A DNA stretch of 64,000 bases from Bacteroidales bacterium (lineage in GTDB: Bacteria > Bacteroidota > Bacteroidia > Bacteroidales > UBA932), in assembly GCA_017428325.1 (NCBI GenBank), contig JAFRRA010000005.1, positions 190,007 through 254,006 on the forward strand, in the 5' to 3' direction. Under the pieces are notes generated by a model. That model worked only from the letters and a program-made list of their open reading frames with translations. It was not told where the DNA came from and made no database searches. Shown piece by piece: positions 1 through 64,000 of this stretch. Position 1 is the first letter of the stretch, and every line of letters begins with the position of its first letter. The translations under genes were made by a program, and so were the position numbers.

Positions 1-88
1 TGTCTTTCTCTGTCGGAATGGCCTCCAGGGCCCTGTTGTTGGTGGAATCGGTGACTTTGAGCCACCTTATGTCAAGTTTTTGTGTCAT
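1..88 (-). CDS. birA: biotin--[acetyl-CoA-carboxylase] ligase, N-terminus only
   Basis: Only the first 29 codons are in the window; the gene runs off the left edge. Reading leftward from the ATG at 88, the product begins MTQKLDIRWLKVTDSTNNRA. The T-D-S-T-N-N core is the N-terminal signature of biotin protein ligases, where it forms part of the biotinyl-AMP site. The enzyme would attach biotin to the carrier domain of acyl-CoA carboxylases. It is divergent from rsfS, with 76 bp between the two starts, an arrangement I recall from other Bacteroidales. The fragment is short, so the call rests on this motif plus the neighbour. Confidence 0.65.
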   Translation of the reverse strand, partial: MTQKLDIRWLKVTDSTNNRALEAIPTEKD

Positions 89-95
89 ATTGTCG

Positions 96-131
96 TTTGG
101 CAAAATAATTGATGTATTTTGTTTATCTTTG
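96..131 (+). promoter_or_regulatory. candidate promoter for rsfS-ftsH operon
   Basis: TATCTTTG at 124-131 matches the Bacteroidota -7 box TAnnTTTG. A TTTG lies at 96-99, but the spacer is 24 nt rather than the usual 19-21, so the -33 element is uncertain. Transcription would start near 138, about 27 nt before the rsfS ATG. Confidence 0.4.
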
Positions 132-164
132 AGAGATGAATGCAAAGTTAACAAATACGAAGAT

Positions 165-623
165 ATGACGTTAAAGAAAGCCACTACAGCAAAAGCTCCC
201 GCAAAAAAGACCGTTAAGGCTCCTGCAAAGAAGGCTGCCGTAAAGAAAACTCCAGCAAAGAAAGTGGAGAAGAAAGCCGTTCCTACAGATATGGAGGTTA
301 TTACCGATGCCATTCTGGAAAAGAAGGGTCAGAATGTCATTTCCCTGGATTTGAGGAAGGAAGGCAGCGGCATCTGCGACTTTTTCGTGATCTGCAACGC
401 GGATTCCACCACCAATGTCTCAGCTATTGCCGACAATGTGGAGGACCGGATGGTAGAGCGTCTGAAGAAGAAGGTGCTGCGTTCCCAGGGCAAGGAAAAC
501 CGTTTCTGGATTATCCAGGATTTCGGGGATATCGTGGTGCACATCTTCCAGACAGAGTACAGGAATTTCTACCGTCTGGAGGATCTCTGGAGTGATTGCG
601 ACAAAAAGATATACGAAGACTAA
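165..623 (+). CDS. rsfS: ribosome silencing factor RsfS with Lys/Ala/Pro-rich N-terminal tail
   Basis: RsfS (Iojap family) binds ribosomal protein uL14 and blocks joining of the subunits when nutrients are scarce. The family domain fills roughly residues 42-150, with the typical stretches VISLDLRK, CDFFVICNADSTTNVSAIA, FWIIQDFGDIVVHIF and YRNFYRLEDLW. The start at 165 is chosen because a -7 promoter box lies at 124-131 and longer versions would begin upstream of it. Residues 5-40 are an unusual low-complexity tail of repeated APAKK-like units resembling a histone H1 tail, absent from the short canonical RsfS; it may help RNA or ribosome binding (inference). ftsH follows after 6 bp, so the two are probably cotranscribed. 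Confidence 0.9.
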   Translation: MTLKKATTAKAPAKKTVKAPAKKAAVKKTPAKKVEKKAVPTDMEVITDAILEKKGQNVISLDLRKEGSGICDFFVICNADSTTNVSAIADNVEDRMVERLKKKVLRSQGKENRFWIIQDFGDIVVHIFQTEYRNFYRLEDLWSDCDKKIYED

Positions 624-629
624 CGCTTT

Positions 630-2618
630 ATGGCACAGGCAAAGAAAAAGAATCCGCTATCGTCTATTGTTACCTGGATCTACATTCCGCTGATCCTGCT
701 GCTTCTCTATATGTGGTTCCGCTATGACGGGGGTGATCCTCTGAAGACAGAGTGGTACGAGGTGAAGGAGCAGATGATCTCCAAGGGAGATGTGGAGAAG
801 ATCTACTATGTGATGAACGAGCAGAAGGGAACTGTGACGATTAAAAAAGACCGTCTGAAGAATTACGAGAACAAGTTCGGTGGCAAGGAACTGAAGTTCC
901 AGAACCTGTTCTATTTCCAGCTTCCTGCATTGTTCGATGTGGAGAAGGAGTTCAGCACTCTGAGAGATTCCCTTCCGCAGGAAAAGAGGTTCGAGTATTC
1001 TCTGGACAATTCAACAGATTACTGGGGCAATATACTCAACTGGCTGTGGCCGCTGATGCTGTTGATTTTCACCATATATCTTTTCAGCCGTCTGTCCAAG
1101 GGAATGGGCGGCGGAGGCAGCGGCTCCGGTGGCGGTGGAGGAATATTCTCCGTTGGCAAGAGCCAGGCCAAGGTGTTTGACAAGAACAGCAAGGTGAAGG
1201 TTACATTCAAGGATGTTGCCGGTCTGGAGGAGGCAAAGGTTGAGATTATGGAAATCGTGGACTTCCTGAAGAGTCCGTCCAAATACACGAGCCTTGGAGG
1301 AAAAATTCCGAAGGGAGCGCTTCTGATAGGGCCTCCTGGCACGGGAAAGACATTGCTGGCCAAGGCCGTGGCCGGTGAGGCTAATGTTCCGTTCTTCTCG
1401 ATGAGCGGAAGTGACTTTGTGGAGATGTTCGTGGGAGTGGGCGCCTCCAGGGTCAGGGATCTCTTCAAGCAGGCCAAGGAGAAGGCTCCTTGCATCGTAT
1501 TCATCGATGAGATTGACGCCGTGGGAAGGGCAAGAGGAAAGAACGTAGGATTCTCTTCCAACGACGAAAGGGAAAATACATTGAATCAGCTTCTTACGGA
1601 AATGGACGGCTTCGGCACCAACAGCGGTGTGATTATCCTTGCCGCAACTAACCGTGCTGATATCTTGGACAAGGCCCTCATGAGAGCCGGCAGGTTCGAC
1701 CGCCAGATTACCATAGACCTCCCTGAACTCAAGGACCGTGAGGCTATCTTTGATGTTCATCTGAAGAAGCTCAAGCTGGATCCTGATCTGGATACCGCCT
1801 TCCTTGCAAAGCAGACTCCAGGATTCAGCGGTGCGGACATTGCCAATGTCTGCAACGAGGCGGCTCTGATTGCAGCCCGCCACAACAAGAAGCACGTGGA
1901 CAAGCAGGACTTCCTGGATGCCATAGACAGAATAGTCGGAGGTCTGGAGCGCAAGAGCAAGATCATTCCTCCTTCAGAGAAGCGCACTATCGCGTTCCAC
2001 GAGGCCGGCCACGCAACCGTAAGCTGGTTCCTGCCAAATGCTAATCCGCTTCTGAAAGTTACCATTATCCCTAGGGGCAAAGCCCTGGGCGCTGCCTGGT
2101 ATGTGCCTGAAGAGAGGCAGATTATGACCAAGGAGCAGATGATGGACGAGATGGCCAGCCTGATTGGAGGCCGTGTCGCCGAGGAAATAATCAACAACAA
2201 GATTTCTTCCGGAGCCCTCAACGACCTGGAGAGGCTGACCAAGATGGCTTACGCCATGGTGGCTTACTACGGTATGAGCGACAAGGTGGGCAATGTTTCC
2301 TGGTACAACTTCCAGGAGGATGGCTATCAGCTCTCCAAGCCGTTCAGCGAGAAGACTGCGGAGATGGTGGACAACGAGACCAAGGCCCTGATAGACAAGG
2401 CTCACCAGATGGCAAAGGAAGTTCTCGAGAGCCATATGGACGGCTTTAAGGAACTTGCCCAGCTTCTGCTTGAGAAAGAGGTGATATTCGCCGAGGACCT
2501 TGAGAGAATCTATGGTCCGAGAGTTAAGGAACTTGAGGCTGAGGCTCCTGCAAAGGAACTTCCTGAAACACCGGAGGAGCAAAAACTTCCTGAAAGCCCT
2601 GAATCGAAGACTGAATAA
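630..2618 (+). CDS. ftsH: ATP-dependent zinc metalloprotease FtsH
   Basis: FtsH is the membrane-anchored AAA+ protease that degrades damaged or unassembled membrane proteins and some short-lived cytosolic proteins. Visible in order: a first membrane segment at about 14-30, a periplasmic FtsH_ext domain, a second membrane segment near 135-153, a Gly-rich linker ([14 protein letters not shown]), the AAA domain with Walker A GPPGTGKT (about 234) and Walker [12 protein letters not shown], the second region of homology ending in RAGRFDR, and the zinc site HEAGH (about 457). The C-terminal tail is Pro/Glu-rich and probably disordered. The length of 662 aa is normal. It sits 6 bp after rsfS and 12 bp before cdsA in one operon. 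Confidence 0.97.
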
Positions 2619-2630
2619 ATACAGCCTGAT

Positions 2631-3518
2631 ATGAAAGAGTTTACGGTTAGGACAATAAGCGGAGTGGTGTTCACGGCTTTGACCCTGGCATCGCTGATTA
2701 TTGTTCCGCATAATCCGCTTCCATTCCTCATCCTCTTCTCTTTCTACCTTGTAAGGACAGATTACGAGTATCTCAGGCTCACGATGGGCAAAGGGAAAAA
2801 AGCTCTTAAAATCATTTCTCTGGTTGCTTCACTGTGCCTGTTGTGGGCTGTGGCGTTTGGACTCTCCCTGGATAATGCAGTCATCTCGGTGGTCCTTTTA
2901 ATCAGTCTGTTTGTTCTGATAATGGCGATACCTGCGGTGGATTTGTTCGAGGGCGAGAAGTTCTATATGTCGTTTTCGCTGTCTTCTCTAATTTACATCG
3001 CATTGCCTTTTGCTGTGCTGATTCCTGTCGCTGCCATTTCCTTCCTGTTTTCAGATGCTGAATATTCTTCGTCTATTCTCAATTATGACGGATGGGCTGT
3101 CGCTTCTCTGCTCATTGTCATGTGGATGGGGGATGTGGGTGCATATTGCATAGGAACGGCTTTCGGGCAAGGGGAAAGGGGGCATAAACTCATGCCTAGT
3201 GTTTCTCCAAAGAAATCCTGGGAGGGAGTTTACGGAGCTGTGGCCTTGTCCGTCATTACGGCACTTGTCCTCAGGGCGTTCAATCTTCTGATGCCATATT
3301 TCCCTTATTGGGTTTCCGCCTTGTTCGGCCTTGTGGTATGTGTTTTCAGTGTACTCGGCGATCTGGTCGAGAGCAAGATCAAGCGCCACTTCCAGAAGAA
3401 GGATGCCGGAAGGATAATGCCCGGGCACGGGGGACTTCTTGACAGGTTCGACAGCGGGCTTCTGGCGTGGCCGGCCGCATTCCTGTTTTATCTTATTGCT
3501 TTGTTTATAGCTGGATGA
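2631..3518 (+). CDS. cdsA: phosphatidate cytidylyltransferase
   Basis: CdsA makes CDP-diacylglycerol from phosphatidic acid and CTP, the branch point to phosphatidylethanolamine and acidic phospholipids. The 295-aa protein is almost entirely hydrophobic, with about eight predicted membrane segments. The family signature is near the C-terminus: SPKKSWEG, then GDLVESKIKRHFQKKDAG and the GHGGLLDRFDS segment, whose Asp residues bind metal and CTP. The stop codon overlaps the ATG of the decarboxylase gene (ATGA at 3515-3518), so the two lipid enzymes are translationally coupled, a logical pairing in the phosphatidylethanolamine route. Confidence 0.95.
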   Translation: MKEFTVRTISGVVFTALTLASLIIVPHNPLPFLILFSFYLVRTDYEYLRLTMGKGKKALKIISLVASLCLLWAVAFGLSLDNAVISVVLLISLFVLIMAIPAVDLFEGEKFYMSFSLSSLIYIALPFAVLIPVAAISFLFSDAEYSSSILNYDGWAVASLLIVMWMGDVGAYCIGTAFGQGERGHKLMPSVSPKKSWEGVYGAVALSVITALVLRAFNLLMPYFPYWVSALFGLVVCVFSVLGDLVESKIKRHFQKKDAGRIMPGHGGLLDRFDSGLLAWPAAFLFYLIALFIAG

Positions 3519-4168
3519 TACACAGGGAAGGCCGCATATCAGTTCTGCTGACATTCTTTGTCTTGGGCGTGATTGCCGCTGCGATTCTGCTGGCTTTCGG
3601 GGTAAACTGGATTACGGTTGCCCTGGCGGTTGTCCTTCTTGGCCTGTTCTGCTTTGTCGCCTTTTTCTTCAGGGATCCCCATCGCGGAGTAATATCCTCT
3701 TCAAATAATGAAATCCTGTCCTCGGCAGACGGGGAGGTGGTGATAGTCAAGGAGACGGAAGAAACCGAGTTCCTCCATTCGAAGTGCATGCAAGTTTCCG
3801 TGTTCATGAGCCTTTGGAGCGTGCACGTGAACTACTATCCTGCAGGAGGCAGGATTCTCTACAGCAAGCATCATCACGGCAATTACTTTGTAGCCTGGCA
3901 TCCAAAGTCTTCAGACAAGAACGAGAGGACTTCAGTGGGAATCCGGCTGGATTGCGGCAAGGATATCCTTGTCAGGCAGATAGCCGGCTATGTGGCACGC
4001 AGGATTGTCTGCTACGCGAAGGAAGGGGAGGTTGTGGCTCCCGGTCAGCAGATGGGGTTCATAAAGTTCGGCAGCAGGGTGGATTTCTTCCTGCCGCCAG
4101 GGTCTGAGATTCTCGTGAAGGAAGGTGACAAGGTCCGTGCCTGCCAGACCGTCATTGCAAAAATTTAA
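3515..4168 (+). CDS. psd: phosphatidylserine decarboxylase proenzyme
   Basis: Psd decarboxylates phosphatidylserine to phosphatidylethanolamine. This is the short, Psd-related type of about 218 aa. The start at 3515 forms an ATGA overlap with cdsA. Residues 8-45 form one or two membrane segments. The C-terminal FGSRVDFFLP contains the Gly-Ser pair where the proenzyme cuts itself to form the pyruvoyl cofactor. The SVFMSLWSVHVNYYPAGG stretch is typical of the family. No phosphatidylserine synthase gene is in the window. The 3' end overlaps the convergent rpe gene by 4 bp. Confidence 0.93.
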   Translation: MIHREGRISVLLTFFVLGVIAAAILLAFGVNWITVALAVVLLGLFCFVAFFFRDPHRGVISSSNNEILSSADGEVVIVKETEETEFLHSKCMQVSVFMSLWSVHVNYYPAGGRILYSKHHHGNYFVAWHPKSSDKNERTSVGIRLDCGKDILVRQIAGYVARRIVCYAKEGEVVAPGQQMGFIKFGSRVDFFLPPGSEILVKEGDKVRACQTVIAKI

Positions 4169-4815
4169 ATCCCTTGTAATAATTTGATGGCCTTGGCCGG
4201 ATCTACCGCATTGAAGACGGCACTGCCTGCAACAACCACATCAGCCCCGGCGTTGGCGATTTCCTCAATGTTACCTGTTGTAACCCCGCCGTCAACCTCG
4301 ATCAGGCATGCAGGATTGTTCTTTTCTATGATCTTTTTCAGCTCGACGATTTTATGTGTGCAGTAAGGAATGTACCTCTGCCCTCCGTATCCAGGGTTTA
4401 CACTCATTATCAGGATGTAATCGCTGATGCGGACAATATCTTCAAGAAGATTTACGCTAGTGTGCGGATTGATTGCCACACCGGCCTTCATACCAAGTTC
4501 CTTTATCTTGTTTACAGTACGGTCCAGATGGTTGCAGGCCTCATAATGGACACTGATGGAACCGACGCCTAAAGACTTGTACAGTGCGAAGAACTTCTGG
4601 GGTTCCACAATCATCAGATGTGCTTCAACAGGAATAGTGGCTCCCTTGCAGATTGTCTCGACAAGTGGCGTTCCGTAAGAGATGTTAGGTACAAACACTC
4701 CGTCCATGATATCCAGGTGGATAATATCTGCATAGGAATTAACAAGGTCTATGTCCTTTGCAAGGTTGGCAAAGTCTGCGGCAAGCATCGAAGGGGCTAC
4801 AATCATCCGTTTCAT
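4165..4815 (-). CDS. rpe: ribulose-phosphate 3-epimerase
   Basis: Rpe interconverts ribulose 5-phosphate and xylulose 5-phosphate in the pentose phosphate pathway. The 216-aa TIM barrel shows the standard landmarks: an N-terminal IVAPSMLAADFANL, metal-binding HLDIMDGVFVPN, EAHLMIVEP, a phosphate-binding MSVNPGYGGQRYI, and the C-terminal EVDGGVT and GADVVVAGSAVF loops. Length matches the family. It runs convergent to psd (4-bp overlap) and is followed upstream on the same strand by lptD after 18 bp, so the pair may share a transcript although their functions are unrelated. Confidence 0.96.
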   Translation of the reverse strand: MKRMIVAPSMLAADFANLAKDIDLVNSYADIIHLDIMDGVFVPNISYGTPLVETICKGATIPVEAHLMIVEPQKFFALYKSLGVGSISVHYEACNHLDRTVNKIKELGMKAGVAINPHTSVNLLEDIVRISDYILIMSVNPGYGGQRYIPYCTHKIVELKKIIEKNNPACLIEVDGGVTTGNIEEIANAGADVVVAGSAVFNAVDPAKAIKLLQGI

Positions 4816-4833
4816 ACTCTGTTGTCTGTTAGG

Positions 4834-7602
4834 TTAATAACCGCTGCTGTTGTCCCAGTAGCTGGCATTTTTCTTGAACTGGAGAAGGTCTGCCAGGGAC
4901 GAGGCGTTAGCACAAATCCTGAAACTCCAGCTTTCCCATTTTCCGTTAGGTATCCAGGAGAAACTTATGTTAAAGCAATGGAGGCTGAAGGATCCTGAAA
5001 GCTGAGTTGTGGTCAGCTGCATCTTGGTAAGGTCAACACCTGTATTCAGTGATATGCTCAAGTCTTTGTAAATCTTCAGTTGAGAGCTGATTCCCAGTGT
5101 CATGGCATGTGTGTTCCTTGTAACCAGCTGGTTGTTGGAATACTGATATGTCCTGTAGAATGAGTAACTGTAACTGAGGTTTACGCTCCAAGGCATATTC
5201 GGGTCGTAGTAGTAAACCCATCCGCCAGGGATGTACTCTCCCGTGACAGGGTGATAGAAGATTCTCTGGTACGAAGACGCGGTGGAGTTGGTTCCGGCTC
5301 TGGTAGGCATGACAGGCATTCCGCCATCAGGCTTGTAATCGGAACCCCAGCGGCTCCTGCCCTCCCCTTGGAACGAGTAGGACGTGGAAAGACTGGCGCC
5401 TGTCATCCTGAACGGCTTGAATCCTCCCTGAGTGATCATCAGCTTGTTGTATCTTCTTCCTCTTTCGTCGATAGCATAAGGATCCAGTGTCATGTTTCCG
5501 GAGATGCCCATCTTGCCGAAAACCGTGGTGGTCATATTAATGGAAATGTTGGAAAGTTTCATGGAGTCAGCCATGAAATTGTAGGACCCTCCGATATTGA
5601 GCTGATCGATGAGTTTTATTTTCCTTACACCCTTTCCTGTAGTGTCTCTCTGCGATTTTACCTTTGCTTCCAGAGTGTTGCCGAAACTGAAACTCATTGC
5701 GGCGCTGCTGCCCTGTCCAGGAGGCGAGTAGAGCTGGCCGGAGTATTTGTTATAGACCACTGAGTGAGGTTTACCATCCTGATCCACATACTCGTAAGTG
5801 CGGTATCCGTTAGCCTTTGTACCCATTTCAGGCATATAGCTGAAGCTGACACTTGGGGTGATGATGTGTCTCATAGCCTGAAGCTTGCTGTTCTTGCCGA
5901 AATTGAAAAGGCCATAGATCCTTGTGTTGAAGGATAGGCTGAAGTTGTATGTCTGCGTAAGTCCGAACGTGCTGAAAGGATCCGAATACTCAGTGACGGC
6001 CCTCCTCAGTCTGGTGTCATAGTACTGGCGAGCGTCCGAGAAAAACCAGTTCATTCCGTAGTTTATTCCCGGAGATGCCTGAACATATTTTAGAACCGTG
6101 AAGGTAGGAAGACCGATATTGAAAGTATGCTGAAGTCCATTGCGCATCTTCTTGAAGAAATCAGGCTCTCCGACCTCGGAACTCTTGAAGTTTATCTTGT
6201 TGTCAAAATGAGCTGTGTAATTGAAGGTAATGTCTTCATAGAACTTCCTCTTTCCAATCTGCACCTTTCTCTTGAACGGATTGATCCTGCTTACTGTGAA
6301 TGTAAGGTTAGGGAATGTCACGGCATAGGAGCTGTCTCTGGAATTCTGACTATGCAGGGCATTGACACTCAAAGAGAAAGGGGTTCCTGCCCATCTCTTT
6401 CCGTATGAAATGGATGAAGAAATCTGGTTGGTGAGTGCCTGGTTTATGGTTGTTGAATTGTAACGGCTGTTGGAAGGGGATGAGAAGTTTACTGATGCCC
6501 TGAAAGTTGTTCCCGGCCTGGCTTTGGTATCCTGGTTGTGACTCCAATTCAATGAGAAGTTCTTGCTCTTTACATAGTCCGGCTGGTTTTTCTCTCCCGT
6601 TATGTCCACTGAATAGACTCCAGAAAGGTTACCGGTATATTTATATCTCTTTGCGTATCTGGAATTTACATTTAGAGCCCATGAACCTCTTGTGTAGATG
6701 TCCACCGTCGTTGCCAGGTCCAGATGGTCCCCGAACACGAAGTAATAGCCCAACCCCCTCAGATAGAAACCTCTGGCAGTTTCTTCCCCGTATGTCGGGA
6801 AGAGTACGCCTCCGCTACGGTTGCTGATTCTCGGGACAAATCCGAACGGAAGGGCGAAAGGGGTAGGGACACCTTCTATCACAGTGTAGGCAGGGCCGAA
6901 CACGGTCTTCTTCACTGGGCCCGAATTGACCACTTTGGCAGTGGTCATCTGCAGGTAGAAGTGCGGTTCTTCAGCGTCGCAGGTGGTGTAAATGCCTCGG
7001 GCGATGTTGATGGTGTTGTCCGGCATCTTCTTGATATACTTGCCTTTGATGTTGCCGTCACCCTCCTGGGTCATCATGTTCTTGATCTTGGCCTTCTTGG
7101 TGTCGAAGTTATAGTACACGCTCTCCATCGTGTAAGTGTTCTTCCCTTCCTTTAGCTCAGGCATACCCTGAATTACTCCCGTGGAGTCAGGAAGACCTTT
7201 CGCAAACACGGTCTTGGTCTGCACGTTGTAGGCTATGTAGTCCGCCTTGATGGATATGTTGTCGTAGGTTACAGTAACGTCTCCGTAGTAGTAGAGCATC
7301 CTCTTGCCGTCTGTAAGGATTTCTACGCTGGAATCCCTTCCTGTGGAGAATACAGGCTCCTTAAGAGTGGAAATCAGCGAGGAATCCACAATAAGGATGG
7401 TGTCTTTAAGGCTCAGGGAGTCTTTGCCCAGGGAATCCTTTGCCGCAAGAGAGTCAGCTACGGGGATTGTGTCCCTGAAATAAAGGCTGCGGAATCCGGA
7501 ATTGGCGGAACCTCTCTTCGGGGTGAATCCAAGAAGAGGGGCGAGCAGCAGCCCCAAGAGAGCTACTGTGCAGGTTTTCCGTATCAATCTTCCTATAGGC
7601 AT
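4834..7602 (-). CDS. lptD: LPS-assembly outer-membrane protein LptD-like
   Basis: LptD is the outer-membrane barrel that inserts lipopolysaccharide into the outer leaflet. The start at 7602 is preferred over longer in-frame options because it yields a clear signal peptide (TCTVALLGLLLAPLLGFT). Residues around 65-200 form an LptA/OstA-like beta-jellyroll (MLYYYGDVTVTYDNISIKAD), followed by the LptD hallmark CDAEEPHFYL and GVPTPFALPFGFVPR. The remaining ~650 residues are alternating aromatic/polar strands of a large barrel ending near ISFSWIPNGKWE. At 922 aa it fits Bacteroidota LptD proteins. The partner lipoprotein LptE is not visible here. It is divergent from the amidase gene. Confidence 0.85.
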   Translation of the reverse strand: MPIGRLIRKTCTVALLGLLLAPLLGFTPKRGSANSGFRSLYFRDTIPVADSLAAKDSLGKDSLSLKDTILIVDSSLISTLKEPVFSTGRDSSVEILTDGKRMLYYYGDVTVTYDNISIKADYIAYNVQTKTVFAKGLPDSTGVIQGMPELKEGKNTYTMESVYYNFDTKKAKIKNMMTQEGDGNIKGKYIKKMPDNTINIARGIYTTCDAEEPHFYLQMTTAKVVNSGPVKKTVFGPAYTVIEGVPTPFALPFGFVPRISNRSGGVLFPTYGEETARGFYLRGLGYYFVFGDHLDLATTVDIYTRGSWALNVNSRYAKRYKYTGNLSGVYSVDITGEKNQPDYVKSKNFSLNWSHNQDTKARPGTTFRASVNFSSPSNSRYNSTTINQALTNQISSSISYGKRWAGTPFSLSVNALHSQNSRDSSYAVTFPNLTFTVSRINPFKRKVQIGKRKFYEDITFNYTAHFDNKINFKSSEVGEPDFFKKMRNGLQHTFNIGLPTFTVLKYVQASPGINYGMNWFFSDARQYYDTRLRRAVTEYSDPFSTFGLTQTYNFSLSFNTRIYGLFNFGKNSKLQAMRHIITPSVSFSYMPEMGTKANGYRTYEYVDQDGKPHSVVYNKYSGQLYSPPGQGSSAAMSFSFGNTLEAKVKSQRDTTGKGVRKIKLIDQLNIGGSYNFMADSMKLSNISINMTTTVFGKMGISGNMTLDPYAIDERGRRYNKLMITQGGFKPFRMTGASLSTSYSFQGEGRSRWGSDYKPDGGMPVMPTRAGTNSTASSYQRIFYHPVTGEYIPGGWVYYYDPNMPWSVNLSYSYSFYRTYQYSNNQLVTRNTHAMTLGISSQLKIYKDLSISLNTGVDLTKMQLTTTQLSGSFSLHCFNISFSWIPNGKWESWSFRICANASSLADLLQFKKNASYWDNSSGY

Positions 7603-7701
7603 ACCTTTTGAAGGCAAGTTTTCAGCTTTTATTTGTAAATTTGTCAGCAAAGTACAAATGTAGCAATTTATTTTTGTTACTGATTTATAAAAGGAGTCTA
7701 T

Positions 7702-8892
7702 ATGGCTGCACTTACCCTCATACGGCGTCTGGCCTCTGCGGCTTTGGCTGCGGTGCTTCTGGCTTCTTCGCCTCTTAGCGCCCAGAACGCGTCCGGACGG
7801 GTGAAGTGCGTGGTTCTGGATCCTGGGCACGGCGGGCACGACCACGGGTGCATGAGCAAGGACCGCAAATACAGCGAGAAGAACATTGTGCTTTCGGTGG
7901 CCCTAAAGCTGGGAAAGATAATTGAAGAGGAGCATCCGGACGTAAAAGTCATATACACAAGGAAGAGGGATGTGTTTATCCCTCTGGCGGAAAGAGCGGA
8001 CATAGCTAACCGCAACAAGGCTGACCTCTTCCTGTCCATACATGTCAACGCCAATCCTTCCGTAGTTCCGTCTGGCAGCGAGACCTTCACTATGGGTTCT
8101 CACGTCAGCGACAAGAACTTTGAGGTATCCAAGAGGGAGAATGCAGTAATCAAGATGGAGGACGACTATTCCACCAGATATGAGGGTTTCAATCCGGATT
8201 CCCCAGAGTCCTATATTATATTTTCCCTTCTTCAGAACGCGTATTCCGAGCAGAGCATAAGATTTGCCTCCTTTATCCAGGATGAGTACCGCAAAGGGCC
8301 TGTTTCAGTGAACAGGGGTGTCAAGCAGGCAGGATTCCTGGTCCTGTGGCGTACCACGATGCCTTCCGTGCTTACGGAGATAGGATTTCTGACCAATGCC
8401 ACGGACAAGGCCAGGATAACTACACAGGAGGGCCAGCAGAAGATTGCCCGCCGTCTGGCAGATGCATTTACCAGATATTGCGAGGATTACAGCAGCCGCT
8501 ACGGCAATGGGGAAGAACAGGAAACGGAAACCCAGCCTGAAACAACCAAGCCGGAAGAGAAGGCGGAGAACCCGGAACCTGAAGACCAGCCGTCAGAATC
8601 TCAGGAAGAGAGCAAGGACAATGTCCAGCCTCAGAAAGAAAAGTCCAAAGCCGAGTCTGCTATGCGCTATTCGATCCAGATTATGGCGGCAAAGAAGAAA
8701 CTCAAGTCCAATTCTTCCGAGTTCAAGGGGCTTCGGGGCGTAGGGAGTATATATGAGAACGGATTCTACAAATACCATTATGGAGACTACGGCACAAGGC
8801 AAGAGGCTGCGGCGGTCCTGGGCGATGTGAGAAAAAAGTTCCCTCAAGCCTTCATAATCGGGATAAAAAATGGTAAAATTGCAGGCAGATAA
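7702..8892 (+). CDS. N-acetylmuramoyl-L-alanine amidase with C-terminal SPOR domain
   Basis: A periplasmic cell-wall amidase that cuts the bond between MurNAc and the stem peptide, needed for daughter-cell separation. A signal peptide (LASAALAAVLLASSPLSAQ) is followed by an Amidase_3 domain at about 33-255 with zinc ligands in VLDPGHGGHDHGC, then SIHVNAN and the catalytic Glu in VLTEIGFLTN. Residues ~265-315 are an E/P/Q-rich linker. The last ~75 residues (YSIQIMAAKKKL to FIIGIKNGK) look like a SPOR fold that binds denuded septal glycan. An AAGGAG motif 5 nt before the ATG is a Shine-Dalgarno-like site. A -7-like TATTTTTG lies at 7669-7676. The MCE gene follows after 9 bp. Confidence 0.92.
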   Translation: MAALTLIRRLASAALAAVLLASSPLSAQNASGRVKCVVLDPGHGGHDHGCMSKDRKYSEKNIVLSVALKLGKIIEEEHPDVKVIYTRKRDVFIPLAERADIANRNKADLFLSIHVNANPSVVPSGSETFTMGSHVSDKNFEVSKRENAVIKMEDDYSTRYEGFNPDSPESYIIFSLLQNAYSEQSIRFASFIQDEYRKGPVSVNRGVKQAGFLVLWRTTMPSVLTEIGFLTNATDKARITTQEGQQKIARRLADAFTRYCEDYSSRYGNGEEQETETQPETTKPEEKAENPEPEDQPSESQEESKDNVQPQKEKSKAESAMRYSIQIMAAKKKLKSNSSEFKGLRGVGSIYENGFYKYHYGDYGTRQEAAAVLGDVRKKFPQAFIIGIKNGKIAGR

Positions 8893-8901
8893 TTTAATGT
8901 C

Positions 8902-9813
8902 ATGAAAATAACCAGCAGCCAGAAGATAGGCATATTCGTATTAGCGACGGGTGTAGCGCTATTCTTTGCCCTGAACTTCCTCAAAGGTTTCGACATCTTC
9001 AAGAAGAGGAGCGTATACCACACTTACCTTCCTGAAGTGGAGGGGCTTGCACCTACTTCTCCTATCTATATAAGGGGCTTCAAGGTTGGAACCATTGAGA
9101 AGATAAAGCTGGATCCGGTAAGGGACAGCTTCCTTGTCAGCTTCAATGTCACCAACGACTATCTTATCCCGATTGACACAAGGGCTGAGGTATACAGTTC
9201 CAATCTTCTGGGAGGCAAGGCTATGAGGCTTGCTCTGGGAGAATCTCCGATAGAGGCCAAGAATGGAGACACGCTGAAGGGAAAGAGCGTTCCTGATATG
9301 CTCAGTGTGCTTTATGGTTATGTGGGACCTCTTAAAGACAAGCTGGAAGAGACTGTGGATAACCTGAATTCCGTCCTTGTTTCCGTCAATCAGACTTTGG
9401 ACTCGTCTGCAAGGCAGGATCTCCACTCATCGCTGAGGAGGCTGGATGCATCCCTTGCAAACATCCAGAAGCTGTCTGCGTCCCTGAACGGCATGACTCC
9501 TGACCTTTCCTCATCGCTGAAGAATATCAATACGCTTACTCAAGACCTGAGCGCTCCTGACGGAGAGTTGAAGGGAGCGATAGCCAATGTTAACAAGACA
9601 GCAGAAAACCTTTCGGCTGTCCGTCTGAAGGAAACCGTGGATAATCTGAATGTTATGCTGGACAAGATCCAGTCTCCAGAGTCAACGACCGGCAAACTGA
9701 TGGGCAGTGACGACCTGCACAACTCAGTGGACAGCCTGCTGAACGAGATAGACGGGCTTGTAAAGAAGATCAAGGCCAATCCTAAAAAATATATCAAAGT
9801 AAGTGTGTTTTGA
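8902..9813 (+). CDS. MCE/MlaD family lipid-transport protein
   Basis: MlaD-type proteins form ring-shaped periplasmic assemblies that ferry phospholipids between the membranes with an ABC transporter. One N-terminal membrane anchor is seen at about 8-26 (KIGIFVLATGVALFFALNFL), then a single MCE domain (about 38-115) containing GLAPTSPIYIRGFKVGTI and the LLGGKAMRLALG stretch. Residues ~140-290 are a long helical, coiled-coil-like tail typical of single-domain MCE proteins. No MlaE or MlaF gene is adjacent, so the partners must be elsewhere. It lies 9 bp after the amidase and is probably cotranscribed with it. Confidence 0.88.
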   Translation: MKITSSQKIGIFVLATGVALFFALNFLKGFDIFKKRSVYHTYLPEVEGLAPTSPIYIRGFKVGTIEKIKLDPVRDSFLVSFNVTNDYLIPIDTRAEVYSSNLLGGKAMRLALGESPIEAKNGDTLKGKSVPDMLSVLYGYVGPLKDKLEETVDNLNSVLVSVNQTLDSSARQDLHSSLRRLDASLANIQKLSASLNGMTPDLSSSLKNINTLTQDLSAPDGELKGAIANVNKTAENLSAVRLKETVDNLNVMLDKIQSPESTTGKLMGSDDLHNSVDSLLNEIDGLVKKIKANPKKYIKVSVF

Positions 9814-10016
9814 TTAAGTGTTTAACTGCGCAACGCGGTACAATAATCTGATTTTTATGGTGTTGCGAGGCGGTCACTTTTTTCGTGCTGATTTTAAGGG
9901 CTCTTATATTTGTCCGCAAAAAAACAATAGCTGAAGATATTTTTTTTTAACTTTTTATTTACCATTTTTGTTCTGCCAAACCACGGCGCTTTTTTTTTCT
10001 AATATCATTAAGTTTA
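9814..10016 (+). promoter_or_regulatory. AT-rich region upstream of dnaA with candidate promoter
   Basis: This 203-bp gap holds TATATTTG at 9905-9912, a full match to the Bacteroidota -7 box, with only a poor -33 (TTCG where TTTG is expected). T-rich tracts follow at about 9940-9965 and 9990-9998. I searched by eye for DnaA boxes (TTATCCACA-like) and saw none, so there is no support for an origin of replication here. Confidence 0.45.
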
Positions 10017-11429
10017 ATGGGCGAGAGCAATCACATAGAGGTGTGGAACCGTTGCCTTCAGATCATTGAAAGCAACGTTCCGGAGGCGGTGTTCCAGAAA
10101 TGGTTCCTGCCGGTAAAGCCTATATCCCTGATAGACTCCAGCCTCACGATAGAAGTTCCTTCCGATGCGCACATGCATCATCTGGAGGAGATGCCGCTGG
10201 TGGATATTCTGGGCAAGACGCTGAAAAGGGTCATCGGCGATAAAGTCAATCTCTTCTACAACATAAAGTTTGTCAACAGCACCGTTGCCTACCCTCATCA
10301 GACACTTGAAGTTGCCGGAAACCCTCCTATCGCTTTCCCGAGGAACGAGAAGGAGCCTATAAATCCATTTGTGATTCCGGGAATCCAGAAGCTGACCATC
10401 AACCCGAACCTCAATCCAAAGTACTCTTTTGAGAATTTCATAGAGGGTCCGTGCAACCGCCTTGCAAGAAGCGCCGGAGAGAGGGTTTCTACCGCTCCCG
10501 GAAACAACCCGTTCTGCCCTCTGTTCATACATAGCGGCTCTGGATTGGGCAAAACCCATCTTTCTCAGGCGATAGGTCTGAAAGTTAAGGAACTGCACCC
10601 AGACAAGATAGTTCTCTATGTAAGCGCGAATACTTTCAAGACCCAGTATCAGAACGCCTATGTGGGGAACAAGATTCCGGATTTCCTGCATTTCTACGAG
10701 CAGATAGACGTGCTGATTCTGGATGATGTTCAGGAATTCAAGGGAAGAAGCGGCACCCAGAATGCTTTCTTCCACATATTCAACCATTTGCAGCAGGCCG
10801 GCAAGCAGCTGATCCTCACCTCCGATGTAGCTCCCGGAAATCTTCAGGACATGGAGACAAGGCTGATACAGAGGTTCAAATGGGGGCTTACCGCAGAAAT
10901 CCTGACTCCGGATTACGATACCAGGGTTAAAATCATTAAGGCAAAGAGCGCCAACGAGGGAATTGTCCTGCCGGAAGAAGTGGTCAATTATCTGGCATCC
11001 AAGGTTACCGGAAGCGTACGTGAGCTTGAGGGCACGATACTTACGCTGCTTGCCCACTCTACATTCAACAAGGAGAACATCAACCTGGCCCTGGCAAAGA
11101 AGGTTACGCAGCAGATTGTCAATGTGGACGCTTCCGAGATTTCTCTCGAGAGGATACGCACTGCCGTTTGCGACTATTTCAAGATCACTCCTGAAATAAT
11201 AGTTTCCAAGACCCGCAAGAGGGAGATAGTCCAGGCTCGCCAGATTACCATGTATCTGGTCCGCAATCTCACCAAGGCTTCTCTGTCTTCAATCGGCAGC
11301 CAGATGGGAGGAAAGGACCATGCGACAGTCCTGCACGCTTGCAGTACCGTTTCAGACCTCATTGATACAGACCGCAACATAAGGCGTTATGTTTCAGATC
11401 TGGAGCGTCAGCTCAAAAACAGCAAGTAG
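10017..11429 (+). CDS. dnaA: chromosomal replication initiator DnaA
   Basis: DnaA binds DnaA boxes at oriC and opens the duplex in its ATP form. Seen in order: an N-terminal DnaB/partner-interaction domain (about 1-80), a proline-rich linker with NPFVIPGIQK, the AAA+ core with Walker A (SGSGLGKTHL) and Walker B (VLILDDVQEF), a sensor/arginine-finger region (METRLIQRFKWGL), and the C-terminal Bac_DnaA_C helix-turn-helix carrying the signature GGKDHATVLHAC that contacts the DnaA box. The 470-aa length is normal. It is monocistronic in appearance, with 203 bp upstream and 44 bp downstream. Confidence 0.97.
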   Translation: MGESNHIEVWNRCLQIIESNVPEAVFQKWFLPVKPISLIDSSLTIEVPSDAHMHHLEEMPLVDILGKTLKRVIGDKVNLFYNIKFVNSTVAYPHQTLEVAGNPPIAFPRNEKEPINPFVIPGIQKLTINPNLNPKYSFENFIEGPCNRLARSAGERVSTAPGNNPFCPLFIHSGSGLGKTHLSQAIGLKVKELHPDKIVLYVSANTFKTQYQNAYVGNKIPDFLHFYEQIDVLILDDVQEFKGRSGTQNAFFHIFNHLQQAGKQLILTSDVAPGNLQDMETRLIQRFKWGLTAEILTPDYDTRVKIIKAKSANEGIVLPEEVVNYLASKVTGSVRELEGTILTLLAHSTFNKENINLALAKKVTQQIVNVDASEISLERIRTAVCDYFKITPEIIVSKTRKREIVQARQITMYLVRNLTKASLSSIGSQMGGKDHATVLHACSTVSDLIDTDRNIRRYVSDLERQLKNSK

Positions 11430-11473
11430 GCTTCAATCAGAAGATTGCATAAATAAACATAAAACATATAGCT

Positions 11474-12910
11474 ATGGACAGCAAGAAAGTTCTTGAAATA
11501 TTCAAGGAGATTACAACTGTTCCCCGCGAGAGCGGTCACGAGGAAAAGATAATCAAATGGCTTATGGACTTCGGGAAGAAGCATAAGCTGGGTGTAAAGA
11601 AAGACAAGGTCGGCAACGTGCTCCTTACCAAGAAGGCAGACAAGGGAATGGAGAAAGTTCCGGCCATTATTATGCAAAGCCATTCAGATATGGTATGCGA
11701 GAAGAACCAGGGCGTAAAGCACGATTTTGCCAAGGATCCGATCAAATACTGCATAGAGGACGGATGGATGATAGCAAAGGACACCACACTTGGAGCTGAC
11801 TGCGGAATAGGCATGGCGGCCCAGCTGGCGGCTCTTACAGATCCAAAGATGAAGACCGGAAAGCTGGAGGCACTGTTCACCATTTCCGAAGAGACTGGCC
11901 TGGACGGTGCTGAGGCTCTGGAACCTGGTTTTGCAACAGGAAAGATTCTCCTGAACCTGGATTCCGAAGACGAGGGAGAGCTCTGCATAGGCTGCAACGG
12001 AGGTATAGACACCACCGCGGTGTTTACCTACAAGGCTGTACCTCAGACAAAGGAATACCTGAAGTATAAGGTCAGAGTGTTCGGAAGCCAGGGCGGACAC
12101 AGCGGAGACGACATCAACAAGAACCGCGTTAATGCAAACCAGCAGCTGATGCGCTTCCTCTACAAGGTTCTGGACAAGCATAATATCGAGCTCTACGAGA
12201 TAGACGGAGGAAACAAGCGTAACGCAATCCCTAGAGACGCTCACGCCATTTTCGGTTTCCCTAAGAGCGCAAAGGCTTCAGTCACAAAGATATTCAATCA
12301 GGTAAGGGACGAGGTTAAGGCCGAGTTCGCTATTCCTGATCCTGGAGTCCAGATGGAACTCGTGCCAGTAGAGTGCCACCTCAAGGCTATTGACCAGAAC
12401 ACCGCCGCTTCCCTGATTTTTGCAGGTGTCGCCTGCCCTCACGGCTCATACAAGATCAGCGATACGATTCCTGGACTTATCGAGATTTCAACCAACTTCG
12501 CTTCCATCAAGATGAAGAAGGGCAACAAGATTGTCATTGGTTCCAGCCAGAGAAGCGCTGTAGTGAGCGAGAGGCGCTGGATGGCGCAGCAGATGGAGGC
12601 CTGCTGGGCTATGGCCGGTGCAAAGGTCACTCACGAAGGGGAGTATCCGGGATGGATTCCAAAGCTCAACTCTCCGATTCTGGAGCACTGCAAGAAGGTT
12701 TACAAGAAACTCTTCAAGACAGACGCAAAGGTTATCGTCACTCCTGCAGGACTGGAGTGCGGACTTTTCAGCCTCAAGTTCCCTGATTGGGATATGATTT
12801 CTTTCGGACCAACCCTGAGGGGTGTTCACGCTCCTGGAGAGAAACTGGATCTAGCATCGTTGGATAAGTTTGTTAAATTCCTTGAGCAGCTGCTTGTTAC
12901 AATCAAATAG
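11474..12910 (+). CDS. pepD: aminoacyl-histidine dipeptidase (PepD, M20 family)
   Basis: PepD is a cytosolic di-zinc peptidase that hydrolyses carnosine-like and other dipeptides. The M20 catalytic core shows IIMQSHSDMVCEKN (first zinc His and Asp), TTLGADCGIGMA (bridging Asp), and the general-base EETGLDGA; a lid/dimerisation domain lies in the middle (about 200-330), and the late VHAPGEKLDLASL supplies the last zinc-binding His. The 478-aa length fits. There is no signal peptide. It is flanked by dnaA (44 bp) and by a strong hairpin at 12933-12970 before rho. Confidence 0.94.
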   Translation: MDSKKVLEIFKEITTVPRESGHEEKIIKWLMDFGKKHKLGVKKDKVGNVLLTKKADKGMEKVPAIIMQSHSDMVCEKNQGVKHDFAKDPIKYCIEDGWMIAKDTTLGADCGIGMAAQLAALTDPKMKTGKLEALFTISEETGLDGAEALEPGFATGKILLNLDSEDEGELCIGCNGGIDTTAVFTYKAVPQTKEYLKYKVRVFGSQGGHSGDDINKNRVNANQQLMRFLYKVLDKHNIELYEIDGGNKRNAIPRDAHAIFGFPKSAKASVTKIFNQVRDEVKAEFAIPDPGVQMELVPVECHLKAIDQNTAASLIFAGVACPHGSYKISDTIPGLIEISTNFASIKMKKGNKIVIGSSQRSAVVSERRWMAQQMEACWAMAGAKVTHEGEYPGWIPKLNSPILEHCKKVYKKLFKTDAKVIVTPAGLECGLFSLKFPDWDMISFGPTLRGVHAPGEKLDLASLDKFVKFLEQLLVTIK

Positions 12911-12932
12911 TCCTGCTTGGAGGGTGAATATT

Positions 12933-12970
12933 GCAGCAAGCCCTGTCCTGATTCGGACGGGGCTTGTTGC
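12933..12970 (+). terminator. strong hairpin after pepD
   Basis: A 16-bp stem with two G-U pairs (12933-12948 with 12955-12970) and a 6-nt loop. There is no T-run after it, so it is either a Rho-dependent or 3'-end-protecting structure rather than a classical intrinsic terminator. Confidence 0.55.
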
Positions 12971-13005
12971 ATTATGTCCGTATAGGGCGTAAATACTTGA
13001 AAATG

Positions 13006-13036
13006 TTTGCACTTTATTTTAAAAGTGTTATATTTG
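13006..13036 (+). promoter_or_regulatory. rho promoter (TTTG-N19-TATATTTG)
   Basis: TTTG at 13006-13009 and TATATTTG at 13029-13036 with a 19-nt spacer, a perfect match to the Bacteroidota housekeeping promoter. Transcription would begin near 13043, leaving a leader of about 70 nt. Confidence 0.8.
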
Positions 13037-13045
13037 CATACTTTT

Positions 13046-13064
13046 CTGCGGGACTCTCCCGCAG
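13046..13064 (+). promoter_or_regulatory. stem-loop in rho 5' leader
   Basis: CTGCGGG (13046-13052) pairs with CCCGCAG (13058-13064) across a 5-nt loop, at the very start of the predicted rho mRNA. rho is autoregulated by attenuation in E. coli; whether this hairpin plays such a part or just protects the 5' end is inference. Confidence 0.5.
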
Positions 13065-13112
13065 ACGTGATCTGAAAAGATCCATTTGTCCTGAATTTTT
13101 TACACATTTTTT

Positions 13113-14915
13113 ATGTACGACATTATTGAACTTAAGTCCAAGAGTTATGATGAACTTTTGGAAATCGCAGAGAAGCTTGACATTGCCAAGCCTAAGTCTT
13201 TCTCTCAGGATGACCTTGTTTACAAGATCCTGGATGAGCAGGCTATAAAGGCATCGTCACAGCCGGAGGAGAAGCCTCAGAAGAAACAGAGGCAGAGGGT
13301 AAAGAAAGAACAGCCGCAGACCCAGCCGTCAGAAGAAAGCGCTGAGCAGCAGGCTCCCAAGAAGCGTAGCCGTAAAAAGAAAGAGAGTGCTCCGGCCGAG
13401 GCACAGGCTCCATCAGAGCCGCAGCCGGAAGCTAAACCTATAGAGGCAAAGCCAGTTGAGGAGAAACCGGTTCAGGAACCGGCTCCGGCCGAGCAGCCTC
13501 GCAAGAAAAGGCCGAGAGTTCCTGCCAAGCCGCAGCAGGCAGACCAGCTCCAGCTGTTCGACACTCCGGCAGCCCCTGTACAGCAGCCACAGGTTCAGCC
13601 TCAGCAGGCTCAGCCTCAGAACCAGGAGCGCAGATCAGAGCAGAAGCCTCAGAATCAGCCTAAGCAGCATCAGGAAAGGCAGAACGGCGACCGTCCTCAG
13701 AACAATGAACGCCCTCAGAATAATGAACGCCAGCAGAACAACGAGCGCCAGAACGATCAGGAAGACAAGGCTCAGAAGTTTGAGTTCGAGGGAGTTGTAA
13801 AGGCTGAGGGAGTCCTTGAGATCATGCCTGACGGTTATGGATTCCTGCGTTCTTCAGACTATAATTACCTGAATTCTCCGGATGACATTTATGTATCGCA
13901 GAGCCAGATAAAGCTCTTCGCCCTGAAGACGGGAGATACCGTATTCGGAGAAATCAAGCCGCCGAGAGAGGGTGACAAGTATTTCCCTCTGGTAAAGATC
14001 GATTCTATCAACGGAAGGGATCCGGCTTTCATCCGCGACAGGGTTCCGTTTGATTTCCTTACCCCTCTCTTCCCTGAAGAGAAATTCAACCTCCTTGGCA
14101 ACGGACACAATAATCTGTCCTGCAGGGTAGTGGAGATGTTCGCCCCTATAGGAAAGGGCCAGAGAGGCCTTATCGTGGCACAGCCTAAGACCGGTAAGAC
14201 CGTCCTCCTGAAAGAGATAGCCAACGCCATTGCAGACAACCATCCGGAGGTTTACCTCATTGTCCTTCTTATTGACGAGCGTCCTGAGGAGGTTACCGAT
14301 ATGGCAAGAAGCGTAAAGGCCGAGGTTGTGGCTTCCACCTTCGACGAGCCAGCAGAAAGGCACGTGAAAGTTGCAAGCATAGTACTTGAGAAGGCAAAGA
14401 GACTTGTAGAGTGCGGACACGACGTGGTTATCCTCCTGGATTCCATCACCCGTCTCGCCAGAGCTTTCAACACAGTCCAGCCAGCCAGCGGAAAGGTTCT
14501 CAGCGGCGGTGTTGACGCCAACGCCCTCCACAAGCCAAAGAGATTCTTCGGTGCCGCCAGGAACGTAGAGAACGGAGGTTCTCTAACCATCATAGCTACA
14601 GCGCTTACCGAGACCGGCAGCAAGATGGACGACGTTATCTTCGAGGAATTCAAGGGAACCGGCAACATGGAGCTCCAGCTGGACCGCAAGCTGTCCAACA
14701 AGAGGGTATTCCCTGCAGTGGACGTCAATTTGAGTTCTACAAGAAGGGACGATCTGCTGGTAAGCAAGGAGGCTCTCAACCGCATCTGGATTCTGAGAAA
14801 CTATCTCTCAGACATGAACAGCGTGGAGGCTATGGAATTCATGAAGGCACGTCTGGAAAAGACCGCCACTAACGAGGAATTCCTGGTCACCATGAACGGA
14901 GACGCCCTGAAATAA
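13113..14915 (+). CDS. rho: transcription termination factor Rho with large disordered insert
   Basis: Rho is the hexameric RNA helicase that ends transcription of untranslated RNAs. Residues 1-48 are the Rho_N helical domain ([20 protein letters not shown]). Residues ~50-225 are a low-complexity insert rich in Q, P, K, E and finally N with three NNER units in a row, characteristic of Bacteroidota Rho and expected to be disordered and RNA-binding. Then comes the cold-shock-like RNA domain ([15 protein letters not shown]), the ATPase core with P-loop [20 protein letters not shown] and the DSITRLARA loop. The 600-aa length reflects the insert. It has its own promoter, a leader hairpin and a palindromic terminator at 14932-14959. 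Confidence 0.97.
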
Positions 14916-14931
14916 AAGAGATTTCGCTAAT

Positions 14932-14959
14932 AAAAAAGCCCGCAGCTGCGGGCTTTTTT
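14932..14959. terminator. bidirectional intrinsic terminator between rho and ridA
   Basis: A perfect 28-bp palindrome: six A, GCCCGCAG, CTGCGGGC, six T. It can terminate both the rightward rho transcript and the leftward ridA transcript; its right arm overlaps the ridA stop codon. Confidence 0.9.
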
Positions 14960-15335
14960 ATTTCACTGCGATTATGTCAACCTCGACCATTGCGCCTTTA
15001 GGCAGTGCGGCTACCTGGTAGGCGACCCTTGCCGGATACGGCTCGCTGAAGAACTTGGCATAGACCTCGTTCAGGGCTCCGAAGTTTGCCAGATCCTGCA
15101 GGTAGCAGGTAACCTTGACAGCGTCGCTCATCTTGAATCCGCCTTCCTCGAGTACATTCTTGAGGTTGGTGAAAACCTGCGTGAGCTGCTCCTTGAATCC
15201 TCCCGGAACAAACTCTCCGGTTGCGGGATCGATAGGAAGCTGACCTGATGCATAAATTGTGTTGTCTGCTATAACTGCTTGGCTGTATGTTCCTACAGCT
15301 GCCGGTGCCTTAGGGCTTGCTACAATTTTCTTCAT
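14958..15335 (-). CDS. ridA: RidA family reactive imine/enamine deaminase
   Basis: RidA hydrolyses reactive 2-aminoacrylate and related enamines released by PLP enzymes, protecting other PLP enzymes from damage. The 125-aa protein covers the full family: a start of KKIVASPKAPAAVGTYSQAV, ASGQLPIDPATG, NLKNVLEEGG, then VKVTCYLQDLANF and the conserved PARVAYQVAALPKGAMVEVD, where the Arg binds the substrate carboxylate. It is a single gene with a perfect terminator at its 3' end shared with rho. Confidence 0.95.
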   Translation of the reverse strand: MKKIVASPKAPAAVGTYSQAVIADNTIYASGQLPIDPATGEFVPGGFKEQLTQVFTNLKNVLEEGGFKMSDAVKVTCYLQDLANFGALNEVYAKFFSEPYPARVAYQVAALPKGAMVEVDIIAVK

Positions 15336-15373
15336 ATCGTTGATGTATTAATTTGTCCAAATATACTCAAATC

Positions 15374-16246
15374 TCAGGTAAACAGAAAGCCCAGCATTCC
15401 GGCGGCTATTCCCAGTAGGGCGCAGAAGGCTTTGCTGAGGGCCCAGCGCTTTTTGCTTTCCGCAAGAAGGGGAAGTGATACGTGGCCCTGTTGGCTTATG
15501 GCACTGGTCAGAAGCACGTAGAACGGGAGAGTGCCCTGTGCCACAAGGAGGATGAACACCATATGAGGGCCGCTCTGGGGAATAAGGCCTATCGCAGCTG
15601 CCGCAAGGATTATCAGCGGCATATAGCCCTCGTGGGCTGAGATCCAGTCTTCTACGTTAATGTATTCTGTCAGGAATCCGCACAGGATCAGTGCTCCGAA
15701 AGACCAGAGGAATACGCTCAGAAGATGTTTCTTGACAATATGCTCCCAGACATGCTCCTTCATGAAATGCCTGAAATTCCTTTCTTTCTTGTGGGCCTTG
15801 TCTTCTTCGTGAATCTGGAAACTCTCCGGACACAGGCTCTTTTGGCGGTTCTTGTTGAAAATGCTGATGGCAAGTCCTGCGCATAACGCTATAGCGCAAA
15901 GGATGGCGAGCAGCTTGAAAAAGAGGGTGGGAGATGTTGCCAGAAGGACGAAGGCCTCGTCTCCGGTGGCAGCAATCATCGTGGAAATCAATGCTCCTGT
16001 TCCGATTATCGAGTGGGTGTAAAGGGACACGGAGGCGAAACCGCCCACGCAGCCGGGAACAGCTCCGAGCAAAGTTCCCGCAATTACCTGTCGGATAGGG
16101 GAATTCTTGATGGAAGAGAACCATCTGCCCCTGTTTTCTATGTTCAGGTATTCAATAAGAGTCATCATTATGATTACCAGCACGGTAATCACGACGGCTC
16201 CTTTCAAAGCCTCTAGCAGAATGGGAAGAATCTGGTGGAGGTCCAT
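15374..16246 (-). CDS. putative 10-TM heavy-metal exporter (ArsP_2-like)
   Basis: A 290-aa integral membrane protein with about ten hydrophobic segments in two halves. Each half carries a similar short motif, GAVPGCVGGF in the first and GLIPQSGPHMVF in the second, typical of the family annotated as putative heavy-metal (arsenic or manganese) exporters. A charged cytosolic loop (FQIHEEDKAHKKERNFRHF) joins the halves. Substrate cannot be told from sequence. Its start abuts the meaB stop, so the two are probably cotranscribed, without an obvious functional link. Confidence 0.7.
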   Translation of the reverse strand: MDLHQILPILLEALKGAVVITVLVIIMMTLIEYLNIENRGRWFSSIKNSPIRQVIAGTLLGAVPGCVGGFASVSLYTHSIIGTGALISTMIAATGDEAFVLLATSPTLFFKLLAILCAIALCAGLAISIFNKNRQKSLCPESFQIHEEDKAHKKERNFRHFMKEHVWEHIVKKHLLSVFLWSFGALILCGFLTEYINVEDWISAHEGYMPLIILAAAAIGLIPQSGPHMVFILLVAQGTLPFYVLLTSAISQQGHVSLPLLAESKKRWALSKAFCALLGIAAGMLGFLFT

Positions 16247-17395
16247 TTATTTCTTTTCCTCGCTGCGATATATATCAATTAGCTGCTCGGCTGCCATAAA
16301 GGAATCTATCTGGCCGGCAAGCACCTGGTCCTCTGTTTTCTGGATGGCCTTCTCAATCTTCGGGTTATCGTAGAAGTCGTTCCTCAGGGTCTCGTTTATG
16401 TGCTCGTACATCCAGTACTTTGCCTGCTGGCGGCGGCGTATGTCGTAGTAGCCGTTTTTGCGCACGAGCTTGAAGTAAGCGTCTATCTTTTCCAGGATTT
16501 CAGGAAGACCTTTCTTTGTAACCGCCGAGGATGTGACAGCCGTAGGAACCCAGCCGGAATCGGTAGGAGGGAAGAGGTGAAGGGCGTTGGAGTACAGGGC
16601 CTTGGCTCCCTCTGCCTTTTCCACGTTGTTTCCGTCTGCCTTGGTTATGGCGATAAGGTCGCTCATCTCCATAATGCCTCGCTTTATGCCCTGGAGGTCG
16701 TCTCCGGCACCGCTGAGCATAAGCAGCAGGAAGAAGTCGCTCATGCTGTGGACGGCGGTCTCGCTCTGGCCTACTCCAACGGTCTCTATGAAGATGACAT
16801 CATAGCCGGCGGCTTCGCAGAGAAGGATGGTTTCCCTTGTCTTGCGGGTAACGCCTCCCAAGGAACCTGCGCTTGGCGAAGGCCTGATAAACGCGTTAGG
16901 GTCTTTGGTAAGGGTTTCCATTCTGGTCTTGTCTCCTAGGATGGAGCCCTTGCTCCTTTCGCTGGAAGGGTCAACCGCCAGAACGGCAAGCTTGTGGCCG
17001 GCCCCGGTGATGTATCCTCCGAAAGCCTCTATGAAAGTACTCTTTCCGGCTCCAGGAACGCCCGTGATGCCGATTCTCATAGTACGGACCTTGCTCTTGC
17101 GGATCTTCTCCTGGCAGCCTATGATAATCTCCTTGGCCAAAGCCCTGTGGGCAGGGTTTGAGCTTTCAATCACTGTTATGGCTTTTCCCAGGATGGCACG
17201 GTCCCCGGCAAAGATGCCTTTAAGATATTCTTTGGCTGTAAGGACGGAAGGTTTCTTCTTGACGAAGAAGTTCTTTATGTAAGGATTTACAGTGGGCTGG
17301 GAATTTACTCCGTCGTTTACCACAAGTGCAGTGTCGTTCTGCTTGCTTTTCTTAGGAGGCCAGTCCTCAGTCGTAGCGTCTATCTTGTTGCTCAT
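16247..17395 (-). CDS. meaB: methylmalonyl-CoA mutase-associated GTPase MeaB
   Basis: MeaB is the G3E-family GTPase that loads and protects the adenosylcobalamin cofactor of methylmalonyl-CoA mutase, which many Bacteroidales use to make propionate from succinate. Motifs: P-loop GVPGAGKSTF, DPSSERSKGSILGDKTRM (switch region), the G3-like ETVGVGQSE, and the base-recognition ITKAD. The 382-aa length includes an N-terminal extension of about 40 charged residues. The mutase subunits are not in the window. It is followed directly by the metal exporter gene and preceded by the DUF1573 gene with 3 bp between them. Confidence 0.95.
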   Translation of the reverse strand: MSNKIDATTEDWPPKKSKQNDTALVVNDGVNSQPTVNPYIKNFFVKKKPSVLTAKEYLKGIFAGDRAILGKAITVIESSNPAHRALAKEIIIGCQEKIRKSKVRTMRIGITGVPGAGKSTFIEAFGGYITGAGHKLAVLAVDPSSERSKGSILGDKTRMETLTKDPNAFIRPSPSAGSLGGVTRKTRETILLCEAAGYDVIFIETVGVGQSETAVHSMSDFFLLLMLSGAGDDLQGIKRGIMEMSDLIAITKADGNNVEKAEGAKALYSNALHLFPPTDSGWVPTAVTSSAVTKKGLPEILEKIDAYFKLVRKNGYYDIRRRQQAKYWMYEHINETLRNDFYDNPKIEKAIQKTEDQVLAGQIDSFMAAEQLIDIYRSEEKK

Positions 17396-17398
17396 ATG

Positions 17399-18505
17399 CT
17401 ATCTTTCAGGCCAGATGGTGCCGCTTGAGAAAATTGTTACAAGAGGCCTGTCCGGCGAGTTTGTTATCAGTGTGATTATGAATACTTTATCCATTTCCGC
17501 ATCGCGCGGGTGGATCTTGGCTTTAAGGGTTCCGGTTCCGCCTGCCCTGATTCTTGAAGGGCAGCTGATGTCCATCCTCTCCCCGCCGGTTTCAACCTTG
17601 TAGATTCTCAGTTCGGATTTTCCCGGATTGCTGATTTTCACAGTCAGGTCGATCGTGCTGTAAACCCCGGTGCTTCCAAACGGAATGGAGCTCTTGTCCA
17701 GCAGAATCTGAGGGGCATTGTCTTTCTGCTCCTTGCTCAGCGATGTGTAAGGCGTAAGCACGGTTGCCTCGCTGGAGAACTCTCCGGCTTTCTTGCCGTC
17801 GCAGAGAATGGTAGCCTTGTAGTAGTTCTTGCCCCATTTCTGTTTTCCCTTGCGTGTATCTATGCTGTAGGAAATGGTTGCGCTTTCTCCCGGGCCGATA
17901 ACAGAAGGGTTAATGGAAATCTCCAGCGCAGGATCCGCATCCGCAAAGCTTACGGCCACTTTCTTCTGCGATATGTTCACCACATTTTCCTTAAGGGCCT
18001 TCTTCAGACCCTGCTCGATCTGCCCTCCGTTCTGAACCTCCGCCTTCATTCCCAGCGGCCCGAAGTGCGCCGGATAAAGTTCAGAAACAGGCTTTGCCTT
18101 GTCATAAGCGACTCCGGTAATTCTCAGAATTATAGGCTTCTGTGATGAGGATACATAAACGGTTAAGGTTTTGTCAAACGGATAGGCACCCTGGTCATTC
18201 AGATAGGTAACCTTGATGACTCCGCTTTCTCCCGGGCGGATAGGGGCCTTGTTCCACTCCGGAACTGAGCATCCGCAAGATGAAAGTATGTTGTTTATCA
18301 CAACCGGCTCCTTGCTGATATTCGTGTACTTGAACTCGCATTTCTTCTCCCCGCTGCCATACAGTATCTTTCCGAAGTTGTGCACGGTCTTGTCAAACTT
18401 CAGCGATGTGGTGTGTCCCGTTTGCGCTATCGCAGAGCCACATAAAAAAGTTAGAGCGACGATTATCGCAGACGCCTTTCCGAATATGTTCAACCCCTTT
18501 TTCAT
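17399..18505 (-). CDS. DUF1573 domain secreted protein
   Basis: A secreted protein of 368 aa with signal peptide (ASAIIVALTFLCGSAIAQ). Residues ~30-135 form a DUF1573 domain (FDKTVHNFGKI to ILSSCGCSVPEWNKAPIRPGESG), an immunoglobulin-like fold common in Bacteroidota envelopes; a second similar region (SSIPFGSTGVYSTIDLTVKISNPGKSELRIYKVETGG) occupies the C-terminus, so it may be a two-domain protein. The start at 18505 is chosen over 18517 because a perfect -7 box (minus strand TATCTTTG) covers 18515-18522. Molecular function is unknown. It heads the leftward DUF1573-meaB-exporter-(ridA) run. Confidence 0.8.
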   Translation of the reverse strand: MKKGLNIFGKASAIIVALTFLCGSAIAQTGHTTSLKFDKTVHNFGKILYGSGEKKCEFKYTNISKEPVVINNILSSCGCSVPEWNKAPIRPGESGVIKVTYLNDQGAYPFDKTLTVYVSSSQKPIILRITGVAYDKAKPVSELYPAHFGPLGMKAEVQNGGQIEQGLKKALKENVVNISQKKVAVSFADADPALEISINPSVIGPGESATISYSIDTRKGKQKWGKNYYKATILCDGKKAGEFSSEATVLTPYTSLSKEQKDNAPQILLDKSSIPFGSTGVYSTIDLTVKISNPGKSELRIYKVETGGERMDISCPSRIRAGGTGTLKAKIHPRDAEMDKVFIITLITNSPDRPLVTIFSSGTIWPER

Positions 18506-18514
18506 AATAGTGTC

Positions 18515-18522
18515 CAAAGATA
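18515..18522 (-). promoter_or_regulatory. -7 box for DUF1573 gene
   Basis: The minus strand reads TATCTTTG (TAnnTTTG). No good -33 TTTG is seen at the expected distance. It constrains the downstream start to the ATG at 18505. Confidence 0.45.
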
Positions 18523-18592
18523 CCGATTAATTGTTAAATTTGTCCGTTTACAGAAAAACAAAATACAATTTTTATATAGTTAAATCACAGTT

Positions 18593-21538
18593 ATGAAGTT
18601 ATTCACAAGACTTTCAATTGTTGCAGTTGCAATTATCGTGCTTGCGTGCGTTGCCGGCTGCAAGAAAGAGTACACCACAATCAAGGGTGATCCTACAAAC
18701 ACCAGGATCTACACTCTTGACAACGGGCTGACCGTTTACCTGACTCCTATGCACAAGGAGCCTAGAATCCAGACCTACATCGCTGTAAGAGTCGGCAGCA
18801 AGAACGACCCTTCGGAGACCACAGGCCTGTCCCACTATCTTGAGCACATTATGTTCAAGGGTACAACCAACTACGGTACAAGCAACTATGAGGCTGAAAA
18901 GCCGCTGCTGGACCAGATTACCGAGGAATTCGAGAAATACAGGACAATGACTGATCCTGAGGAGAGGAAGGCAGAGTACGCCAAGATAGACTCTCTTTCA
19001 TACGCCGCATCCGAGTATTTCATCGGCAACGAGTATGACAAGATCATGGCCCAGATGGGTGCCAGCGGAAGCAACGCTTTCACTTCATTTGACATGACCG
19101 TTTATACCGAGGACATTCCTGCCAACCAGGTTGAGGCTTGGGCAAAGATCCAGAGCGACCGTTTCAAGAATATGGTTATCCGCGGATTCCATACCGAGCT
19201 TGAGGCTGTTTACGAGGAGTGCAACCTTGGCCTCTCGGATGACAGCGGGAACGCTCTTGATACACTTTTATTCGCGATGTTTGACAAGCATCCTTACGGA
19301 GAGCAGACGACAATCGGTACCCAGGAGCACCTGAAGAACCCTTCCATCGTGAACATACAGAAGCATTTTGACAACTTCTATGTTCCTAATAACGTGGCTA
19401 TCTGCATGGCCGGCGACTTTAATCCTGATGTCGTGATCAAGACCATCAAGCAGTATTTCGGAGACTGGAAGAAGAATGATGATCTCAAGCTTCTTGAGTT
19501 TGAAGATGAAGAGCCGATTGAAAATCATATAGAAAAGACCGTTTACGGACAGCAGTCTCCGTTCTTCGGTATAGGCTGGAGATTCCCTTCTGCCTACAAA
19601 GCCGGAAGAGAAGGCCTGAACTATACTGAAGACACTCTTTACATTATCAATAACCTTCTTTCCAACCGTGGCGGCGCCGGTCTGATAGACCAGGATGTCA
19701 ACCGTCTTCAGAAGACTCTGGGAGCAGACGCTTTCAGCTATACACTTTCTGATTACATTATTTTCCTGGTTACATGCGAGCCTAGGGAAGGCCAGAGCCT
19801 GGAAGAGGCAAAGGCCATCGTGATGGAGGAAATCGAGAAGGTAAAGAGAGGCGAGTTCGACGAGAATATGCTCCAGTCTATCCTGAACAACTACCGCCGC
19901 CAGCAGATGATGGCCCAGGAGTCTTACAGGGCACTTGCTTCCTGGCAGTACAACGCCTTCATCAACCACCTTCCTTGGAATTATGTAATAGGTGGGGGAG
20001 ACCGTCTTGCCAAGATCACCAAGGAAGATGTCGTTGCCTTTGCTAACCGCCACTTCAATGACAACTATGTTCAGGTAAACAAGCTCCAGGGCCCTCAGGA
20101 AGGAGTGAAGAAGCTTGAGAAGCCGGCTATCACCGCTATCCGCACCAACAGGGACACCTCAAGCCAGTTCCTCCGCGATATGGAAGAAATGGCAAATGCA
20201 GCCGCTCCTATAGAGCCTGTATTCGTGGACTTTGCAAAGGATATGAGTGTAAGTGAGCTGTCCAACGGACTGCCTTTCTACTACAAGCACAACGACGACA
20301 ACGAGCTCTTCAACCTGAACTACTACTTCAGGAACGGAACAAATGACATTCCTGTTCTCCAGTATGCACTGTCTTATGTCCAGGCTCTTGGAACAGATAC
20401 TCTTACAGCAGACCAGATCAGGTCCAGGTTCTATAACCTGGCATGCTCTTTCAACGGAATGGCCGGAGCCAATGACCTGACAGTATCCCTGTCCGGTATC
20501 GGTTCTTCAATGGACGAGGCAGTTGCCCTTCTTGAGAACTTCCTGGCAAACGTAAAGGGAGACGAGGATCTTCTGAACATGATGAAGCAGAACTGGGTTC
20601 TGGAGAAGCTGAACGCAAAGACCAGCAAGAGGGCAAACGAGAGCGCTATACAGATGTATGCCATCTACGGTCCAAAGAACCCTATAACTTCAGACCTTCT
20701 GCCGGCCCAGATCATGGCTCTGACTTCAGACGAGCTTATCGCTGCCGTAAAGGATATGTTCGCCCACAAGCACACTGTTATTTACTACGGTCCGGTTTCA
20801 CAGGAGGAGATGGCAAAGAAACTCCCTGAGATGCATAAGGTTGCAGACAATCTCGCCGATTTCGCACCGAGCAATGTCTTCAAGGCATGGAGCAGCCAGA
20901 CCCCAGGCGTGTTCATCGCTCCTTACAAGGCAAACCAGATCAATATGTACAGGGTAACAACTTACGACGATGTGGAGTACGACCCTGCAAAGGATGCCCT
21001 TGTAAATCTCTACGACATTTACTTCGGCTCCGGAATGAGTTCAATCGTATTCCAGGATATCCGCGAGGCGAAGGGTCTTGCATACCACGCCAGCGCACGC
21101 ACCACACTTCCTGCCCGTCAGGGAGAGGTTCCGTTCTATATGGCAAGGGTTTACACCCAGAACGACAAGATGCTGGACGCCATGAACGCAATGGACGAGA
21201 TTATGACCGATATGCCGGCTAACCAGAAGTCCTTCGACGTTGCAAAGACAAACGCAGTCCAGAATCTGGCTACCCGCCGCTACAACGGAGTCAATGTCAT
21301 CCTGCATTACATTGCCTTGAAGGAAAAGGGTGTTGCCGAGGATTACGACAGGCAGGTTTACGAAAATATCTCCAAGCTTAACCTTGAGGATATCGTGGCA
21401 TACCAGAAGGAGTTCATAAAGACACGCACCTATAATACCGGAATCCTGGGCAACCCTGCAGAACTTAACATCAAGGGCATTGCTCCAAGCTACGGCAAAG
21501 TGGTAATACTCAGGACAGAAGACATTTTCGGATACTAA
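18593..21538 (+). CDS. M16 family zinc protease lipoprotein
   Basis: A large insulinase/pitrilysin-type protease of 981 aa, anchored as a lipoprotein (IIVLACVAGC, lipobox Cys about residue 23). The N-terminal M16 domain holds the inverted zinc motif HYLEH (in GLSHYLEHIMFKG) and the downstream Glu of EAVYEECN. A second, non-catalytic pair of M16 domains follows (about 500-970), giving the four-domain clamshell of this family. It probably degrades peptides in the periplasm. The -7-like TAAATTTG at 18535-18542 could drive it. Monocistronic by spacing. Confidence 0.93.
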   Translation: MKLFTRLSIVAVAIIVLACVAGCKKEYTTIKGDPTNTRIYTLDNGLTVYLTPMHKEPRIQTYIAVRVGSKNDPSETTGLSHYLEHIMFKGTTNYGTSNYEAEKPLLDQITEEFEKYRTMTDPEERKAEYAKIDSLSYAASEYFIGNEYDKIMAQMGASGSNAFTSFDMTVYTEDIPANQVEAWAKIQSDRFKNMVIRGFHTELEAVYEECNLGLSDDSGNALDTLLFAMFDKHPYGEQTTIGTQEHLKNPSIVNIQKHFDNFYVPNNVAICMAGDFNPDVVIKTIKQYFGDWKKNDDLKLLEFEDEEPIENHIEKTVYGQQSPFFGIGWRFPSAYKAGREGLNYTEDTLYIINNLLSNRGGAGLIDQDVNRLQKTLGADAFSYTLSDYIIFLVTCEPREGQSLEEAKAIVMEEIEKVKRGEFDENMLQSILNNYRRQQMMAQESYRALASWQYNAFINHLPWNYVIGGGDRLAKITKEDVVAFANRHFNDNYVQVNKLQGPQEGVKKLEKPAITAIRTNRDTSSQFLRDMEEMANAAAPIEPVFVDFAKDMSVSELSNGLPFYYKHNDDNELFNLNYYFRNGTNDIPVLQYALSYVQALGTDTLTADQIRSRFYNLACSFNGMAGANDLTVSLSGIGSSMDEAVALLENFLANVKGDEDLLNMMKQNWVLEKLNAKTSKRANESAIQMYAIYGPKNPITSDLLPAQIMALTSDELIAAVKDMFAHKHTVIYYGPVSQEEMAKKLPEMHKVADNLADFAPSNVFKAWSSQTPGVFIAPYKANQINMYRVTTYDDVEYDPAKDALVNLYDIYFGSGMSSIVFQDIREAKGLAYHASARTTLPARQGEVPFYMARVYTQNDKMLDAMNAMDEIMTDMPANQKSFDVAKTNAVQNLATRRYNGVNVILHYIALKEKGVAEDYDRQVYENISKLNLEDIVAYQKEFIKTRTYNTGILGNPAELNIKGIAPSYGKVVILRTEDIFGY

Positions 21539-21539
21539 T

Positions 21540-21570
21540 TTTGAGTATTGGTCCGGAATTTGTATCTTTG
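21540..21570 (+). promoter_or_regulatory. ferredoxin promoter (TTTG-N19-TATCTTTG)
   Basis: TTTG at 21540-21543 and TATCTTTG at 21563-21570 with a 19-nt spacer. It begins on the stop region of the M16 protease gene; predicted transcription start is near 21577. Confidence 0.8.
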
Positions 21571-21612
21571 CGTCCTTGAAAAGAACTATTAACAACTTAA
21601 TTTAATACAACT

Positions 21613-21780
21613 ATGGCTTACAAAATTACTTCAGATTGCGCTGCATGCGGAACTTGCCAGGGCGAGTGCCCTATGGGTGCTATCTCTGCAGGTGACATCT
21701 ACACCATTGACCCAGGTCTCTGCACCGAGTGCGGAACTTGCGCTAGCGCTTGCCCTATGGGCGCTATCGTTCAGGGTTAA
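21613..21780 (+). CDS. 2[4Fe-4S] ferredoxin
   Basis: A 55-aa clostridial-type ferredoxin and low-potential electron carrier, for example for pyruvate:ferredoxin oxidoreductase. Two near-identical CxxCxxCxxxCP motifs are visible, CAACGTCQGECP and CTECGTCASACP, each followed by MGAI. This gives eight cysteines for two cubane clusters, with the pseudo-twofold symmetry of a gene duplication. It is a stand-alone unit: consensus promoter 43 bp upstream of the start and an intrinsic terminator 20 bp after the stop. Confidence 0.97.
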   Translation: MAYKITSDCAACGTCQGECPMGAISAGDIYTIDPGLCTECGTCASACPMGAIVQG

Positions 21781-21800
21781 TTGTAAAAGATAACCAAAGG

Positions 21801-21833
21801 AAAGGGCCCGGTTTTGCCGGGCCCTTTTTTTAT
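21801..21833 (+). terminator. intrinsic terminator after ferredoxin
   Basis: An 11-bp perfect stem (AAAGGGCCCGG with CCGGGCCCTTT), 5-nt loop, then a run of T. It lies between the ferredoxin gene and the convergent propeller lipoprotein gene. Confidence 0.92.
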
Positions 21834-21845
21834 CCTTTTTTCCTT

Positions 21846-22988
21846 TTACTCAGCGACGAAGGCTATGTGGGCAGGAATGTCTCCCGTTGTAACCTGCCAT
21901 TTCCTGACCCCGTCTTTGCCGAAGCAATAGAGAGTGCCCGGGGTTACATAGTCTTTGGCGTCAGTTATGAAAAACTCCTTCGTCTCTGGATTTACAGCGA
22001 TTCCGTAAGGGATTTGGATTTCTTCATCCGTGCCGTCTGTAATCAGGTGGCGGCTGACGATTTCACGGTGTATCACATCGTAGATGGCGTAGCTGATTTC
22101 ATTTGAGTTCGTAAAGTTGTTCCAACGTGAGCATACCACATAAAGGGAATCACCGCTCATCGCCATATCGGATACCGGAAGGAGTTCCAGCATGTCTGTC
22201 AACTCGTCTGTGGCAGAGCTGATAACAAATGTCTGAGGAGGTATGTCGTAGCCGTCTCCCCTGGAGGAAACATATATGTTCCCGAACCTGTCCTTTTCCA
22301 TGCGGTGCAGGTTGATTTCTACGCTTATGGTCTTGATGACCTGGAAAGTGGCCAGATCAATCACGGAAACGGTATTGTCATAGTTGGGGACGCGGTAGCC
22401 GCCGGAGTTTGCCACATAAAGTTTTCCGTTTTCTACAACCATTTCTTCCGGCTGGTAGCCCACTGTGCACTCGGCCACAATCTGAAGCGAGGCTGTATCG
22501 ATCTTTGCCACATATCCCTTGCGGGAATTCGGATCCATCTCCACGGGGCCTGCGTATGAAGACACGTAGGCATAGCCCTTGTCGAAGGTTATGTAACGGC
22601 AGTTTGGTATGGATATCTGTGCGATATGCTTTGCATCCCTGCTGTCCATAACCTCCACCAGATTGGAGCAGTTGATTACGGCATAGAGTTTCTTTCCGTA
22701 AATCTGCAGGTCGTTTCCCACATCGCCGAGTTCCCTTGCCACGAACGGGTTTGCGGAGGCAAAGATGTTCTTTGCATAGATGCCGGTTGTATAGTCGAAG
22801 AAATCCAGGGTGGCCTTGTTGCTTCCCATATTGCCCTCGTTCAGGAGATAGAATCCCGTCACTTTTCCAAAAGACGCGTCAGTCACGGGAGTGTCCGTAG
22901 GGGGAACAATCTGAAGTTCCTTCCTGCAGGAAGAAATAGCTGTGGCAAGAAGCGCCAAAGCTGCCATCCATGTTCCGATTGCTTTCAT
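21846..22988 (-). CDS. DUF5074/YncE-like beta-propeller lipoprotein
   Basis: A 380-aa lipoprotein; the start at 22988 gives the signal MAALALLATAISSC with its lipobox Cys. The remainder is a repeat-built propeller: FYLLNEGNMGSNKATLDFFD, units such as KLYAVINCSNLVEVMDSR, KGYAYVSSY, KLYVANSGGY and IAVNPETKEFFITDAKDY are typical of DUF5074/YVTN proteins. In Bacteroidota these are often surface-exposed and encoded near TonB-dependent receptors, but none is adjacent here. Ligand unknown. A minus-strand TACATTTG just upstream could be its -7 box, but that would leave almost no leader. Confidence 0.8.
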   Translation of the reverse strand: MKAIGTWMAALALLATAISSCRKELQIVPPTDTPVTDASFGKVTGFYLLNEGNMGSNKATLDFFDYTTGIYAKNIFASANPFVARELGDVGNDLQIYGKKLYAVINCSNLVEVMDSRDAKHIAQISIPNCRYITFDKGYAYVSSYAGPVEMDPNSRKGYVAKIDTASLQIVAECTVGYQPEEMVVENGKLYVANSGGYRVPNYDNTVSVIDLATFQVIKTISVEINLHRMEKDRFGNIYVSSRGDGYDIPPQTFVISSATDELTDMLELLPVSDMAMSGDSLYVVCSRWNNFTNSNEISYAIYDVIHREIVSRHLITDGTDEEIQIPYGIAVNPETKEFFITDAKDYVTPGTLYCFGKDGVRKWQVTTGDIPAHIAFVAE

Positions 22989-23108
22989 ATATGTGACAAA
23001 TGTATGTATTATTCCGCTTTTTTTCGCAAATTTGTCAGTTATTTCATTTGGCACTATTGTCGTGATGAGATGAACAGAACAAGATTATAAAAACACAGAT
23101 TACCGTAT

Positions 23109-26100
23109 ATGAGTACATTATCCAATCTGCTTAAAAGCATTTTCGGTTCGAAGGAAGAGAGAGACCTCAAGGCTATCAAGCCTATTCTTGAAAAGGTGCT
23201 TGCAGAATACGACAGGGTGGATACCCTTTCAAACGACCAGCTCAGGGAAGAGACAGACAAGATCAGGAAGATAATAAGGGACAGGCTGTCTGCAGACGTG
23301 CAGCAGCGGAAGGAAGTCCGCGGAAAGCTTGAGGATGTGGACATCCCGGCAAAGGAAAAGGAGAAGCTGGCAGCCGAGGACGACAAGCTCAAGAAGAAGA
23401 TCAATGAAGAAGTGGAGGTGGTGCTCAACGAGGTGCTGCCTACGGCCTTCGCCATAATGAAGTCCACCGCAAGGAGATTCAAGGAGAACGAGACCATCAC
23501 GGTCAAGGCTACTGAATTCGACAAGGACCTTAGCGCCAGATTCGATTACGTTACCATAGATGGAGACAAGGCTGTATGGAAGAACAGCTGGGTAGCCGGA
23601 GGAAATATGCTGAAGTGGGATATGGTGCACTACGACGTGCAGCTGATCGGAGGTATTGTCCTGCATCAGGGCAAGATCGCCGAGATGGCTACAGGAGAAG
23701 GAAAGACTCTGGTTGCAACCCTTCCAGTGTTCCTGAACGCGCTTGCCGGTTTCGGTGTGCATATGGTTACCGTCAACGACTATCTGGCAAAGAGAGACTC
23801 CGAGTGGATGGGGCCTCTGTACCAGTTCCACGGTCTTTCAGTGGATTGCATAGACAAGCACGAGCCTAACTCCGAGGCCAGGAAGAAAGCCTACCTGGCT
23901 GACGTGACTTTCGGAACAAACAACGAGTTCGGTTTCGACTACCTGAGAGACAATATGGCTGTAGGTCTGGAGGACCTTGTCCAGAGGGAGCATCACTATG
24001 CGATTGTGGACGAGGTGGACTCCGTGCTCATAGACGATGCCCGTACTCCTCTGATCATTTCCGGTCCTGTGCCTAAGGGAGAAGACCAGCAGTATGAGGA
24101 ATACCGCCCATATGTGGAGAGGATATACAACGTTCAGAAACAGGAGGCTACAAGATATCTCAACGAGGCCAAGAAGCTCATTGCCCAGGGCAACGAGAAA
24201 GACGGCGGAATGGCACTGCTCAGAGCCCACAAGGCACTGCCGAAGTACAATCCTCTGATCAAATTCCTCAGCGAAACGGGAATGAAGCAGCTGCTCAACG
24301 CCACCAACAACTTCTACATGCAGAACCAGAACAAGGAGATGCATGTTGTCACCGATCCCCTTTACTTTGTGATTGACGAGCACGACAAGACAGTCGAGCT
24401 CACCGACAAGGGAAACGAGTACATCGCGTCACTTGTCAGCGACCCTAAGTTCTTCGTGCTTCCGGATGTGGGAATGGAAGTTGCGGAAATCGAGAAGAAG
24501 GATATCTCCGACCAGGACAAACTGGCTGCAAAGGAGGAACTTATAGCAGATTATGCAATCAAGGCGGAAAGGGTTCACACGGTAACCCAGCTGCTGAAAG
24601 CCTACACCCTCTTCGAAAAGGATGTGGACTACGTGATAATGGACAACAAGATCAAGATCGTTGACGAGCAGACGGGCCGAATCATGGAGGGAAGACGCTG
24701 GTCAGACGGTCTGCACCAGGCGGTAGAGGCAAAGGAGAACGTTAAGGTGGAGGCTGCCACACAGACATTTGCGACCATCACCCTGCAGAATTACTTCAGG
24801 ATGTATCACAAGCTGGCAGGTATGACCGGAACGGCATCCACGGAGGCCGGAGAGTTCTGGTCAATCTACAAGCTGGATGTCGTCACTATCCCTACCAACA
24901 AGCCTGTAATCAGAAAAGACGAGGAAGACCTCATATACAAGACCAGGAAAGACAAGTTCAACGCGGTAATAGACAGGATCACCCAGTTGCGCAAGCAGGG
25001 ACGTCCGGTACTCGTGGGTACAACTTCCGTCGAGATTTCGGAGATGCTGAGCAAATCGCTGAGCTTAAGGAAAATACCTCACAATGTGCTGAATGCTAAG
25101 CTTCACGCCAAGGAGGCGGATATCGTTGCCAACGCCGGTCAGGCAGGTTGCGTGACCATCGCCACCAATATGGCGGGACGAGGAACGGACATCAAGCTCG
25201 GCGAGGGAGTTGTAGAGGCAGGAGGTCTGGCCATCATAGGTACCGAGAGACACGACAGCCGCCGTGTGGACCGCCAGCTCAGAGGCCGTGCCGGAAGACA
25301 GGGAGACCCGGGCTCTTCAGAGTTCTATGTATCTCTGGAAGACAACCTTATGAGACTCTTCGGAGCGGACAGGATTGCCAAGATAGTAGACCGTATGGGA
25401 ATGAAGGACGGTGAGGTGCTCCAGCACAAATGGCTCTCGTCTTCAGTGGAAAGGGCCCAGAAGAAGGTGGAGGAGAACAACTTCGGAATCAGGAAGAGGC
25501 TGTTGGAGTATGACGATGTGATGAACACACAGAGAACCGTTATCTACGCCCGCAGAAACAATGCCCTCAACGGAGAGAGGATGGACGTGGACCTTCAGAA
25601 TATGATTGCTGACTTTGCCGAGGCATTGGCTTCCCGCAAGGACGATTTCGATTATGAGGGATTCAAGCTGGAGATGATCAAGCAGGTTTCCATAGACCCT
25701 GACTTTGACGAGACATTCTTCCGCAACTGCACAAAGAACCAGATGAGCGACCTCCTTGAACAGGCTATAGGAGATGTTATCGAGAGAAGGGGAGAGACCC
25801 TGGTTACCAAGACATTCCCGATTGTGGAGAGAGTCTTTGAAACTCAGGCTGCAACATACCAGAACATAGCGATTCCAATTACTGACGGTCACAAGGTCCT
25901 GAACCTGATTGTCAATATGAAGAAGGCTATGGACACCAAGGGCAAGGAAATCCAGAAGGCCCTTGTAAGAAGTGTCACCCTCATCAAGATTGACGAGCAC
26001 TGGAAGCAGCACCTCAGGGATATGGACGACCTGAAGCAGAGTGTGCAGAATGCCACCTACGAGCAGAAGGATCCGCTGGTAATCTACAAGTTCGAGGGTT

Positions 26101-26408
26101 ACAACCTGTTCAGCAGCGTGGTGGAGAACATCAGCCGTGATGTCATCTCGTTCCTGGTTAGGGCTCAGGTCAATCTCCGCGAGGACAATGACGCCCAGCT
26201 CCGCCAGGAGGCCCGCCGCAAGAAGACCGACATGAGCCGTATGAGCATGAGGCGTGATGACGGAAGCGCCGAGGCCGCAGCTGCAGCCGGAAGGGAGGCA
26301 AGGAGCAACCAGCCTGTACACGTGGAGAAGAAGGTCGGTAGGAACGACCCTTGCCCTTGCGGAAGCGGCAAGAAGTTCAAGAACTGCCACGGAAAGGATC
26401 TAGTTTAG
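23109..26408 (+). CDS. secA: preprotein translocase ATPase SecA
   Basis: SecA drives post-translational export through SecYEG. Visible: nucleotide-binding domain 1 with Walker A GEGKTLVA and the [14 protein letters not shown] Walker B region, a preprotein-crosslinking domain, nucleotide-binding domain 2 ([37 protein letters not shown]), the helical scaffold ([15 protein letters not shown]), and a C-terminal zinc finger [14 protein letters not shown] that binds SecB or the ribosome. At 1,099 aa it is longer than E. coli SecA because of insertions in the crosslinking region, which is normal for Bacteroidota. It lies 15 bp before lpd. Confidence 0.98.
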
Positions 26409-26423
26409 ACATAAATCATTGAT

Positions 26424-27869
26424 ATGCAATACGACGTAATAGTAATAGGTTCCGGTCCAGGCGGATATGTTGCCGCCGTAAGGGCCGCACAATACGGATT
26501 CAGTGTAGCGGTTGTGGAGAAGGCTGAAATCGGAGGAATCTGCCTTAACTGGGGATGCATCCCGACCAAAGCCCTACTGAAATCCGCTGAAACCTTCCAG
26601 GCTTTCAGGCATCTGGCTTCCTATGGAATATCCTTTGACGGAGACAGCATCGCCGATCCTGAGCGCACAAAGGATCTCAAGGCAGATGTAGCCAAGATCG
26701 TCGAGAGGGAAAGGGGAGTTGCTGACAAGATGAGAAAGGGCGTTGAGTTTCTGTTCAAGAAGAACAAGGTTACTGTTTTGAACGGCAAGGGCACTATCAC
26801 CGGAGAGCATTCCGTAACCGTAGACGGAGCGGAAGGCCAGACTGTCATAGAGGGCAAGTATATCATAATCGCGACAGGTGCGCATCCTAAGGCCCTGCCT
26901 TTTGCGCCTTTCGACGGCGAGAAGGTTGTCTCCTACAAGGATGCCCTCGTGCCTAAGACACTTCCGAAGTCTCTGGCTGTAATAGGTTCGGGAGCAATCG
27001 GCAGCGAGCTTGCTGACTTTTATCTTGCGATGGGCTGCGAGGTACACCTGATCGAGTTCCTGGACCGCATAGTCCCTCTGGAGGACGATGACGTTTCCGC
27101 CCAGCTCAGCCGTTCTTTCCGCAAGGAGGGCATGAAGGTTATGGTAAGCACCAAGGTGTGCGGCATAGACATAGACAGGGATTCAGCTGATCCTGAGAAT
27201 GTAACCGTTACGGTCGAAAGCAAGAAGGGTGAGGAGAAGATCAAGGTGGAGAGGGTGCTCTGCGCCGTTGGAGTAGCTCCTAACACTGATGACCTTGGCC
27301 TGGAGAACGTGGGCATATCCACAGACCGCGGCAAGATCAGCGTGAACAGTTTCTGCTATACCGGAGTTGCTGATATCTATGCGATAGGTGACGTTATCCC
27401 TACACCGGCCCTTGCACATATGGCTTCCGCAGAGGCCGTCGCTTGTGTAGACCACATCGCCGAGGATGAGGGCAAGACTGATGCAAACGGCAAGCCGGTC
27501 AAGTTCCATCCTGTCAATTATGAGCACATTCCGGGCGCAACCTATACTACCCCGCAGATCGCTTCCTGCGGAATCACGGAGCGCAAGGCAAAGGAAATGG
27601 GAATCAACTACAAGGTCGGTAAGTTCATGTTCACCGCTTCCGGAAAGGCTACGGCCGCCGGAAAGACTGACGGTTTCGTAAAGCTCATCAGCGATGCGGA
27701 TACAGACAGACTCCTTGGAGTTCACCTTATCGGAGCTGACGTTACCGAGATTATCGGAGGAATGGTCCTGGCTCTGGATCTAGGCGCCACCGCAGAACAG
27801 GTAAGGAACACGGTGTTCCCTCATCCTACGATGAGCGAAGCTATCAGGGACGCTGCTGAAGCTTTGTAA
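26424..27869 (+). CDS. lpdA: dihydrolipoyl dehydrogenase
   Basis: Lpd is the FAD-dependent E3 subunit that reoxidises dihydrolipoamide in 2-oxoacid dehydrogenases or the glycine cleavage system. Landmarks: FAD-binding GSGPGGYVAAVRAAQ, the redox disulfide GGICLNWGCIPTKALL, the NAD-binding GSGAIGSELADFY, a second FAD segment IYAIGDVIPTPALAH, and the C-terminal catalytic His/Glu pair in FPHPTMSEA. The 481-aa length is usual. No E1 or E2 gene is nearby, so which complex it serves cannot be told. It follows secA by 15 bp and precedes the tRNA-Val gene. Confidence 0.96.
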   Translation: MQYDVIVIGSGPGGYVAAVRAAQYGFSVAVVEKAEIGGICLNWGCIPTKALLKSAETFQAFRHLASYGISFDGDSIADPERTKDLKADVAKIVERERGVADKMRKGVEFLFKKNKVTVLNGKGTITGEHSVTVDGAEGQTVIEGKYIIIATGAHPKALPFAPFDGEKVVSYKDALVPKTLPKSLAVIGSGAIGSELADFYLAMGCEVHLIEFLDRIVPLEDDDVSAQLSRSFRKEGMKVMVSTKVCGIDIDRDSADPENVTVTVESKKGEEKIKVERVLCAVGVAPNTDDLGLENVGISTDRGKISVNSFCYTGVADIYAIGDVIPTPALAHMASAEAVACVDHIAEDEGKTDANGKPVKFHPVNYEHIPGATYTTPQIASCGITERKAKEMGINYKVGKFMFTASGKATAAGKTDGFVKLISDADTDRLLGVHLIGADVTEIIGGMVLALDLGATAEQVRNTVFPHPTMSEAIRDAAEAL

Positions 27870-27893
27870 AGAATCGTTATCTTTGCAATAATT

Positions 27894-27971
27894 GAGGGGT
27901 TAGCTCAGTTGGTTTAGAGCGCCTGCTTGACAGGCAGGAGGTCAGCGGTTCAAGTCCGCTACTCCTCACCA
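27894..27971 (+). tRNA. tRNA-Val(GAC), CCA encoded
   Basis: A complete cloverleaf: acceptor GAGGGGT with ACTCCTC, D-arm GCTC/GAGC, anticodon stem CCTGC/GCAGG with loop TTGACAG (anticodon GAC, valine), T-arm AGCGG-TTCAAGT-CCGCT, discriminator A and a genome-encoded CCA. A -7-like TATCTTTG lies at 27878-27885, 9 bp upstream. The last 13 nt overlap the convergent 5'-nucleotidase gene. Confidence 0.95.
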
Positions 27972-29743
27972 AACAGCAAGGTCATATCTTTTTTAAGGAG
28001 GGCCTGCGCCTTGTGGCGCGGGATGAACTCCCATCCTCCTATGATGTTGCGGTCTGAGACTTCATCATATTTTATCTCCTTGTTTTCCTGAAGCCATCTG
28101 TAGATTATTTCCCTGTATTCAGGGTATTTGGCAATGATGCGGGCGTTTATCCTGTCTGTTTCTATCCCGGTCTCATCAAGCAGTCCTCCGCCTCCGCTGG
28201 CTCTGTATGAGGTCATTGCGACCTTGTATGTCTTATCAGGGTCAAAGGCGGAACCGTCTGCCATGGAGAGTATCCTTATCCTTTCTCCTTTTGGCCGGGT
28301 TATATCTACGGTGTAGTAGATTCCGGCAGCGGAGTCAAAGTTGTAGGAACGGTTTACGAAAGACCATCTTTCCTGGTTGTTGCGCGGGTCTTCCCTTTTC
28401 TGAATCTTTAGCAGATGACCTGTGGAATCGGCTGTTATCCAGTTGTCGTAGGATGCTTCCAGGTAATCCTTGACTTCCTTGCCGCTCATCGTTATCACGA
28501 ACATCTGGTTTTCATACGGGTAGATGGTAAACAGGTCGTTATATACGATGCTGCCTGCCTTGACAGTCTTGTTGTAAGTCAGTGGCGCGGCAATGGAGAT
28601 ATCCGCTCCGGAAACCTTGAGGCTGACTGTATGGATAAGGTTCATGTAGAAGCTCATTCCGGAGTAGGAGTCCCTGGTTGGCATATCCTTGTCAAGAGTT
28701 CCCACTTCAGTCAGGGTGAACTCCTTTACTTTTTGAAATTCAGGACGGAACAAGTCGCGCATGGCAGTGTCCACATTCTTCATGTCTGATTCGATGGTCT
28801 CGGCCATAAGCCTCTTTTCCACCACCTTGCCGCCTTTGACCTTAACGGTTATCCGGCCGTGCCCCACATTCTTGGAGTGGCTGCCTGAATTGATAAGGCA
28901 GATACTGTCTTTCTCGGCGATGTATGGCCTGTGGTCGTGGGAACAGATTACAAAGTCCACGCCTCTGAGGCTATTCAGCAGGTCCAGTCCCTGGCTTTCA
29001 TAATTGTCCCCTTTGCCTTCACCCGTCCCTGAATGCACAGCGACTATCACTACCTGAGGCTTTTCCTTACTGATTATCTTGTCAACGTCCTGCTGGACAA
29101 GCGGAATCAGGGACACGAAGTGTATTCCGCTGAATATGCTTTCGTCCAGCCACGCTTTCATGTTAGGGTTTGTGTAGCCGAGGATGGCAACTTTCAAGCC
29201 TCCTCTTTTCAGAATCCTGTATGTCTGGAAATATCTGTCTTCAAAACTGTAGCCTGTCTTTTCACCTTCTTCTGCCGATAGCGGGCAACTGTCCTTTATC
29301 GCATTTCCTCCAAGGAATGGGATCCCGTTGTCTTCCAGTTCCTTTCTCACCCTGTCAAAGACCGCGTGCCCGGTTTCTATGTCGTGATTGCCTACGCATA
29401 CCGCATCATATCCCATATAGGAAACCAGTCTGGGAAAAAGATGGGGACTGACCGTATCCACATAGTTGAAATAGTAGGGGGCATTGTCTCCCTGCAGGCA
29501 GTCTCCGGCATCTGCGAGTATTACATTGTCCCGTCCTGCACTGTCCCTGAAATCATTCACCAGCTGGCTGATGGCCATCAGGGATTTCTTCTGGTTCCCG
29601 TCTGTGTAGGTTGAGTCAAACCAGCTTCCGTGCACGTCGTTTGTTGTCAGGAGATGCAGGGTGTACTCCCCGTCCTTGGGCTTGTCGCAGCCTGTACACA
29701 TCGCCGAGACTAAAGCCAATAACAGAATATAAATCCTTTTCAT
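27959..29743 (-). CDS. 5'-nucleotidase / 2',3'-cyclic phosphodiesterase lipoprotein (UshA-like)
   Basis: A 594-aa periplasmic or surface nucleotidase. Lipoprotein signal (LLLALVSAMCTGC) then the N-terminal metallophosphatase domain with LTTNDVHGSWF, DAGDCLQGD, GNHDIE and HSGTGEG, and the C-terminal 5'-nucleotidase domain (GMSFYMNLIHTV to YRASGGGGLLDE) that binds the base. It salvages nucleosides and phosphate from nucleotides. The last codons and the TAG stop (27959-27961) lie inside the 3' end of the opposite-strand tRNA-Val gene. It is the last gene of a leftward group that may start with DUF4199. Confidence 0.92.
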   Translation of the reverse strand: MKRIYILLLALVSAMCTGCDKPKDGEYTLHLLTTNDVHGSWFDSTYTDGNQKKSLMAISQLVNDFRDSAGRDNVILADAGDCLQGDNAPYYFNYVDTVSPHLFPRLVSYMGYDAVCVGNHDIETGHAVFDRVRKELEDNGIPFLGGNAIKDSCPLSAEEGEKTGYSFEDRYFQTYRILKRGGLKVAILGYTNPNMKAWLDESIFSGIHFVSLIPLVQQDVDKIISKEKPQVVIVAVHSGTGEGKGDNYESQGLDLLNSLRGVDFVICSHDHRPYIAEKDSICLINSGSHSKNVGHGRITVKVKGGKVVEKRLMAETIESDMKNVDTAMRDLFRPEFQKVKEFTLTEVGTLDKDMPTRDSYSGMSFYMNLIHTVSLKVSGADISIAAPLTYNKTVKAGSIVYNDLFTIYPYENQMFVITMSGKEVKDYLEASYDNWITADSTGHLLKIQKREDPRNNQERWSFVNRSYNFDSAAGIYYTVDITRPKGERIRILSMADGSAFDPDKTYKVAMTSYRASGGGGLLDETGIETDRINARIIAKYPEYREIIYRWLQENKEIKYDEVSDRNIIGGWEFIPRHKAQALLKKDMTLLFGEE

Positions 29744-29777
29744 ACGTAATGGCTGAAGTTACAGCCACCTTATTTTG

Positions 29778-30776
29778 TTAGAACTGTTTGCGGATCTTGT
29801 AGATGTTCCTCTGTGAAGAGTTGCGGCTGATAAGCTCAGCGATGAATCCAGTGAGGAAGAGCATAACGCCTATGACTATGACTACAAGGGCGATGTAGAA
29901 CAGAGGCTGGTCAGTAACCGCCCTGAGCTTGATGTCAGTGAATCCCTGGGTGTTGAGCTGGGTCTGCATCATATGCTGGAGAACCAGTTTGCGGATGATG
30001 ATCCACAGGGCTATGGCGCCCCCTATCAGGAACATCAGCGTTCCCCAGACTCCGAACAGGTGCATAGGCTTCTTGCCGAACTTCTGGAGGAACCACAGGC
30101 TCATCAGATCGAGGTAGCCGTTCACGAAGCGGTTGAGGCCGAACTTGCTCTTTCCGAATTTGCGCTTGTGGTGCTGGACCTCCTTCTCCCCGATGTTGGT
30201 AAAGCCGGCTTCCTTAGCAAGGAAAGGAATGTAGCGGTGCATCTCCCCGTAAACCTCAATGTTCTTTACCACCTCGTTGCGGTAGGCCTTGAGTCCGCAG
30301 TTCATGTCGTGGAGTCTGGTCTTGGTCACCCAACGGGCAGTGGCATTGTAAATCTTGGAAGGGATATTCTTTGTGAGCTTGTTGTCGTATCTCTTTTTCT
30401 TCCAGCCGCTGACAAGGTCGTAGCCCTCTTCCTTGACCATTCGGAAGAGTTCCGGAATCTCCTTCGGATCGTCCTGAAGGTCAGCATCCATCGTAACCAC
30501 AACATCTCCCTTTGCAGCCTCGAATCCGCAGTAAAGGGCCGCGCTCTTTCCGTAGTTGCGCCTGAAGCAGATGCCGTGGATCAGCTCCTTTCCGTCTTTG
30601 TTGGTCTGGGCGGCTATGGATTCAATCTCCTCCCAGCTCCCGTCCGTGCTGCCGTCGCTGACCATTATTATTTCATAGGATAGGGAGGCGGCTTCCAGAT
30701 TTTCCATTATTCCGGAAACCAGTTCTCTCAGCGATTCCTTTTCGTTGTACAGTGCTATGACGACCGAAATGTCCAT
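29778..30776 (-). CDS. family 2 glycosyltransferase with C-terminal membrane pair (ArnC/DPM1-like)
   Basis: A 332-aa membrane glycosyltransferase that probably moves a sugar from a nucleotide donor to a polyprenyl phosphate. The GT-A domain shows VVIALYNEKESL, MVSDGSTDGSW, RRNYGKSAALYCGFE and the metal-binding MDADLQDDP, then the acceptor region HDMNCGLKAYR. Two membrane helices follow (about 235-260 and 290-315). The family is used for lipid A or glycan modification; the acceptor here is unknown. It lies 15 bp after the DUF4199 gene, a pairing I recognise from many Bacteroidales genomes. Confidence 0.9.
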   Translation of the reverse strand: MDISVVIALYNEKESLRELVSGIMENLEAASLSYEIIMVSDGSTDGSWEEIESIAAQTNKDGKELIHGICFRRNYGKSAALYCGFEAAKGDVVVTMDADLQDDPKEIPELFRMVKEEGYDLVSGWKKKRYDNKLTKNIPSKIYNATARWVTKTRLHDMNCGLKAYRNEVVKNIEVYGEMHRYIPFLAKEAGFTNIGEKEVQHHKRKFGKSKFGLNRFVNGYLDLMSLWFLQKFGKKPMHLFGVWGTLMFLIGGAIALWIIIRKLVLQHMMQTQLNTQGFTDIKLRAVTDQPLFYIALVVIVIGVMLFLTGFIAELISRNSSQRNIYKIRKQF

Positions 30777-30791
30777 ATTGCTGACTTGAGC

Positions 30792-31346
30792 TTAGTTGTT
30801 GAAGTTGCCTACAGGGTTGACCTTGGTGGAGGATGCCAGTATCAGAGACCAGATAAGTCCGTAGAACAGGGCGCTGAACAGCATTCCGAAGGAAGTAACG
30901 GCCTCCAGGTTGTTGGCAAGCATATCCACCATATTGCCGTCTATGCCAGGCATTGCCGAGAGCTGCGTCATATAGGCTTCCTTTGCGGCCTCAGTGCTCT
31001 CCGGACTGATGAACTTCATGTTTATGAAGGTAAAGGCCGCGAGAACGATACCTGAAAACAGGGAGGTCAGGAAACCGTATGAGAATACTTTGCCGTACGT
31101 GGTGAATCCTTCCACCTTAGCGTTGCGGACAGAGTATTTTTTCATGGCGAACCACAGGAAAGTGATGGTGGCTCCCAGCTTGAGGATGGAAATCAGTATG
31201 GCAATGATTCCACCCGTGGTGTTCTGAGGTATCAGTGTAGATATCAGCATGAAGATGATGCTGATGGCTGCCAGTTTCAGGCCTTCGATGGCCGCACTGT
31301 TGAATTTGCTCACGGGCTGGACCGTCTGCATTCCGTTTTCTTCCAT
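30792..31346 (-). CDS. DUF4199 membrane protein
   Basis: A 184-aa protein with four predicted membrane helices (FMLISTLIPQ, IAILISILKLGATITFLWFA, GFLTSLFSGIVLAAFTFI, GMLFSALFYGLIWSLILAS). The start at 31346 (MEENGMQTV) is preferred over an upstream in-frame ATG because the longer version adds a non-conserved stretch. DUF4199 proteins are nearly restricted to Bacteroidota and have no known function. The conserved neighbour is the GT2 enzyme, suggesting a helper role in lipid-linked sugar handling (inference). Confidence 0.85.
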   Translation of the reverse strand: MEENGMQTVQPVSKFNSAAIEGLKLAAISIIFMLISTLIPQNTTGGIIAILISILKLGATITFLWFAMKKYSVRNAKVEGFTTYGKVFSYGFLTSLFSGIVLAAFTFINMKFISPESTEAAKEAYMTQLSAMPGIDGNMVDMLANNLEAVTSFGMLFSALFYGLIWSLILASSTKVNPVGNFNN

Positions 31347-31374
31347 AATAAATTGGTCTGTTAGGGTGAATATG

Positions 31375-31405
31375 TTGTGCAAAGATATTAAATTTTGTAG
31401 ATTTG
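31375..31405 (+). promoter_or_regulatory. thrS promoter (TTG-N20-TAGATTTG)
   Basis: TTG at 31375-31377 and TAGATTTG at 31398-31405 with a 20-nt spacer. Predicted transcript start near 31412, giving a leader of about 57 nt for thrS-infC-rpmI-rplT. Confidence 0.75.
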
Positions 31406-31420
31406 CAGGCTATTTGAAGC

Positions 31421-31442
31421 CAAGTGCTATGTATTGCACTTG
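31421..31442 (+). promoter_or_regulatory. stem-loop in thrS leader
   Basis: CAAGTGC (31421-31427) pairs perfectly with GCACTTG (31436-31442) around an 8-nt loop, between the predicted transcription start and the thrS ATG. E. coli ThrRS represses its own mRNA by binding a leader hairpin that mimics the tRNA anticodon arm; a similar role here is only a suggestion. Confidence 0.45.
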
Positions 31443-31468
31443 AGATAATTAACTTAACAACAAATACT

Positions 31469-33430
31469 ATGAGTATGGTAAAGATTACATTTCCTGACGG
31501 GAGTGTAAAAGAATTTGAAAAAGGCATTTCGGGGTATCAGATTGCCGAGAGCATCAGTCCCCGTCTTGCGGCAGAGGTGTTGTCTGTCTCTGTAAATGAC
31601 CAGGTTACTGACCTGCGCACACCAATTGAAAACGATGCGTCCATCCGCCTGCACAAATGGGATGACGACGAGGGCAAGAAAGCTTTCTGGCACTCTTCCT
31701 CCCACCTTATGGCAGAGGCTCTGGAGGCCATATATCCGGGCGTCAAGTTCGGAATAGGACCGGCCATCGACAGCGGATTCTACTATGATGTGGACCTGGG
31801 GGACAGGACACTCACGGAGGCCGACCTGAAGAAAGTGGAGGACAAGATGCTGGAACTCGCCCGCACAGGCGAGCAGTATGTCCGCAGGGAAGTCCCTAAG
31901 CAGGAAGCCCTTGACTATTTCTCCGCCAAGGGAGACGAGTACAAGACCGAACTCATCGGCGAGCTTAAGGACGGTTCCATTTCATTCTATACCAACGGAA
32001 ACTTCACCGATCTTTGCCGCGGACCGCATATCATGTCCACATCGATGATCAAGGCCATAAAGCTGACATCCATCGCCGGGGCATACTGGAGAGGAGACGA
32101 GAAGCGCAAGCAGCTTACCCGTATCTACGGCATCACCTTCCCTAAGAAGAGTATGCTGGACGAGTATCTGACGATTCTTGAAGAGGCCAAGAAGAGAGAC
32201 CACCGCAAGCTCGGAAAGGACCTGGAGCTCTTTGCTTTCAGCCAGAAAGTGGGTGCCGGTCTTCCATTGTGGCTTCCTAGGGGCGCAGCCCTGAGGACCC
32301 GTCTGGAGAACTTCCTCAGGAAAGTTCAGAGCGATTACGGATATCTTCCGGTAATCACCCCTCATATCGGCCAGAAGGAACTATATGTAACCAGCGGCCA
32401 CTGGGCAAAGTACGGAAAGGATTCCTTCCGTCCTATAACCACTCCGCAGGAGGGAGAGGAGTTCCTGCTCAAGCCTATGAACTGCCCTCACCATTGCGAG
32501 ATATACAAGACAAAGCCTCGTTCCTACAAGGACCTGCCTATCCGCTTCGCCGAGTTCGGTACGGTTTACAGATATGAGCAGAGCGGTGAGCTTCACGGAC
32601 TTACCAGAGTACGCGGTTTCACCCAGGACGATGCGCACCTTTTCGTAAGGCCTGACCAGCTCAAGGAAGAATTCTGCAAGGTCATAGACATTGTGCTCTA
32701 CATCTTCAAGACCCTGAAGTTTGACCAGTATACCGCTCAGGTTTCCCTCCGCGACAAGGTAGACCGCAGCAAGTATATCGGAAGCGAGGAGAACTGGGAG
32801 AAAGCCGAGCAGGCAATCATAGAGTCTGCAGCAGAGAAGGGGCTTAAGACAAAGGTTGAGTACGGAGAAGCCGCTTTCTACGGTCCTAAACTGGACTTTA
32901 TGGTAAAAGATGCCCTTGGAAGGCAGTGGCAGCTGGGAACCATCCAGGTTGATTACAACCTTCCTGAGAGGTTCGGACTGGAATACACGGGAGCAGACAA
33001 CCTGAAGCATCGCCCGATCATGATCCACAGGGCTCCGTTCGGATCCATGGAGAGATTCGTGGCCGTCCTTCTGGAGCACACAGCCGGAAATCTGCCTCTG
33101 TGGCTGACTCCTGACCAGTGCGTAGTGCTCCCTGTCGGAGAAAAATATGTGGATTTTGCCAAAAAAGTTTGCAATTCATTAAAAAATTCCGAAATTCGCG
33201 CCTCCATAGACGACCGCAACGAAACTATCGGCAAGAGAATCAGGGAGAACGAGCTCAAAAAGATGCCTTATCTGCTGGTTGTTGGAGAGAAGGAGATGGA
33301 GACCGGGTGTGTGGCAGTAAGACAGCAAGGCGGTCAGAACCTGGGGGTTATGAAGGTGGAGGATTTCGTTGCGCTTATTAATGAAAAGATTGTGCAGGAA
33401 CTGGGAGAACCGGTGAAGCCTGCCGAATAA
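31469..33430 (+). CDS. thrS: threonyl-tRNA synthetase
   Basis: ThrRS charges tRNA-Thr and edits mischarged serine. The start at 31469 ([12 protein letters not shown]) or 31475 gives the normal N-terminus; longer in-frame options fall in the leader. Domains: N-terminal TGS (1-65), the N2 editing domain with [10 protein letters not shown] and the zinc/editing residues in the GPHIMSTS region, the class II core with motif 2 ([23 protein letters not shown]) and zinc ligands (NCPHHCEIY), motif 3 ([15 protein letters not shown]), and the C-terminal anticodon-binding domain. Length about 653 aa. It leads the thrS-infC-rpmI-rplT translation cluster. Confidence 0.97.
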
Positions 33431-33450
33431 ATAAAGTTTAACTTAAAATA

Positions 33451-33465
33451 GGAGGATAGCATATC
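33451..33465 (+). promoter_or_regulatory. strong Shine-Dalgarno and AUC start of infC
   Basis: GGAGG at 33451-33455 is followed after 7 nt by ATC at 33463. There is an in-frame TAG at 33457-33459 and no ATG, GTG or TTG until 33550, which has no comparable ribosome-binding site. Confidence 0.75.
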
Positions 33466-34092
33466 GCAGCATTCAAACCCCGTTCCGGTGGTTTTAAACC
33501 ACAGGGAACCAACCAATTCCACAAGCCAGGCGCTCAAGTTAAGCCGGGCTTGAAAGGGCAGAAAGGCTTCCGTAAGGAAGATGAAGGCCCGCGTTTCAAC
33601 GAGCAGATCAGAGTACCCGAAGTAAGGGTAGTCGGAGACAATGTGCCTGAGCAGAAGATTTACCCTATAGCCCAGGCATTGAAAATGGCCCAGGAAATGG
33701 AGCTTGATTTGGTTGAGATTGTGCCTAATGCAACCCCTCCTGTCTGCAGGATAGTAGATTACCAGAAGTATATCTACCAGCAGAAGAAGAAGGCCAAGGA
33801 GATGAAGGCCAACGCAGCCAAGACGGAGATCAAGGAATTGCGTTTCGGTCCTCAGACCGACGAGCACGACTTCCAGTTTAAGTTGAACCACGCCAAGAAC
33901 TTCCTCAAGGACGGCAACAAGGTTAAGGCGTTCGTTTATTTCAAGGGACGCAGCATCTTGTTCTCGGAGCAGGGTGAGAAACTCCTTCTGAGATTCGCCG
34001 TGGAGCTTGAGGAGTTCGGAAAGGCGGAAAAGATGCCGCTTCTTGAGGGCAAGAGGATGAGCATGATTATTGCACCTATTAAAAAAAAGTAA
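33463..34092 (+). CDS. infC: translation initiation factor IF-3, AUC start
   Basis: IF-3 keeps ribosomal subunits apart and checks the start codon and initiator tRNA. The N-domain ([35 protein letters not shown]), the linker helix rich in Lys ([14 protein letters not shown]) and the C-domain ([24 protein letters not shown] cut here as [13 protein letters not shown], then [11 protein letters not shown]) are complete. Reading from AUC at 33463 gives 209 aa with a basic, glycine-rich N-terminal extension ([14 protein letters not shown]). infC is the classic gene with a discouraged start codon (AUU in E. coli), through which IF-3 represses its own translation; AUC here would do the same. rpmI follows after 4 bp. 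Confidence 0.93.
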
Positions 34093-34096
34093 AGAT

Positions 34097-34291
34097 ATGC
34101 CAAAATTAAAGACCAAGTCCAGTGCCAAAAAGCGTTTCGAGCTTACTGGCTCGGGTAAAATCAAAAGGCGTCATGCCTACCACAGTCATATTTTGACTAA
34201 GAAGACCACCAAGCGCAAGAGAAATCTTGCTTACTCAGGTGTGATCGCAGGCAGTGACGAGAAGAGAGTTAAACAGCTTATTCTCTCTTAA
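34097..34291 (+). CDS. rpmI: 50S ribosomal protein bL35
   Basis: bL35 is a small basic protein of the large subunit. The 64-aa product starting at 34097 ([14 protein letters not shown]) matches the family from end to end, including [19 protein letters not shown] and KTTKRKRNL. An in-frame upstream start at 34070 would only add residues that overlap infC and was not used. It is placed in the universal order infC-rpmI-rplT, with 4 bp to infC. Confidence 0.97.
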
Positions 34292-34319
34292 TGAGTTAAC
34301 TGAATTATTAACCGGACGT

Positions 34320-34356
34320 CCAGCAGAACAAGTCTCTTATTGGAGAAGAGCGCTGG
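34320..34356 (+). promoter_or_regulatory. two-helix structure upstream of rplT
   Basis: CCAGC (34320-34324) pairs with GCTGG (34352-34356), and inside it CTCTT (34334-34338) pairs with AAGAG (34346-34350), leaving an asymmetric internal loop. Ribosomal protein bL20 represses its own operon in other bacteria by binding an mRNA site that mimics its rRNA target; the position fits such an element, but the match is inference. Confidence 0.4.
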
Positions 34357-34375
34357 CTTCCAAAAACAATGAATT

Positions 34376-34720
34376 ATGCCAAGAAGTGTAAATTCTGTAG
34401 CGTCAAGAGCAAGACGCAAGAAAATCTTAAAGCAGACTAAAGGTAACTTCCACGCAAGGGCAAACGTCTACACTGTAGCAAAGAACACCCTTGAGAAAGG
34501 TTGGACACACGCCTACAACGACCGCAAGGACAAGAAGAAGAATTACAGGGTACTCTGGATTCAGAGAATCAACGCAGCCGTAAGAGCTTACGGTCTGAAT
34601 TACTCTCAGTTCATCGGCAAGCTTGCAAAGAATAACGTCACCCTCAACCGCAAGGTTCTGGCTGACCTGGCGATGAACAATCCTCAGGCTTTCGAGAAGG
34701 TAGTAAAGTCTTTGGACTAA
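34376..34720 (+). CDS. rplT: 50S ribosomal protein bL20
   Basis: bL20 binds 23S rRNA early and is needed to start large-subunit assembly. The 114-aa protein opens with the standard [20 protein letters not shown], includes [20 protein letters not shown], and ends in VKSLD. An 84-bp gap with a two-helix element separates it from rpmI, suggesting autoregulation by bL20. The lepB gene follows after 15 bp. Confidence 0.97.
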
Positions 34721-34735
34721 TACGTATGACCGTAG

Positions 34736-36085
34736 ATGAGATTCTGGCGGAACAGATGGTTTAAGTTCGCCCTTTGGGGAACGCTTTACCTTTTGTGGGT
34801 CATATGGCTCGGAAATTACTGGTGGCTTTTGGGACTGCCGGTAATTTTCGATTTATACATAACCAAGAAGGTAAAGTGGGCTTTCTGGAGGAGGAAGGAG
34901 AAAAAGGGTAACGTCACCGACACCCTTCTGGACTGGCTTGATGCAGGTATCTTTGCCGTAGTTGCAGCTATGGTGATAAAGATATTCTGGTTCGAGGCCT
35001 TTACCATCCCTTCCCCGTCTATGGAGAAGACCCTGTTCACCGGAGACTATCTTTTCGTCTCCAAGGTGGCTTACGGCCCGAAGATTCCGCAGACACCGCT
35101 TTCGGTTCCGCTCGTTCACAACAGCATTTTCGGCGGAGAATCCTATTCTACTTTAATACAGAACAAATACCGCAGACTTAAAGGTTTCGGGAAGGTGAAG
35201 CGCTATGACATAGTGGTTTTCTCTTTCCCTAACGGAGATTCTGTCCTCAAGCAGATTCCCCAGGCGGACTTCTACCAGATGACAAGACTCAACGGCGGAG
35301 ACCGCGAGGCGCTCATAAGCGCATACGGTCCGCTTATAGTCCGTCCTAAGGACAAGAAGGACAATTATGTGAAAAGGTGTGTGGCAATTCCGGGAGATAC
35401 ACTCCAGGTTATTGACGGAGCCGTTTATGTTAACAGGAAGAAAGAGCCTCAGAGAAGCACTCTCCAGAGTTCCTATACTGTTGTCACAAAGGGAGATCCT
35501 ATCAACAGGATCACTCTGGACGATATGCGTGTCAATCCTGAGGATTCCCAGTTTGACCCGTCCCTTCCGGGATATCCGGACATTTCCCTGACTCAGGAGG
35601 AGGCAGAGAAGTTCGCCCGTTTTCCGGCAGTGCTGAAAATAGAAGAGAACATCGATGTTTACCCTCCGGATTATCCGGACTCTCCGCTTATGCTGTTCCC
35701 GTTCGATACGCTGAGGAGATGGACAAGGGACAACTATGGTCCAATCTGGATTCCGCAGGCAGGGGTGACTGTTACCCTGGATGAGAAAAATATTTCTCTC
35801 TATCGCAGAATAATTACTTCATATGAAGATAATGATTTGGAGGAGAAAGACGGGAAATTCATCATAAACGGGCAGGAAACCACCACTTACACATTCCGTC
35901 AGGATTACTACTGGATGATGGGGGATAACCGTCACAACTCGCTGGATTCCAGATATTGGGGCTTTGTGCCGGAAGACCACATCGTGGGTACTCCGTACCT
36001 GATCTGGTTCTCGCGAGACAAGTACCGCAGTTTCCCTCAGAGTATCAGGTGGAACCGTATTTTCAAGTTTGTAAGAAACATTTAA
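34736..36085 (+). CDS. lepB: signal peptidase I
   Basis: The membrane serine protease that cuts signal peptides from exported proteins. Three hydrophobic segments sit in the first ~95 residues (LWGTLYLLWVIWLGNYWWLL and DAGIFAVVAAMVIKIFWF). The catalytic Ser lies in FTIPSPSMEKTL (box B), the Lys base in DNYVKRCVAIPGDTL (box D), and box E is GDNRHNSLDSRYWG. A Bacteroidota-type insert of about 140 residues separates boxes D and E, giving 449 aa against about 320 in E. coli. The start at 34736 follows an unrelated out-of-frame ATG at 34726. Confidence 0.95.
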   Translation: MRFWRNRWFKFALWGTLYLLWVIWLGNYWWLLGLPVIFDLYITKKVKWAFWRRKEKKGNVTDTLLDWLDAGIFAVVAAMVIKIFWFEAFTIPSPSMEKTLFTGDYLFVSKVAYGPKIPQTPLSVPLVHNSIFGGESYSTLIQNKYRRLKGFGKVKRYDIVVFSFPNGDSVLKQIPQADFYQMTRLNGGDREALISAYGPLIVRPKDKKDNYVKRCVAIPGDTLQVIDGAVYVNRKKEPQRSTLQSSYTVVTKGDPINRITLDDMRVNPEDSQFDPSLPGYPDISLTQEEAEKFARFPAVLKIEENIDVYPPDYPDSPLMLFPFDTLRRWTRDNYGPIWIPQAGVTVTLDEKNISLYRRIITSYEDNDLEEKDGKFIINGQETTTYTFRQDYYWMMGDNRHNSLDSRYWGFVPEDHIVGTPYLIWFSRDKYRSFPQSIRWNRIFKFVRNI

Positions 36086-36117
36086 TTTGGGATTTAGAAA
36101 AATATTTCTCATATTTG
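36086..36117 (+). promoter_or_regulatory. rpmB promoter (TTTG-N20-CATATTTG)
   Basis: TTTG at 36086-36089 and CATATTTG at 36110-36117, spacer 20 nt; only the first base of the -7 box deviates. It starts the rpmB-rpmG-DUF4295 transcript about 34 nt before the rpmB ATG. Confidence 0.7.
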
Positions 36118-36157
36118 CACCCCGATTTTGAAATTATAAAAATAAAAAGATACAGTT

Positions 36158-36400
36158 ATGGCAAGGGTTTGTCAAATTACAGGTAAAAAGAGAATGATCG
36201 GTAACAACGTTTCTCACTCAAAGAGACGCACAAAGCGCGAATTCGCTGTCAATCTGAGAGAGAAGAGGTTCTGGCTGGAGAGCGAGAAGAGGTTCGTTAC
36301 CCTTAAGGTTAGCGCCGCAGGTATGCGCAACATCAACAAGAATGGCCTCGAGGCTGAGCTCAAGAAGGCTATGGATAATGGTTATATAGACATCGTATAA
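36158..36400 (+). CDS. rpmB: 50S ribosomal protein bL28
   Basis: bL28 is a large-subunit protein. The 80-aa product shows the family start [22 protein letters not shown] (its first ten residues given here are typical), then [14 protein letters not shown]-like and [17 protein letters not shown]. There are no zinc-binding cysteine pairs, so it is the C-minus paralogue type. It is first in a three-gene unit with rpmG and a DUF4295 gene, an arrangement conserved in Bacteroidales. Confidence 0.96.
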
Positions 36401-36412
36401 GGAGGTTAGGCT

Positions 36413-36595
36413 ATGGCAAAGAAAGAAAACAGAGTTCAGGTTATCCTCGAGTGCACAGAGCAGAGAGAGAGCGGTGTTCCGGGTATGAGCCGTTACATCA
36501 CCACCAAGAACAAGAAGAATACAAACCAGCGTCTGGAGCGTAAGAAGTACAATCCTTACCTCAAGAGAGTTACGCTGCACAGAGAAGTAAAATAA
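36413..36595 (+). CDS. rpmG: 50S ribosomal protein bL33
   Basis: bL33 is a small E-site-proximal large-subunit protein. The 60-aa product has [17 protein letters not shown] and [20 protein letters not shown], and lacks the CxxC pairs of the zinc-binding form. Its ribosome-binding site is unusual for this phylum: GGAGG at 36401-36405, exactly 7 nt before the ATG, the same geometry as at infC. Most genes around it have no Shine-Dalgarno. Confidence 0.95.
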
Positions 36596-36612
36596 TTTAA
36601 AACTTACAGAAT

Positions 36613-36780
36613 ATGGCAAAGAAAGCGGTTGCAACATTCGCCGGCGACAAGTCACAGAACAAGAATGTTGTCAAATGTATCCGTATGGTCAGAAGCAAGA
36701 AGACCGGTTCTTACTATTTCGAAGAGGCTGTTGTTCCTGTAGGACAGGAGAAGGAGTTCCTCGCAGGCAAGAAGAACTAA
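36613..36780 (+). CDS. DUF4295 small basic protein
   Basis: A 55-aa basic protein (MAKKAVATFAGDKSQNKNVV to EFLAGKKN) immediately after rpmG. DUF4295 proteins are found almost only in Bacteroidota, always next to bL28 and bL33, so a ribosomal role is likely though unproven. About a fifth of the residues are Lys. An intrinsic terminator follows at 36804. Confidence 0.9.
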   Translation: MAKKAVATFAGDKSQNKNVVKCIRMVRSKKTGSYYFEEAVVPVGQEKEFLAGKKN

Positions 36781-36803
36781 CTCTTTTGACTATTCAAGAC
36801 TAA

Positions 36804-36833
36804 GGCTTCCGGATTGTTCCGGAAGTCTTTTTT
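36804..36833 (+). terminator. intrinsic terminator after DUF4295 gene
   Basis: A 10-bp stem (GGCTTCCGGA with TCCGGAAGTC, one G-U pair) with a 4-nt loop, followed by six T. It closes the rpmB-rpmG-DUF4295 unit. Confidence 0.85.
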
Positions 36834-36844
36834 GTTTATATTTG
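36814..36844 (+). promoter_or_regulatory. ftsY promoter overlapping the terminator
   Basis: TTG at 36814-36816 lies in the loop of the preceding terminator, and TATATTTG at 36837-36844 lies just past its T-run; the spacer is 20 nt. The predicted leader is about 14 nt. Confidence 0.7.
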
Positions 36845-36864
36845 TAAGTTAGTTTGAGCGCATT

Positions 36865-37860
36865 ATGGGACTTTTCTCAAGAAAGAAAAAATCGGATTCT
36901 GCCTTGGACCTGGGCCTTCACAAGACCAGGCGCGGCTTCTTTTCCAGAATAGCTGATGCCGTTATGGGCAAAAGCGTTGTGGATGACGAGGTTCTGGAGA
37001 ACATTGAGGAGGCCCTTATCGGTTCGGATGTGGGAATAGACACCACGTCAAAGATCATGGACCGCCTGCAGGAGAGGGTGCGCCGCCAGAAAGACATTTC
37101 CACAGACAAGGTTATGGAGATTCTCAAGGAAGAGATCTCCGATATGCTGACCTGCAGTTCCACTTCCGGAGTTACGGACGAGGAATATGTGGAAACCGCA
37201 TTCAAGGATAACAGCAAGGTCTTCGACTTCTCAAAGAAACCTTTCATAATGATGGTTGTCGGTGTCAACGGGGTTGGCAAGACCACTACGATCGGCAAGA
37301 TAGCCTCCCAGCTGAAGGAATCGGGGAAGAAAGTCATGATTGGGGCTGCTGACACTTTCAGGGCCGCGGCGGTGGAGCAGCTGGACATATGGGCACAGAG
37401 AGCCGGTGTTGAAATCGTCAAGCAGAAGATGGGTGCGGATCCGGCCGCAGTAGCCTATGACACTGTGAGTTCCGCTGTTGCAAAGGGAATGGATGTGGTA
37501 ATCATCGATACAGCGGGAAGGCTCCACAACAAGGTGGGACTGATGAACGAGCTGACCAAGATCAAGAACGTGATGAAGAAGGTCGTTCCTGACGCTCCTC
37601 ACGACGTTATGCTGGTTCTGGACGGGTCCACCGGACAGAATGCCCTGATCCAGGCCCGCGAGTTCTCCAAGGCTACTGACATTTCCTCCCTGGCAGTGAC
37701 AAAGCTGGACGGAAGCGCCAAGGGCGGAGTGGTTATAGGAATCGCCGAGCAGTTCAAGATCCCGGTAAAATTCATAGGAGTGGGCGAGCAGGTTGGTAAC
37801 CTCAAGGTATTCAGCCGGGAAGAATTCGTGGAATCATTATTCGACAATACAAAAGATTAA
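36865..37860 (+). CDS. ftsY: signal recognition particle receptor FtsY
   Basis: FtsY is the membrane-associated GTPase that receives SRP-ribosome complexes. The 331-aa protein has a short basic N-terminus (GLFSRKKKSDSALD) in place of the long acidic A-domain of E. coli, an N-domain helical bundle, and the G-domain with G1 GVNGVGKTTTIGK, GAADTFRAAAVEQL, G3 IIDTAGRLHN and G4 TKLDGSAKGG. It precedes pheT by only 2 bp, so the two are cotranscribed from the promoter at 36814-36844. Confidence 0.96.
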   Translation: MGLFSRKKKSDSALDLGLHKTRRGFFSRIADAVMGKSVVDDEVLENIEEALIGSDVGIDTTSKIMDRLQERVRRQKDISTDKVMEILKEEISDMLTCSSTSGVTDEEYVETAFKDNSKVFDFSKKPFIMMVVGVNGVGKTTTIGKIASQLKESGKKVMIGAADTFRAAAVEQLDIWAQRAGVEIVKQKMGADPAAVAYDTVSSAVAKGMDVVIIDTAGRLHNKVGLMNELTKIKNVMKKVVPDAPHDVMLVLDGSTGQNALIQAREFSKATDISSLAVTKLDGSAKGGVVIGIAEQFKIPVKFIGVGEQVGNLKVFSREEFVESLFDNTKD

Positions 37861-37862
37861 TT

Positions 37863-40334
37863 ATGGATATTTCTTACAATTGGCTAAAAGAGTATGTCAA
37901 GTTTAACCTCAATCCCGATGAGGTTGCGCAGATTTTGACCAACATTGGTCTGGAAGTTGAGCACCAGGATATGGTTGAAGAGATTCCTGGCGGCCTGGAA
38001 GGTGTGGTTACAGCCAAGGTGCTGGAATGCGAGCCGCATCCGGATTCCGACCATCTCCACGTCACTAAGGTTGACTGCGGGACAGGGGAACTTCTCCAGG
38101 TTGTATGCGGTGCTCCAAATGTGGCTGCAGGCCAGAAGGTTATGCTTGCAACTCTGAATACGAAACTGGTCATCGGAGGCCAGGATGTCAAGATTAAGAA
38201 ATCCAAGATCAGGGGAGTGGAGAGCTTTGGAATGCTCTGCGCCGAGGATGAGCTTGGAGTCGGCAATGACCACTCCGGCATCATGGTCCTTCCTGAAGAC
38301 ACTCCTGTCGGAGTCAAGGCAAGGGACTATTTCGGCTTCAAGACAGACACTGTCTATACCATTGGCCTTACTCCTAACCGCATAGACGCCGCTTCGTTCA
38401 TAGGAGTGGCCAGAGACCTTAGCGCATATCTCAGGCTCAACAATATGGGCGGCGAACTCACCCTTCCGTCCGTAGAAGAATTCAAGGCTGGAGAGGAAAG
38501 CGACAGGGCTGTGGAAGTTATTGTCAACCAGCCTGAAGGAGCTCCGCGATACAGTGGCCTAACAATAGAGGGAATAACCGTGAAGGAGTCTCCTGACTGG
38601 ATGAAGAAGAAACTCCTGAGCGTAGGTTTCCGTCCTATCAACAACATCGTTGACATTACAAATTACATCCTCATTGAAACCGGCAATCCGCTCCACGCAT
38701 TTGACGTGGATTATGTCAAGGGAAGGAAGATTGTGGTTGATTTCTGCAAGGAAGGCACTCCTTTCACCACTCTTGACGGAGTCGAGAGAAAGCTCAGCGG
38801 CCAGGACCTGATGATTTGCAACGAGGAGGCACCTATGTGTATTGCAGGAGTCTTCGGAGGTCTGGACAGCGGCGTTAAGGACAGCACCACTTCCGTTTTC
38901 CTGGAGAGCGCATACTTCAATCCTGTATTCGTTAGAAAGACTTCAAAGCGTCATACTCTAAAGACCGAGGCAAGTTTCCGCTTCGAGAGGGGATGCGACC
39001 CGAATATGGTTCCATATGCCCTGAAGAGAGCAGCAATGCTGGTTCTTGAACTTGCGGGAGGAAAGATTGTTGGTCCTGTTAAGGACATGATATCCAAGCC
39101 AATAGAGAAGAAGACCGTGGAACTTGACTATGCCCGTATGGAATCTCTAATGGGCTGCAAGATAGGCAAGGACAAGATCCACGAGATTCTCGAATACCTT
39201 GAAATGGAGTTCGTCAGCGAAAATGAAAAGGGCTGCACAGTAAAAGTTCCTACCTACAGGGTGGATGTCTACCGCGAGTGCGATGTGGTGGAGGATGTCC
39301 TCAGGATCTGGGGTTACAACAACGTTCCGCTTCCAGGCAGCCTCAAGTGCTCGGTTAACATCGCCCCTCATCCGGATCCCGAGAAGATCCGCAAGACAGC
39401 CTGCGAGATCCTTACTTCCAACGGCTTCCTGGAAACAATGAACAACTCCCTGACAAAGAGTGCATACTATGAAGATCTGAAGACATATCCTGCGGAGAAT
39501 CTGGTGATGATATGCAATCCTTTGAGCTCAGACCTGAATTGTATGCGCCAGACTCTGATCCTCAACGGTCTGGAGGTTGTGGCCTACAACATCAACCGCC
39601 AGGAGAGCCAGCTCAAGCTGTATGAGTTCGGCAACGTTTACTCCTTCAACAAGGACTATGTGAAGCCTGAGGAAGAGAGAAGTACTCTCAAGGCTTATAC
39701 CGAGCGTCCTAAACTTGCGCTGTTTGTAACCGGAGAAGGACTCAAGAGCTGGAGAACCCAGACCGTCAGCGGAGACTATTTCTCCCTGAAGGGCTATGTG
39801 GAGCTTCTTCTGAAGAAATTCGGCATAGAGATGAAGGACCTTGACTGGGAAGGCGCCGCTCCTGACGTTTTCTCCGAGGGCCTGAGCTACAGGCTCCGTT
39901 CCAGCGGAAAGGAAATCGTGACTATGGGATGCATCAAGGACCGCCTGGCCAAGAAGTTCGGTATCAAGCAGAAAGTCTATGCAGCCGAGTTCAGCTGGGA
40001 TGTCCTGCTTGCAAAGGTCAAGAAGAACACTGTCAAGTTCACCGAGCTTCCTAGATTCCCTGAGGTAAGGAGAGACCTTGCCCTGCTTCTGGATTACAAG
40101 GTTAGCTTCGCCGAGCTTAGGAATGCCGCCTATGCTTCTGAGAAGAAACTCCTCAAGAACATTGTCCTCTTCGATGTCTATACCGGGGACAAGATTCCGG
40201 AAGGCAAGAAGCAGTATGCCATCAGCTTCTATCTGCAGGATCCTGAAAAGACCTTGACAGACAAGGCTGTAGATGCCATTATGGATAAGCTCCTTAGAAT
40301 GTTCAAGGAGAAGTTCGGCGCTGAACTGCGATAG
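37863..40334 (+). CDS. pheT: phenylalanyl-tRNA synthetase beta subunit
   Basis: PheT forms the alpha2-beta2 PheRS and carries the editing site. Domains over 823 aa: EMAP/OB tRNA-binding domain (about 40-150, EPHPDSDHLHVTKVDCG), B3/B4 editing domain (RPINNIVDITNYILIETGNPLHAFD), B5 DNA-binding-like domain (RVDVYRECDVVEDVLRIWGYN), the catalytic-like core, and a C-terminal ferredoxin-fold anticodon domain (FPEVRRDLALLLDYKVSF). pheS is not adjacent, which is common in Bacteroidota. It starts 2 bp after ftsY. Confidence 0.97.
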   Translation: MDISYNWLKEYVKFNLNPDEVAQILTNIGLEVEHQDMVEEIPGGLEGVVTAKVLECEPHPDSDHLHVTKVDCGTGELLQVVCGAPNVAAGQKVMLATLNTKLVIGGQDVKIKKSKIRGVESFGMLCAEDELGVGNDHSGIMVLPEDTPVGVKARDYFGFKTDTVYTIGLTPNRIDAASFIGVARDLSAYLRLNNMGGELTLPSVEEFKAGEESDRAVEVIVNQPEGAPRYSGLTIEGITVKESPDWMKKKLLSVGFRPINNIVDITNYILIETGNPLHAFDVDYVKGRKIVVDFCKEGTPFTTLDGVERKLSGQDLMICNEEAPMCIAGVFGGLDSGVKDSTTSVFLESAYFNPVFVRKTSKRHTLKTEASFRFERGCDPNMVPYALKRAAMLVLELAGGKIVGPVKDMISKPIEKKTVELDYARMESLMGCKIGKDKIHEILEYLEMEFVSENEKGCTVKVPTYRVDVYRECDVVEDVLRIWGYNNVPLPGSLKCSVNIAPHPDPEKIRKTACEILTSNGFLETMNNSLTKSAYYEDLKTYPAENLVMICNPLSSDLNCMRQTLILNGLEVVAYNINRQESQLKLYEFGNVYSFNKDYVKPEEERSTLKAYTERPKLALFVTGEGLKSWRTQTVSGDYFSLKGYVELLLKKFGIEMKDLDWEGAAPDVFSEGLSYRLRSSGKEIVTMGCIKDRLAKKFGIKQKVYAAEFSWDVLLAKVKKNTVKFTELPRFPEVRRDLALLLDYKVSFAELRNAAYASEKKLLKNIVLFDVYTGDKIPEGKKQYAISFYLQDPEKTLTDKAVDAIMDKLLRMFKEKFGAELR

Positions 40335-40350
40335 TTCTAAAACAAATAGT

Positions 40351-41025
40351 ATGAAAAACATCTTTTTTGCAGTGGCTTGTCTGCTGCTTGTTTCTGCCTG
40401 CGGACAAAACCAGGGACTGAAACAAGAGACTTCCAAGGCCCCGACGCCAGAGGTAAAGGCTGAGGAACCTGTTGTGGAACAACCGGTTGAGGCTGTCAAA
40501 CATGAATACCTGTCTCAGGACCTGGCTACTTTCGACCTTTACGGAAAGGTTGAATCGGTTAATTATGACCAGGGGGAACATGTCCTTCCTGTCTGCGTAC
40601 AGTTTGACATCAACGGGAAAGTCACTTCAATCGTGCGGACCGGTAGCGGGGGGAACAAGGAGAATGCTGAAATCTTTTATGATGGCGACGACAGGATTGA
40701 AACCATCTCGTATGAGTCAGACTACCCATGGATAAACGTTCTGACCTATGGAGACGGTGAAGGATTCCAGGCCCCAGTTACATATACGACTACCAATCAG
40801 ATGGGCAATTACACAGAAGTTACCTATCAGAGGGATAGCAATGGTTTAGTGATTGGCATTCAGCGGGAAGAATCCATTCATTTCGAACTCGTTGATGACA
40901 ATGATCCTTACACTGTCGAGTTATCGGATTTTGACGGGATGGGCAACTGGCTGTTGTGCACCAAGAAATGGGGTGACTATACTTTTATCATCAAACGCAC
41001 AATCTCTTATTATCAGCAATATTAA
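40351..41025 (+). CDS. lipoprotein of unknown function with YD-like repeats
   Basis: A 224-aa lipoprotein (signal FFAVACLLLVSAC, start at 40351). After an Ala/Pro/Glu-rich linker (residues ~25-50) come short strand repeats of the type seen in RHS/YD proteins: FDINGKVTSI, FYDGDDRIETISY, RDSNGLVIGIQRE and finally DFDGMGNWLLCTKKW ending in KRTISYY. Such proteins are common secreted antiparallel-beta proteins in gut Bacteroidota, without known roles. It sits 16 bp after pheT and 8 bp before the GH18 gene; the three could be on one transcript. Confidence 0.7.
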   Translation: MKNIFFAVACLLLVSACGQNQGLKQETSKAPTPEVKAEEPVVEQPVEAVKHEYLSQDLATFDLYGKVESVNYDQGEHVLPVCVQFDINGKVTSIVRTGSGGNKENAEIFYDGDDRIETISYESDYPWINVLTYGDGEGFQAPVTYTTTNQMGNYTEVTYQRDSNGLVIGIQREESIHFELVDDNDPYTVELSDFDGMGNWLLCTKKWGDYTFIIKRTISYYQQY

Positions 41026-41033
41026 TCGGGTTC

Positions 41034-42290
41034 ATGTGCAGGCTTTTTACAACCATTATCTTTGCAGTTGCTTTGTTGCTTGGCAGTTGCAGAGAATCTT
41101 CTGATATTGTTGACAACGGGAAAACAGGTCCTGTTGTTGTAGCCTATGTCAGCGGAGGACTGGGGAAACCTCTTCCGGATTTTGACAAGGTCACTCATAT
41201 AGATTACGCTTTCGGCAGGGTGGATTCCACTTTTACGAAAGTAAGCATAGAGAATCCGGTAAGGTTCAAGGAAATCGCAGACCTGAAAAACGAGTATAAC
41301 AAGACTCATTCGAGGAAGGTGAAAATGCAGCTCTCCATTGGAGGATGGGGCAGCGGAAGGTTCAGCGAGATGGTTGCTGATTCTGCTCTTAGGCATGCGT
41401 TTGTGTCTGACTGCAAGAGGGTTGTGGAAGAGTACGGGATTGACGGAATTGACCTGGACTGGGAATATCCTTCCAGCGGAGTTGCCGGGATTTCATCTTC
41501 CGAGAACGATATCGACAACTTCACGCTTTGGGTTATGGAACTGCGTGAAGCCCTGGGAGAGGAGAGACTTCTTACCATTGCCACCATTTCTACGGCTAGG
41601 TTTATAGATTTCAAGGCGGTTGACCCTTACATAGATTTCTACAACATAATGAGTTACGATATGGCTGTCGCTCCATATCACCACGCTCCGCTGAAGAGGT
41701 TTGAGGTGGAATTGCTGAGAGACAGCCTCATTGGAAATCTGAGGATGGGATTCGGCTTTATGGATTATCCTTCTGATTCCGTTGTCGCCCAGCAATACGG
41801 CCAGATGTATCAGACTCCGGTGATTTTAAATCAGGATTTTTTCAGACGTTTTGCCTCCAAGTTGAGCGGAGAGGAGAATCCGAAGGAGAGCAAAGTTGCA
41901 GGACAGTGCACCACGGAAGAGGCTGTAATGATGCACATTGCAGCAGGACTGGATCCTAGGAAACTGGTTGTGGGAATGCCGTTCTACGGCAAGAGCGGCG
42001 GGGGAGTGGAATATCCGCTTCAGCCTCGGTTTTGGGAGAACGGAAATCCAGGAGAAGGCTATCAGGAAGTTTGGGATGAAATCGCTCAGGTACCTTACAT
42101 CGCCGATTCAACCGGCAAGTTTGTCTATGGCTTTGAAAACGAGCAGTCAATAAGAAGCAAATGCCGCTTTGCAAAGGAGCATCATCTTCTCGGTGCAATG
42201 TACTGGGAGTACTGCATCGATGCCGGAAGATCCGACACGTTCCGGGGCAAACTCATCAACGCAGTTGCCGAGGAAATGCTTAATCAATAG
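41034..42290 (+). CDS. glycoside hydrolase family 18 lipoprotein
   Basis: A 418-aa surface or periplasmic chitinase-like enzyme. Lipoprotein signal IIFAVALLLGSC; the TIM barrel shows LSIGGWGSGRFSEM and the catalytic DxxDxDxE motif in GIDGIDLDWEYP (Glu as acid), then YNIMSYDMA and the late MYWEYCIDAG. Family 18 covers chitinases and endo-beta-N-acetylglucosaminidases; the substrate cannot be decided. There is no carbohydrate-binding module and no SusC/D pair nearby. Its 3' end overlaps the convergent deoC gene by 7 bp. Confidence 0.9.
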   Translation: MCRLFTTIIFAVALLLGSCRESSDIVDNGKTGPVVVAYVSGGLGKPLPDFDKVTHIDYAFGRVDSTFTKVSIENPVRFKEIADLKNEYNKTHSRKVKMQLSIGGWGSGRFSEMVADSALRHAFVSDCKRVVEEYGIDGIDLDWEYPSSGVAGISSSENDIDNFTLWVMELREALGEERLLTIATISTARFIDFKAVDPYIDFYNIMSYDMAVAPYHHAPLKRFEVELLRDSLIGNLRMGFGFMDYPSDSVVAQQYGQMYQTPVILNQDFFRRFASKLSGEENPKESKVAGQCTTEEAVMMHIAAGLDPRKLVVGMPFYGKSGGGVEYPLQPRFWENGNPGEGYQEVWDEIAQVPYIADSTGKFVYGFENEQSIRSKCRFAKEHHLLGAMYWEYCIDAGRSDTFRGKLINAVAEEMLNQ

Positions 42291-43177
42291 AACTTTACCG
42301 GCTGGCCTTCAAGGGAGGTGAGGACCTTGTTGGCAAGGCTGCTGGCTCCTATGCGGAAGTATTTTGGAGCAAGGTTTTCCTTTCCCAGAGTCTTTTCTAC
42401 TATGGTAAGGTAGAGGATGGCGTCCTCTGAAGAGGAAACACCGCCGGCAGGCTTGAATCCTCTGCGCTTTCCAGTCTTTTCCATAAAGGCTTTCAGGCAC
42501 TTGCACATCACCAGGGCGGCTATCGGGGTTGCGGTAGGCTCCTGCTTTCCTGTGGAGGTCTTGATGAAATCAGCACCTTCCTCAAGTGCAAGAAGAGAAG
42601 CCTCCGCAATGGCCTCGATGCCTTCCTGAAGGGTAGGGTAGCCGGTCTGGAGAGCGCCGCTTTCAAGAATCACTTTCAGAGTCTTGCCTTCCGTAACTTT
42701 CCTCAGCGACGCTATTTCTTTTCTGGTCTCTTCCAGATTGCCGGCAACGAAAGAATTGTGAGGAAGTACAATATCGATTTCCGTAGCTCCGTCCTCAACC
42801 GCGTGCCTTGTTTCCAGTTCTTTTACATCCAGGAAACTCTGCGATGAAGGGAAACAGGCGGAAACTGTGGTGATTCCGACTCCCTCTTCCTTGAGTGTCT
42901 CCTTAACGGTCTTGGAGAAATTTGGATATACGCAGATGGATGCGGGAAGTGGATAGTCCGGGTAGGCGGCCTTGAACTTGTTGACCTTGTCAGTGAACTT
43001 TGTGATGAATTCCGGGGTGTCTGAAGTGTGGAGGCTTGTCAGGTCAATGGCTCCAAGGGCGATCTTCAGGTTTTCCCTGCTTATATTGGAGGCGGCTTCT
43101 GCCTTTATCTCAACGAGTTCCCTTTCAAGATCTTCTGCGTTGATGCTAAGATTGTACTTTTCAATCAGTTCTTTCAT
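42284..43177 (-). CDS. deoC: deoxyribose-phosphate aldolase
   Basis: DeoC splits deoxyribose 5-phosphate into glyceraldehyde 3-phosphate and acetaldehyde during deoxynucleoside breakdown. The class I aldolase barrel shows EIDIVLPHNSF, LKVILESGALQ, the Schiff-base Lys in ADFIKTSTGKQ, and the phosphate-binding GFKPAGGVSSSEDA. The 297-aa length is typical of the longer E. coli-like branch, with an extra N-terminal helical part (residues 1-50). It is 12 bp downstream of dtd on the leftward strand. Confidence 0.95.
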   Translation of the reverse strand: MKELIEKYNLSINAEDLERELVEIKAEAASNISRENLKIALGAIDLTSLHTSDTPEFITKFTDKVNKFKAAYPDYPLPASICVYPNFSKTVKETLKEEGVGITTVSACFPSSQSFLDVKELETRHAVEDGATEIDIVLPHNSFVAGNLEETRKEIASLRKVTEGKTLKVILESGALQTGYPTLQEGIEAIAEASLLALEEGADFIKTSTGKQEPTATPIAALVMCKCLKAFMEKTGKRRGFKPAGGVSSSEDAILYLTIVEKTLGKENLAPKYFRIGASSLANKVLTSLEGQPVKFY

Positions 43178-43189
43178 ATCCGTATGTTT

Positions 43190-43645
43190 TTAAAAATGTC
43201 TCTGTTTGCTGTCCATAATGATGGTAACCGGGCCGTCGTTCAGGAGTTCCACCTTCATGTCTGCCCCGAACTCTCCCGTGCCCACTTTTTTGCCTATGGC
43301 CTCTTCCATTTTCCTGACGAACTCTTCGTACATCGGGATGGAAATATCGTGCCTTGCCGCCCTGATGTAGGATGGGCGGTTGCCTTTATAGGTGGATGCC
43401 ATGAGGGTGAACTGGCTGACAACCAGAATGTCTCCACCGTCATCCAGGACTGATACGTTCATCACCCCATTCTCGTCATCGAAGATTCTGAGGTTGGAAA
43501 TCTTCTTTACCAGATAATCTATGTCTTCTGCATTGTCGTCTTCTCCTACACCAAGCAGGACAAGCATTCCCTTGCCGATACTGCTCTTGACCTTGCCGTC
43601 TATAGTTACGCTGCAATGCTTTACTCTCTGGATAACCGCCCTCAT
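43190..43645 (-). CDS. dtd: D-aminoacyl-tRNA deacylase
   Basis: DTD hydrolyses D-amino acids (and glycine mis-charged on tRNA-Ala) from tRNA. The 151-aa protein contains both active-site motifs, SQFTLMASTYKGNRPSY (with the SQxTL segment) and the C-terminal GxDMKVELLNDGPVTI stretch carrying the Gly-cis-Pro motif. It overlaps the radical SAM gene by 4 bp, consistent with coupled translation. Confidence 0.95.
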   Translation of the reverse strand: MRAVIQRVKHCSVTIDGKVKSSIGKGMLVLLGVGEDDNAEDIDYLVKKISNLRIFDDENGVMNVSVLDDGGDILVVSQFTLMASTYKGNRPSYIRAARHDISIPMYEEFVRKMEEAIGKKVGTGEFGADMKVELLNDGPVTIIMDSKQRHF

Positions 43646-44445
43646 ACCTTTTCTCCGTTTATTGTTATGTAAAAGCCTTCTTCCTTTAGAGGAATGGCTA
43701 TTTCCCTCATTTCTTCCATAGTGGCCTTGATCAGCCCCGCTGCAGGTGTGTCCCTGTCAAGGGTATACATCATTATCTGCCTTGGTTTCAGCTCTCTGGC
43801 TAGATTCCTCCATCTTTCTGCCAGGCGAGGATCGGTACTGTCGATCCTGACGTTTCTCTTTGTCTTGGGATCCTGTGCCTTTCCCTTGAAAAAGATAGTC
43901 TGAAGGATGAAGTTTCCGTTGAACTTTTTCAGCTCCGCGATGGTTTCCTTAAGACTGTAGCGCTGGTTAGGCCTGTTGATGGCCCTTACCAAAGGGATGC
44001 TTGTGGAATCTATCTTCAGGATAGGGTTATCCACCTTCATAAGTGCCTGACGGACTTCCTCTTTCCATATCATAGAGGCATTGCTGAGGACAGAGACCTT
44101 TGCCTCCTTGAGATATTTGTCCCTAACTTTCAGTGTGATGTCCACGATCTTGGCGAACTCGGGATGTATTGTAGGCTCCCCGTTTCCGGAAAATGTGATG
44201 GAATCCACCCTTACACCCTCTTTGTGGAGCTGCTTGGCCCTTTCTGTCAAGGCATCCTCAACCTGTTTTGCGGTAGGGAGGGTCTTGTCGTCTCTGTGGT
44301 CCCTGTTCCATCCGCATTCGCAGTAAATGCAGTCGAAGGAACATATCTTGCCGTGCTCCGGCAGAAGGTTGATTCCCAAAGAAGAACCGAGCCTTCTGCT
44401 GTGGATTGGCCCCACTATAAGCGATTCGAAGAGTTTTGTTGCCAT
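43642..44445 (-). CDS. radical SAM protein (COG0731-like)
   Basis: A 267-aa radical S-adenosylmethionine protein. The cluster motif is CSFDCIYC (CxxxCxxC) at about residues 34-41, inside GKICSFDCIYCECGWNRDH; the glycine motif GNGEPTIHPEF follows. This branch is similar to the core of Fe-S oxidoreductases related to wyosine biosynthesis enzymes but lacks their flavodoxin part; substrate is unknown. It overlaps dtd by 4 bp and lies 1 bp from the amidohydrolase gene, in a leftward run. Confidence 0.85.
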   Translation of the reverse strand: MATKLFESLIVGPIHSRRLGSSLGINLLPEHGKICSFDCIYCECGWNRDHRDDKTLPTAKQVEDALTERAKQLHKEGVRVDSITFSGNGEPTIHPEFAKIVDITLKVRDKYLKEAKVSVLSNASMIWKEEVRQALMKVDNPILKIDSTSIPLVRAINRPNQRYSLKETIAELKKFNGNFILQTIFFKGKAQDPKTKRNVRIDSTDPRLAERWRNLARELKPRQIMMYTLDRDTPAAGLIKATMEEMREIAIPLKEEGFYITINGEKV

Positions 44446-44446
44446 A

Positions 44447-45658
44447 TCAGATCAGTCTGGTTGACTTGCTGTTTTCATTTATCCTGAAACCGTCTGCGTT
44501 TTCCAGCAGGACTATGCCCGGAGTCTTTCCCGCGGAAAGGCTTCCCAATGTATCTTCCCTGCCCAGAAGTTCCGCCCCGTTTGTGCAGGCCCAGTACAGG
44601 ATTTCCCCGAGTTCAAGATCAGGGAAATTCTTCTGAATGCATTCCATTTCCCTTACCATGTCCAGTATGTGGTTGGAGGACAGGCTGTCTGTTCCGAGAC
44701 AGATCTTGAGATTGTTTTCCCTCATAAGGTATATAGGCGGCAGCTGCCTGTGGATGAATATGTTGGAAAGAGGGCAGATAGTAAAGAACGGACTCTCCAG
44801 AGCCTCTTTAGCCCGGTCGATGCTCCTTTGGCTCAGGACCACGTTGTGGACAAGGTTGATTCTCCCCCTTACTTTTCCTTCCTTCTCGGCGATACGGTCT
44901 ATGAAATACTCCAGGGCGGTTGTTCCGGTCACTGGAGGTGTTGAAAGTCCTCTTTCCCGGTAATTGTCGGCAAGGGCTCCGCTTCCCTTCATTATCATAT
45001 CCTCTTCCTCCTGGCTTTCCTGGCTGTGGTAGGAAATGGCCCCGCTTTCAAGCCCGCGTCTGGCGGTTATTTCCAGGAGTTTGGGACTCATGGTATAGCA
45101 GGAATGCGGGGTTACGGAAGCATCCAGCCCGGCTGCAGTGGCCTGGTCCGCTATTCTCTGTCCGCCTTCCAGGATTGACTCGGCATCTTCCTTCTCGGTT
45201 CCGAAGAGTTCCACAAAAGTCCTGTAATAGACCGGGAAGTGTGGATGGCTGAGGTATTCTTTCTTAAAAGGGAAACTCTCCGTGCAGTTGCTTATATCGG
45301 AGACAGCTACAATTCCCTGGCGGGAAAAACTGCGGAATTCCTCTTCCATAGCCAGCCTTCTGCCTTCTTCATCCACGCTCTCTCTCAGGGCGTTTATCTG
45401 GTTGATGAACCCGCTCATCCCCGTGGCCTCCCTGAACACGTCCTTAAGGTGTGAAAGTTCTATGTGGCAATGGGCGTTTACCATACCCGGGATGAGGATT
45501 CCCTTGCGGTAATCCGCATCGCCAGGCCCATCCTGAGGATACTGGCTGACCGACAGGATCTTTCCGCTCCCGTCGGTGACGACAAGAGGCCTCTCCAGCG
45601 GCTTCAGGGAGCCGTCAAGAGGGAACGCGTAATCTGCTGCAAACTTTTTCATTGCCAT
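44447..45658 (-). CDS. amidohydrolase (cytosine/aminofutalosine deaminase-like)
   Basis: A 403-aa metal-dependent hydrolase of the COG0402 type. Metal ligands visible: the HxH of MVNAHCHIELSH, the His of VTPHSCYTM, the His of SYHSQES, and the late Asp in KICLGTDSLSSNH. The family deaminates or dechlorinates purines, pyrimidines and aminofutalosine. Aminodeoxyfutalosine deaminase (menaquinone futalosine route) is one possibility; no other mqn gene is in the window, so the substrate stays open. One base overlaps the upstream DUF4296 gene. Confidence 0.8.
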   Translation of the reverse strand: MAMKKFAADYAFPLDGSLKPLERPLVVTDGSGKILSVSQYPQDGPGDADYRKGILIPGMVNAHCHIELSHLKDVFREATGMSGFINQINALRESVDEEGRRLAMEEEFRSFSRQGIVAVSDISNCTESFPFKKEYLSHPHFPVYYRTFVELFGTEKEDAESILEGGQRIADQATAAGLDASVTPHSCYTMSPKLLEITARRGLESGAISYHSQESQEEEDMIMKGSGALADNYRERGLSTPPVTGTTALEYFIDRIAEKEGKVRGRINLVHNVVLSQRSIDRAKEALESPFFTICPLSNIFIHRQLPPIYLMRENNLKICLGTDSLSSNHILDMVREMECIQKNFPDLELGEILYWACTNGAELLGREDTLGSLSAGKTPGIVLLENADGFRINENSKSTRLI

Positions 45659-46290
45659 TATTTTCCTTCATCCAGATTGCGGCGGAAGTCATCCCTTATT
45701 TTCTGCGCCTCCTTGGTCAGGACTAGCTCAGGTTCCTTCTTTCCACCTTTATTGAGCTGTTCCTGCTTTCTTTTTTCCTCTAGTTCTGCCTCCTTGCCGA
45801 TTCTCTTGGCTCGGTCGTGGAACCTTTCGGTAACCGGGTAAGTTCCGTCCGGCAGTCTGGTCCACCAAGTGTCTATTGGAACTTCCATTCCTTCAGACGG
45901 ATAAGGAATCATTGCGGTAATTCCGTGGCGCACTTCTTTGCTCAGGTCCTTGTTGGCCTGGCTTGCGCTGTCCTTTGCTATCTGTACTGCTCTTTTGAGT
46001 ATGTAGGTATAAGCCTTTTCGTCTGCAATATAGTATCTTATGGAATTGCGGTACTCGTCCAGGGAGCATCCGTATTTGTCGAAGATATGCTGGTACAGTA
46101 GCAGTGAGTCAGCCGCCTTGCTGACCTGGGTATATTTCTTTGCATATTCGTCGGCGACAAACATCTCGTACATTATGCTGGAGACATCGTCCTTGGGCAG
46201 GATGCCCTTGTGGCAGGACCAGGTGCAGAGAAGCGTTGCCAGGGCTGCTGCCAGAACCACGCGATGCAATATTTTGCTTTCTTTGTTCAT
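45658..46290 (-). CDS. DUF4296 lipoprotein
   Basis: A 210-aa lipoprotein: the start at 46290 gives MNKESKILHRVVLAAALATL with lipobox ending at C (TWSC). The DUF4296 domain covers about residues 30-115 (DVSSIMYEMFVADEYAKKY, SLLLYQHIFDKYGCSLDEYRN). Domain function is unknown and largely confined to Bacteroidota. The C-terminal third is charged and helical. It is the first gene of the leftward run and the last host gene before the prophage. Confidence 0.82.
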   Translation of the reverse strand: MNKESKILHRVVLAAALATLLCTWSCHKGILPKDDVSSIMYEMFVADEYAKKYTQVSKAADSLLLYQHIFDKYGCSLDEYRNSIRYYIADEKAYTYILKRAVQIAKDSASQANKDLSKEVRHGITAMIPYPSEGMEVPIDTWWTRLPDGTYPVTERFHDRAKRIGKEAELEEKRKQEQLNKGGKKEPELVLTKEAQKIRDDFRRNLDEGK

Positions 46291-46295
46291 ACCCA

Positions 46296-46326
46296 CAAAG
46301 TAAGGGCGGAATATAGAGATGTACAA
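46296..46326 (-). promoter_or_regulatory. candidate promoter of DUF4296 gene run
   Basis: The minus strand reads TTG (46324-46326), a 20-nt spacer and TTACTTTG (46296-46303), one mismatch to the -7 consensus. Transcription would begin almost at the ATG, so the message would be nearly leaderless. It marks the minimum host sequence to the left of the prophage. Confidence 0.4.
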
Positions 46327-46378
46327 TTTGATTAAATGAGTTAAACTTGAATAATCTTCGGTTTTTCAGTGAGTTGCC

Positions 46379-46487
46379 TTAATTCCTGCCGTGATTCTTT
46401 AGAAAATCCAAATGTGCAAAAAGTTTAATTTGCTTTAATTGATCTTTAATTTTCCGGCTCCTAAATTTATCCATGTTTAATTCCTGC
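46379..46487 (+). repeat. two TTAATTCCTGC copies, candidate transposase sites
   Basis: TTAATTCCTGC occurs at 46379-46389 and 46477-46487, 98 bp apart in direct orientation, near the expected left end. MuA binds several spaced sites at each phage end, so these are candidates; assignment needs the right end. Confidence 0.4.
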
Positions 46488-46604
46488 TTTATTTTGGAGG
46501 CACACACCTTTATCCGTTAGCAAATATAGCCATTTTAGCGGCATTTCAAAGCCTTTTCAGGCATATTTCACCACACTCAGGCAATCCTCTCTCTAAGTTT
46601 AATT

Positions 46605-46641
46605 AGGGGCCAAAGGGGGTCAAATAGCACCTTTGGCCCCT
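46605..46641. repeat. 12-bp perfect inverted repeat
   Basis: AGGGGCCAAAGG (46605-46616) and CCTTTGGCCCCT (46630-46641) around a 13-nt loop. There is no long T-run on either side (only TTTT at 46647-46650), so a terminator of the leftward repressor transcript or a protein-binding site are both possible. Confidence 0.6.
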
Positions 46642-46678
46642 GCTGCTTTTATTATATTTCGCCACGCCAAAAATTGGA

Positions 46679-46714
46679 GATGGTGCGACAGATGGTGCGA
46701 CAGATGGTGCGACA
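46679..46714 (+). repeat. three perfect 12-bp tandem repeats (GATGGTGCGACA)
   Basis: Three identical copies at 46679-46690, 46691-46702 and 46703-46714, without a mismatch. They lie between the phage left end and the repressor gene, in non-coding DNA, and look like iterated protein-binding sites. Confidence 0.85.
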
Positions 46715-46880
46715 TCTCATAGGACAAAAATGAGTGTTTTGCTACCCATTAAGGGTCAAAATAATGCTGAAAAATGGCTTTTTTGACGGATAAGCCCCCC
46801 ATTAAAACCCACAAAGGAGCATAACAAGAGGCAATATATGAGTGATTTGCGGAAGTTTAGTGTTGAAAAAGTGCGGAGAA

Positions 46881-47510
46881 TCAAAACTTCTTGACCGCAC
46901 AAAGAACTTTGAAGATGTGAGCGATCATTTCCTTCTTGATCTCCTGCGATTCATAATCGGGATTCGCCGGAACGAGTGTAAAAGTATCCTTAGAAGAGCC
47001 TTTTTTAACTCTTTTAATAGTTCTAAAACCGTTACAAGTCACTATTCCATATATATCATCAAAGTCAAGATAGTCTTGCCATGAAGGTACTTCTTTAATA
47101 AGAACCATATCCCCATTGCTAATTTCTGGTTCCATAGATTTGCCAGAAACATTACACCAAACTGCTCCTGGAATATTGAAAGGCTCAAAATCTATATAGT
47201 AATCGGGATTTGCGGTCTGGTTGTTATATACCAATTCAAAATTGGCCATAAAATCAACGTTATAATACGGAGAACCTAACTTTTTGAAGTTTTTGACAGG
47301 CATTTCACCTTTCAGCATCTCCCCTTTTCCAGTTATCAGCCAATTCAGATCCAGATCCTCAAAGTGTGAGCATATTTTCTCACACAAATCAGCTCTGATA
47401 TTCCCCTTCTTATCAAGAAAGCCATTGGACAAGCCTGTCGTCTTATAAAATCTGTAACGGCTTATCCCTTTACTATCAAGATATTTCACTACTCTTTCCC
47501 TCGAAGTCAT
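46881..47510 (-). CDS. S24/LexA-like phage repressor
   Basis: A 209-aa repressor that should hold the prophage silent. Residues ~1-62 are a helix-turn-helix domain (ISRYRFYKTTGLSNGFLD and NWLITGKGEM). Residues ~100-205 are an S24 peptidase-like domain with the Ser-Lys dyad: Ser125 in VSGKSMEPEI and Lys166 in FRTIKRVKKG, about the usual spacing. It is therefore probably cleaved after RecA activation, as in lambda CI, which allows SOS induction; an obvious Ala-Gly cut site is not seen. It is divergent from the early genes with a 20-bp palindrome between them. Confidence 0.9.
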   Translation of the reverse strand: MTSRERVVKYLDSKGISRYRFYKTTGLSNGFLDKKGNIRADLCEKICSHFEDLDLNWLITGKGEMLKGEMPVKNFKKLGSPYYNVDFMANFELVYNNQTANPDYYIDFEPFNIPGAVWCNVSGKSMEPEISNGDMVLIKEVPSWQDYLDFDDIYGIVTCNGFRTIKRVKKGSSKDTFTLVPANPDYESQEIKKEMIAHIFKVLCAVKKF

Positions 47511-47542
47511 ACTTTCTCCTCCTCAAAAAATCACACAAAATA

Positions 47543-47572
47543 TTTGTATGAGAAAAAAATCTATTATATTTG
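47543..47572 (+). promoter_or_regulatory. early rightward promoter of prophage
   Basis: TTTG at 47543-47546 and TATATTTG at 47565-47572, spacer 18 nt (one short of usual). It would drive the small HTH gene, transposase and following early genes. Confidence 0.65.
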
Positions 47573-47576
47573 CATT

Positions 47577-47596
47577 CGTTAAGCATTTGCATAACG
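47577..47596. promoter_or_regulatory. 20-bp operator palindrome
   Basis: CGTTAAGCATTTGCATAACG is nearly self-complementary (outer CGTTA/TAACG and inner GCA/TGC paired; mismatches at the flanking A and the centre). It sits 4 bp after the early -7 box, over the predicted transcription start, where a dimeric repressor would block the early promoter. Confidence 0.65.
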
Positions 47597-47620
47597 GCTA
47601 CAAATATAACAATTATTCTA

Positions 47621-47788
47621 ATGAAACAGATACTCACTAAGCAAGGAGAAGTCAAGGCTATAGCACGATTTATCGGCTGTAACAGAAATACTGTTACAAG
47701 CGCTTTGCAAGGAAAATACAACACAGAACTTGCCCAGCGTATTAGAAAAGTGGCTATCAAAAGAGGTGGAGTTGAGACCGAGAAGTAA
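47621..47788 (+). CDS. small HTH protein upstream of transposase (Ner-like position)
   Basis: A 55-aa basic protein, MKQILTKQGEVKAIARFIGC onwards, with a likely helix-turn-helix (VKAIARFIGCNRNTVTSALQ). The start at 47621 is preferred to upstream non-ATG options, which overlap the operator. Its position right before the transposase is that of Mu Ner, a negative regulator of early transcription, but there is no clear sequence homology to claim. Its TAA overlaps the transposase ATG by one base (TAATG). Confidence 0.7.
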   Translation: MKQILTKQGEVKAIARFIGCNRNTVTSALQGKYNTELAQRIRKVAIKRGGVETEK

Positions 47789-49818
47789 TGATACGATACA
47801 ACAACATATTGTGTGTTAGTTATAACGAGATAGTTCCTTCTATCTACTCCTTTGATGCTTTCAGAAAGGCTATTGAGCGTGGTAAGATCAATCGTGTCCG
47901 TCGAGCCAGCTTTGAGTCACCGGCTTTGATTGAGGTGGCTTCGCTTCCGGAGAAGATCCTGAGCAAACTTCGTGAAAAGTATGGAGAGAACTTCGACAAA
48001 GCAGCTGAGACGGACAGCCTGGAGGGTTTCTATAAACTTTCTCAGGAAGCCCTGGAGTTCTACAGGAACTGGAAGACTACAGAAGATCTGCGCCTGAGTG
48101 ACAAACTCATTGAAGAATATACCGTCAATGCGAGTGTACTCATTGCGCTGCGCAAATACTATAATTACCGCTTTACATACATCAAGAGCCGTGGAGGCAG
48201 TACAAGTGGACTCTGGAAGAACGTATCTGCCATTGTTAGTTGTTTAAGAAATAAAGTTCAACATTCTCTTCCGGAGAATCCAAGGAGGTTGAAGCAGAAG
48301 TTAGAAGAGTTTGAGACGATGGGTTATGCGGCTCTTGTAAGCGGTAAGATCAGCAACAGCAACAAGGCTCTTCTCACCGAGAGAGCCAAGGAATGGCTTC
48401 TGAGCCGCTGGACAGACCAGGTGAACAAGGTTGCGTCTATAGAGCAGCTCTATGACGAATACCTGACCAAGGCCATGACGATGAACGGATGGAAGCTCAT
48501 CTCCTCTCCGAAGACCATATACAACTTCATATATGATGAGAAGATTGTGGCAGACTGGTGGGCTTACAGATATGGAGAGCTCAAGAGCAAGGAGAAGTTC
48601 AGCTACCAGCACAAGACCAAGCTCCCTGGCATGAGAGACAGCCTCTGGTACAGCGACGGAACCAAGCTCAACTACTATTATCAGTATCTGGACAAGGCTG
48701 GCAAGCGTCAGGTTGGAACCCTTCAGGTATATGAGGTTATGGACGCTTACTCTGAGGTGCTGCTGGGATTCTGCATCAGCGACAAAGAAGACTTCAAAGC
48801 GCAGTACCAGGCATACAAGAGGGCCCTCCAGACCTCCGGCTACAAGCCATATCAGATTACATTCGACAACCAGGGCGGCCACAAGAAGCTTGAAAGCAGT
48901 GATTTTCTCAACAAACTGGCCCATCTGGCCATTCACACGCAGCCTTACAACGGTAAATCCAAGACCATAGAGAGCGCTTTCAACCGCTTCCAGAGCCAGT
49001 ATCTGAAGAAAGACTGGTACTTCACGGGGCAGAACATCACAGCCAGGAAAGCGGAAAGCAAGGCCAATATGGAATATATACTGGCCAACAAGGAAAATCT
49101 TCCGACCAAAGACGAAATAATCAAGAGATATACAGAACGCAGGACCGAGTGGAACAACGCCATGACCTCTACCGGAAAGACCAGGATGGAAAAGTACCTC
49201 TCCAGTTCCAACCCTCAGACAGTCAAGCTGAGCATAATGGATATGGTAGAGCTGTTTGCCGTCACCAGGCCGAGGGAGGTCACCTGCACCGCTGCCGGAA
49301 TCAGCTTCAGGGAGCAGAATATCCGCTATGACTACATGGTTGTAGACGGAGAGGAGCTGCCGGATCTGAACTGGCTGGAGACGAATGTGGGCAAGAGCTT
49401 CGTGGTGAAGTTCGATCCGGACGATATGGGCCAGGTTTTCCTGTACGACCATGCTTCAGACGGCTCGCTCAGGCTCTCTGCCATAGCCAAGACCAAGACC
49501 GTAATCCACCGTGGCAAGCAGGAGCAGGAAGAGTGGGAAGCTGCGTTCATCAAGAAGGTGGAGCTTGCCAACAAGGCCAAGAGGATCGAGAGGAAGGAGA
49601 GGATGGAGGCTCTGCAGAAGGAGTTCGGCACCTCCAACGAAGACTATGGCATGAACTCTCCTGCCCTTGCCGGCATTGAGACCGCCAAGTCCTCCAAGAA
49701 GAAGTCCTCCAGGGCCAAAGAGCTTGTGCCCGTAAGCATCGGGATGATCTCCAAGGCAGAAAGCAATGCCGTGGAGGATGAAGACTTTGACCCGCTCAGC
49801 GTGATATCCAAAATGTAG
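47788..49818 (+). CDS. Mu-type DDE transposase A
   Basis: A 676-aa transposase that inserts and replicates the phage genome. The RNase H-like core has the acidic triad Asp290 (WYSDGTKLNYYY), Asp360 (ITFDNQGGHKK) and Glu395 (KSKTIESAFNRFQ). N-terminal residues ~1-270 are helical DNA-binding domains that recognise the phage ends; residues ~560-676 are Lys/Glu-rich and probably contact the MuB-like ATPase. It is cotranscribed with the preceding HTH gene (1-nt overlap) and followed by the ATPase after 22 bp. Confidence 0.92.
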   Translation: MIRYNNILCVSYNEIVPSIYSFDAFRKAIERGKINRVRRASFESPALIEVASLPEKILSKLREKYGENFDKAAETDSLEGFYKLSQEALEFYRNWKTTEDLRLSDKLIEEYTVNASVLIALRKYYNYRFTYIKSRGGSTSGLWKNVSAIVSCLRNKVQHSLPENPRRLKQKLEEFETMGYAALVSGKISNSNKALLTERAKEWLLSRWTDQVNKVASIEQLYDEYLTKAMTMNGWKLISSPKTIYNFIYDEKIVADWWAYRYGELKSKEKFSYQHKTKLPGMRDSLWYSDGTKLNYYYQYLDKAGKRQVGTLQVYEVMDAYSEVLLGFCISDKEDFKAQYQAYKRALQTSGYKPYQITFDNQGGHKKLESSDFLNKLAHLAIHTQPYNGKSKTIESAFNRFQSQYLKKDWYFTGQNITARKAESKANMEYILANKENLPTKDEIIKRYTERRTEWNNAMTSTGKTRMEKYLSSSNPQTVKLSIMDMVELFAVTRPREVTCTAAGISFREQNIRYDYMVVDGEELPDLNWLETNVGKSFVVKFDPDDMGQVFLYDHASDGSLRLSAIAKTKTVIHRGKQEQEEWEAAFIKKVELANKAKRIERKERMEALQKEFGTSNEDYGMNSPALAGIETAKSSKKKSSRAKELVPVSIGMISKAESNAVEDEDFDPLSVISKM

Positions 49819-49840
49819 ACTCATATAAATCCGACTTATT

Positions 49841-50722
49841 ATGAATCAGACCGAAAAACAGAACATTGTAGGAGCTCTCTCGGAGCTTTGCAAGAAGATG
49901 GGCAGCCAGAATAAGGCTGCGGTGGCACTCGGTGTCTCTTCTGCCCTTGTGAGCAGGATGCTCAAAGGAGACTGGACCCTCATCAAGGATGAGATGTGGA
50001 GAAAAGTGGCCAGCGGCTGCAGCTATTCCGCAGCTTCCTGGAAGATTGTTGAAACCAGGGACCTTCAGACACTTCACTATCTCTACAACGACGCACAGGA
50101 AAACGGCATTGCCATGGCCATTATCGGCAAGGCCGGAAGCGGCAAGACCCTGGCCGGAAAGCAGTATTGCAGGGGAAATAAAACGGCGTTTATCCTCTGC
50201 TGCAACGAATACTGGAACAAGAAGATGTTCCTGCAGGAGCTGCTGGCCACGATGGGAAGCGACTGGAGCGGCTACACTACTGCAGACATGATGTATGCCA
50301 TCGTCAAGAAGATCAAGAGCATTGACCATCCTCTGCTTATCCTGGACGAGGCTGACAAGCTGAACGACAATCTGCTCTACTTCTTCATCACGATTTACAA
50401 CGCCCTGGAAGATCACCTGGGAACTCTGCGCTGCGGCCTTATCCTTCAGGCCACCTCGTTCCTGGAGAAGAGGATCAACCGAGGGGTGAAGCTCAACAAG
50501 AAGGGCTACAACGAGATTTACAGCCGTATCTGCCGGAAGTTCATACCTCTGAACGGGGTGTCCAACAGAGACATCACGATGGTATGTCAGGCCAACGGGC
50601 TGGAAGACAAGGAAGATATCAGGGATGTGATTGATGACAGCGAAGGAGACCTCAGGAGAGTAAGGCGCAGAATCCATTCCCTGAAGATAAAGCATGAGCA
50701 GCAGCTGAAGGAGGCGGTATGA
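49841..50722 (+). CDS. MuB-like AAA ATPase, transposition target selector
   Basis: A 293-aa ATPase. Residues ~10-50 hold a helix-turn-helix (QNKAAVALGVSSALVSRMLK), and the AAA core has Walker A GKAGSGKT (96-103), Walker B PLLILDEADKL and a sensor-like GLILQATSFLEKR. MuB binds target DNA non-specifically and activates the transposase. The C-terminal part is basic. Its stop overlaps the start of the next ATPase gene by 4 bp. Confidence 0.9.
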   Translation: MNQTEKQNIVGALSELCKKMGSQNKAAVALGVSSALVSRMLKGDWTLIKDEMWRKVASGCSYSAASWKIVETRDLQTLHYLYNDAQENGIAMAIIGKAGSGKTLAGKQYCRGNKTAFILCCNEYWNKKMFLQELLATMGSDWSGYTTADMMYAIVKKIKSIDHPLLILDEADKLNDNLLYFFITIYNALEDHLGTLRCGLILQATSFLEKRINRGVKLNKKGYNEIYSRICRKFIPLNGVSNRDITMVCQANGLEDKEDIRDVIDDSEGDLRRVRRRIHSLKIKHEQQLKEAV

Positions 50723-51351
50723 ACAAGGCGTTGAGCATATACCAGGTGCTTTCTTCCAGAAACGACACCCTTTCCTTTGACGGTATCTGGAAAGATGCCA
50801 TAGGAGATCCGGCTTCCTGTGGCAGTTGGATCATCTGGGGGCAGAGTTTCAACGGAAAAACCGCTTTCGCCATGCAGCTGGCCAAGTACCTGTGCCGGTT
50901 CGGCAAGGTGCTTTACAACAGTATGGAGGAAGGCATAGGACGCAGTATCCAGGTTGCCATAGAGAGGACAGACATGTCTTCTGTGGCAAGGAGGTTCAAC
51001 CTTCTGGACTGCGAGGACATAGAAGACCTTGTCCATAGGCTCTCCGCCAAGAAGCATCCCAAGATCGTGATTATGGACAGCATCCAGTACAGCGGAATCA
51101 ACTATGCTCAATACAAAGAAATCAAGCGGAAGTTCAACGATATCCTCTGGATCTGGATCAGCCAGGCGGAAGGCAGGCTTCCTGAAGGCCGTCTGGCCAA
51201 CCGTGTCAGGTATGACGCTATGGTCAAGATTCGAGTGGAAGGCTACAGGGCATACGTCAACAGCCGTTTCAAGGCTGATTATCAAGGACAGAACTACATC
51301 ACCGTCTGGGATGAGGGTGCCAGAAGGTATTGGGGTGAAAATGAACAATAG
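50719..51351 (+). CDS. RecA/DnaB-like small ATPase
   Basis: A 210-aa RecA-fold protein: Walker A GQSFNGKTAFA (about 43-53), MEEGIGRSIQVAIERTD (a likely recA-type Glu region), Walker B PKIVIMDSIQY, and a late WISQAEGRLPEGRLANR loop. It resembles the single-domain RecA-like ATPases of phages. Its role is unknown; position after MuB (ATG inside its stop) points to transposition or replication. It is not a standard Mu gene. Confidence 0.75.
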   Translation: MNKALSIYQVLSSRNDTLSFDGIWKDAIGDPASCGSWIIWGQSFNGKTAFAMQLAKYLCRFGKVLYNSMEEGIGRSIQVAIERTDMSSVARRFNLLDCEDIEDLVHRLSAKKHPKIVIMDSIQYSGINYAQYKEIKRKFNDILWIWISQAEGRLPEGRLANRVRYDAMVKIRVEGYRAYVNSRFKADYQGQNYITVWDEGARRYWGENEQ

Positions 51352-51916
51352 TATGGAAAAGAGCAGAACAATCAGGAAAAGAAGCGGCAAATCAGCCTTC
51401 GGAGCGTTCTACCGGTACCTCCAGGGGCTTGAGAACTACAGCAAGGATTATGCTGACGACCTCAAGTGCAGCATTATCTCCGAGTTCAGCGGTGGAAGGA
51501 CCACTTCTCTGAAGACCATCTACGAAGATTATCCTCAGGAATACTTCCGGATGATGGAGTGGCTCAAGGGCCAGCAGACGAGAGCGGCCTACACCAACGA
51601 GGGAGAGACCTGGAGAAGACGTGTCATAGCCGCCATCTGCAGCTACCTGGACGCAACAGGAAGACGTTTTGACTCCAAGGGCAAGAAGATCTCCTATGCC
51701 ATCACCATGGCGTGCAGGAGTGCCAACTGCAAGAGCTTCAACAAGATTTCCGTAACGGCTTTGCGCAGGGTGTACAACACTTTCGGCTTCCTGAAGAAAG
51801 ACGAGGCAGCCCTGGACAGCAAGGGCTATATGGACGCAACTGCAAAGGAATGGAACCAGGCTGTTCAAAGGGCCTTGGAATCCAACAACATAAAAACTGA
51901 ATCAATCAACAATTAA
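51341..51916 (+). CDS. early phage protein of unknown function
   Basis: A basic protein of 191 aa from 51341 (MNNSMEKSRTI) or 187 aa from 51353; the first overlaps the previous gene by 11 bp. The central part WRRRVIAAICSYLDATGRRF and ISYAITMACRSANCKSFNKI vaguely resembles the GemA/Gp16 region of Mu-like phages, but this is not firm. Helical throughout. It is in the tightly packed early operon. Confidence 0.6.
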   Translation: MNNSMEKSRTIRKRSGKSAFGAFYRYLQGLENYSKDYADDLKCSIISEFSGGRTTSLKTIYEDYPQEYFRMMEWLKGQQTRAAYTNEGETWRRRVIAAICSYLDATGRRFDSKGKKISYAITMACRSANCKSFNKISVTALRRVYNTFGFLKKDEAALDSKGYMDATAKEWNQAVQRALESNNIKTESINN

Positions 51917-51928
51917 AATACTGATACA

Positions 51929-52186
51929 ATGGCAAGCATTATCGTTATCACCGACACCAGCAAGCTATCTCCTGCTGCTCAGATCGGGATCAAGGAAATT
52001 GAAGTAAGGTCTTTCAAGGCCATCCTCAAGCGCAGAGAGCTCATCATCGAGAAGCGCAACAAGGAGAGCGCAGAACTGTCTCAGGCAACCCAGAAACTCA
52101 TTGAATCCACCAACCAGATCCGTAGAGAACTGATGGTTGCGGAGGCTGAACTTAGACAACTCAAGAACGGAATCACAAAGAACTAG
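51929..52186 (+). CDS. small coiled-coil phage protein
   Basis: An 85-aa protein, unknown. Residues ~25-80 are a heptad-rich helix (FKAILKRRELIIEKRNKESA, then LIESTNQIRRELMVAEAELR) that should form a coiled coil. It lies 12 bp after the previous gene and 4 bp before the DUF3164 gene. Confidence 0.65.
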   Translation: MASIIVITDTSKLSPAAQIGIKEIEVRSFKAILKRRELIIEKRNKESAELSQATQKLIESTNQIRRELMVAEAELRQLKNGITKN

Positions 52187-52190
52187 GAAT

Positions 52191-52865
52191 ATGGAAAATC
52201 AGACGAAATCTGTTGTAATGACAGCAGAAGAGCAGGCCGAATTTGCAGCTTTCAAGGCCGAAAAAGAGAAGAAAGCTGCGGAACAGAAAGCCCAGGAGCA
52301 GCGTCAGACCTACCGCCAGATGGTGGATGATGAGATTGCTGCGGCCATTCCGGAACTCAAGGGGCTCAGCGACGACATCAAGGTGGCCAAGGACTCCGTG
52401 CTGGAGAACTTCAAGGCCATCCTGGCAATCAAAGGCGAGATGTTCAACCAGCGCCACGGCAAGGACATGAACTTCTACTCCCACACGTTCACCAACTCCG
52501 AGGGAACCAAGAAGATCACCATCGGCCAGTATATGAACGACAATTACCTGGACACCGCAGAGAACGGAATCCAGATGATTACGGAGTATATCCAGTCTCT
52601 GGCCACTGATGCCAAGAGCCAGGCTTTGGTGGGTATGGTAATGAAGCTTCTGGCAAAGGATGCTAAGGGTACACTCAAGGCGCAGCGCATCATCCAGCTC
52701 CGCAAAATCGCCGATGAGACCGGAGACGAGAAGTTCATCCAGGGAGTGAAGATCATCGAGGAGGCTTACTGTCCGATACCGTCCAAGACCTTTGTCAGAG
52801 CCTGGGAGAAGGACGAAAAGACCAACGGCTGGAAGCCGATACCTCTAGGAATGACTGAGTCATGA
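52191..52865 (+). CDS. DUF3164 family phage protein
   Basis: A 224-aa protein of the DUF3164 family found in the early region of Mu-like phages. The start at 52191 (MENQTKSVVMTAEEQAEF) fits the spacing; an upstream in-frame start would overlap the previous gene. Features: an acidic/basic coiled-coil segment (~15-50), DDEIAAAIPELKGLSDDI, YMNDNYLDTAENGIQMITEY, and a Cys/Pro motif near the end (EEAYCPIPSKTFVRAWEKD). Function unknown. The last four bases overlap the next ATG. Confidence 0.8.
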   Translation: MENQTKSVVMTAEEQAEFAAFKAEKEKKAAEQKAQEQRQTYRQMVDDEIAAAIPELKGLSDDIKVAKDSVLENFKAILAIKGEMFNQRHGKDMNFYSHTFTNSEGTKKITIGQYMNDNYLDTAENGIQMITEYIQSLATDAKSQALVGMVMKLLAKDAKGTLKAQRIIQLRKIADETGDEKFIQGVKIIEEAYCPIPSKTFVRAWEKDEKTNGWKPIPLGMTES

Positions 52866-53068
52866 CATCCTATCCGGTGACGCTTGTCCTGAGGAGGACT
52901 ATGAGTCGGGGGAAGTTCGGGGAGCTTATATGTGAATCCCCGTCCGGAGAGAAAGATCTGGACATTCACTACCTCCACAACATCTTCCCCTCACTCTTTG
53001 GGGGCGTTGATGAGAAGACCAGAGAATTTGAGATAACCTTTAACGTAAAAGAACTGAAGCACAAATAA
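52862..53068 (+). CDS. small phage protein of unknown function
   Basis: A 68-aa protein (MTSYPVTLVLRRTMSRGKFG onwards), coupled to the DUF3164 gene by an ATGA overlap. No family recognised; it looks like a compact beta-rich fold. A short hairpin (CCGGC with GCCGG at about 53074-53095) follows its stop. Confidence 0.55.
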   Translation: MTSYPVTLVLRRTMSRGKFGELICESPSGEKDLDIHYLHNIFPSLFGGVDEKTREFEITFNVKELKHK

Positions 53069-53144
53069 GAAACCGGCCTCATCCCGAAGGAATCAGCCGG
53101 ATAAATCAAGAAGCAAGGCAAATATATGAATTTTCGGGATAAAA

Positions 53145-53384
53145 ATGGCAAAGAAAAGACGGGGATTGAGCTACAAGAAGAAGGTGGCAGACATCAACAG
53201 GATATATGATGCCCACGCCAAGGACGGTCTCTCCAACAGGGAGATATGGCGCAGATACATCTATCCTGTCTATGCCATCAGCGAAAGAACCCTCTACAAC
53301 ATCCTGGGAGCTTCCATGGAGCCTCAGAACATTATCCCGGATGACCAGCTGACCTTATTTGACTTTACTGAACAAAAGAACTGA
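53145..53384 (+). CDS. small HTH-like phage protein
   Basis: A 79-aa basic protein with a probable helix-turn-helix (IYDAHAKDGLSNREIWRRYI and YAISERTLYNILG). It may be a regulator such as a Mor/C-type late activator in position, though no homology to those is seen. The stop overlaps the start of the gpG-like gene by one base. Confidence 0.6.
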   Translation: MAKKRRGLSYKKKVADINRIYDAHAKDGLSNREIWRRYIYPVYAISERTLYNILGASMEPQNIIPDDQLTLFDFTEQKN

Positions 53385-53941
53385 TGGACGAACGCAACAT
53401 AATAAAGAAGATACTCGCAGACATCAGGGTGGAAGCAGCCTCGGAGTTTGACAGGAACTTTGAGAGACAGGCTTTCTTCTCTGAAGCCTGGCAGAGACGC
53501 AAGAGTCCGTCCAGATCGCAGAGAGGAACACTCATCAATACCGGAGCTCTCAGGCGCAATATTCTTAGCAAGAGCGATGACAACAGCGTCACCTTCTACA
53601 CTACCCTTCCTTATGCCCTTATTCACAATGAAGGCGGAGAAATCCAGGTAACACCACGTATGAAAGCCTTCTTCTGGCACAAATACTATGAGACAACAGG
53701 AGGATTCAAGCGCAAGAAAGACGGATCGCTGAGCGGAAGTAAAGCTCAGATCCAGCTCTCCAGCGAGGCCGAGTTCTGGAAGCACCTTGCCCTGATGAAA
53801 GTGGGCAAGACCATCAAAATTCCTAGAAGACGGTTCCTGGGAGCCTCTCCGGAGCTGGAGCAGATGGTTAAACGCATCATAGAGCACCATCTGGAGCTTT
53901 ATTCCAAGTCGGTGATAGACTCTCTTAAAAACAATGTATAA
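53384..53941 (+). CDS. phage virion morphogenesis protein (Mu gpG-like)
   Basis: A 185-aa protein of the phage virion morphogenesis/tail completion family. Diagnostic stretches: LINTGALRRNI, YTTLPYALIHNEGGEIQVTP and IPRRRFLGASPELEQMVKR. It is involved in joining head and tail. It is placed among early-strand genes rather than with the packaging genes, similar to other Bacteroidota Mu-like phages. It overlaps the next small gene by 8 bp. Confidence 0.82.
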   Translation: MDERNIIKKILADIRVEAASEFDRNFERQAFFSEAWQRRKSPSRSQRGTLINTGALRRNILSKSDDNSVTFYTTLPYALIHNEGGEIQVTPRMKAFFWHKYYETTGGFKRKKDGSLSGSKAQIQLSSEAEFWKHLALMKVGKTIKIPRRRFLGASPELEQMVKRIIEHHLELYSKSVIDSLKNNV

Positions 53942-54176
53942 AAACCTTTTAAACGCCTTAAAAATGAACAAATCAGACAAAACGGCATTGCTTCTATTTG
54001 TACTTCTACTTGCAGTAGCTTTGGGAGTGGTAATCTACGGCCTTGAAAGAGTTATGAAATACAAGTCCAGAAACAAGCAGGCAGTACCGGCAGAACAGAC
54101 CGATACAGTGCAGCCAATCATCCTATATGAGGATATCTGGGATAAGGCTATGCCATTAAAAGAGGAGGATCTATGA
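53934..54176 (+). CDS. small single-pass membrane protein
   Basis: An 80-aa protein with one strong membrane helix (ALLLFVLLLAVALGVVIYGL, residues ~18-37) and a short basic then acidic cytosolic or periplasmic tail. A later start at 53964 (MNKSDK) is equally possible. Function unknown; holin- or spanin-like roles fit the size but have no sequence support. Confidence 0.6.
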   Translation: MYKNLLNALKMNKSDKTALLLFVLLLAVALGVVIYGLERVMKYKSRNKQAVPAEQTDTVQPIILYEDIWDKAMPLKEEDL

Positions 54177-54352
54177 TGTTAGCAGCCTTCATATTCGCCA
54201 CAATTCTCTGCATTGCCTTCGCTTTTGTGTACCACTTTGCCTATATCAAGGGATACAAAGAGGGTTATGAAGACGGTTATCACGATGGATACCATGAAGG
54301 ATATGAGGATGCTCTAAATGATTTAGAAAAGACAATCAAACAAAAAAACTGA
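54176..54352 (+). CDS. tiny membrane protein with GY repeats
   Basis: A 58-aa protein with an N-terminal membrane helix (LAAFIFATILCIAFAFVYHF) and then five near-identical 4-residue units in GYKEGYEDGYHDGYHEGY. The ATG at 54176 is 7 nt behind a GGAGG (54164-54168); an ATG at 54173 is also possible. The charged repeat may bind metals or mediate assembly, but nothing is known. It partly overlaps the preceding gene's stop. Confidence 0.6.
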   Translation: MLAAFIFATILCIAFAFVYHFAYIKGYKEGYEDGYHDGYHEGYEDALNDLEKTIKQKN

Positions 54353-54360
54353 CAACGATA

Positions 54361-54516
54361 ATGACAATTCAGGAGTATAAAGACAAGTTTCAAGAGCTTG
54401 CCGAGCAATTGGAGAAAGAACATGGTGGATACAAGAGCATATCCATTGGCAAAGAGTCTTTCATACCTGTAGGAGGGTTTGAAAGTACATATACGGAAGT
54501 TACAATACAGTTTTAG
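54361..54516 (+). CDS. very small phage protein
   Basis: A 51-aa ORF (MTIQEYKDKFQELAEQLEKE onwards) in the compact run between two other genes: 8 bp after the GY protein and 2 bp before the next gene. No family recognised. Spacing makes it likely to be real. Confidence 0.5.
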   Translation: MTIQEYKDKFQELAEQLEKEHGGYKSISIGKESFIPVGGFESTYTEVTIQF

Positions 54517-54518
54517 TC

Positions 54519-54971
54519 ATGAGAAAAGAACTATACCAAGACCTGATCGCAGCCCTCAAGCTCATCAAAGATGAGAACGATCAGCCGAAAATCAAGCACA
54601 TTGACCTCTGGAATCAGAATGTGGCCTTTATCTCTGAGGATGAATCCTGGCCAATGCCGGCAGTGTTCATCGAGTTTGGGCAGATAGACTGGAAACCACT
54701 CAACGGCCCTCAGAAGTCCTGGACCGGCACCGGCACCGTCATGCTGCACATTGTCACAGAGTGGCAAGGCTCTGCCGCTGATGGCAGCTCTGAGATGGAC
54801 GGCAACCTGGAATGCTGGAGCCTAGCAGAAGAGATCCAGCAGAAGATTGAAGGTGGTTGTGGAAACTCCTACCGGAATATTTCCCTGCAGCAGACCCTCA
54901 CCAACCATAACCACGAAGACATCGTAGAAAACATTGAAATCTACAAGGTAAACCTTCAGAGAACATTATAA
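54519..54971 (+). CDS. phage protein, possible tail completion type
   Basis: A 150-aa protein. SWPMPAVFIEFGQIDWKPLN and TGTVMLHIVTEWQG are like the beta strands of DUF3168/tail-terminator type proteins, but the similarity is by impression only. It is followed by the methyltransferase after 3 bp. Confidence 0.55.
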   Translation: MRKELYQDLIAALKLIKDENDQPKIKHIDLWNQNVAFISEDESWPMPAVFIEFGQIDWKPLNGPQKSWTGTGTVMLHIVTEWQGSAADGSSEMDGNLECWSLAEEIQQKIEGGCGNSYRNISLQQTLTNHNHEDIVENIEIYKVNLQRTL

Positions 54972-54974
54972 GCC

Positions 54975-56561
54975 ATGGAAACGGGCGATATCAAGCTTCT
55001 TTACATTGACTTGTTTTGTGGGGCAGGTGGCACTACTACAGGCGTTGAGCGTGCCCGTGTGATGGGGACCAAGGTCGCAAAGGTCATTGCCTGCGTCAAT
55101 CACGATCCGCACGCAATTGAATCGCACTTGGCAAACCATCCTGGAGTCGTCCACTTCACAGAGGACATCCGGACGCTGGAACTGTCGGGGCTGGTGGAAA
55201 TCGCTGCAAAGCAGAGGCAAGAGAACCCAGGTGCCAGGCTTGTACTCTGGGCCAGTCTGGAGTGCACCAATTTCAGCAAGGCAAAGGGCGGCATGCCCAG
55301 AGACGCTGACAGCCGGACGCTGGCAGAGCATCTATTCCGGTATATTGAGGCTTTGAAGCCGGATTACATTCAGATTGAGAATGTGAGGGAGTTTATGTCC
55401 TGGGGAGAGCTGGACACAAACGGCAAGCCTGTGAGCAAGGATAAGGGCAGACTCTATCTCCGATGGGTTAACAAGGTAAGGCGGTACGGGTTCAACTTTG
55501 ACTGGCGCATTCTCAATGCTGCAGATTACGGTGCATACACCTCACGGGAACGGTACTATGGCCTTTTCGCCAAGAAAGGGATGGAGATAGCCTTTCCAGA
55601 ACCGACTCACCAGCGCAACCCTCTGCCAAGCCTATTCGGCACCTTGAAGCCATGGAAACCTGTAAGGGAGGTACTTGACCTTGACGATATAGGAAAATCC
55701 ATCTTCCGTCAAAAGAAGCTGGCAGAAAAGACACTTGAACGCATTTATGCCGGACTGATAAAGTTTGTGGCCGGAGGCAAAGATTCTTTCCTGGTAAAGT
55801 ACAATTCAATGAATCAGCGAGGCAAGTATGTTCCACCGTCTCTAGATGAGCCGTGCCCTGTTGTAGCTACGCAGAACAGGCTTGCACTTGCAAGGGTTCA
55901 GTGGCTGTCAAAGCAGTATTCCGGTTCCCCAAACGATAAGAACATTTCCATTGATGGCCCAGCCAGCACCATTACTTGCATAGACCATCACGCCTTCATT
56001 ACCACTTACTATGGAAACGGACAGGCCGTGTCTTTGGAAGATCCATCACCGACCATCCCCACAAGGGACAAAATTGCTCTCAATACGATTCAGTTTCTGG
56101 ATCTGCAGTATGGCGCAGGAAAGCCCTCATCCATTGAAAGGCCAGCTGGGACCGTCACAACCACACCGAAACTCAACCTGGTTTCTGTCCAAAGAGACAA
56201 TTTCCTGTTGAATCCTCAGTTTGGTTCAGAGGGTTCCTCCATTGACCGACCTTGTTTCACGCTCATTGCGAGGATGGACAAAAAGCCTCCATATATTGTG
56301 ACGGCAGAGTACGGGGCATCCATAGCGGTGTACGAGGATGACAGTCCAATGGAAGTCCAGATTAAGGAGTTCATGGCTATGTATGGAATTTGTGACATCT
56401 ACATGCGGATGCTTAACGAGAAGGAATTGCTGAGAATCCAGGGATTCGGTGACAACTACAAGCTGGTGGGCACAACTGCAGAGAGAAAGAAGTACATAGG
56501 CAATGCCGTAGAGACACACCAGGCAGCAGCTCTCTGCCAAAGCCTGGCAATGGCAATGTAA
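54975..56561 (+). CDS. phage C5 cytosine DNA methyltransferase with repeat-built recognition region
   Basis: A 528-aa DNA (cytosine-5) methyltransferase, probably protecting phage DNA from host restriction. AdoMet motif YIDLFCGAGGTTTGVERA (about 10-27), the catalytic-loop Cys97 in LECTNFSKA (ECT replaces the usual PCQ), IENVREF (135-140), SRERYYG, and a C-terminal IQGFG...YIGNAVETHQAAAL. Residues ~285-460 are a run of about five imperfect 30-aa repeats of the type SxxxPxxTxxT (SIDGPASTITC, SLEDPSPTIPT, SIERPAGTVTT, SIDRPCFTLIA), which replace a normal target-recognition domain. No partner restriction enzyme is present. Confidence 0.88.
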   Translation: METGDIKLLYIDLFCGAGGTTTGVERARVMGTKVAKVIACVNHDPHAIESHLANHPGVVHFTEDIRTLELSGLVEIAAKQRQENPGARLVLWASLECTNFSKAKGGMPRDADSRTLAEHLFRYIEALKPDYIQIENVREFMSWGELDTNGKPVSKDKGRLYLRWVNKVRRYGFNFDWRILNAADYGAYTSRERYYGLFAKKGMEIAFPEPTHQRNPLPSLFGTLKPWKPVREVLDLDDIGKSIFRQKKLAEKTLERIYAGLIKFVAGGKDSFLVKYNSMNQRGKYVPPSLDEPCPVVATQNRLALARVQWLSKQYSGSPNDKNISIDGPASTITCIDHHAFITTYYGNGQAVSLEDPSPTIPTRDKIALNTIQFLDLQYGAGKPSSIERPAGTVTTTPKLNLVSVQRDNFLLNPQFGSEGSSIDRPCFTLIARMDKKPPYIVTAEYGASIAVYEDDSPMEVQIKEFMAMYGICDIYMRMLNEKELLRIQGFGDNYKLVGTTAERKKYIGNAVETHQAAALCQSLAMAM

Positions 56562-56614
56562 GATAATTTAAACATAAGGACAGCAAGTAGTATTAAATAG
56601 TGATGTCAATGCCG

Positions 56615-56654
56615 CCGCCAGCCTCAAATCCGAAGCTGGCGGTCTCTTTTTTTT
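56615..56654 (+). terminator. intrinsic terminator after methyltransferase
   Basis: CCGCCAGC (56615-56622) with GCTGGCGG (56635-56642), a 12-nt loop, then TCTC and eight T. It closes the early operon before the AT-rich cargo genes. Confidence 0.9.
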
Positions 56655-56746
56655 CAGGATTGTGTAAACAATTCCAGAATTAACAAAATCTGAGGGGAGG
56701 ACAAGATAAATTTATCGTTTGGCATTCTTTTTTCGGATCCGTGCAT

Positions 56747-56754
56747 TATATTTG
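56747..56754 (+). promoter_or_regulatory. -7 box for the cargo protease gene
   Basis: TATATTTG at 56747-56754, 28 bp before the ATG. A TTTG at 56718-56721 is 25 nt away, longer than usual. Together with the upstream terminator it makes the cargo genes an independent unit. Confidence 0.55.
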
Positions 56755-56782
56755 CAAAGGATTACACCAAATTTAAATAGTA

Positions 56783-57790
56783 ATGAGAACTGATAGATTG
56801 GATTTATATAAGCAGCTTGAACTTGAAAGAAATTCTAAGCTTTTGGTTTACATAACAAGCACTAGGCAAGGTTTAGAAACTCAAATAGCGAATGATGTAT
56901 TATCGAAGTTTTCCGAGCACCTAGATAAAATCGGCGACACCTCAAAGATATCATTGTTTTTATATACAAATGGAGGGCAGACATTAACCGCATGGAGCCT
57001 TGTAAATTTGATCAGGAGCTTCTGCAAGGATTTTGAAGTTATAATACCTGCTAATTGCTTCAGTTCAGGTACTCTGATATGTTTGGGCGCAAATAACATT
57101 GTCATGACAAAGCAAGCCATGTTAGGACCTATTGACCCAAGCATAAACGGTCCTTTGAACCCGATGATTCCAGGAATATCAGATCCAACTGCAAAAGTTC
57201 CGGTTAGTGTGGAATTTGTCAATGCCTATATCAATATGGCTAAAAATGATTTCGGGATTAGGGATCAAAAATTTCTTACCGAAATCCTTCTTAATTTATC
57301 TGAAAAAATACACCCGTTGACTCTTGGGCAAGTATATAAGTCCAAAAGCCAGATTCAAATGCTAGCCAAAAAACTAATGCATTGGCAAAATCTTGGTGAA
57401 GAGAGAGAAAATATAATCATCAATTTCTTGTGCAGCGAGTCAGGAAGCCATGACTATTCTATTAGAAGAAATGAGGCAAAAGATTATCTTGGTCTAAATA
57501 TTGAAAAGCCCTCAGACAAGCTTTATGCAATCATAAAAAGTATCTTTGATGATATTAGATCAGAGTTAGAGCTTGAATCACCATATGACCCCGCTATTTT
57601 ATTAAATCAGGCCAATAATTATAATTATTCATTCAGAAGGGGTTTAGTAGAGTCTATTGACAATGGAACAGATGTTTTTATAAGCGAGGGCGTTCTTTCT
57701 AAACAAATCATAGCGCCAGTTCCAGGAAGACCGGCTCAAATTAATCTTAGTGACAATAGAATTTTTGAAGGTTGGAAACATGAAAACTAA
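56783..57790 (+). CDS. SDH/ClpP-fold serine protease-like cargo protein
   Basis: A 335-aa protein whose first ~190 residues match the SDH-type (DUF114-like) Clp-fold serine proteinases: SKISLFLYTNGGQTLTAWSL, the nucleophile region NCFSSGTLICLGANNIVM (Ser94 likely) and LGPIDPSI. The C-terminal part is helical and unlike known families. There is no membrane helix, in contrast to many relatives. The gene is visibly richer in A and T than its neighbours and has its own promoter and upstream terminator, the signs of a moron acquired separately. Role unknown; toxin control, defence or superinfection exclusion are possibilities. Confidence 0.75.
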   Translation: MRTDRLDLYKQLELERNSKLLVYITSTRQGLETQIANDVLSKFSEHLDKIGDTSKISLFLYTNGGQTLTAWSLVNLIRSFCKDFEVIIPANCFSSGTLICLGANNIVMTKQAMLGPIDPSINGPLNPMIPGISDPTAKVPVSVEFVNAYINMAKNDFGIRDQKFLTEILLNLSEKIHPLTLGQVYKSKSQIQMLAKKLMHWQNLGEERENIIINFLCSESGSHDYSIRRNEAKDYLGLNIEKPSDKLYAIIKSIFDDIRSELELESPYDPAILLNQANNYNYSFRRGLVESIDNGTDVFISEGVLSKQIIAPVPGRPAQINLSDNRIFEGWKHEN

Positions 57791-57962
57791 AGACAATAAA
57801 CATTCGTTGACTGAAACTGGATATAATCCAAAGATTCAGCTTTCAAGTGGCACTTTCTGCAAAAAGAATTATTATGATAGTTCTGCTTCTAAAAATACTC
57901 TTGCCGAGTATATGAAGAATAGAACTATTATAAAAACCGACACACTAAAAATAATCTTATAG
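57780..57962 (+). CDS. 60-aa protein coupled to cargo protease
   Basis: A 60-aa basic, AT-rich gene product (MKTKDNKHSLTETGYNPKIQ onwards) whose ATG lies 11 bp inside the protease gene, so they are coupled. No family recognised. Being next to the 3' end of the convergent MuF-toxin gene it could be an immunity or antitoxin-type protein, but this is only positional reasoning. Confidence 0.5.
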   Translation: MKTKDNKHSLTETGYNPKIQLSSGTFCKKNYYDSSASKNTLAEYMKNRTIIKTDTLKIIL

Positions 57963-57998
57963 TTCTTTCTTTGGAAATTGTCAACCTCTCCCAAAGAT

Positions 57999-58029
57999 TT
58001 TGTGAAATAAAAATATTTTTTTATTTTTG
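57999..58029 (+). promoter_or_regulatory. perfect promoter pointing antisense into the toxin gene
   Basis: TTTG at 57999-58002 and TATTTTTG at 58022-58029 with a 19-nt spacer. Transcription would begin near 58036 and run antisense to the 3' end of the MuF-toxin gene. A perfect 7-bp hairpin (AAGGAAG 58068-58074 with CTTCCTT 58087-58093) followed by a T-rich stretch could end a short RNA. Confidence 0.5.
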
Positions 58030-58075
58030 CATCGGTTCTATCCCGAAAGGGTTTGGACCACCGGAGGAAGGAAGG

Positions 58076-59371
58076 CTATTTGAAGTCTTCCTTTCGTATT
58101 TTAAATCCGTCTGATGTTATCGCTTTCTCAGAGTATGTGCAGTCCAACCCTCTCCATATCACCGTAATATTAGACACTCTGTTTTTCTTTACGAAACTGC
58201 ACCTATTATGCATTGCGTGCGACAATTCATTTAAATCAGCATTATCGCTAATTTTCAGAACTAAACTTGATGCTTGTTTTCTACCCTCCTTTATTGCCAT
58301 ATCGTAGGAGTTATAGGTATTCCTAGTATTGACTTTATACTCCTGCTTATAGCCTAGCGTATGATTAAAAGAGTCGGCATTTTTTACTCCTGGTTTGTTG
58401 TCAATCTTCGGCATAAGGTCTATGTCATACCCATATTTATTCGCTAGATAAACTGCAATTGATTTATTTTCTTCTCTTTCATCTGGACTCTGCGTACGAT
58501 GTTGCCGTACCCGTCCCTTTTCTGTAGGTATGGTTTCATATCCGCAAACCTCTGTCTTCAGAAATACGCATTCTTGGCAAATTTGATTTTCCGGATCTCC
58601 GGAGTAGAGTTTGAGGTTGGCTTTGGTGCAACCTTTACACTTGCTGAGGGTGTAAGGGTTGTAGTCTGGGAAAGTCTTCTGCTGCTTGCCAGGATTGAAG
58701 TTGAACATTCCCTTCTTGTCGTTGGAGAGGGCTTTTGCGCCACGCTGCATAGCCTCGTTGTGAGGTGTGGCTTCGTGCATATACCTGAGCACCTGAACTA
58801 CCGTGCAGCGGCAGTTCCAGCCATTAGGCGGATAATAGGAATCCCAGAAAGAGTCTGATGCAGGAAGTGTGACATCGTGCAAGGCTGCGTGCTCCGGCCT
58901 TACGGCTCCGTCATTGGCTGTTCGGTACTGGAGGTAGTATTCATCCTCATCTTGGGCAAACTTCTCCCATTTGGCAGCCATATCTGAAGAAGCGGAAGCA
59001 AAGTTGTACTCTGCCCTGAGATATCTTTCGTTGTAGTTCTGGTCTATCTTTTTAACATCGTTTAAGAACTGGTTAAATGACTTTTTATTGCCGTTTTCAT
59101 CAAGAAGCAGGGAATAACTTTCATTGATCTCGTGGAAAGTCTTGAATCCACTGAAAATGTAGTCTGAGCGTTGAAGATTCTCTCTCATGGAATCTGACAT
59201 CTCTGCTTTGGCAAAGGTTGAGTCCAGGATGTCTGCATGGGTCTGTATGAAACTCTCAACTTCCGGTTCACGAAGTATGTCTATCCGGAGAGCTGCGCCT
59301 TTCTCTTTGTAGAGAGCAGACATCATTCCTTTGAACTTTTTGCGGAGCCTCTCCAGGAGTTCAGATGGCAC
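58076..59371 (-). CDS. MuF minor head protein with C-terminal nuclease-toxin-like domain
   Basis: Coordinates are for the GTG start (431 aa); the same frame is open up to the slippery site at 59485, adding 38 codons with no ATG, and the GTG has no Shine-Dalgarno. Residues ~110-195 are the MuF/SPP1 gp7 head-morphogenesis domain (RTANDGAVRPEHAALHDVTL, PPNGWNCRCTVVQV). A cysteine-rich linker follows (CKGC, CQEC, 245-276). Residues ~297-431 look like a CdiA-type tRNase/BECR toxin: IAVYLANKYGYDIDLMP, the NADSF...EYKV core (Glu344, Lys346) and KEGRKQASSLVLKIS. The toxin part is AT-richer than the rest, a sign of module exchange. Such MuF-toxins ride in the capsid. Confidence 0.8.
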   Translation of the reverse strand: MPSELLERLRKKFKGMMSALYKEKGAALRIDILREPEVESFIQTHADILDSTFAKAEMSDSMRENLQRSDYIFSGFKTFHEINESYSLLLDENGNKKSFNQFLNDVKKIDQNYNERYLRAEYNFASASSDMAAKWEKFAQDEDEYYLQYRTANDGAVRPEHAALHDVTLPASDSFWDSYYPPNGWNCRCTVVQVLRYMHEATPHNEAMQRGAKALSNDKKGMFNFNPGKQQKTFPDYNPYTLSKCKGCTKANLKLYSGDPENQICQECVFLKTEVCGYETIPTEKGRVRQHRTQSPDEREENKSIAVYLANKYGYDIDLMPKIDNKPGVKNADSFNHTLGYKQEYKVNTRNTYNSYDMAIKEGRKQASSLVLKISDNADLNELSHAMHNRCSFVKKNRVSNITVIWRGLDCTYSEKAITSDGFKIRKEDFK

Positions 59372-59456
59372 TTCTTCTTTCGCCAGGTTCAGCGATGATC
59401 CAGGAGTTTCATCCTTTGCCGTCCATCCGGATATGATCTGCTCATATCTTTTGTGC

Positions 59457-59491
59457 AGCCCCTCATAGTCGGAGGGGCTTAGTCGAAAAAA
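59457..59491 (-). promoter_or_regulatory. candidate -1 ribosomal frameshift signal (portal to MuF)
   Basis: Read leftward: T TTT TTC (59491-59485) in the portal zero frame is a classical X XXY YYZ heptamer. After a 5-nt spacer containing the portal stop comes a perfect 8-bp stem AGCCCCTC/GAGGGGCT (59479-59472 with 59464-59457) and a 7-nt loop. A -1 slip continues with R-L-S-P-S-D-Y into the MuF frame. Confidence 0.75.
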
Positions 59492-60735
59492 GAACCGGAG
59501 TCCTGTTTGCTTCCCATTAGGGAAGGAAGCCCGTTATTTCTTCTCTCTCCGGCTGGAATGCCGTATTTGTCCTGGAAGTATGAGCCATCAACCTCATAGT
59601 TGTTGAGTACCATCTGCTCAATGGCCACCTGCTGTTCAGGAGTGTAATCTACCGGATCATCCCAGTTGAAGGTAAGACCTTTCACAGGGAAACCGTGCTT
59701 TACCATCTTTGGCAGCAGCTGGTTGTTGACTACATCCCTGACCATATCGCAGTATGCCTCTATGAGGTTCTTGAAGACTTTCATGTGTGTCTGACTCTGA
59801 CTCAGGGAGCTGCCATCTTCTATGGTCATGGTCTGCTTGAGTACCAGTTTGGAGAGCTCGGAGTTGCAACGGTCTATCCTCTTGTCATAGACATTGAAGG
59901 CATCGCCTTTAGAACTTTCCACGAGTTCTATGTCTGTGGTGTCATCAAAGACTCCCCAGGCTTTTGCACCCATATTCTCCATCATAGAGGCTACCTTCTT
60001 CCTTTCAGATTCATCCCTTGCTGTTGTCTTGGCTATCCTTACCGGAATGCCGAACATCTCAGCGAAAGTATCCCAGAAAGCTCCGGCATATTTCTTTGGG
60101 ATGGTATGCAGTGCTGCTTTCTTGTATAGGCCAAGATCATCTTTCTTTCCGGCTTCAATAAGCCAGTCCACATACGGTGCGCTGCGGTAGTCTATTCCAG
60201 ACTGCCACCCCTCTCCCAGTGTCTTTACGATGCGGCCATATTCCGGAATGACATGCTTTCTGGGAATGAGTTTCACTCCGTCAAAGTTGATGTTGCCGTT
60301 CTCATCGGTGATGACATCGCCGAGCTCAACGAGCGAATGACCCCAGTAGATGGATTCCAGGATATAGTCGAGAAGATCCTTGAACCACTCAGTGTTGAAA
60401 TAGACTTCTGCATCCTTGACAGTATCGCCTTTAGGGTTGGTGAGCTTAAAGCTGCGGCATTTGACAAAGCCGTTCACCTGTCCTATAGCACCTGTAAGAT
60501 GGGCATCAAGGTCCACATCATTGTATATGTCATAAAGCTGCAGCCTCTGCGGATTCTCCACATTCACGGCCAGCTGGCAAGCATATCTCCAGTGGGAGAT
60601 GTCATGCTCTGTAAGCATATCCGTGTATCGCTGAAGATCCACTACAACCTTCTTGAGTCTCTTGCGGTCTGAAGCCTTAGAGAGGTCAAACGTGCCGTGT
60701 TTTTCGCTTTTGAGTATGTTCTTTTTCTTTTCCAT
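59479..60735 (-). CDS. phage portal protein (DUF935, Mu gp29-like)
   Basis: A 418-aa portal, the dodecameric ring through which DNA enters the head. DUF935 landmarks: AHLTGAIGQVNGFVKCRSF, the WGHSLVELGDV stretch, LIPRKHVIPEYG, ALHTIPKKYAGAFWDTFAEM, FGIPVRIAKTTARDESE, and SLSQSQTHMKVFKNLIEAYC. It ends SGSFFD-stop right at the frameshift signal; a -1 slip at Phe416-Phe417 would fuse the portal to MuF, giving about 886 aa. It is downstream of the Gp36-like gene in the leftward packaging operon. Confidence 0.9.
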   Translation of the reverse strand: MEKKKNILKSEKHGTFDLSKASDRKRLKKVVVDLQRYTDMLTEHDISHWRYACQLAVNVENPQRLQLYDIYNDVDLDAHLTGAIGQVNGFVKCRSFKLTNPKGDTVKDAEVYFNTEWFKDLLDYILESIYWGHSLVELGDVITDENGNINFDGVKLIPRKHVIPEYGRIVKTLGEGWQSGIDYRSAPYVDWLIEAGKKDDLGLYKKAALHTIPKKYAGAFWDTFAEMFGIPVRIAKTTARDESERKKVASMMENMGAKAWGVFDDTTDIELVESSKGDAFNVYDKRIDRCNSELSKLVLKQTMTIEDGSSLSQSQTHMKVFKNLIEAYCDMVRDVVNNQLLPKMVKHGFPVKGLTFNWDDPVDYTPEQQVAIEQMVLNNYEVDGSYFQDKYGIPAGERRNNGLPSLMGSKQDSGSFFD

Positions 60736-60768
60736 ATGTTTGTTTTCTAGGGATCGATCCTTTCCGGA

Positions 60769-61188
60769 TTACCATATGTTCTTCAGGCGTTTTGCGCTGC
60801 CCCAATGGAGCTTCTGTCCTATCTGCTGTCCATCTTCGTCTTCAGCCAACGGAAGATCCGGAGTAACTGTGCCGGCCTGGACTTTCTCCAGCCATTTGAT
60901 AGCCTGGTCATAGCGTTCCTTCCTGGTTTCGGCACCCATCCTGGCAGAGTTGGAGGACACCATATGGTACAGGGCAATGTCGCAGGTATACATTACTATC
61001 TGCTTGTTGCGGTTTTCTCCTTCAGCCGCAAAGATGGCCGCACAGTCATACTTTGGCCTGAGGTATCCGGATATCTCTTCTATGGCTTCAGCTTCTGCAT
61101 TCTGCCGGTTGGTCGTATCTGTCTGGCTCACCACTCTCAGGGCAGCTTCACCGATAACAACCTTATAATCTTCTTCAGTGATGAACAT
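60769..61188 (-). CDS. Gp36/DUF1320-like phage protein
   Basis: A 139-aa protein; the start at 61188 (MFITEEDYKVVIGEAALRVV) matches the family, while a longer in-frame version has no support. DUF1320 proteins are neck or head-completion proteins in Mu-like phages. AIEEISGYLRPKYDC and TCDIALYHMVS are the typical helical core. It lies 33 bp upstream of the portal and 11 bp after the 79-aa protein. Confidence 0.8.
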   Translation of the reverse strand: MFITEEDYKVVIGEAALRVVSQTDTTNRQNAEAEAIEEISGYLRPKYDCAAIFAAEGENRNKQIVMYTCDIALYHMVSSNSARMGAETRKERYDQAIKWLEKVQAGTVTPDLPLAEDEDGQQIGQKLHWGSAKRLKNIW

Positions 61189-61199
61189 ATACTTACGTT

Positions 61200-61439
61200 T
61201 TATTTGTCGTTCTCTTTTTCTGCTTCCTCCATCTTTGCTCCAAGGGCAACCAAGCAAAGAGCCATAACAGCCTCGCTGTCTTTTAGAGCAGATGACGGCA
61301 CCTCAACCCCTGGGCTGTTTTTGATTTCGGAAACTATCCTCTCAAGCATTTCTTTTTCTGGTGCCTTGGCCTGCATTTTGAGAATTGCGGCTGTTCCCTC
61401 CAGGACATCATTATCCAATTCAATAATCAATCTTGCCAT
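61200..61439 (-). CDS. small acidic phage protein
   Basis: A 79-aa protein (MARLIIELDNDVLEGTAAIL onwards), mostly helical, ending in a charged EEAEKENDK tail. No family recognised. It is in the packaging operon between the 78-aa and the Gp36-like genes. Confidence 0.6.
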   Translation of the reverse strand: MARLIIELDNDVLEGTAAILKMQAKAPEKEMLERIVSEIKNSPGVEVPSSALKDSEAVMALCLVALGAKMEEAEKENDK

Positions 61440-61444
61440 AGTTG

Positions 61445-61681
61445 TCAGTCTGTTATGAATAGAGCTATCTTTTCTATGTCTTCTACGGTGGTGCCTTTCT
61501 TGAACCTCTTCCTCCGGATAAGTTCTTTAATTGTTTTCTTTGGAATCACTATAGGCTTTCCTCCGAAGTAGAGGACATAGTATCTTACGTTGAATGTCTT
61601 TGCCAGAGCTTTTGCCTGTCTTACGGCTCTTTTGTACCTGACGGCAAATATCAGGTGCCTTATTTTCTTGAACAGTTTCAT
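61445..61681 (-). CDS. small basic phage protein
   Basis: A 78-aa basic protein; the start at 61681 (MKLFKKIRHLIFAVRYKRAV) follows the terminase stop closely (1 bp apart), and longer in-frame versions would lie inside the terminase gene. High Lys/Arg content suggests nucleic-acid binding or a portal/terminase partner. No family recognised. Confidence 0.6.
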   Translation of the reverse strand: MKLFKKIRHLIFAVRYKRAVRQAKALAKTFNVRYYVLYFGGKPIVIPKKTIKELIRRKRFKKGTTVEDIEKIALFITD

Positions 61682-61682
61682 A

Positions 61683-63242
61683 TTACCATCTGTTTTTAGG
61701 TGACGGCCTCTTGCCGAATATCGGCGTGAAGCTTGTATGTCTTGTGAATTTCTGCAGTATGAATATTGCCCCTTCATCAGCATCCGGTGCATCATCGTGT
61801 GCGTTGCTGCCTCTCTCCAGAGCAAGCGTCTGCTCTATTCCGGTCTGCATGTCGGTGGTGTTTCTCAGGTCTTCGTTGTAGAACACAAAGCCTCTCTCCC
61901 AGAGCGGAGAAACAGCCTCTATCCTGGCAATCTTGTCCGGTTTCTTCCTCTTGTCCGGCATCAGCGGCAGCTGGTAGCCACGGAGGTTGCCTTCCAGAGT
62001 GAACTCATCCAGGATAGTGTCCTGCATAAAGTTGGCTTCCATAAAGAACTGCACGGCCACATTCTCCGGAAGGCTTTCATAGAAGTTGTATAGCCAGCGC
62101 ACCATTCCGGAGACGGTATCCTGCCGCACATAGCAGTCAATCAGATGCAGCTCAGTACCTATCTTGCCCCAGACTCTGGAGGCTTTGTAGTCGTTGGTCT
62201 TGGAGGACTTGAACGAGGGGTCTGTATAGCACACAATCTGGTCATACTTGTGCAGTGGAAGTATCTTCTTGTATCTTATCCATGTGTGCTTGAAAATAGT
62301 GCCTTCCGTTATAGGGTTATGCATCATCTCCTTGTTCCAGGCAGCATAGCCCACGAAGTCTGCGTATGCCTGCGCCTCTTCCTTTGTCCATTTCTCCTTC
62401 CAGGTGGGATTGCCATCCTTGTCAACAGCTTTTATCTCTGACACCAGCACACCTTTCTTGGCTGCTATATTTGCCAGGACAGACTTCTTGGCAATAAGGT
62501 TTCCAACCATGATAAACCGGCCACGGCCTACATCCAGAGCTCCGAAGAGTGCCTCCACAACCCATTCCGTCATCTTCCGGACACGGTCTTCATTACGGCA
62601 GAGTTCGTCATCATCCAGGTCGTCTATGACTATGTAGTCCGGACGGTCTTCACGGTTACGGAGACCTCTCGGGCTCTGGCCACGTCCGCAGGCCAGGAAG
62701 TGGATGCCGCTCTGCGTGGTAAACTCTCCCTCTTCCCAACTGCCCAGGTTTTTCTGCTGTCCATAGTCAGCGATGATTCTTTGGTTAAACTCCAGTTCTG
62801 CCTGGATATCTCCAAGCAGTCTCTTGGCTGCATCTTCGCTCTTTCCTACGATAACCATGAACTTTATCAGCGGCAGAGGTTGAAACATAAGATCCAGCGG
62901 AGTAAAGATGTCGAAGTGAGTGCTCTTGGCGTGTCCACGTGGCCATTTGAATACGGCCTTGAGGTTGGGGTTTTCTTTTATCTGCTTGTTTGCAGCATTC
63001 TGGAACGGAGCATTGTGGATTATCCGGATTGGTTTTCCGGTAGTCTTGTCTCTGAGTGTGAGATAGTGCGGAAAATAGTACTCGCAGAAAGCGGCATAGT
63101 CTTTCCTCAGGCGTGCAATCCTCAGGTCTTTTTCTGCCGGTGACTCATTGGCCAAGGAAGCAGTCTCTGTAAGCGTCTGCACCTGCTTGCAGTGTTCCTT
63201 CCACTCCAGATAGCGGAGCTTTATGTCTGAATAGCCGGCCAT
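61683..63242 (-). CDS. phage terminase large subunit
   Basis: A 519-aa terminase that packages DNA. ATPase: Walker A-type FKWPRGHAKST (about 99-108), Walker B DYIVIDDLDDDE (202-213), and a coupling motif near VGNLIAKKS. Nuclease domain: the first acidic residue in CYTDPSFKSSKTNDY, then FMEANFMQDTILDEF and a C-terminal Asp cluster (HDDAPDADEG). It resembles Mu gp28-like terminases. It is preceded by the small subunit and followed by the 78-aa gene after 1 bp. Confidence 0.92.
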   Translation of the reverse strand: MAGYSDIKLRYLEWKEHCKQVQTLTETASLANESPAEKDLRIARLRKDYAAFCEYYFPHYLTLRDKTTGKPIRIIHNAPFQNAANKQIKENPNLKAVFKWPRGHAKSTHFDIFTPLDLMFQPLPLIKFMVIVGKSEDAAKRLLGDIQAELEFNQRIIADYGQQKNLGSWEEGEFTTQSGIHFLACGRGQSPRGLRNREDRPDYIVIDDLDDDELCRNEDRVRKMTEWVVEALFGALDVGRGRFIMVGNLIAKKSVLANIAAKKGVLVSEIKAVDKDGNPTWKEKWTKEEAQAYADFVGYAAWNKEMMHNPITEGTIFKHTWIRYKKILPLHKYDQIVCYTDPSFKSSKTNDYKASRVWGKIGTELHLIDCYVRQDTVSGMVRWLYNFYESLPENVAVQFFMEANFMQDTILDEFTLEGNLRGYQLPLMPDKRKKPDKIARIEAVSPLWERGFVFYNEDLRNTTDMQTGIEQTLALERGSNAHDDAPDADEGAIFILQKFTRHTSFTPIFGKRPSPKNRW

Positions 63243-63254
63243 ATCTGATAAGTG

Positions 63255-63728
63255 TTATCTGCCAAGCCTCTCTCCCATCTTTTCCACGATGAAGAGATCC
63301 TGATACTTGTTGATGGCCTTCCTAAGTTCCGGAGTGAGCTTAGGGTCTGTCTGGGAGCGAAATTCCAGCCATTTGTTGAATGCCATGAACACCTCTATGG
63401 CATCAACTACATTGGCTTTCTTGTCCAGCTTCTCTATGACAGAAGAGAGTTTTGCCAGCTTGTCTCCAAGGCTGGCTATAAGGCCTGGATCCTTGGATGA
63501 GTTCACCTGTTCGATGAGGTTGTCTATAGTCAGGAGGAGCTTGTTTACCAGCTCCGGCCTTGTGATGTTCCTGGCTGCCCTGGACTCTTTCCAGCCTTCG
63601 GTATTGCACCACTTTGATATAGTCACCTTGGAGATGCCGGTCTTCTGGGCAATCTCCTGCTGCTCCATTCCGGAAAGATATAATGTCTTGGCCAGAGATT
63701 TCTTGTTTTCTAGTTCAGCTTTGTTCAT
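63255..63728 (-). CDS. phage terminase small subunit-like / HTH protein
   Basis: A 157-aa protein; start at 63728 (MNKAELENKKSLAKTLYLSG). An N-terminal helix-turn-helix (EIAQKTGISKVTISKWCNTE) would bind the packaging site, followed by a coiled coil (LVNKLLLTIDNLIEQVNS and DKLAKLSSVIEKLDKKA) for oligomerisation, the build of Mu-type small terminases. It opens the leftward packaging operon, 12 bp before the large subunit. Confidence 0.78.
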   Translation of the reverse strand: MNKAELENKKSLAKTLYLSGMEQQEIAQKTGISKVTISKWCNTEGWKESRAARNITRPELVNKLLLTIDNLIEQVNSSKDPGLIASLGDKLAKLSSVIEKLDKKANVVDAIEVFMAFNKWLEFRSQTDPKLTPELRKAINKYQDLFIVEKMGERLGR

Positions 63729-63780
63729 GCGGTTTGATTTTGGAGCGAATTTGTTAGAAAATAGCCGGTTGGACAAAAAA

Positions 63781-63821
63781 GTATGCAGCGGTTGCATACA
63801 AGTGTGCAATGGTTGCACACT
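63781..63821. promoter_or_regulatory. tandem palindromes between divergent late operons
   Basis: GTATGCA-GCGGT-TGCATAC (63781-63799) and AGTGTGCA-ATGGT-TGCACACT (63801-63821), two perfect inverted repeats one base apart, sharing a GGTTGCA core, flanked by six A on the left and seven T on the right. They look like a pair of operators or a bidirectional terminator. A weak promoter (TTTG 63825-63828, N19, TAAACTTG) overlaps the right end. Confidence 0.65.
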
Positions 63822-63867
63822 TTTTTTGACGGTTGCCTTCCTCAAGTTAAACTTGCTCAAAAATCGG

Positions 63868-64000
63868 ATGGCAATGAAAGAAATAAGAGTCAGGCTTACC
63901 AACGACAGGTTGAACAGCTATGGCACTAGGGTGCTCACTGAAGGACTGGACATAGAGCAGTACCAGCGGAATCCGGTGCTTTTGTACATGCACCAGAGAG
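63868..64000 (+). CDS. prohead protease-like protein, N-terminus only
   Basis: The gene runs off the window with 44 codons visible. MAMKEIRVRLTNDRLNSYGT and YQRNPVLLYMHQR resemble the N-terminal part of phage capsid maturation proteases, which keep the NPV-L--H motif. It is the first gene of a rightward capsid operon. The ATG at 63868 or 63874 is the start. Confidence 0.6.
   Translation, partial: MAMKEIRVRLTNDRLNSYGTRVLTEGLDIEQYQRNPVLLYMHQR

What the first reader, a model, noticed from the sequence alone, without database searches (positions are those of the whole stretch)
59457..59491. Programmed -1 frameshift that would fuse portal to MuF-toxin
On the minus strand the portal gene ends TCT TTT TTC GAC TAA. 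The T TTT TTC run is a textbook slippery heptamer in the right frame. Five nucleotides later an 8-bp GC-rich perfect hairpin begins. The -1 frame then runs without a stop through 38 codons into MuF, which has only a GTG without a ribosome-binding site. Spacing, stem and frame all agree. Frameshifting is well known in phage tail chaperones (gpG/gpGT), but I know of no established case joining portal and MuF. It would fix the ratio of plain portal to fused portal-MuF-toxin in each 12-mer.
Basis: partly seen in the sequence, partly recalled or inferred. Interest (0 to 1): 0.9.

Follow-up and report, generated by a model that had tools for sequence, protein, structure and literature searches.

The report
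Ribosomal frameshift fusing portal to MuF
At the end of a phage's portal (DNA-gate) gene sits a conserved signal that should make some ribosomes slip back one letter, so that a share of the portal proteins carries an attached capsid-interior protein with a toxin-like tail; the same signal recurs in many related phages, in some of them working the other way round.

Summary
Comparison makes it a programmed -1 frameshift signal, not chance. Of 117 portal/MuF junctions with MuF in the -1 frame (portals <90% identical), 116 have an in-phase slippery heptamer in the usable overlap (6.8 expected); 98 have strong heptamer plus strong stem (0.05 expected); 90 of 93 Phe-Phe pairs there are spelled nnT TTT TTY (8.1 expected). 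The stem tip covaries (2 of 8 pairs). Seven outgroup junctions, Mu included, have no heptamer and an ATG start. In relatives whose portal and MuF form one ORF, heptamer and stem often persist in the linker, where slippage would end translation and release plain portal, a dnaX-like inversion (7 of 16, 0.19 expected; second set 17 of 27, 0.58 expected). So both forms, plain portal and portal-MuF, appear to be needed. No protein or slippage efficiency was measured; ring stoichiometry is inference.

The parts
59479..60735 (-). portal gene (Mu gp29-like, PF06074), 418 aa, 0-frame product
   Evidence: Pfam PF06074 E 4.5e-73; PHROG 113 portal; PDB portal chain 8rka E 2.6e-5
59485..59491 (-). slippery heptamer T TTT TTC, codons nnT TTT TTC
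   Evidence: 116 of 117 homologous -1 junctions have an in-phase heptamer
59480..59484 (-). 5-nt spacer between heptamer and stem (overlaps the portal stop codon)
   Evidence: spacer 5 or 6 nt in 86 of 100 junctions with strong stems
59457..59479 (-). putative stimulatory stem-loop, 8 bp, 7-nt loop
   Evidence: covariation
59479..59481 (-). portal stop codon TAA (its last base is the first base of the stem)
58076..59485 (-). -1 frame extension: MuF (PF04233), 469 aa from the shift site to the stop; no ATG/GTG/TTG before 59371
   Evidence: PF04233 E 3.7e-15; TIGR01641
58079..58516 (-). variable C-terminal part of MuF, perhaps CdiA_C-like (predicted nuclease toxin)
   Evidence: kin in L105, L216, L019, L009, L037 at 31-45% identity; CdiA_C passes its Pfam cut-off in L216 (36% to the window) and L168 (22%); no such match for the window itself
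59430..59448 (-). second, A+T-rich hairpin further downstream; role unknown, not tested in homologues
   Evidence: fold

Best explanation
The site is a programmed -1 ribosomal frameshift. Most ribosomes read through T TTT TTC and stop at TAA, making plain portal. A fraction, slowed by the stem 5 nt downstream, slip back one base with both tRNAs, pass the portal stop and continue through MuF and its variable C-terminal part, making a portal-MuF fusion. As portals form rings, this would put a limited number of MuF molecules at the inner face of the portal without separate targeting. Shown here: sequence anatomy, deep conservation, covariation at the stem tip, use of the -1 frame, outgroup contrast. 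Inferred: that slippage happens in the host, its efficiency, incorporation of the fusion into virions, any later cleavage or injection. In many fused relatives the element is inverted (0 frame = fusion, -1 = early stop = plain portal), so the conserved purpose is probably to make both forms. The confidence given is for the frameshift in the window; for the inverted form as a working site I would say about 0.7.
For:: in-phase heptamer in 116 of 117 -1 junctions (portals <90% identical) and 78 of 79 (<70%); expected 6.8 and 5.5 from same-length windows in the portal bodies; wrong phases 36 and 17 of 117, 28 and 14 of 79; strong heptamer + stem (score >=17, 3-7 nt away) in 98 of 117 zones versus 0.05 expected; 90 of 93 Phe-Phe pairs in the zone are nnT TTT TTY, 8.1 expected from codon use, 1 of 34 in portal bodies; the residue before varies (R, S, G, P, D, N); tip pairs UA12/AU9/GC8 and CG16/GC6/AU2 in 32 sequences, 96.9% of cells paired, slid controls 31-59%; spacer 5-6 nt in 86 of 100; in several lineages, the p00 (hankyphage) one included, heptamer and stem together lie 33-51 nt before the portal stop, so the stem goes with the heptamer and not with the stop; before the first start codon differences favour -1 codon position 3 (132/111/192) and the -1 peptide RLSPxDYxGLH is kept; 23 of 116 junctions have no ATG before the MuF domain, 4 have no ATG/GTG/TTG; inverted signals in fused relatives; types recur in different parts of the portal tree; 0 of 7 outgroup junctions have a heptamer, all have ATG. 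A AAT TTT sites are not homopolymers, so polymerase slippage is a poor explanation there.
Against: No ribosome profiling, mass spectrometry or reporter data. 19 of 117 zones lack the strong heptamer + strong stem combination; 13 of 116 junctions with other heptamers show no fold signal (median z 0.15), and 8 of 9 A-run junctions have 9-11 A, which fits transcriptional slippage. Stems taken singly are often modest: 43 of 82 T TTT TTC sites have z below -2 (5 of 116 body controls do). In one search only 2 of 8 pairs vary on both sides, 5 never vary, and the counts of such pairs and of pair types do not exceed the shuffles (489 and 370 of 500 as high). Before the first start more codon changes are non-synonymous (175) than synonymous (93). 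Some junctions, p00 included, have an ATG near the portal stop. 24 of 43 fused ORFs carry the strong signal; 19 do not. Some Bacteroidota phages (L045, L046) have plainly separate genes, and L295 is a -1 junction without a strong heptamer.
Confidence: 0.93

Rival explanations
1. Two ordinary overlapping genes: MuF is made alone from GTG 59371 (or ATG 59326) by re-initiation or an unannotated start; heptamer and stem are incidental.
For: Mu, DMS3, B3, Alteromonadaceae B23, a Vibrio and a Faecalibacterium phage use an ATG overlapping the portal end; a GTG exists in the window; p00 has an ATG at the junction.
Against: Start codons are not conserved (101 of 116 junctions without ATG within -100..+40 nt, 4 with no ATG/GTG/TTG) while heptamer, spacing and stem are; the -1 peptide before the first start is conserved.
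Confidence: 0.04
2. Transcriptional slippage on the T6 or A run rather than ribosomal slippage yields the fusion.
For: 8 of 9 A-run junctions have 9-11 A and A-run sites show no stem signal: plausible for that minority.
Against: 81 of 93 T-class sites have exactly six T; A AAT TTT sites are not homopolymers; the phase and a stem 5-6 nt downstream are ribosomal hallmarks.
Confidence: 0.02
3. Sequencing error or a decaying gene: the true sequence is a simple fusion or a disrupted gene.
For: The window is from an unnamed draft genome; L062, L073 and L143 have out-of-phase or interrupted portals.
Against: Same T6C and frame in independent assemblies and in 82 of 117 junctions with portals <90% identical; the -1 frame stays open over the whole MuF.
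Confidence: 0.01
4. In fused relatives the heptamer and stem are a fossil of an older two-frame design, not a working release site.
For: Fused lineages are scattered among two-frame ones on the tree, so fusion by a small indel seems easy; the -1 stops after T TTT TTC sites (15-27 codons) could be chance, and at A AAT TTT sites of L092 and L274 the stop comes only after 30 and 6 codons; 19 of 43 fused ORFs have no strong signal.
Against: The heptamer and differently spelled but paired stems survive in fused portals 49-69% identical to their query; at the A AAT TTT sites of L007, L067, L267 and L271 the -1 stop follows at once.
Confidence: 0.25

Closest known systems
lambda gpG/gpGT-type tail assembly chaperone frameshift (and the putative SPP1 17.5/17.5* one)
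   Same: -1 slippage near the 3' end of a structural-module gene yields a minority C-terminally extended form; for SPP1 a putative shift at the same heptamer UUUUUUC is described (PMC6316719 passages)
   Different: here the pair is portal and MuF, head components, not tail chaperones before the tape measure gene
dnaX tau/gamma frameshift
   Same: one shift site gives a long and a short form; in different bacteria the shift makes the shorter or the longer product (PMC4066793 passage), as seen here between lineages
   Different: unrelated gene; dnaX also has an upstream Shine-Dalgarno-like stimulator (recalled), which I did not look for here
Single-gene portal-MuF fusions (Microbacterium phage subclusters EA3, EA5, EA8 and cluster EB, PMC7302621; PBECR fused to MuF and portal domains, PMC5512222; PHROG 35074)
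   Same: portal and MuF on one polypeptide (passages; PHROG 35074 matches both window proteins at different profile positions)
   Different: no portal-MuF frameshift in the passages seen; in the window the fusion is optional and made by recoding
MuF polymorphic toxins (PMC5576092; Bxa, PMC11699363)
   Same: MuF domain encoded next to the portal, variable C-terminal toxin; [quoted passage not shown]
   Different: the word frameshift does not occur in the main text of either; only passages were seen
SPP1 gp17.1/17.1* (and Listeria phage PSA, known to me from a reference title and recall)
   Same: frameshift gives two forms of a virion structural protein
   Different: other genes; SPP1 17.1* and PSA are +1 cases

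Membership tests
-1 programmed ribosomal frameshift (X XXY YYZ + 3' stem) | slippery heptamer in the 0-frame phase within the overlap | tested here: met
   window; 116 of 117 homologous junctions
-1 programmed ribosomal frameshift (X XXY YYZ + 3' stem) | stable stem or pseudoknot a few nt downstream | tested here: met
   8 bp at 5 nt; spacer 5-6 nt in 86 of 100
-1 programmed ribosomal frameshift (X XXY YYZ + 3' stem) | phylogenetic conservation with covariation | tested here: met
   covariation confined to 2 of 8 pairs
-1 programmed ribosomal frameshift (X XXY YYZ + 3' stem) | trans-frame protein observed above background | not testable with these tools
tail assembly chaperone gpG/gpGT | G/T chaperone genes just upstream of the tape measure gene | tested here: not met
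   genes are PF06074 portal and PF04233 MuF
dnaX-like release frameshift | -1 shift leads to early stop and a shorter product | tested here: not met
   in the window the shift lengthens; by sequence met in fused relatives L006, L007, L036, L040, L044, L067, L092
MuF polymorphic toxin | MuF domain (PF04233) encoded directly downstream of portal | tested here: met
   E 3.7e-15
MuF polymorphic toxin | variable C-terminal toxin domain | tested here: inconclusive
   window C-terminus 45% identical to L105, whose CdiA_C match is below the cut-off; only L216 and L168 pass it among the 10 proteins
MuF polymorphic toxin | adjacent immunity gene | tested here: inconclusive
   nearest small ORF is a 70-aa convergent one at 57750-57962 without a PHROG or NCBIfam match

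The most novel reading that the evidence does not exclude
Mu-like phages of Bacteroidota build a deliberately mixed portal ring: a frameshift element sets how many portal subunits carry a tethered MuF with its toxin-like tail, and the default can flip in evolution (0 frame plain, -1 fused; or 0 frame fused, -1 plain) while production of both forms is kept, with long A-runs as a third way.
Probability: 0.6. Interest if true: 0.87.

Novelty: new variant of a known kind. Interest (0 to 1): 0.82.

Why it matters
Portal rings are normally treated as 12 identical subunits (recalled). A conserved recoding element that gives a share of the subunits an internal MuF would explain how MuF reaches the capsid interior in low copy number, would mean that MuF proteins in phage records of this family are probably mis-annotated at their starts, and offers a natural experiment, since related lineages seem to reach the same two products with the default inverted. 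It turns MuF copy number and its anchoring to the portal into a simple reporter and mass-spectrometry question.

Tried and rejected
Intrinsic terminator: the scan of 58000-61500 lists one terminator-like site only, at 58066-58095 on the + strand, not at the stem. Known RNA family: no Rfam match up to E 1 in 58000-61000. Chance heptamer: rejected. Read error: very unlikely given the homologues. Solved structure of the C-terminal domain: nothing significant (best E 0.41). Structure prediction of MuF could not be run: ten submissions of alignment A3 were answered 'busy'.

Literature: ten searches, seven of them with a frameshift term. One search found 95 papers with portal, MuF and frameshift and listed 20, so 75 were not seen even as titles. 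Passages of fifteen papers were looked at, plus one whole section of PMC4066793; none was read whole. No portal-MuF frameshift was found. PMC3199440, a survey of recoded bacterial genes, was not held, and the supplementary tables of such catalogues could not be opened, so an unnamed entry there is possible.

Rows dropped and limits of the counts. Of 219 sequences (218 loci and the window; some loci are the same place twice, e.g. L001/L013 are the window's own), 218 had a portal; 154 remained at <90% portal identity (117 sep-1, 15 fused, 8 + 6 without MuF, 6 sep+1, 2 sep0), and the 117 are the base of most counts; one of them has no heptamer, hence 116. In one search the fused ORFs number 18, 16 after removing near-copies; there and near-copies were removed by an ungapped comparison, so some with an indel may have stayed. 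The second fused set is not wholly new: L252 and L277 are 97% and 91% identical to their queries L044 and L006, and L287 has the same heptamer and stem letters as L040. The covariation set is 32 of 48 T TTT TTC junctions with the heptamer 3 nt before the stop and CCCC in the arm: 33 had at least 5 of 8 pairs at the window's loop size, and I left out L081, whose loop differs. This selection favours pairing; the slid controls and the variable tip pairs carry the argument. The 27-of-51 family count rests on a locus-to-family list that I copied by hand; it leaves out L224-L245, the more distant phylum-level loci, most of them without a MuF match. The tree has 102 rows and only L219 as an outgroup phage. 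The seven outgroup records are my choice from the 60 rows shown of 327 records and. The sep0 and sep+1 loci were looked at once; L062, L073 and L143 were described only.

Full report
What is there. On the minus strand of a Mu-like phage region (large terminase 63242-61683, PHROG 38; gp36-like protein ending at 60769, PF07030; portal 60735-59479; MuF to 58076) the portal gene (PF06074, E 4.5e-73) ends TCT TTT TTC GAC TAA. The heptamer T TTT TTC (59491-59485) is in the phase needed for tandem slippage; five nucleotides later an 8-bp perfect stem starts (59479-59472 with 59464-59457). After a -1 shift the frame is open for 469 codons through MuF (PF04233, TIGR01641). The first possible start codon in that frame is GTG 59371, 38 codons on.

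Survey. Portal relatives were gathered by protein or profile, never by the heptamer: genomes of the same genus, order, class and phylum, IMG/VR, GTDB contigs and named phages. Of 219 sequences 218 had a portal; the MuF frame relative to the portal was -1 in 173, +1 in 6, 0 in 3; MuF was in the same ORF in 17, and none was found in 19. Among 154 with portals under 90% identical, 117 are -1 junctions.

Heptamer. In the stretch where a shift could work (from the opening of the -1 frame to the portal stop) 116 of 117 junctions hold an in-phase X XXY YYZ heptamer with Y = A or T; windows of the same length in the same portal genes predict 6.8; the two wrong phases give 36 and 17. With portals under 70% identical it is 78 of 79 against 5.5, wrong phases 28 and 14. 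By the last heptamer of each zone: T TTT TTC 82, T TTT TTT 10, A AAT TTT 10, A-runs 10, others 4, none 1. At codon level, 93 junctions have a Phe-Phe pair there and 90 spell it nnT TTT TTY, against 8.1 expected from each gene's codon use and 1 of 34 Phe-Phe pairs inside portals; the residue before it varies, so the conserved T is not a protein constraint. The T run is exactly six in 81 of 93 T-class sites.

Stem. With a strong heptamer and a strong stem starting 3-7 nt after it, 98 of 117 zones qualify, 0.05 expected. The gap is 5 or 6 nt in 86 of 100. Single fold z-scores are moderate: median -2.0 for T TTT TTC sites, 43 of 82 below -2, against 5 of 116 in portal bodies; sites other than T6 and A AAT TTT show nothing (13 sites, median 0.15). 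The arm is mostly GCCCC..GGGGC, but its tip changes with compensation: in 32 aligned sequences the seventh pair is U-A 12, A-U 9, G-C 8 and the eighth C-G 16, G-C 6, A-U 2; 96.9% of cells pair and sliding the partner drops this to 31-59%; the other pairs hardly vary, so covariation rests on two pairs. In several lineages, p00 among them, heptamer and stem sit together 33-51 nt before the portal stop: the stem goes with the heptamer, not with the stop codon. As a specificity control, over 252 sequences (1.5 Mb, redundant) 157 of 884 ORF ends with an open -1 frame carry the combination and 153 of these are portal/MuF junctions; in the window it is 1 of 23.

Coding beyond the stop. 101 of 116 junctions have no ATG in the MuF frame from -100 to +40 nt of the portal stop, 23 none before the MuF domain, 4 no ATG, GTG or TTG at all. 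The -1 peptide before the first start is kept among the window's kin (RLSPxDYxGLHxRY). Differences before the first start favour third positions of the -1 frame (132/111/192 over 17 pairs), though non-synonymous codon changes (175) outnumber synonymous ones (93), so constraint there is loose. In the hairpin loop most changes are silent in the -1 frame (GAC/GAT, TAC/TAT). In the six annotated phage records with a -1 junction (L043, L047-L051) the MuF CDS starts at an overlapping ATG or about 8 to 275 nt after the portal stop, and none is marked as joined.

Outgroups. Mu, DMS3, B3, Alteromonadaceae B23, a Vibrio phage, Faecalibacterium FP_Mushu and a Salinibacter phage have no in-phase heptamer near the portal end (0 of 7) and the next gene starts with ATG (the Salinibacter gene is not confirmed as MuF). 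Some Bacteroidota phages (Flavobacterium, L045, L046) have plainly separate genes too. Named carriers of the signal are phages or genomes of Bacteroidota (Bacteroides, Elizabethkingia, Porphyromonas, Bacteroidales bins); most loci are unnamed. Among 51 taxonomic families with a locus in my hand-made list, 27 show the -1 form with strong stem.

The inverted form. In 18 loci portal and MuF are one ORF (16 without near-copies). There 7 of 16 linkers hold an in-phase T TTT TTC or A AAT TTT followed at 4-6 nt by a strong stem, 0.19 expected from the rest of the same ORFs. The 0 frame makes the fusion and a -1 shift ends at a stop 0-30 codons later, leaving plain portal. I then made a second test with IMG/VR relatives of three fused portals: 40 of 44 loci are fused; of 27 without near-copies 17 carry the signal, 0.58 expected; L286 and L275 fall just short (score 16). 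A few of these are close to portals already seen (L252, L277, probably L287). The -1 stop follows after 15-27 codons at T TTT TTC sites; at A AAT TTT sites it follows at once in L007, L067, L267 and L271, but after 6 codons in L274 and 30 in L092. On the portal tree the fused-with-signal label needs 5 changes and all labels together 26, so lineages have switched more than once. The same duality, shorter product in some bacteria and longer in others, is described for dnaX (PMC4066793 passage).

Mechanism. The economical reading is that these phages need both plain portal and portal-MuF. [quoted passage not shown] That is inference: neither slippage nor ring composition has been measured, and in inverted lineages the ratio could differ. 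A-run junctions (8 of 9 with 9-11 A) may use transcriptional slippage to the same end.

The cargo. The C-terminal part of the window's MuF resembles the tails of L105, L216, L019, L009 and L037 at 31-45%. CdiA_C (PF18451) passes its cut-off in L216 and in L168, the latter only 22% like the window, so a CdiA_C-like nuclease is plausible but not shown for the window. p00 carries a glutamine deamidase domain (PF15644) and the Porphyromonas fused protein a PBECR2 domain: the polymorphic-toxin pattern of PMC5576092 and PMC11699363 (passages).

Novelty. Frameshifting, MuF toxins and portal-MuF gene fusions are each known. Ten searches of the held library (seven with a frameshift term; only 20 of 95 papers listed in the closest one) gave no report of frameshifting between portal and MuF, nor of an inverted form. 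I rate it a new variant of a known kind, with strong comparative support and no biochemical proof yet.

Noticed in passing
L044:3390-5948, L006:1492-3972, and most of L252-L263 and L277-L290: Portal and MuF in one ORF with slippery heptamer and stem kept in the linker: an inverted frameshift design in Porphyromonas and other phages.
   Followed up: yes
L023, L047, L049, L064, L070, L165, L170, L178: Junctions with runs of 9-11 A; possible transcriptional slippage to the same end.
   Followed up: partly
L010:4048-4605; also L012, L147, L164, L214: Roughly 190 extra residues between the frameshift-encoded N-terminus and the MuF domain, open in the -1 frame; the L012 piece has no Pfam match up to E 1.
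   Followed up: partly
L062, L073, L143: Portals out of phase or interrupted; in L062 and L143 a T TTT TTC run still stands at the junction. Sequencing error or decay; left as they are.
   Followed up: no
L217: Bin labelled Clostridia with a related portal, nine A before the stop and MuF in the +1 frame; possibly misbinned or another slippage mode.
   Followed up: no
window 56783-57790 (+): SDH/ClpP-like serine protease gene convergent to MuF (PF01972); p00 and P. gingivalis phage records also have a protease gene in the opposite orientation near by.
   Followed up: no
window 59430-59448 (-): Second, A+T-rich hairpin downstream of the stem.
   Followed up: no
L043, L047, L048, L049, L050, L051: MuF start codons in deposited phage records differ widely and probably truncate the protein.
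   Followed up: partly
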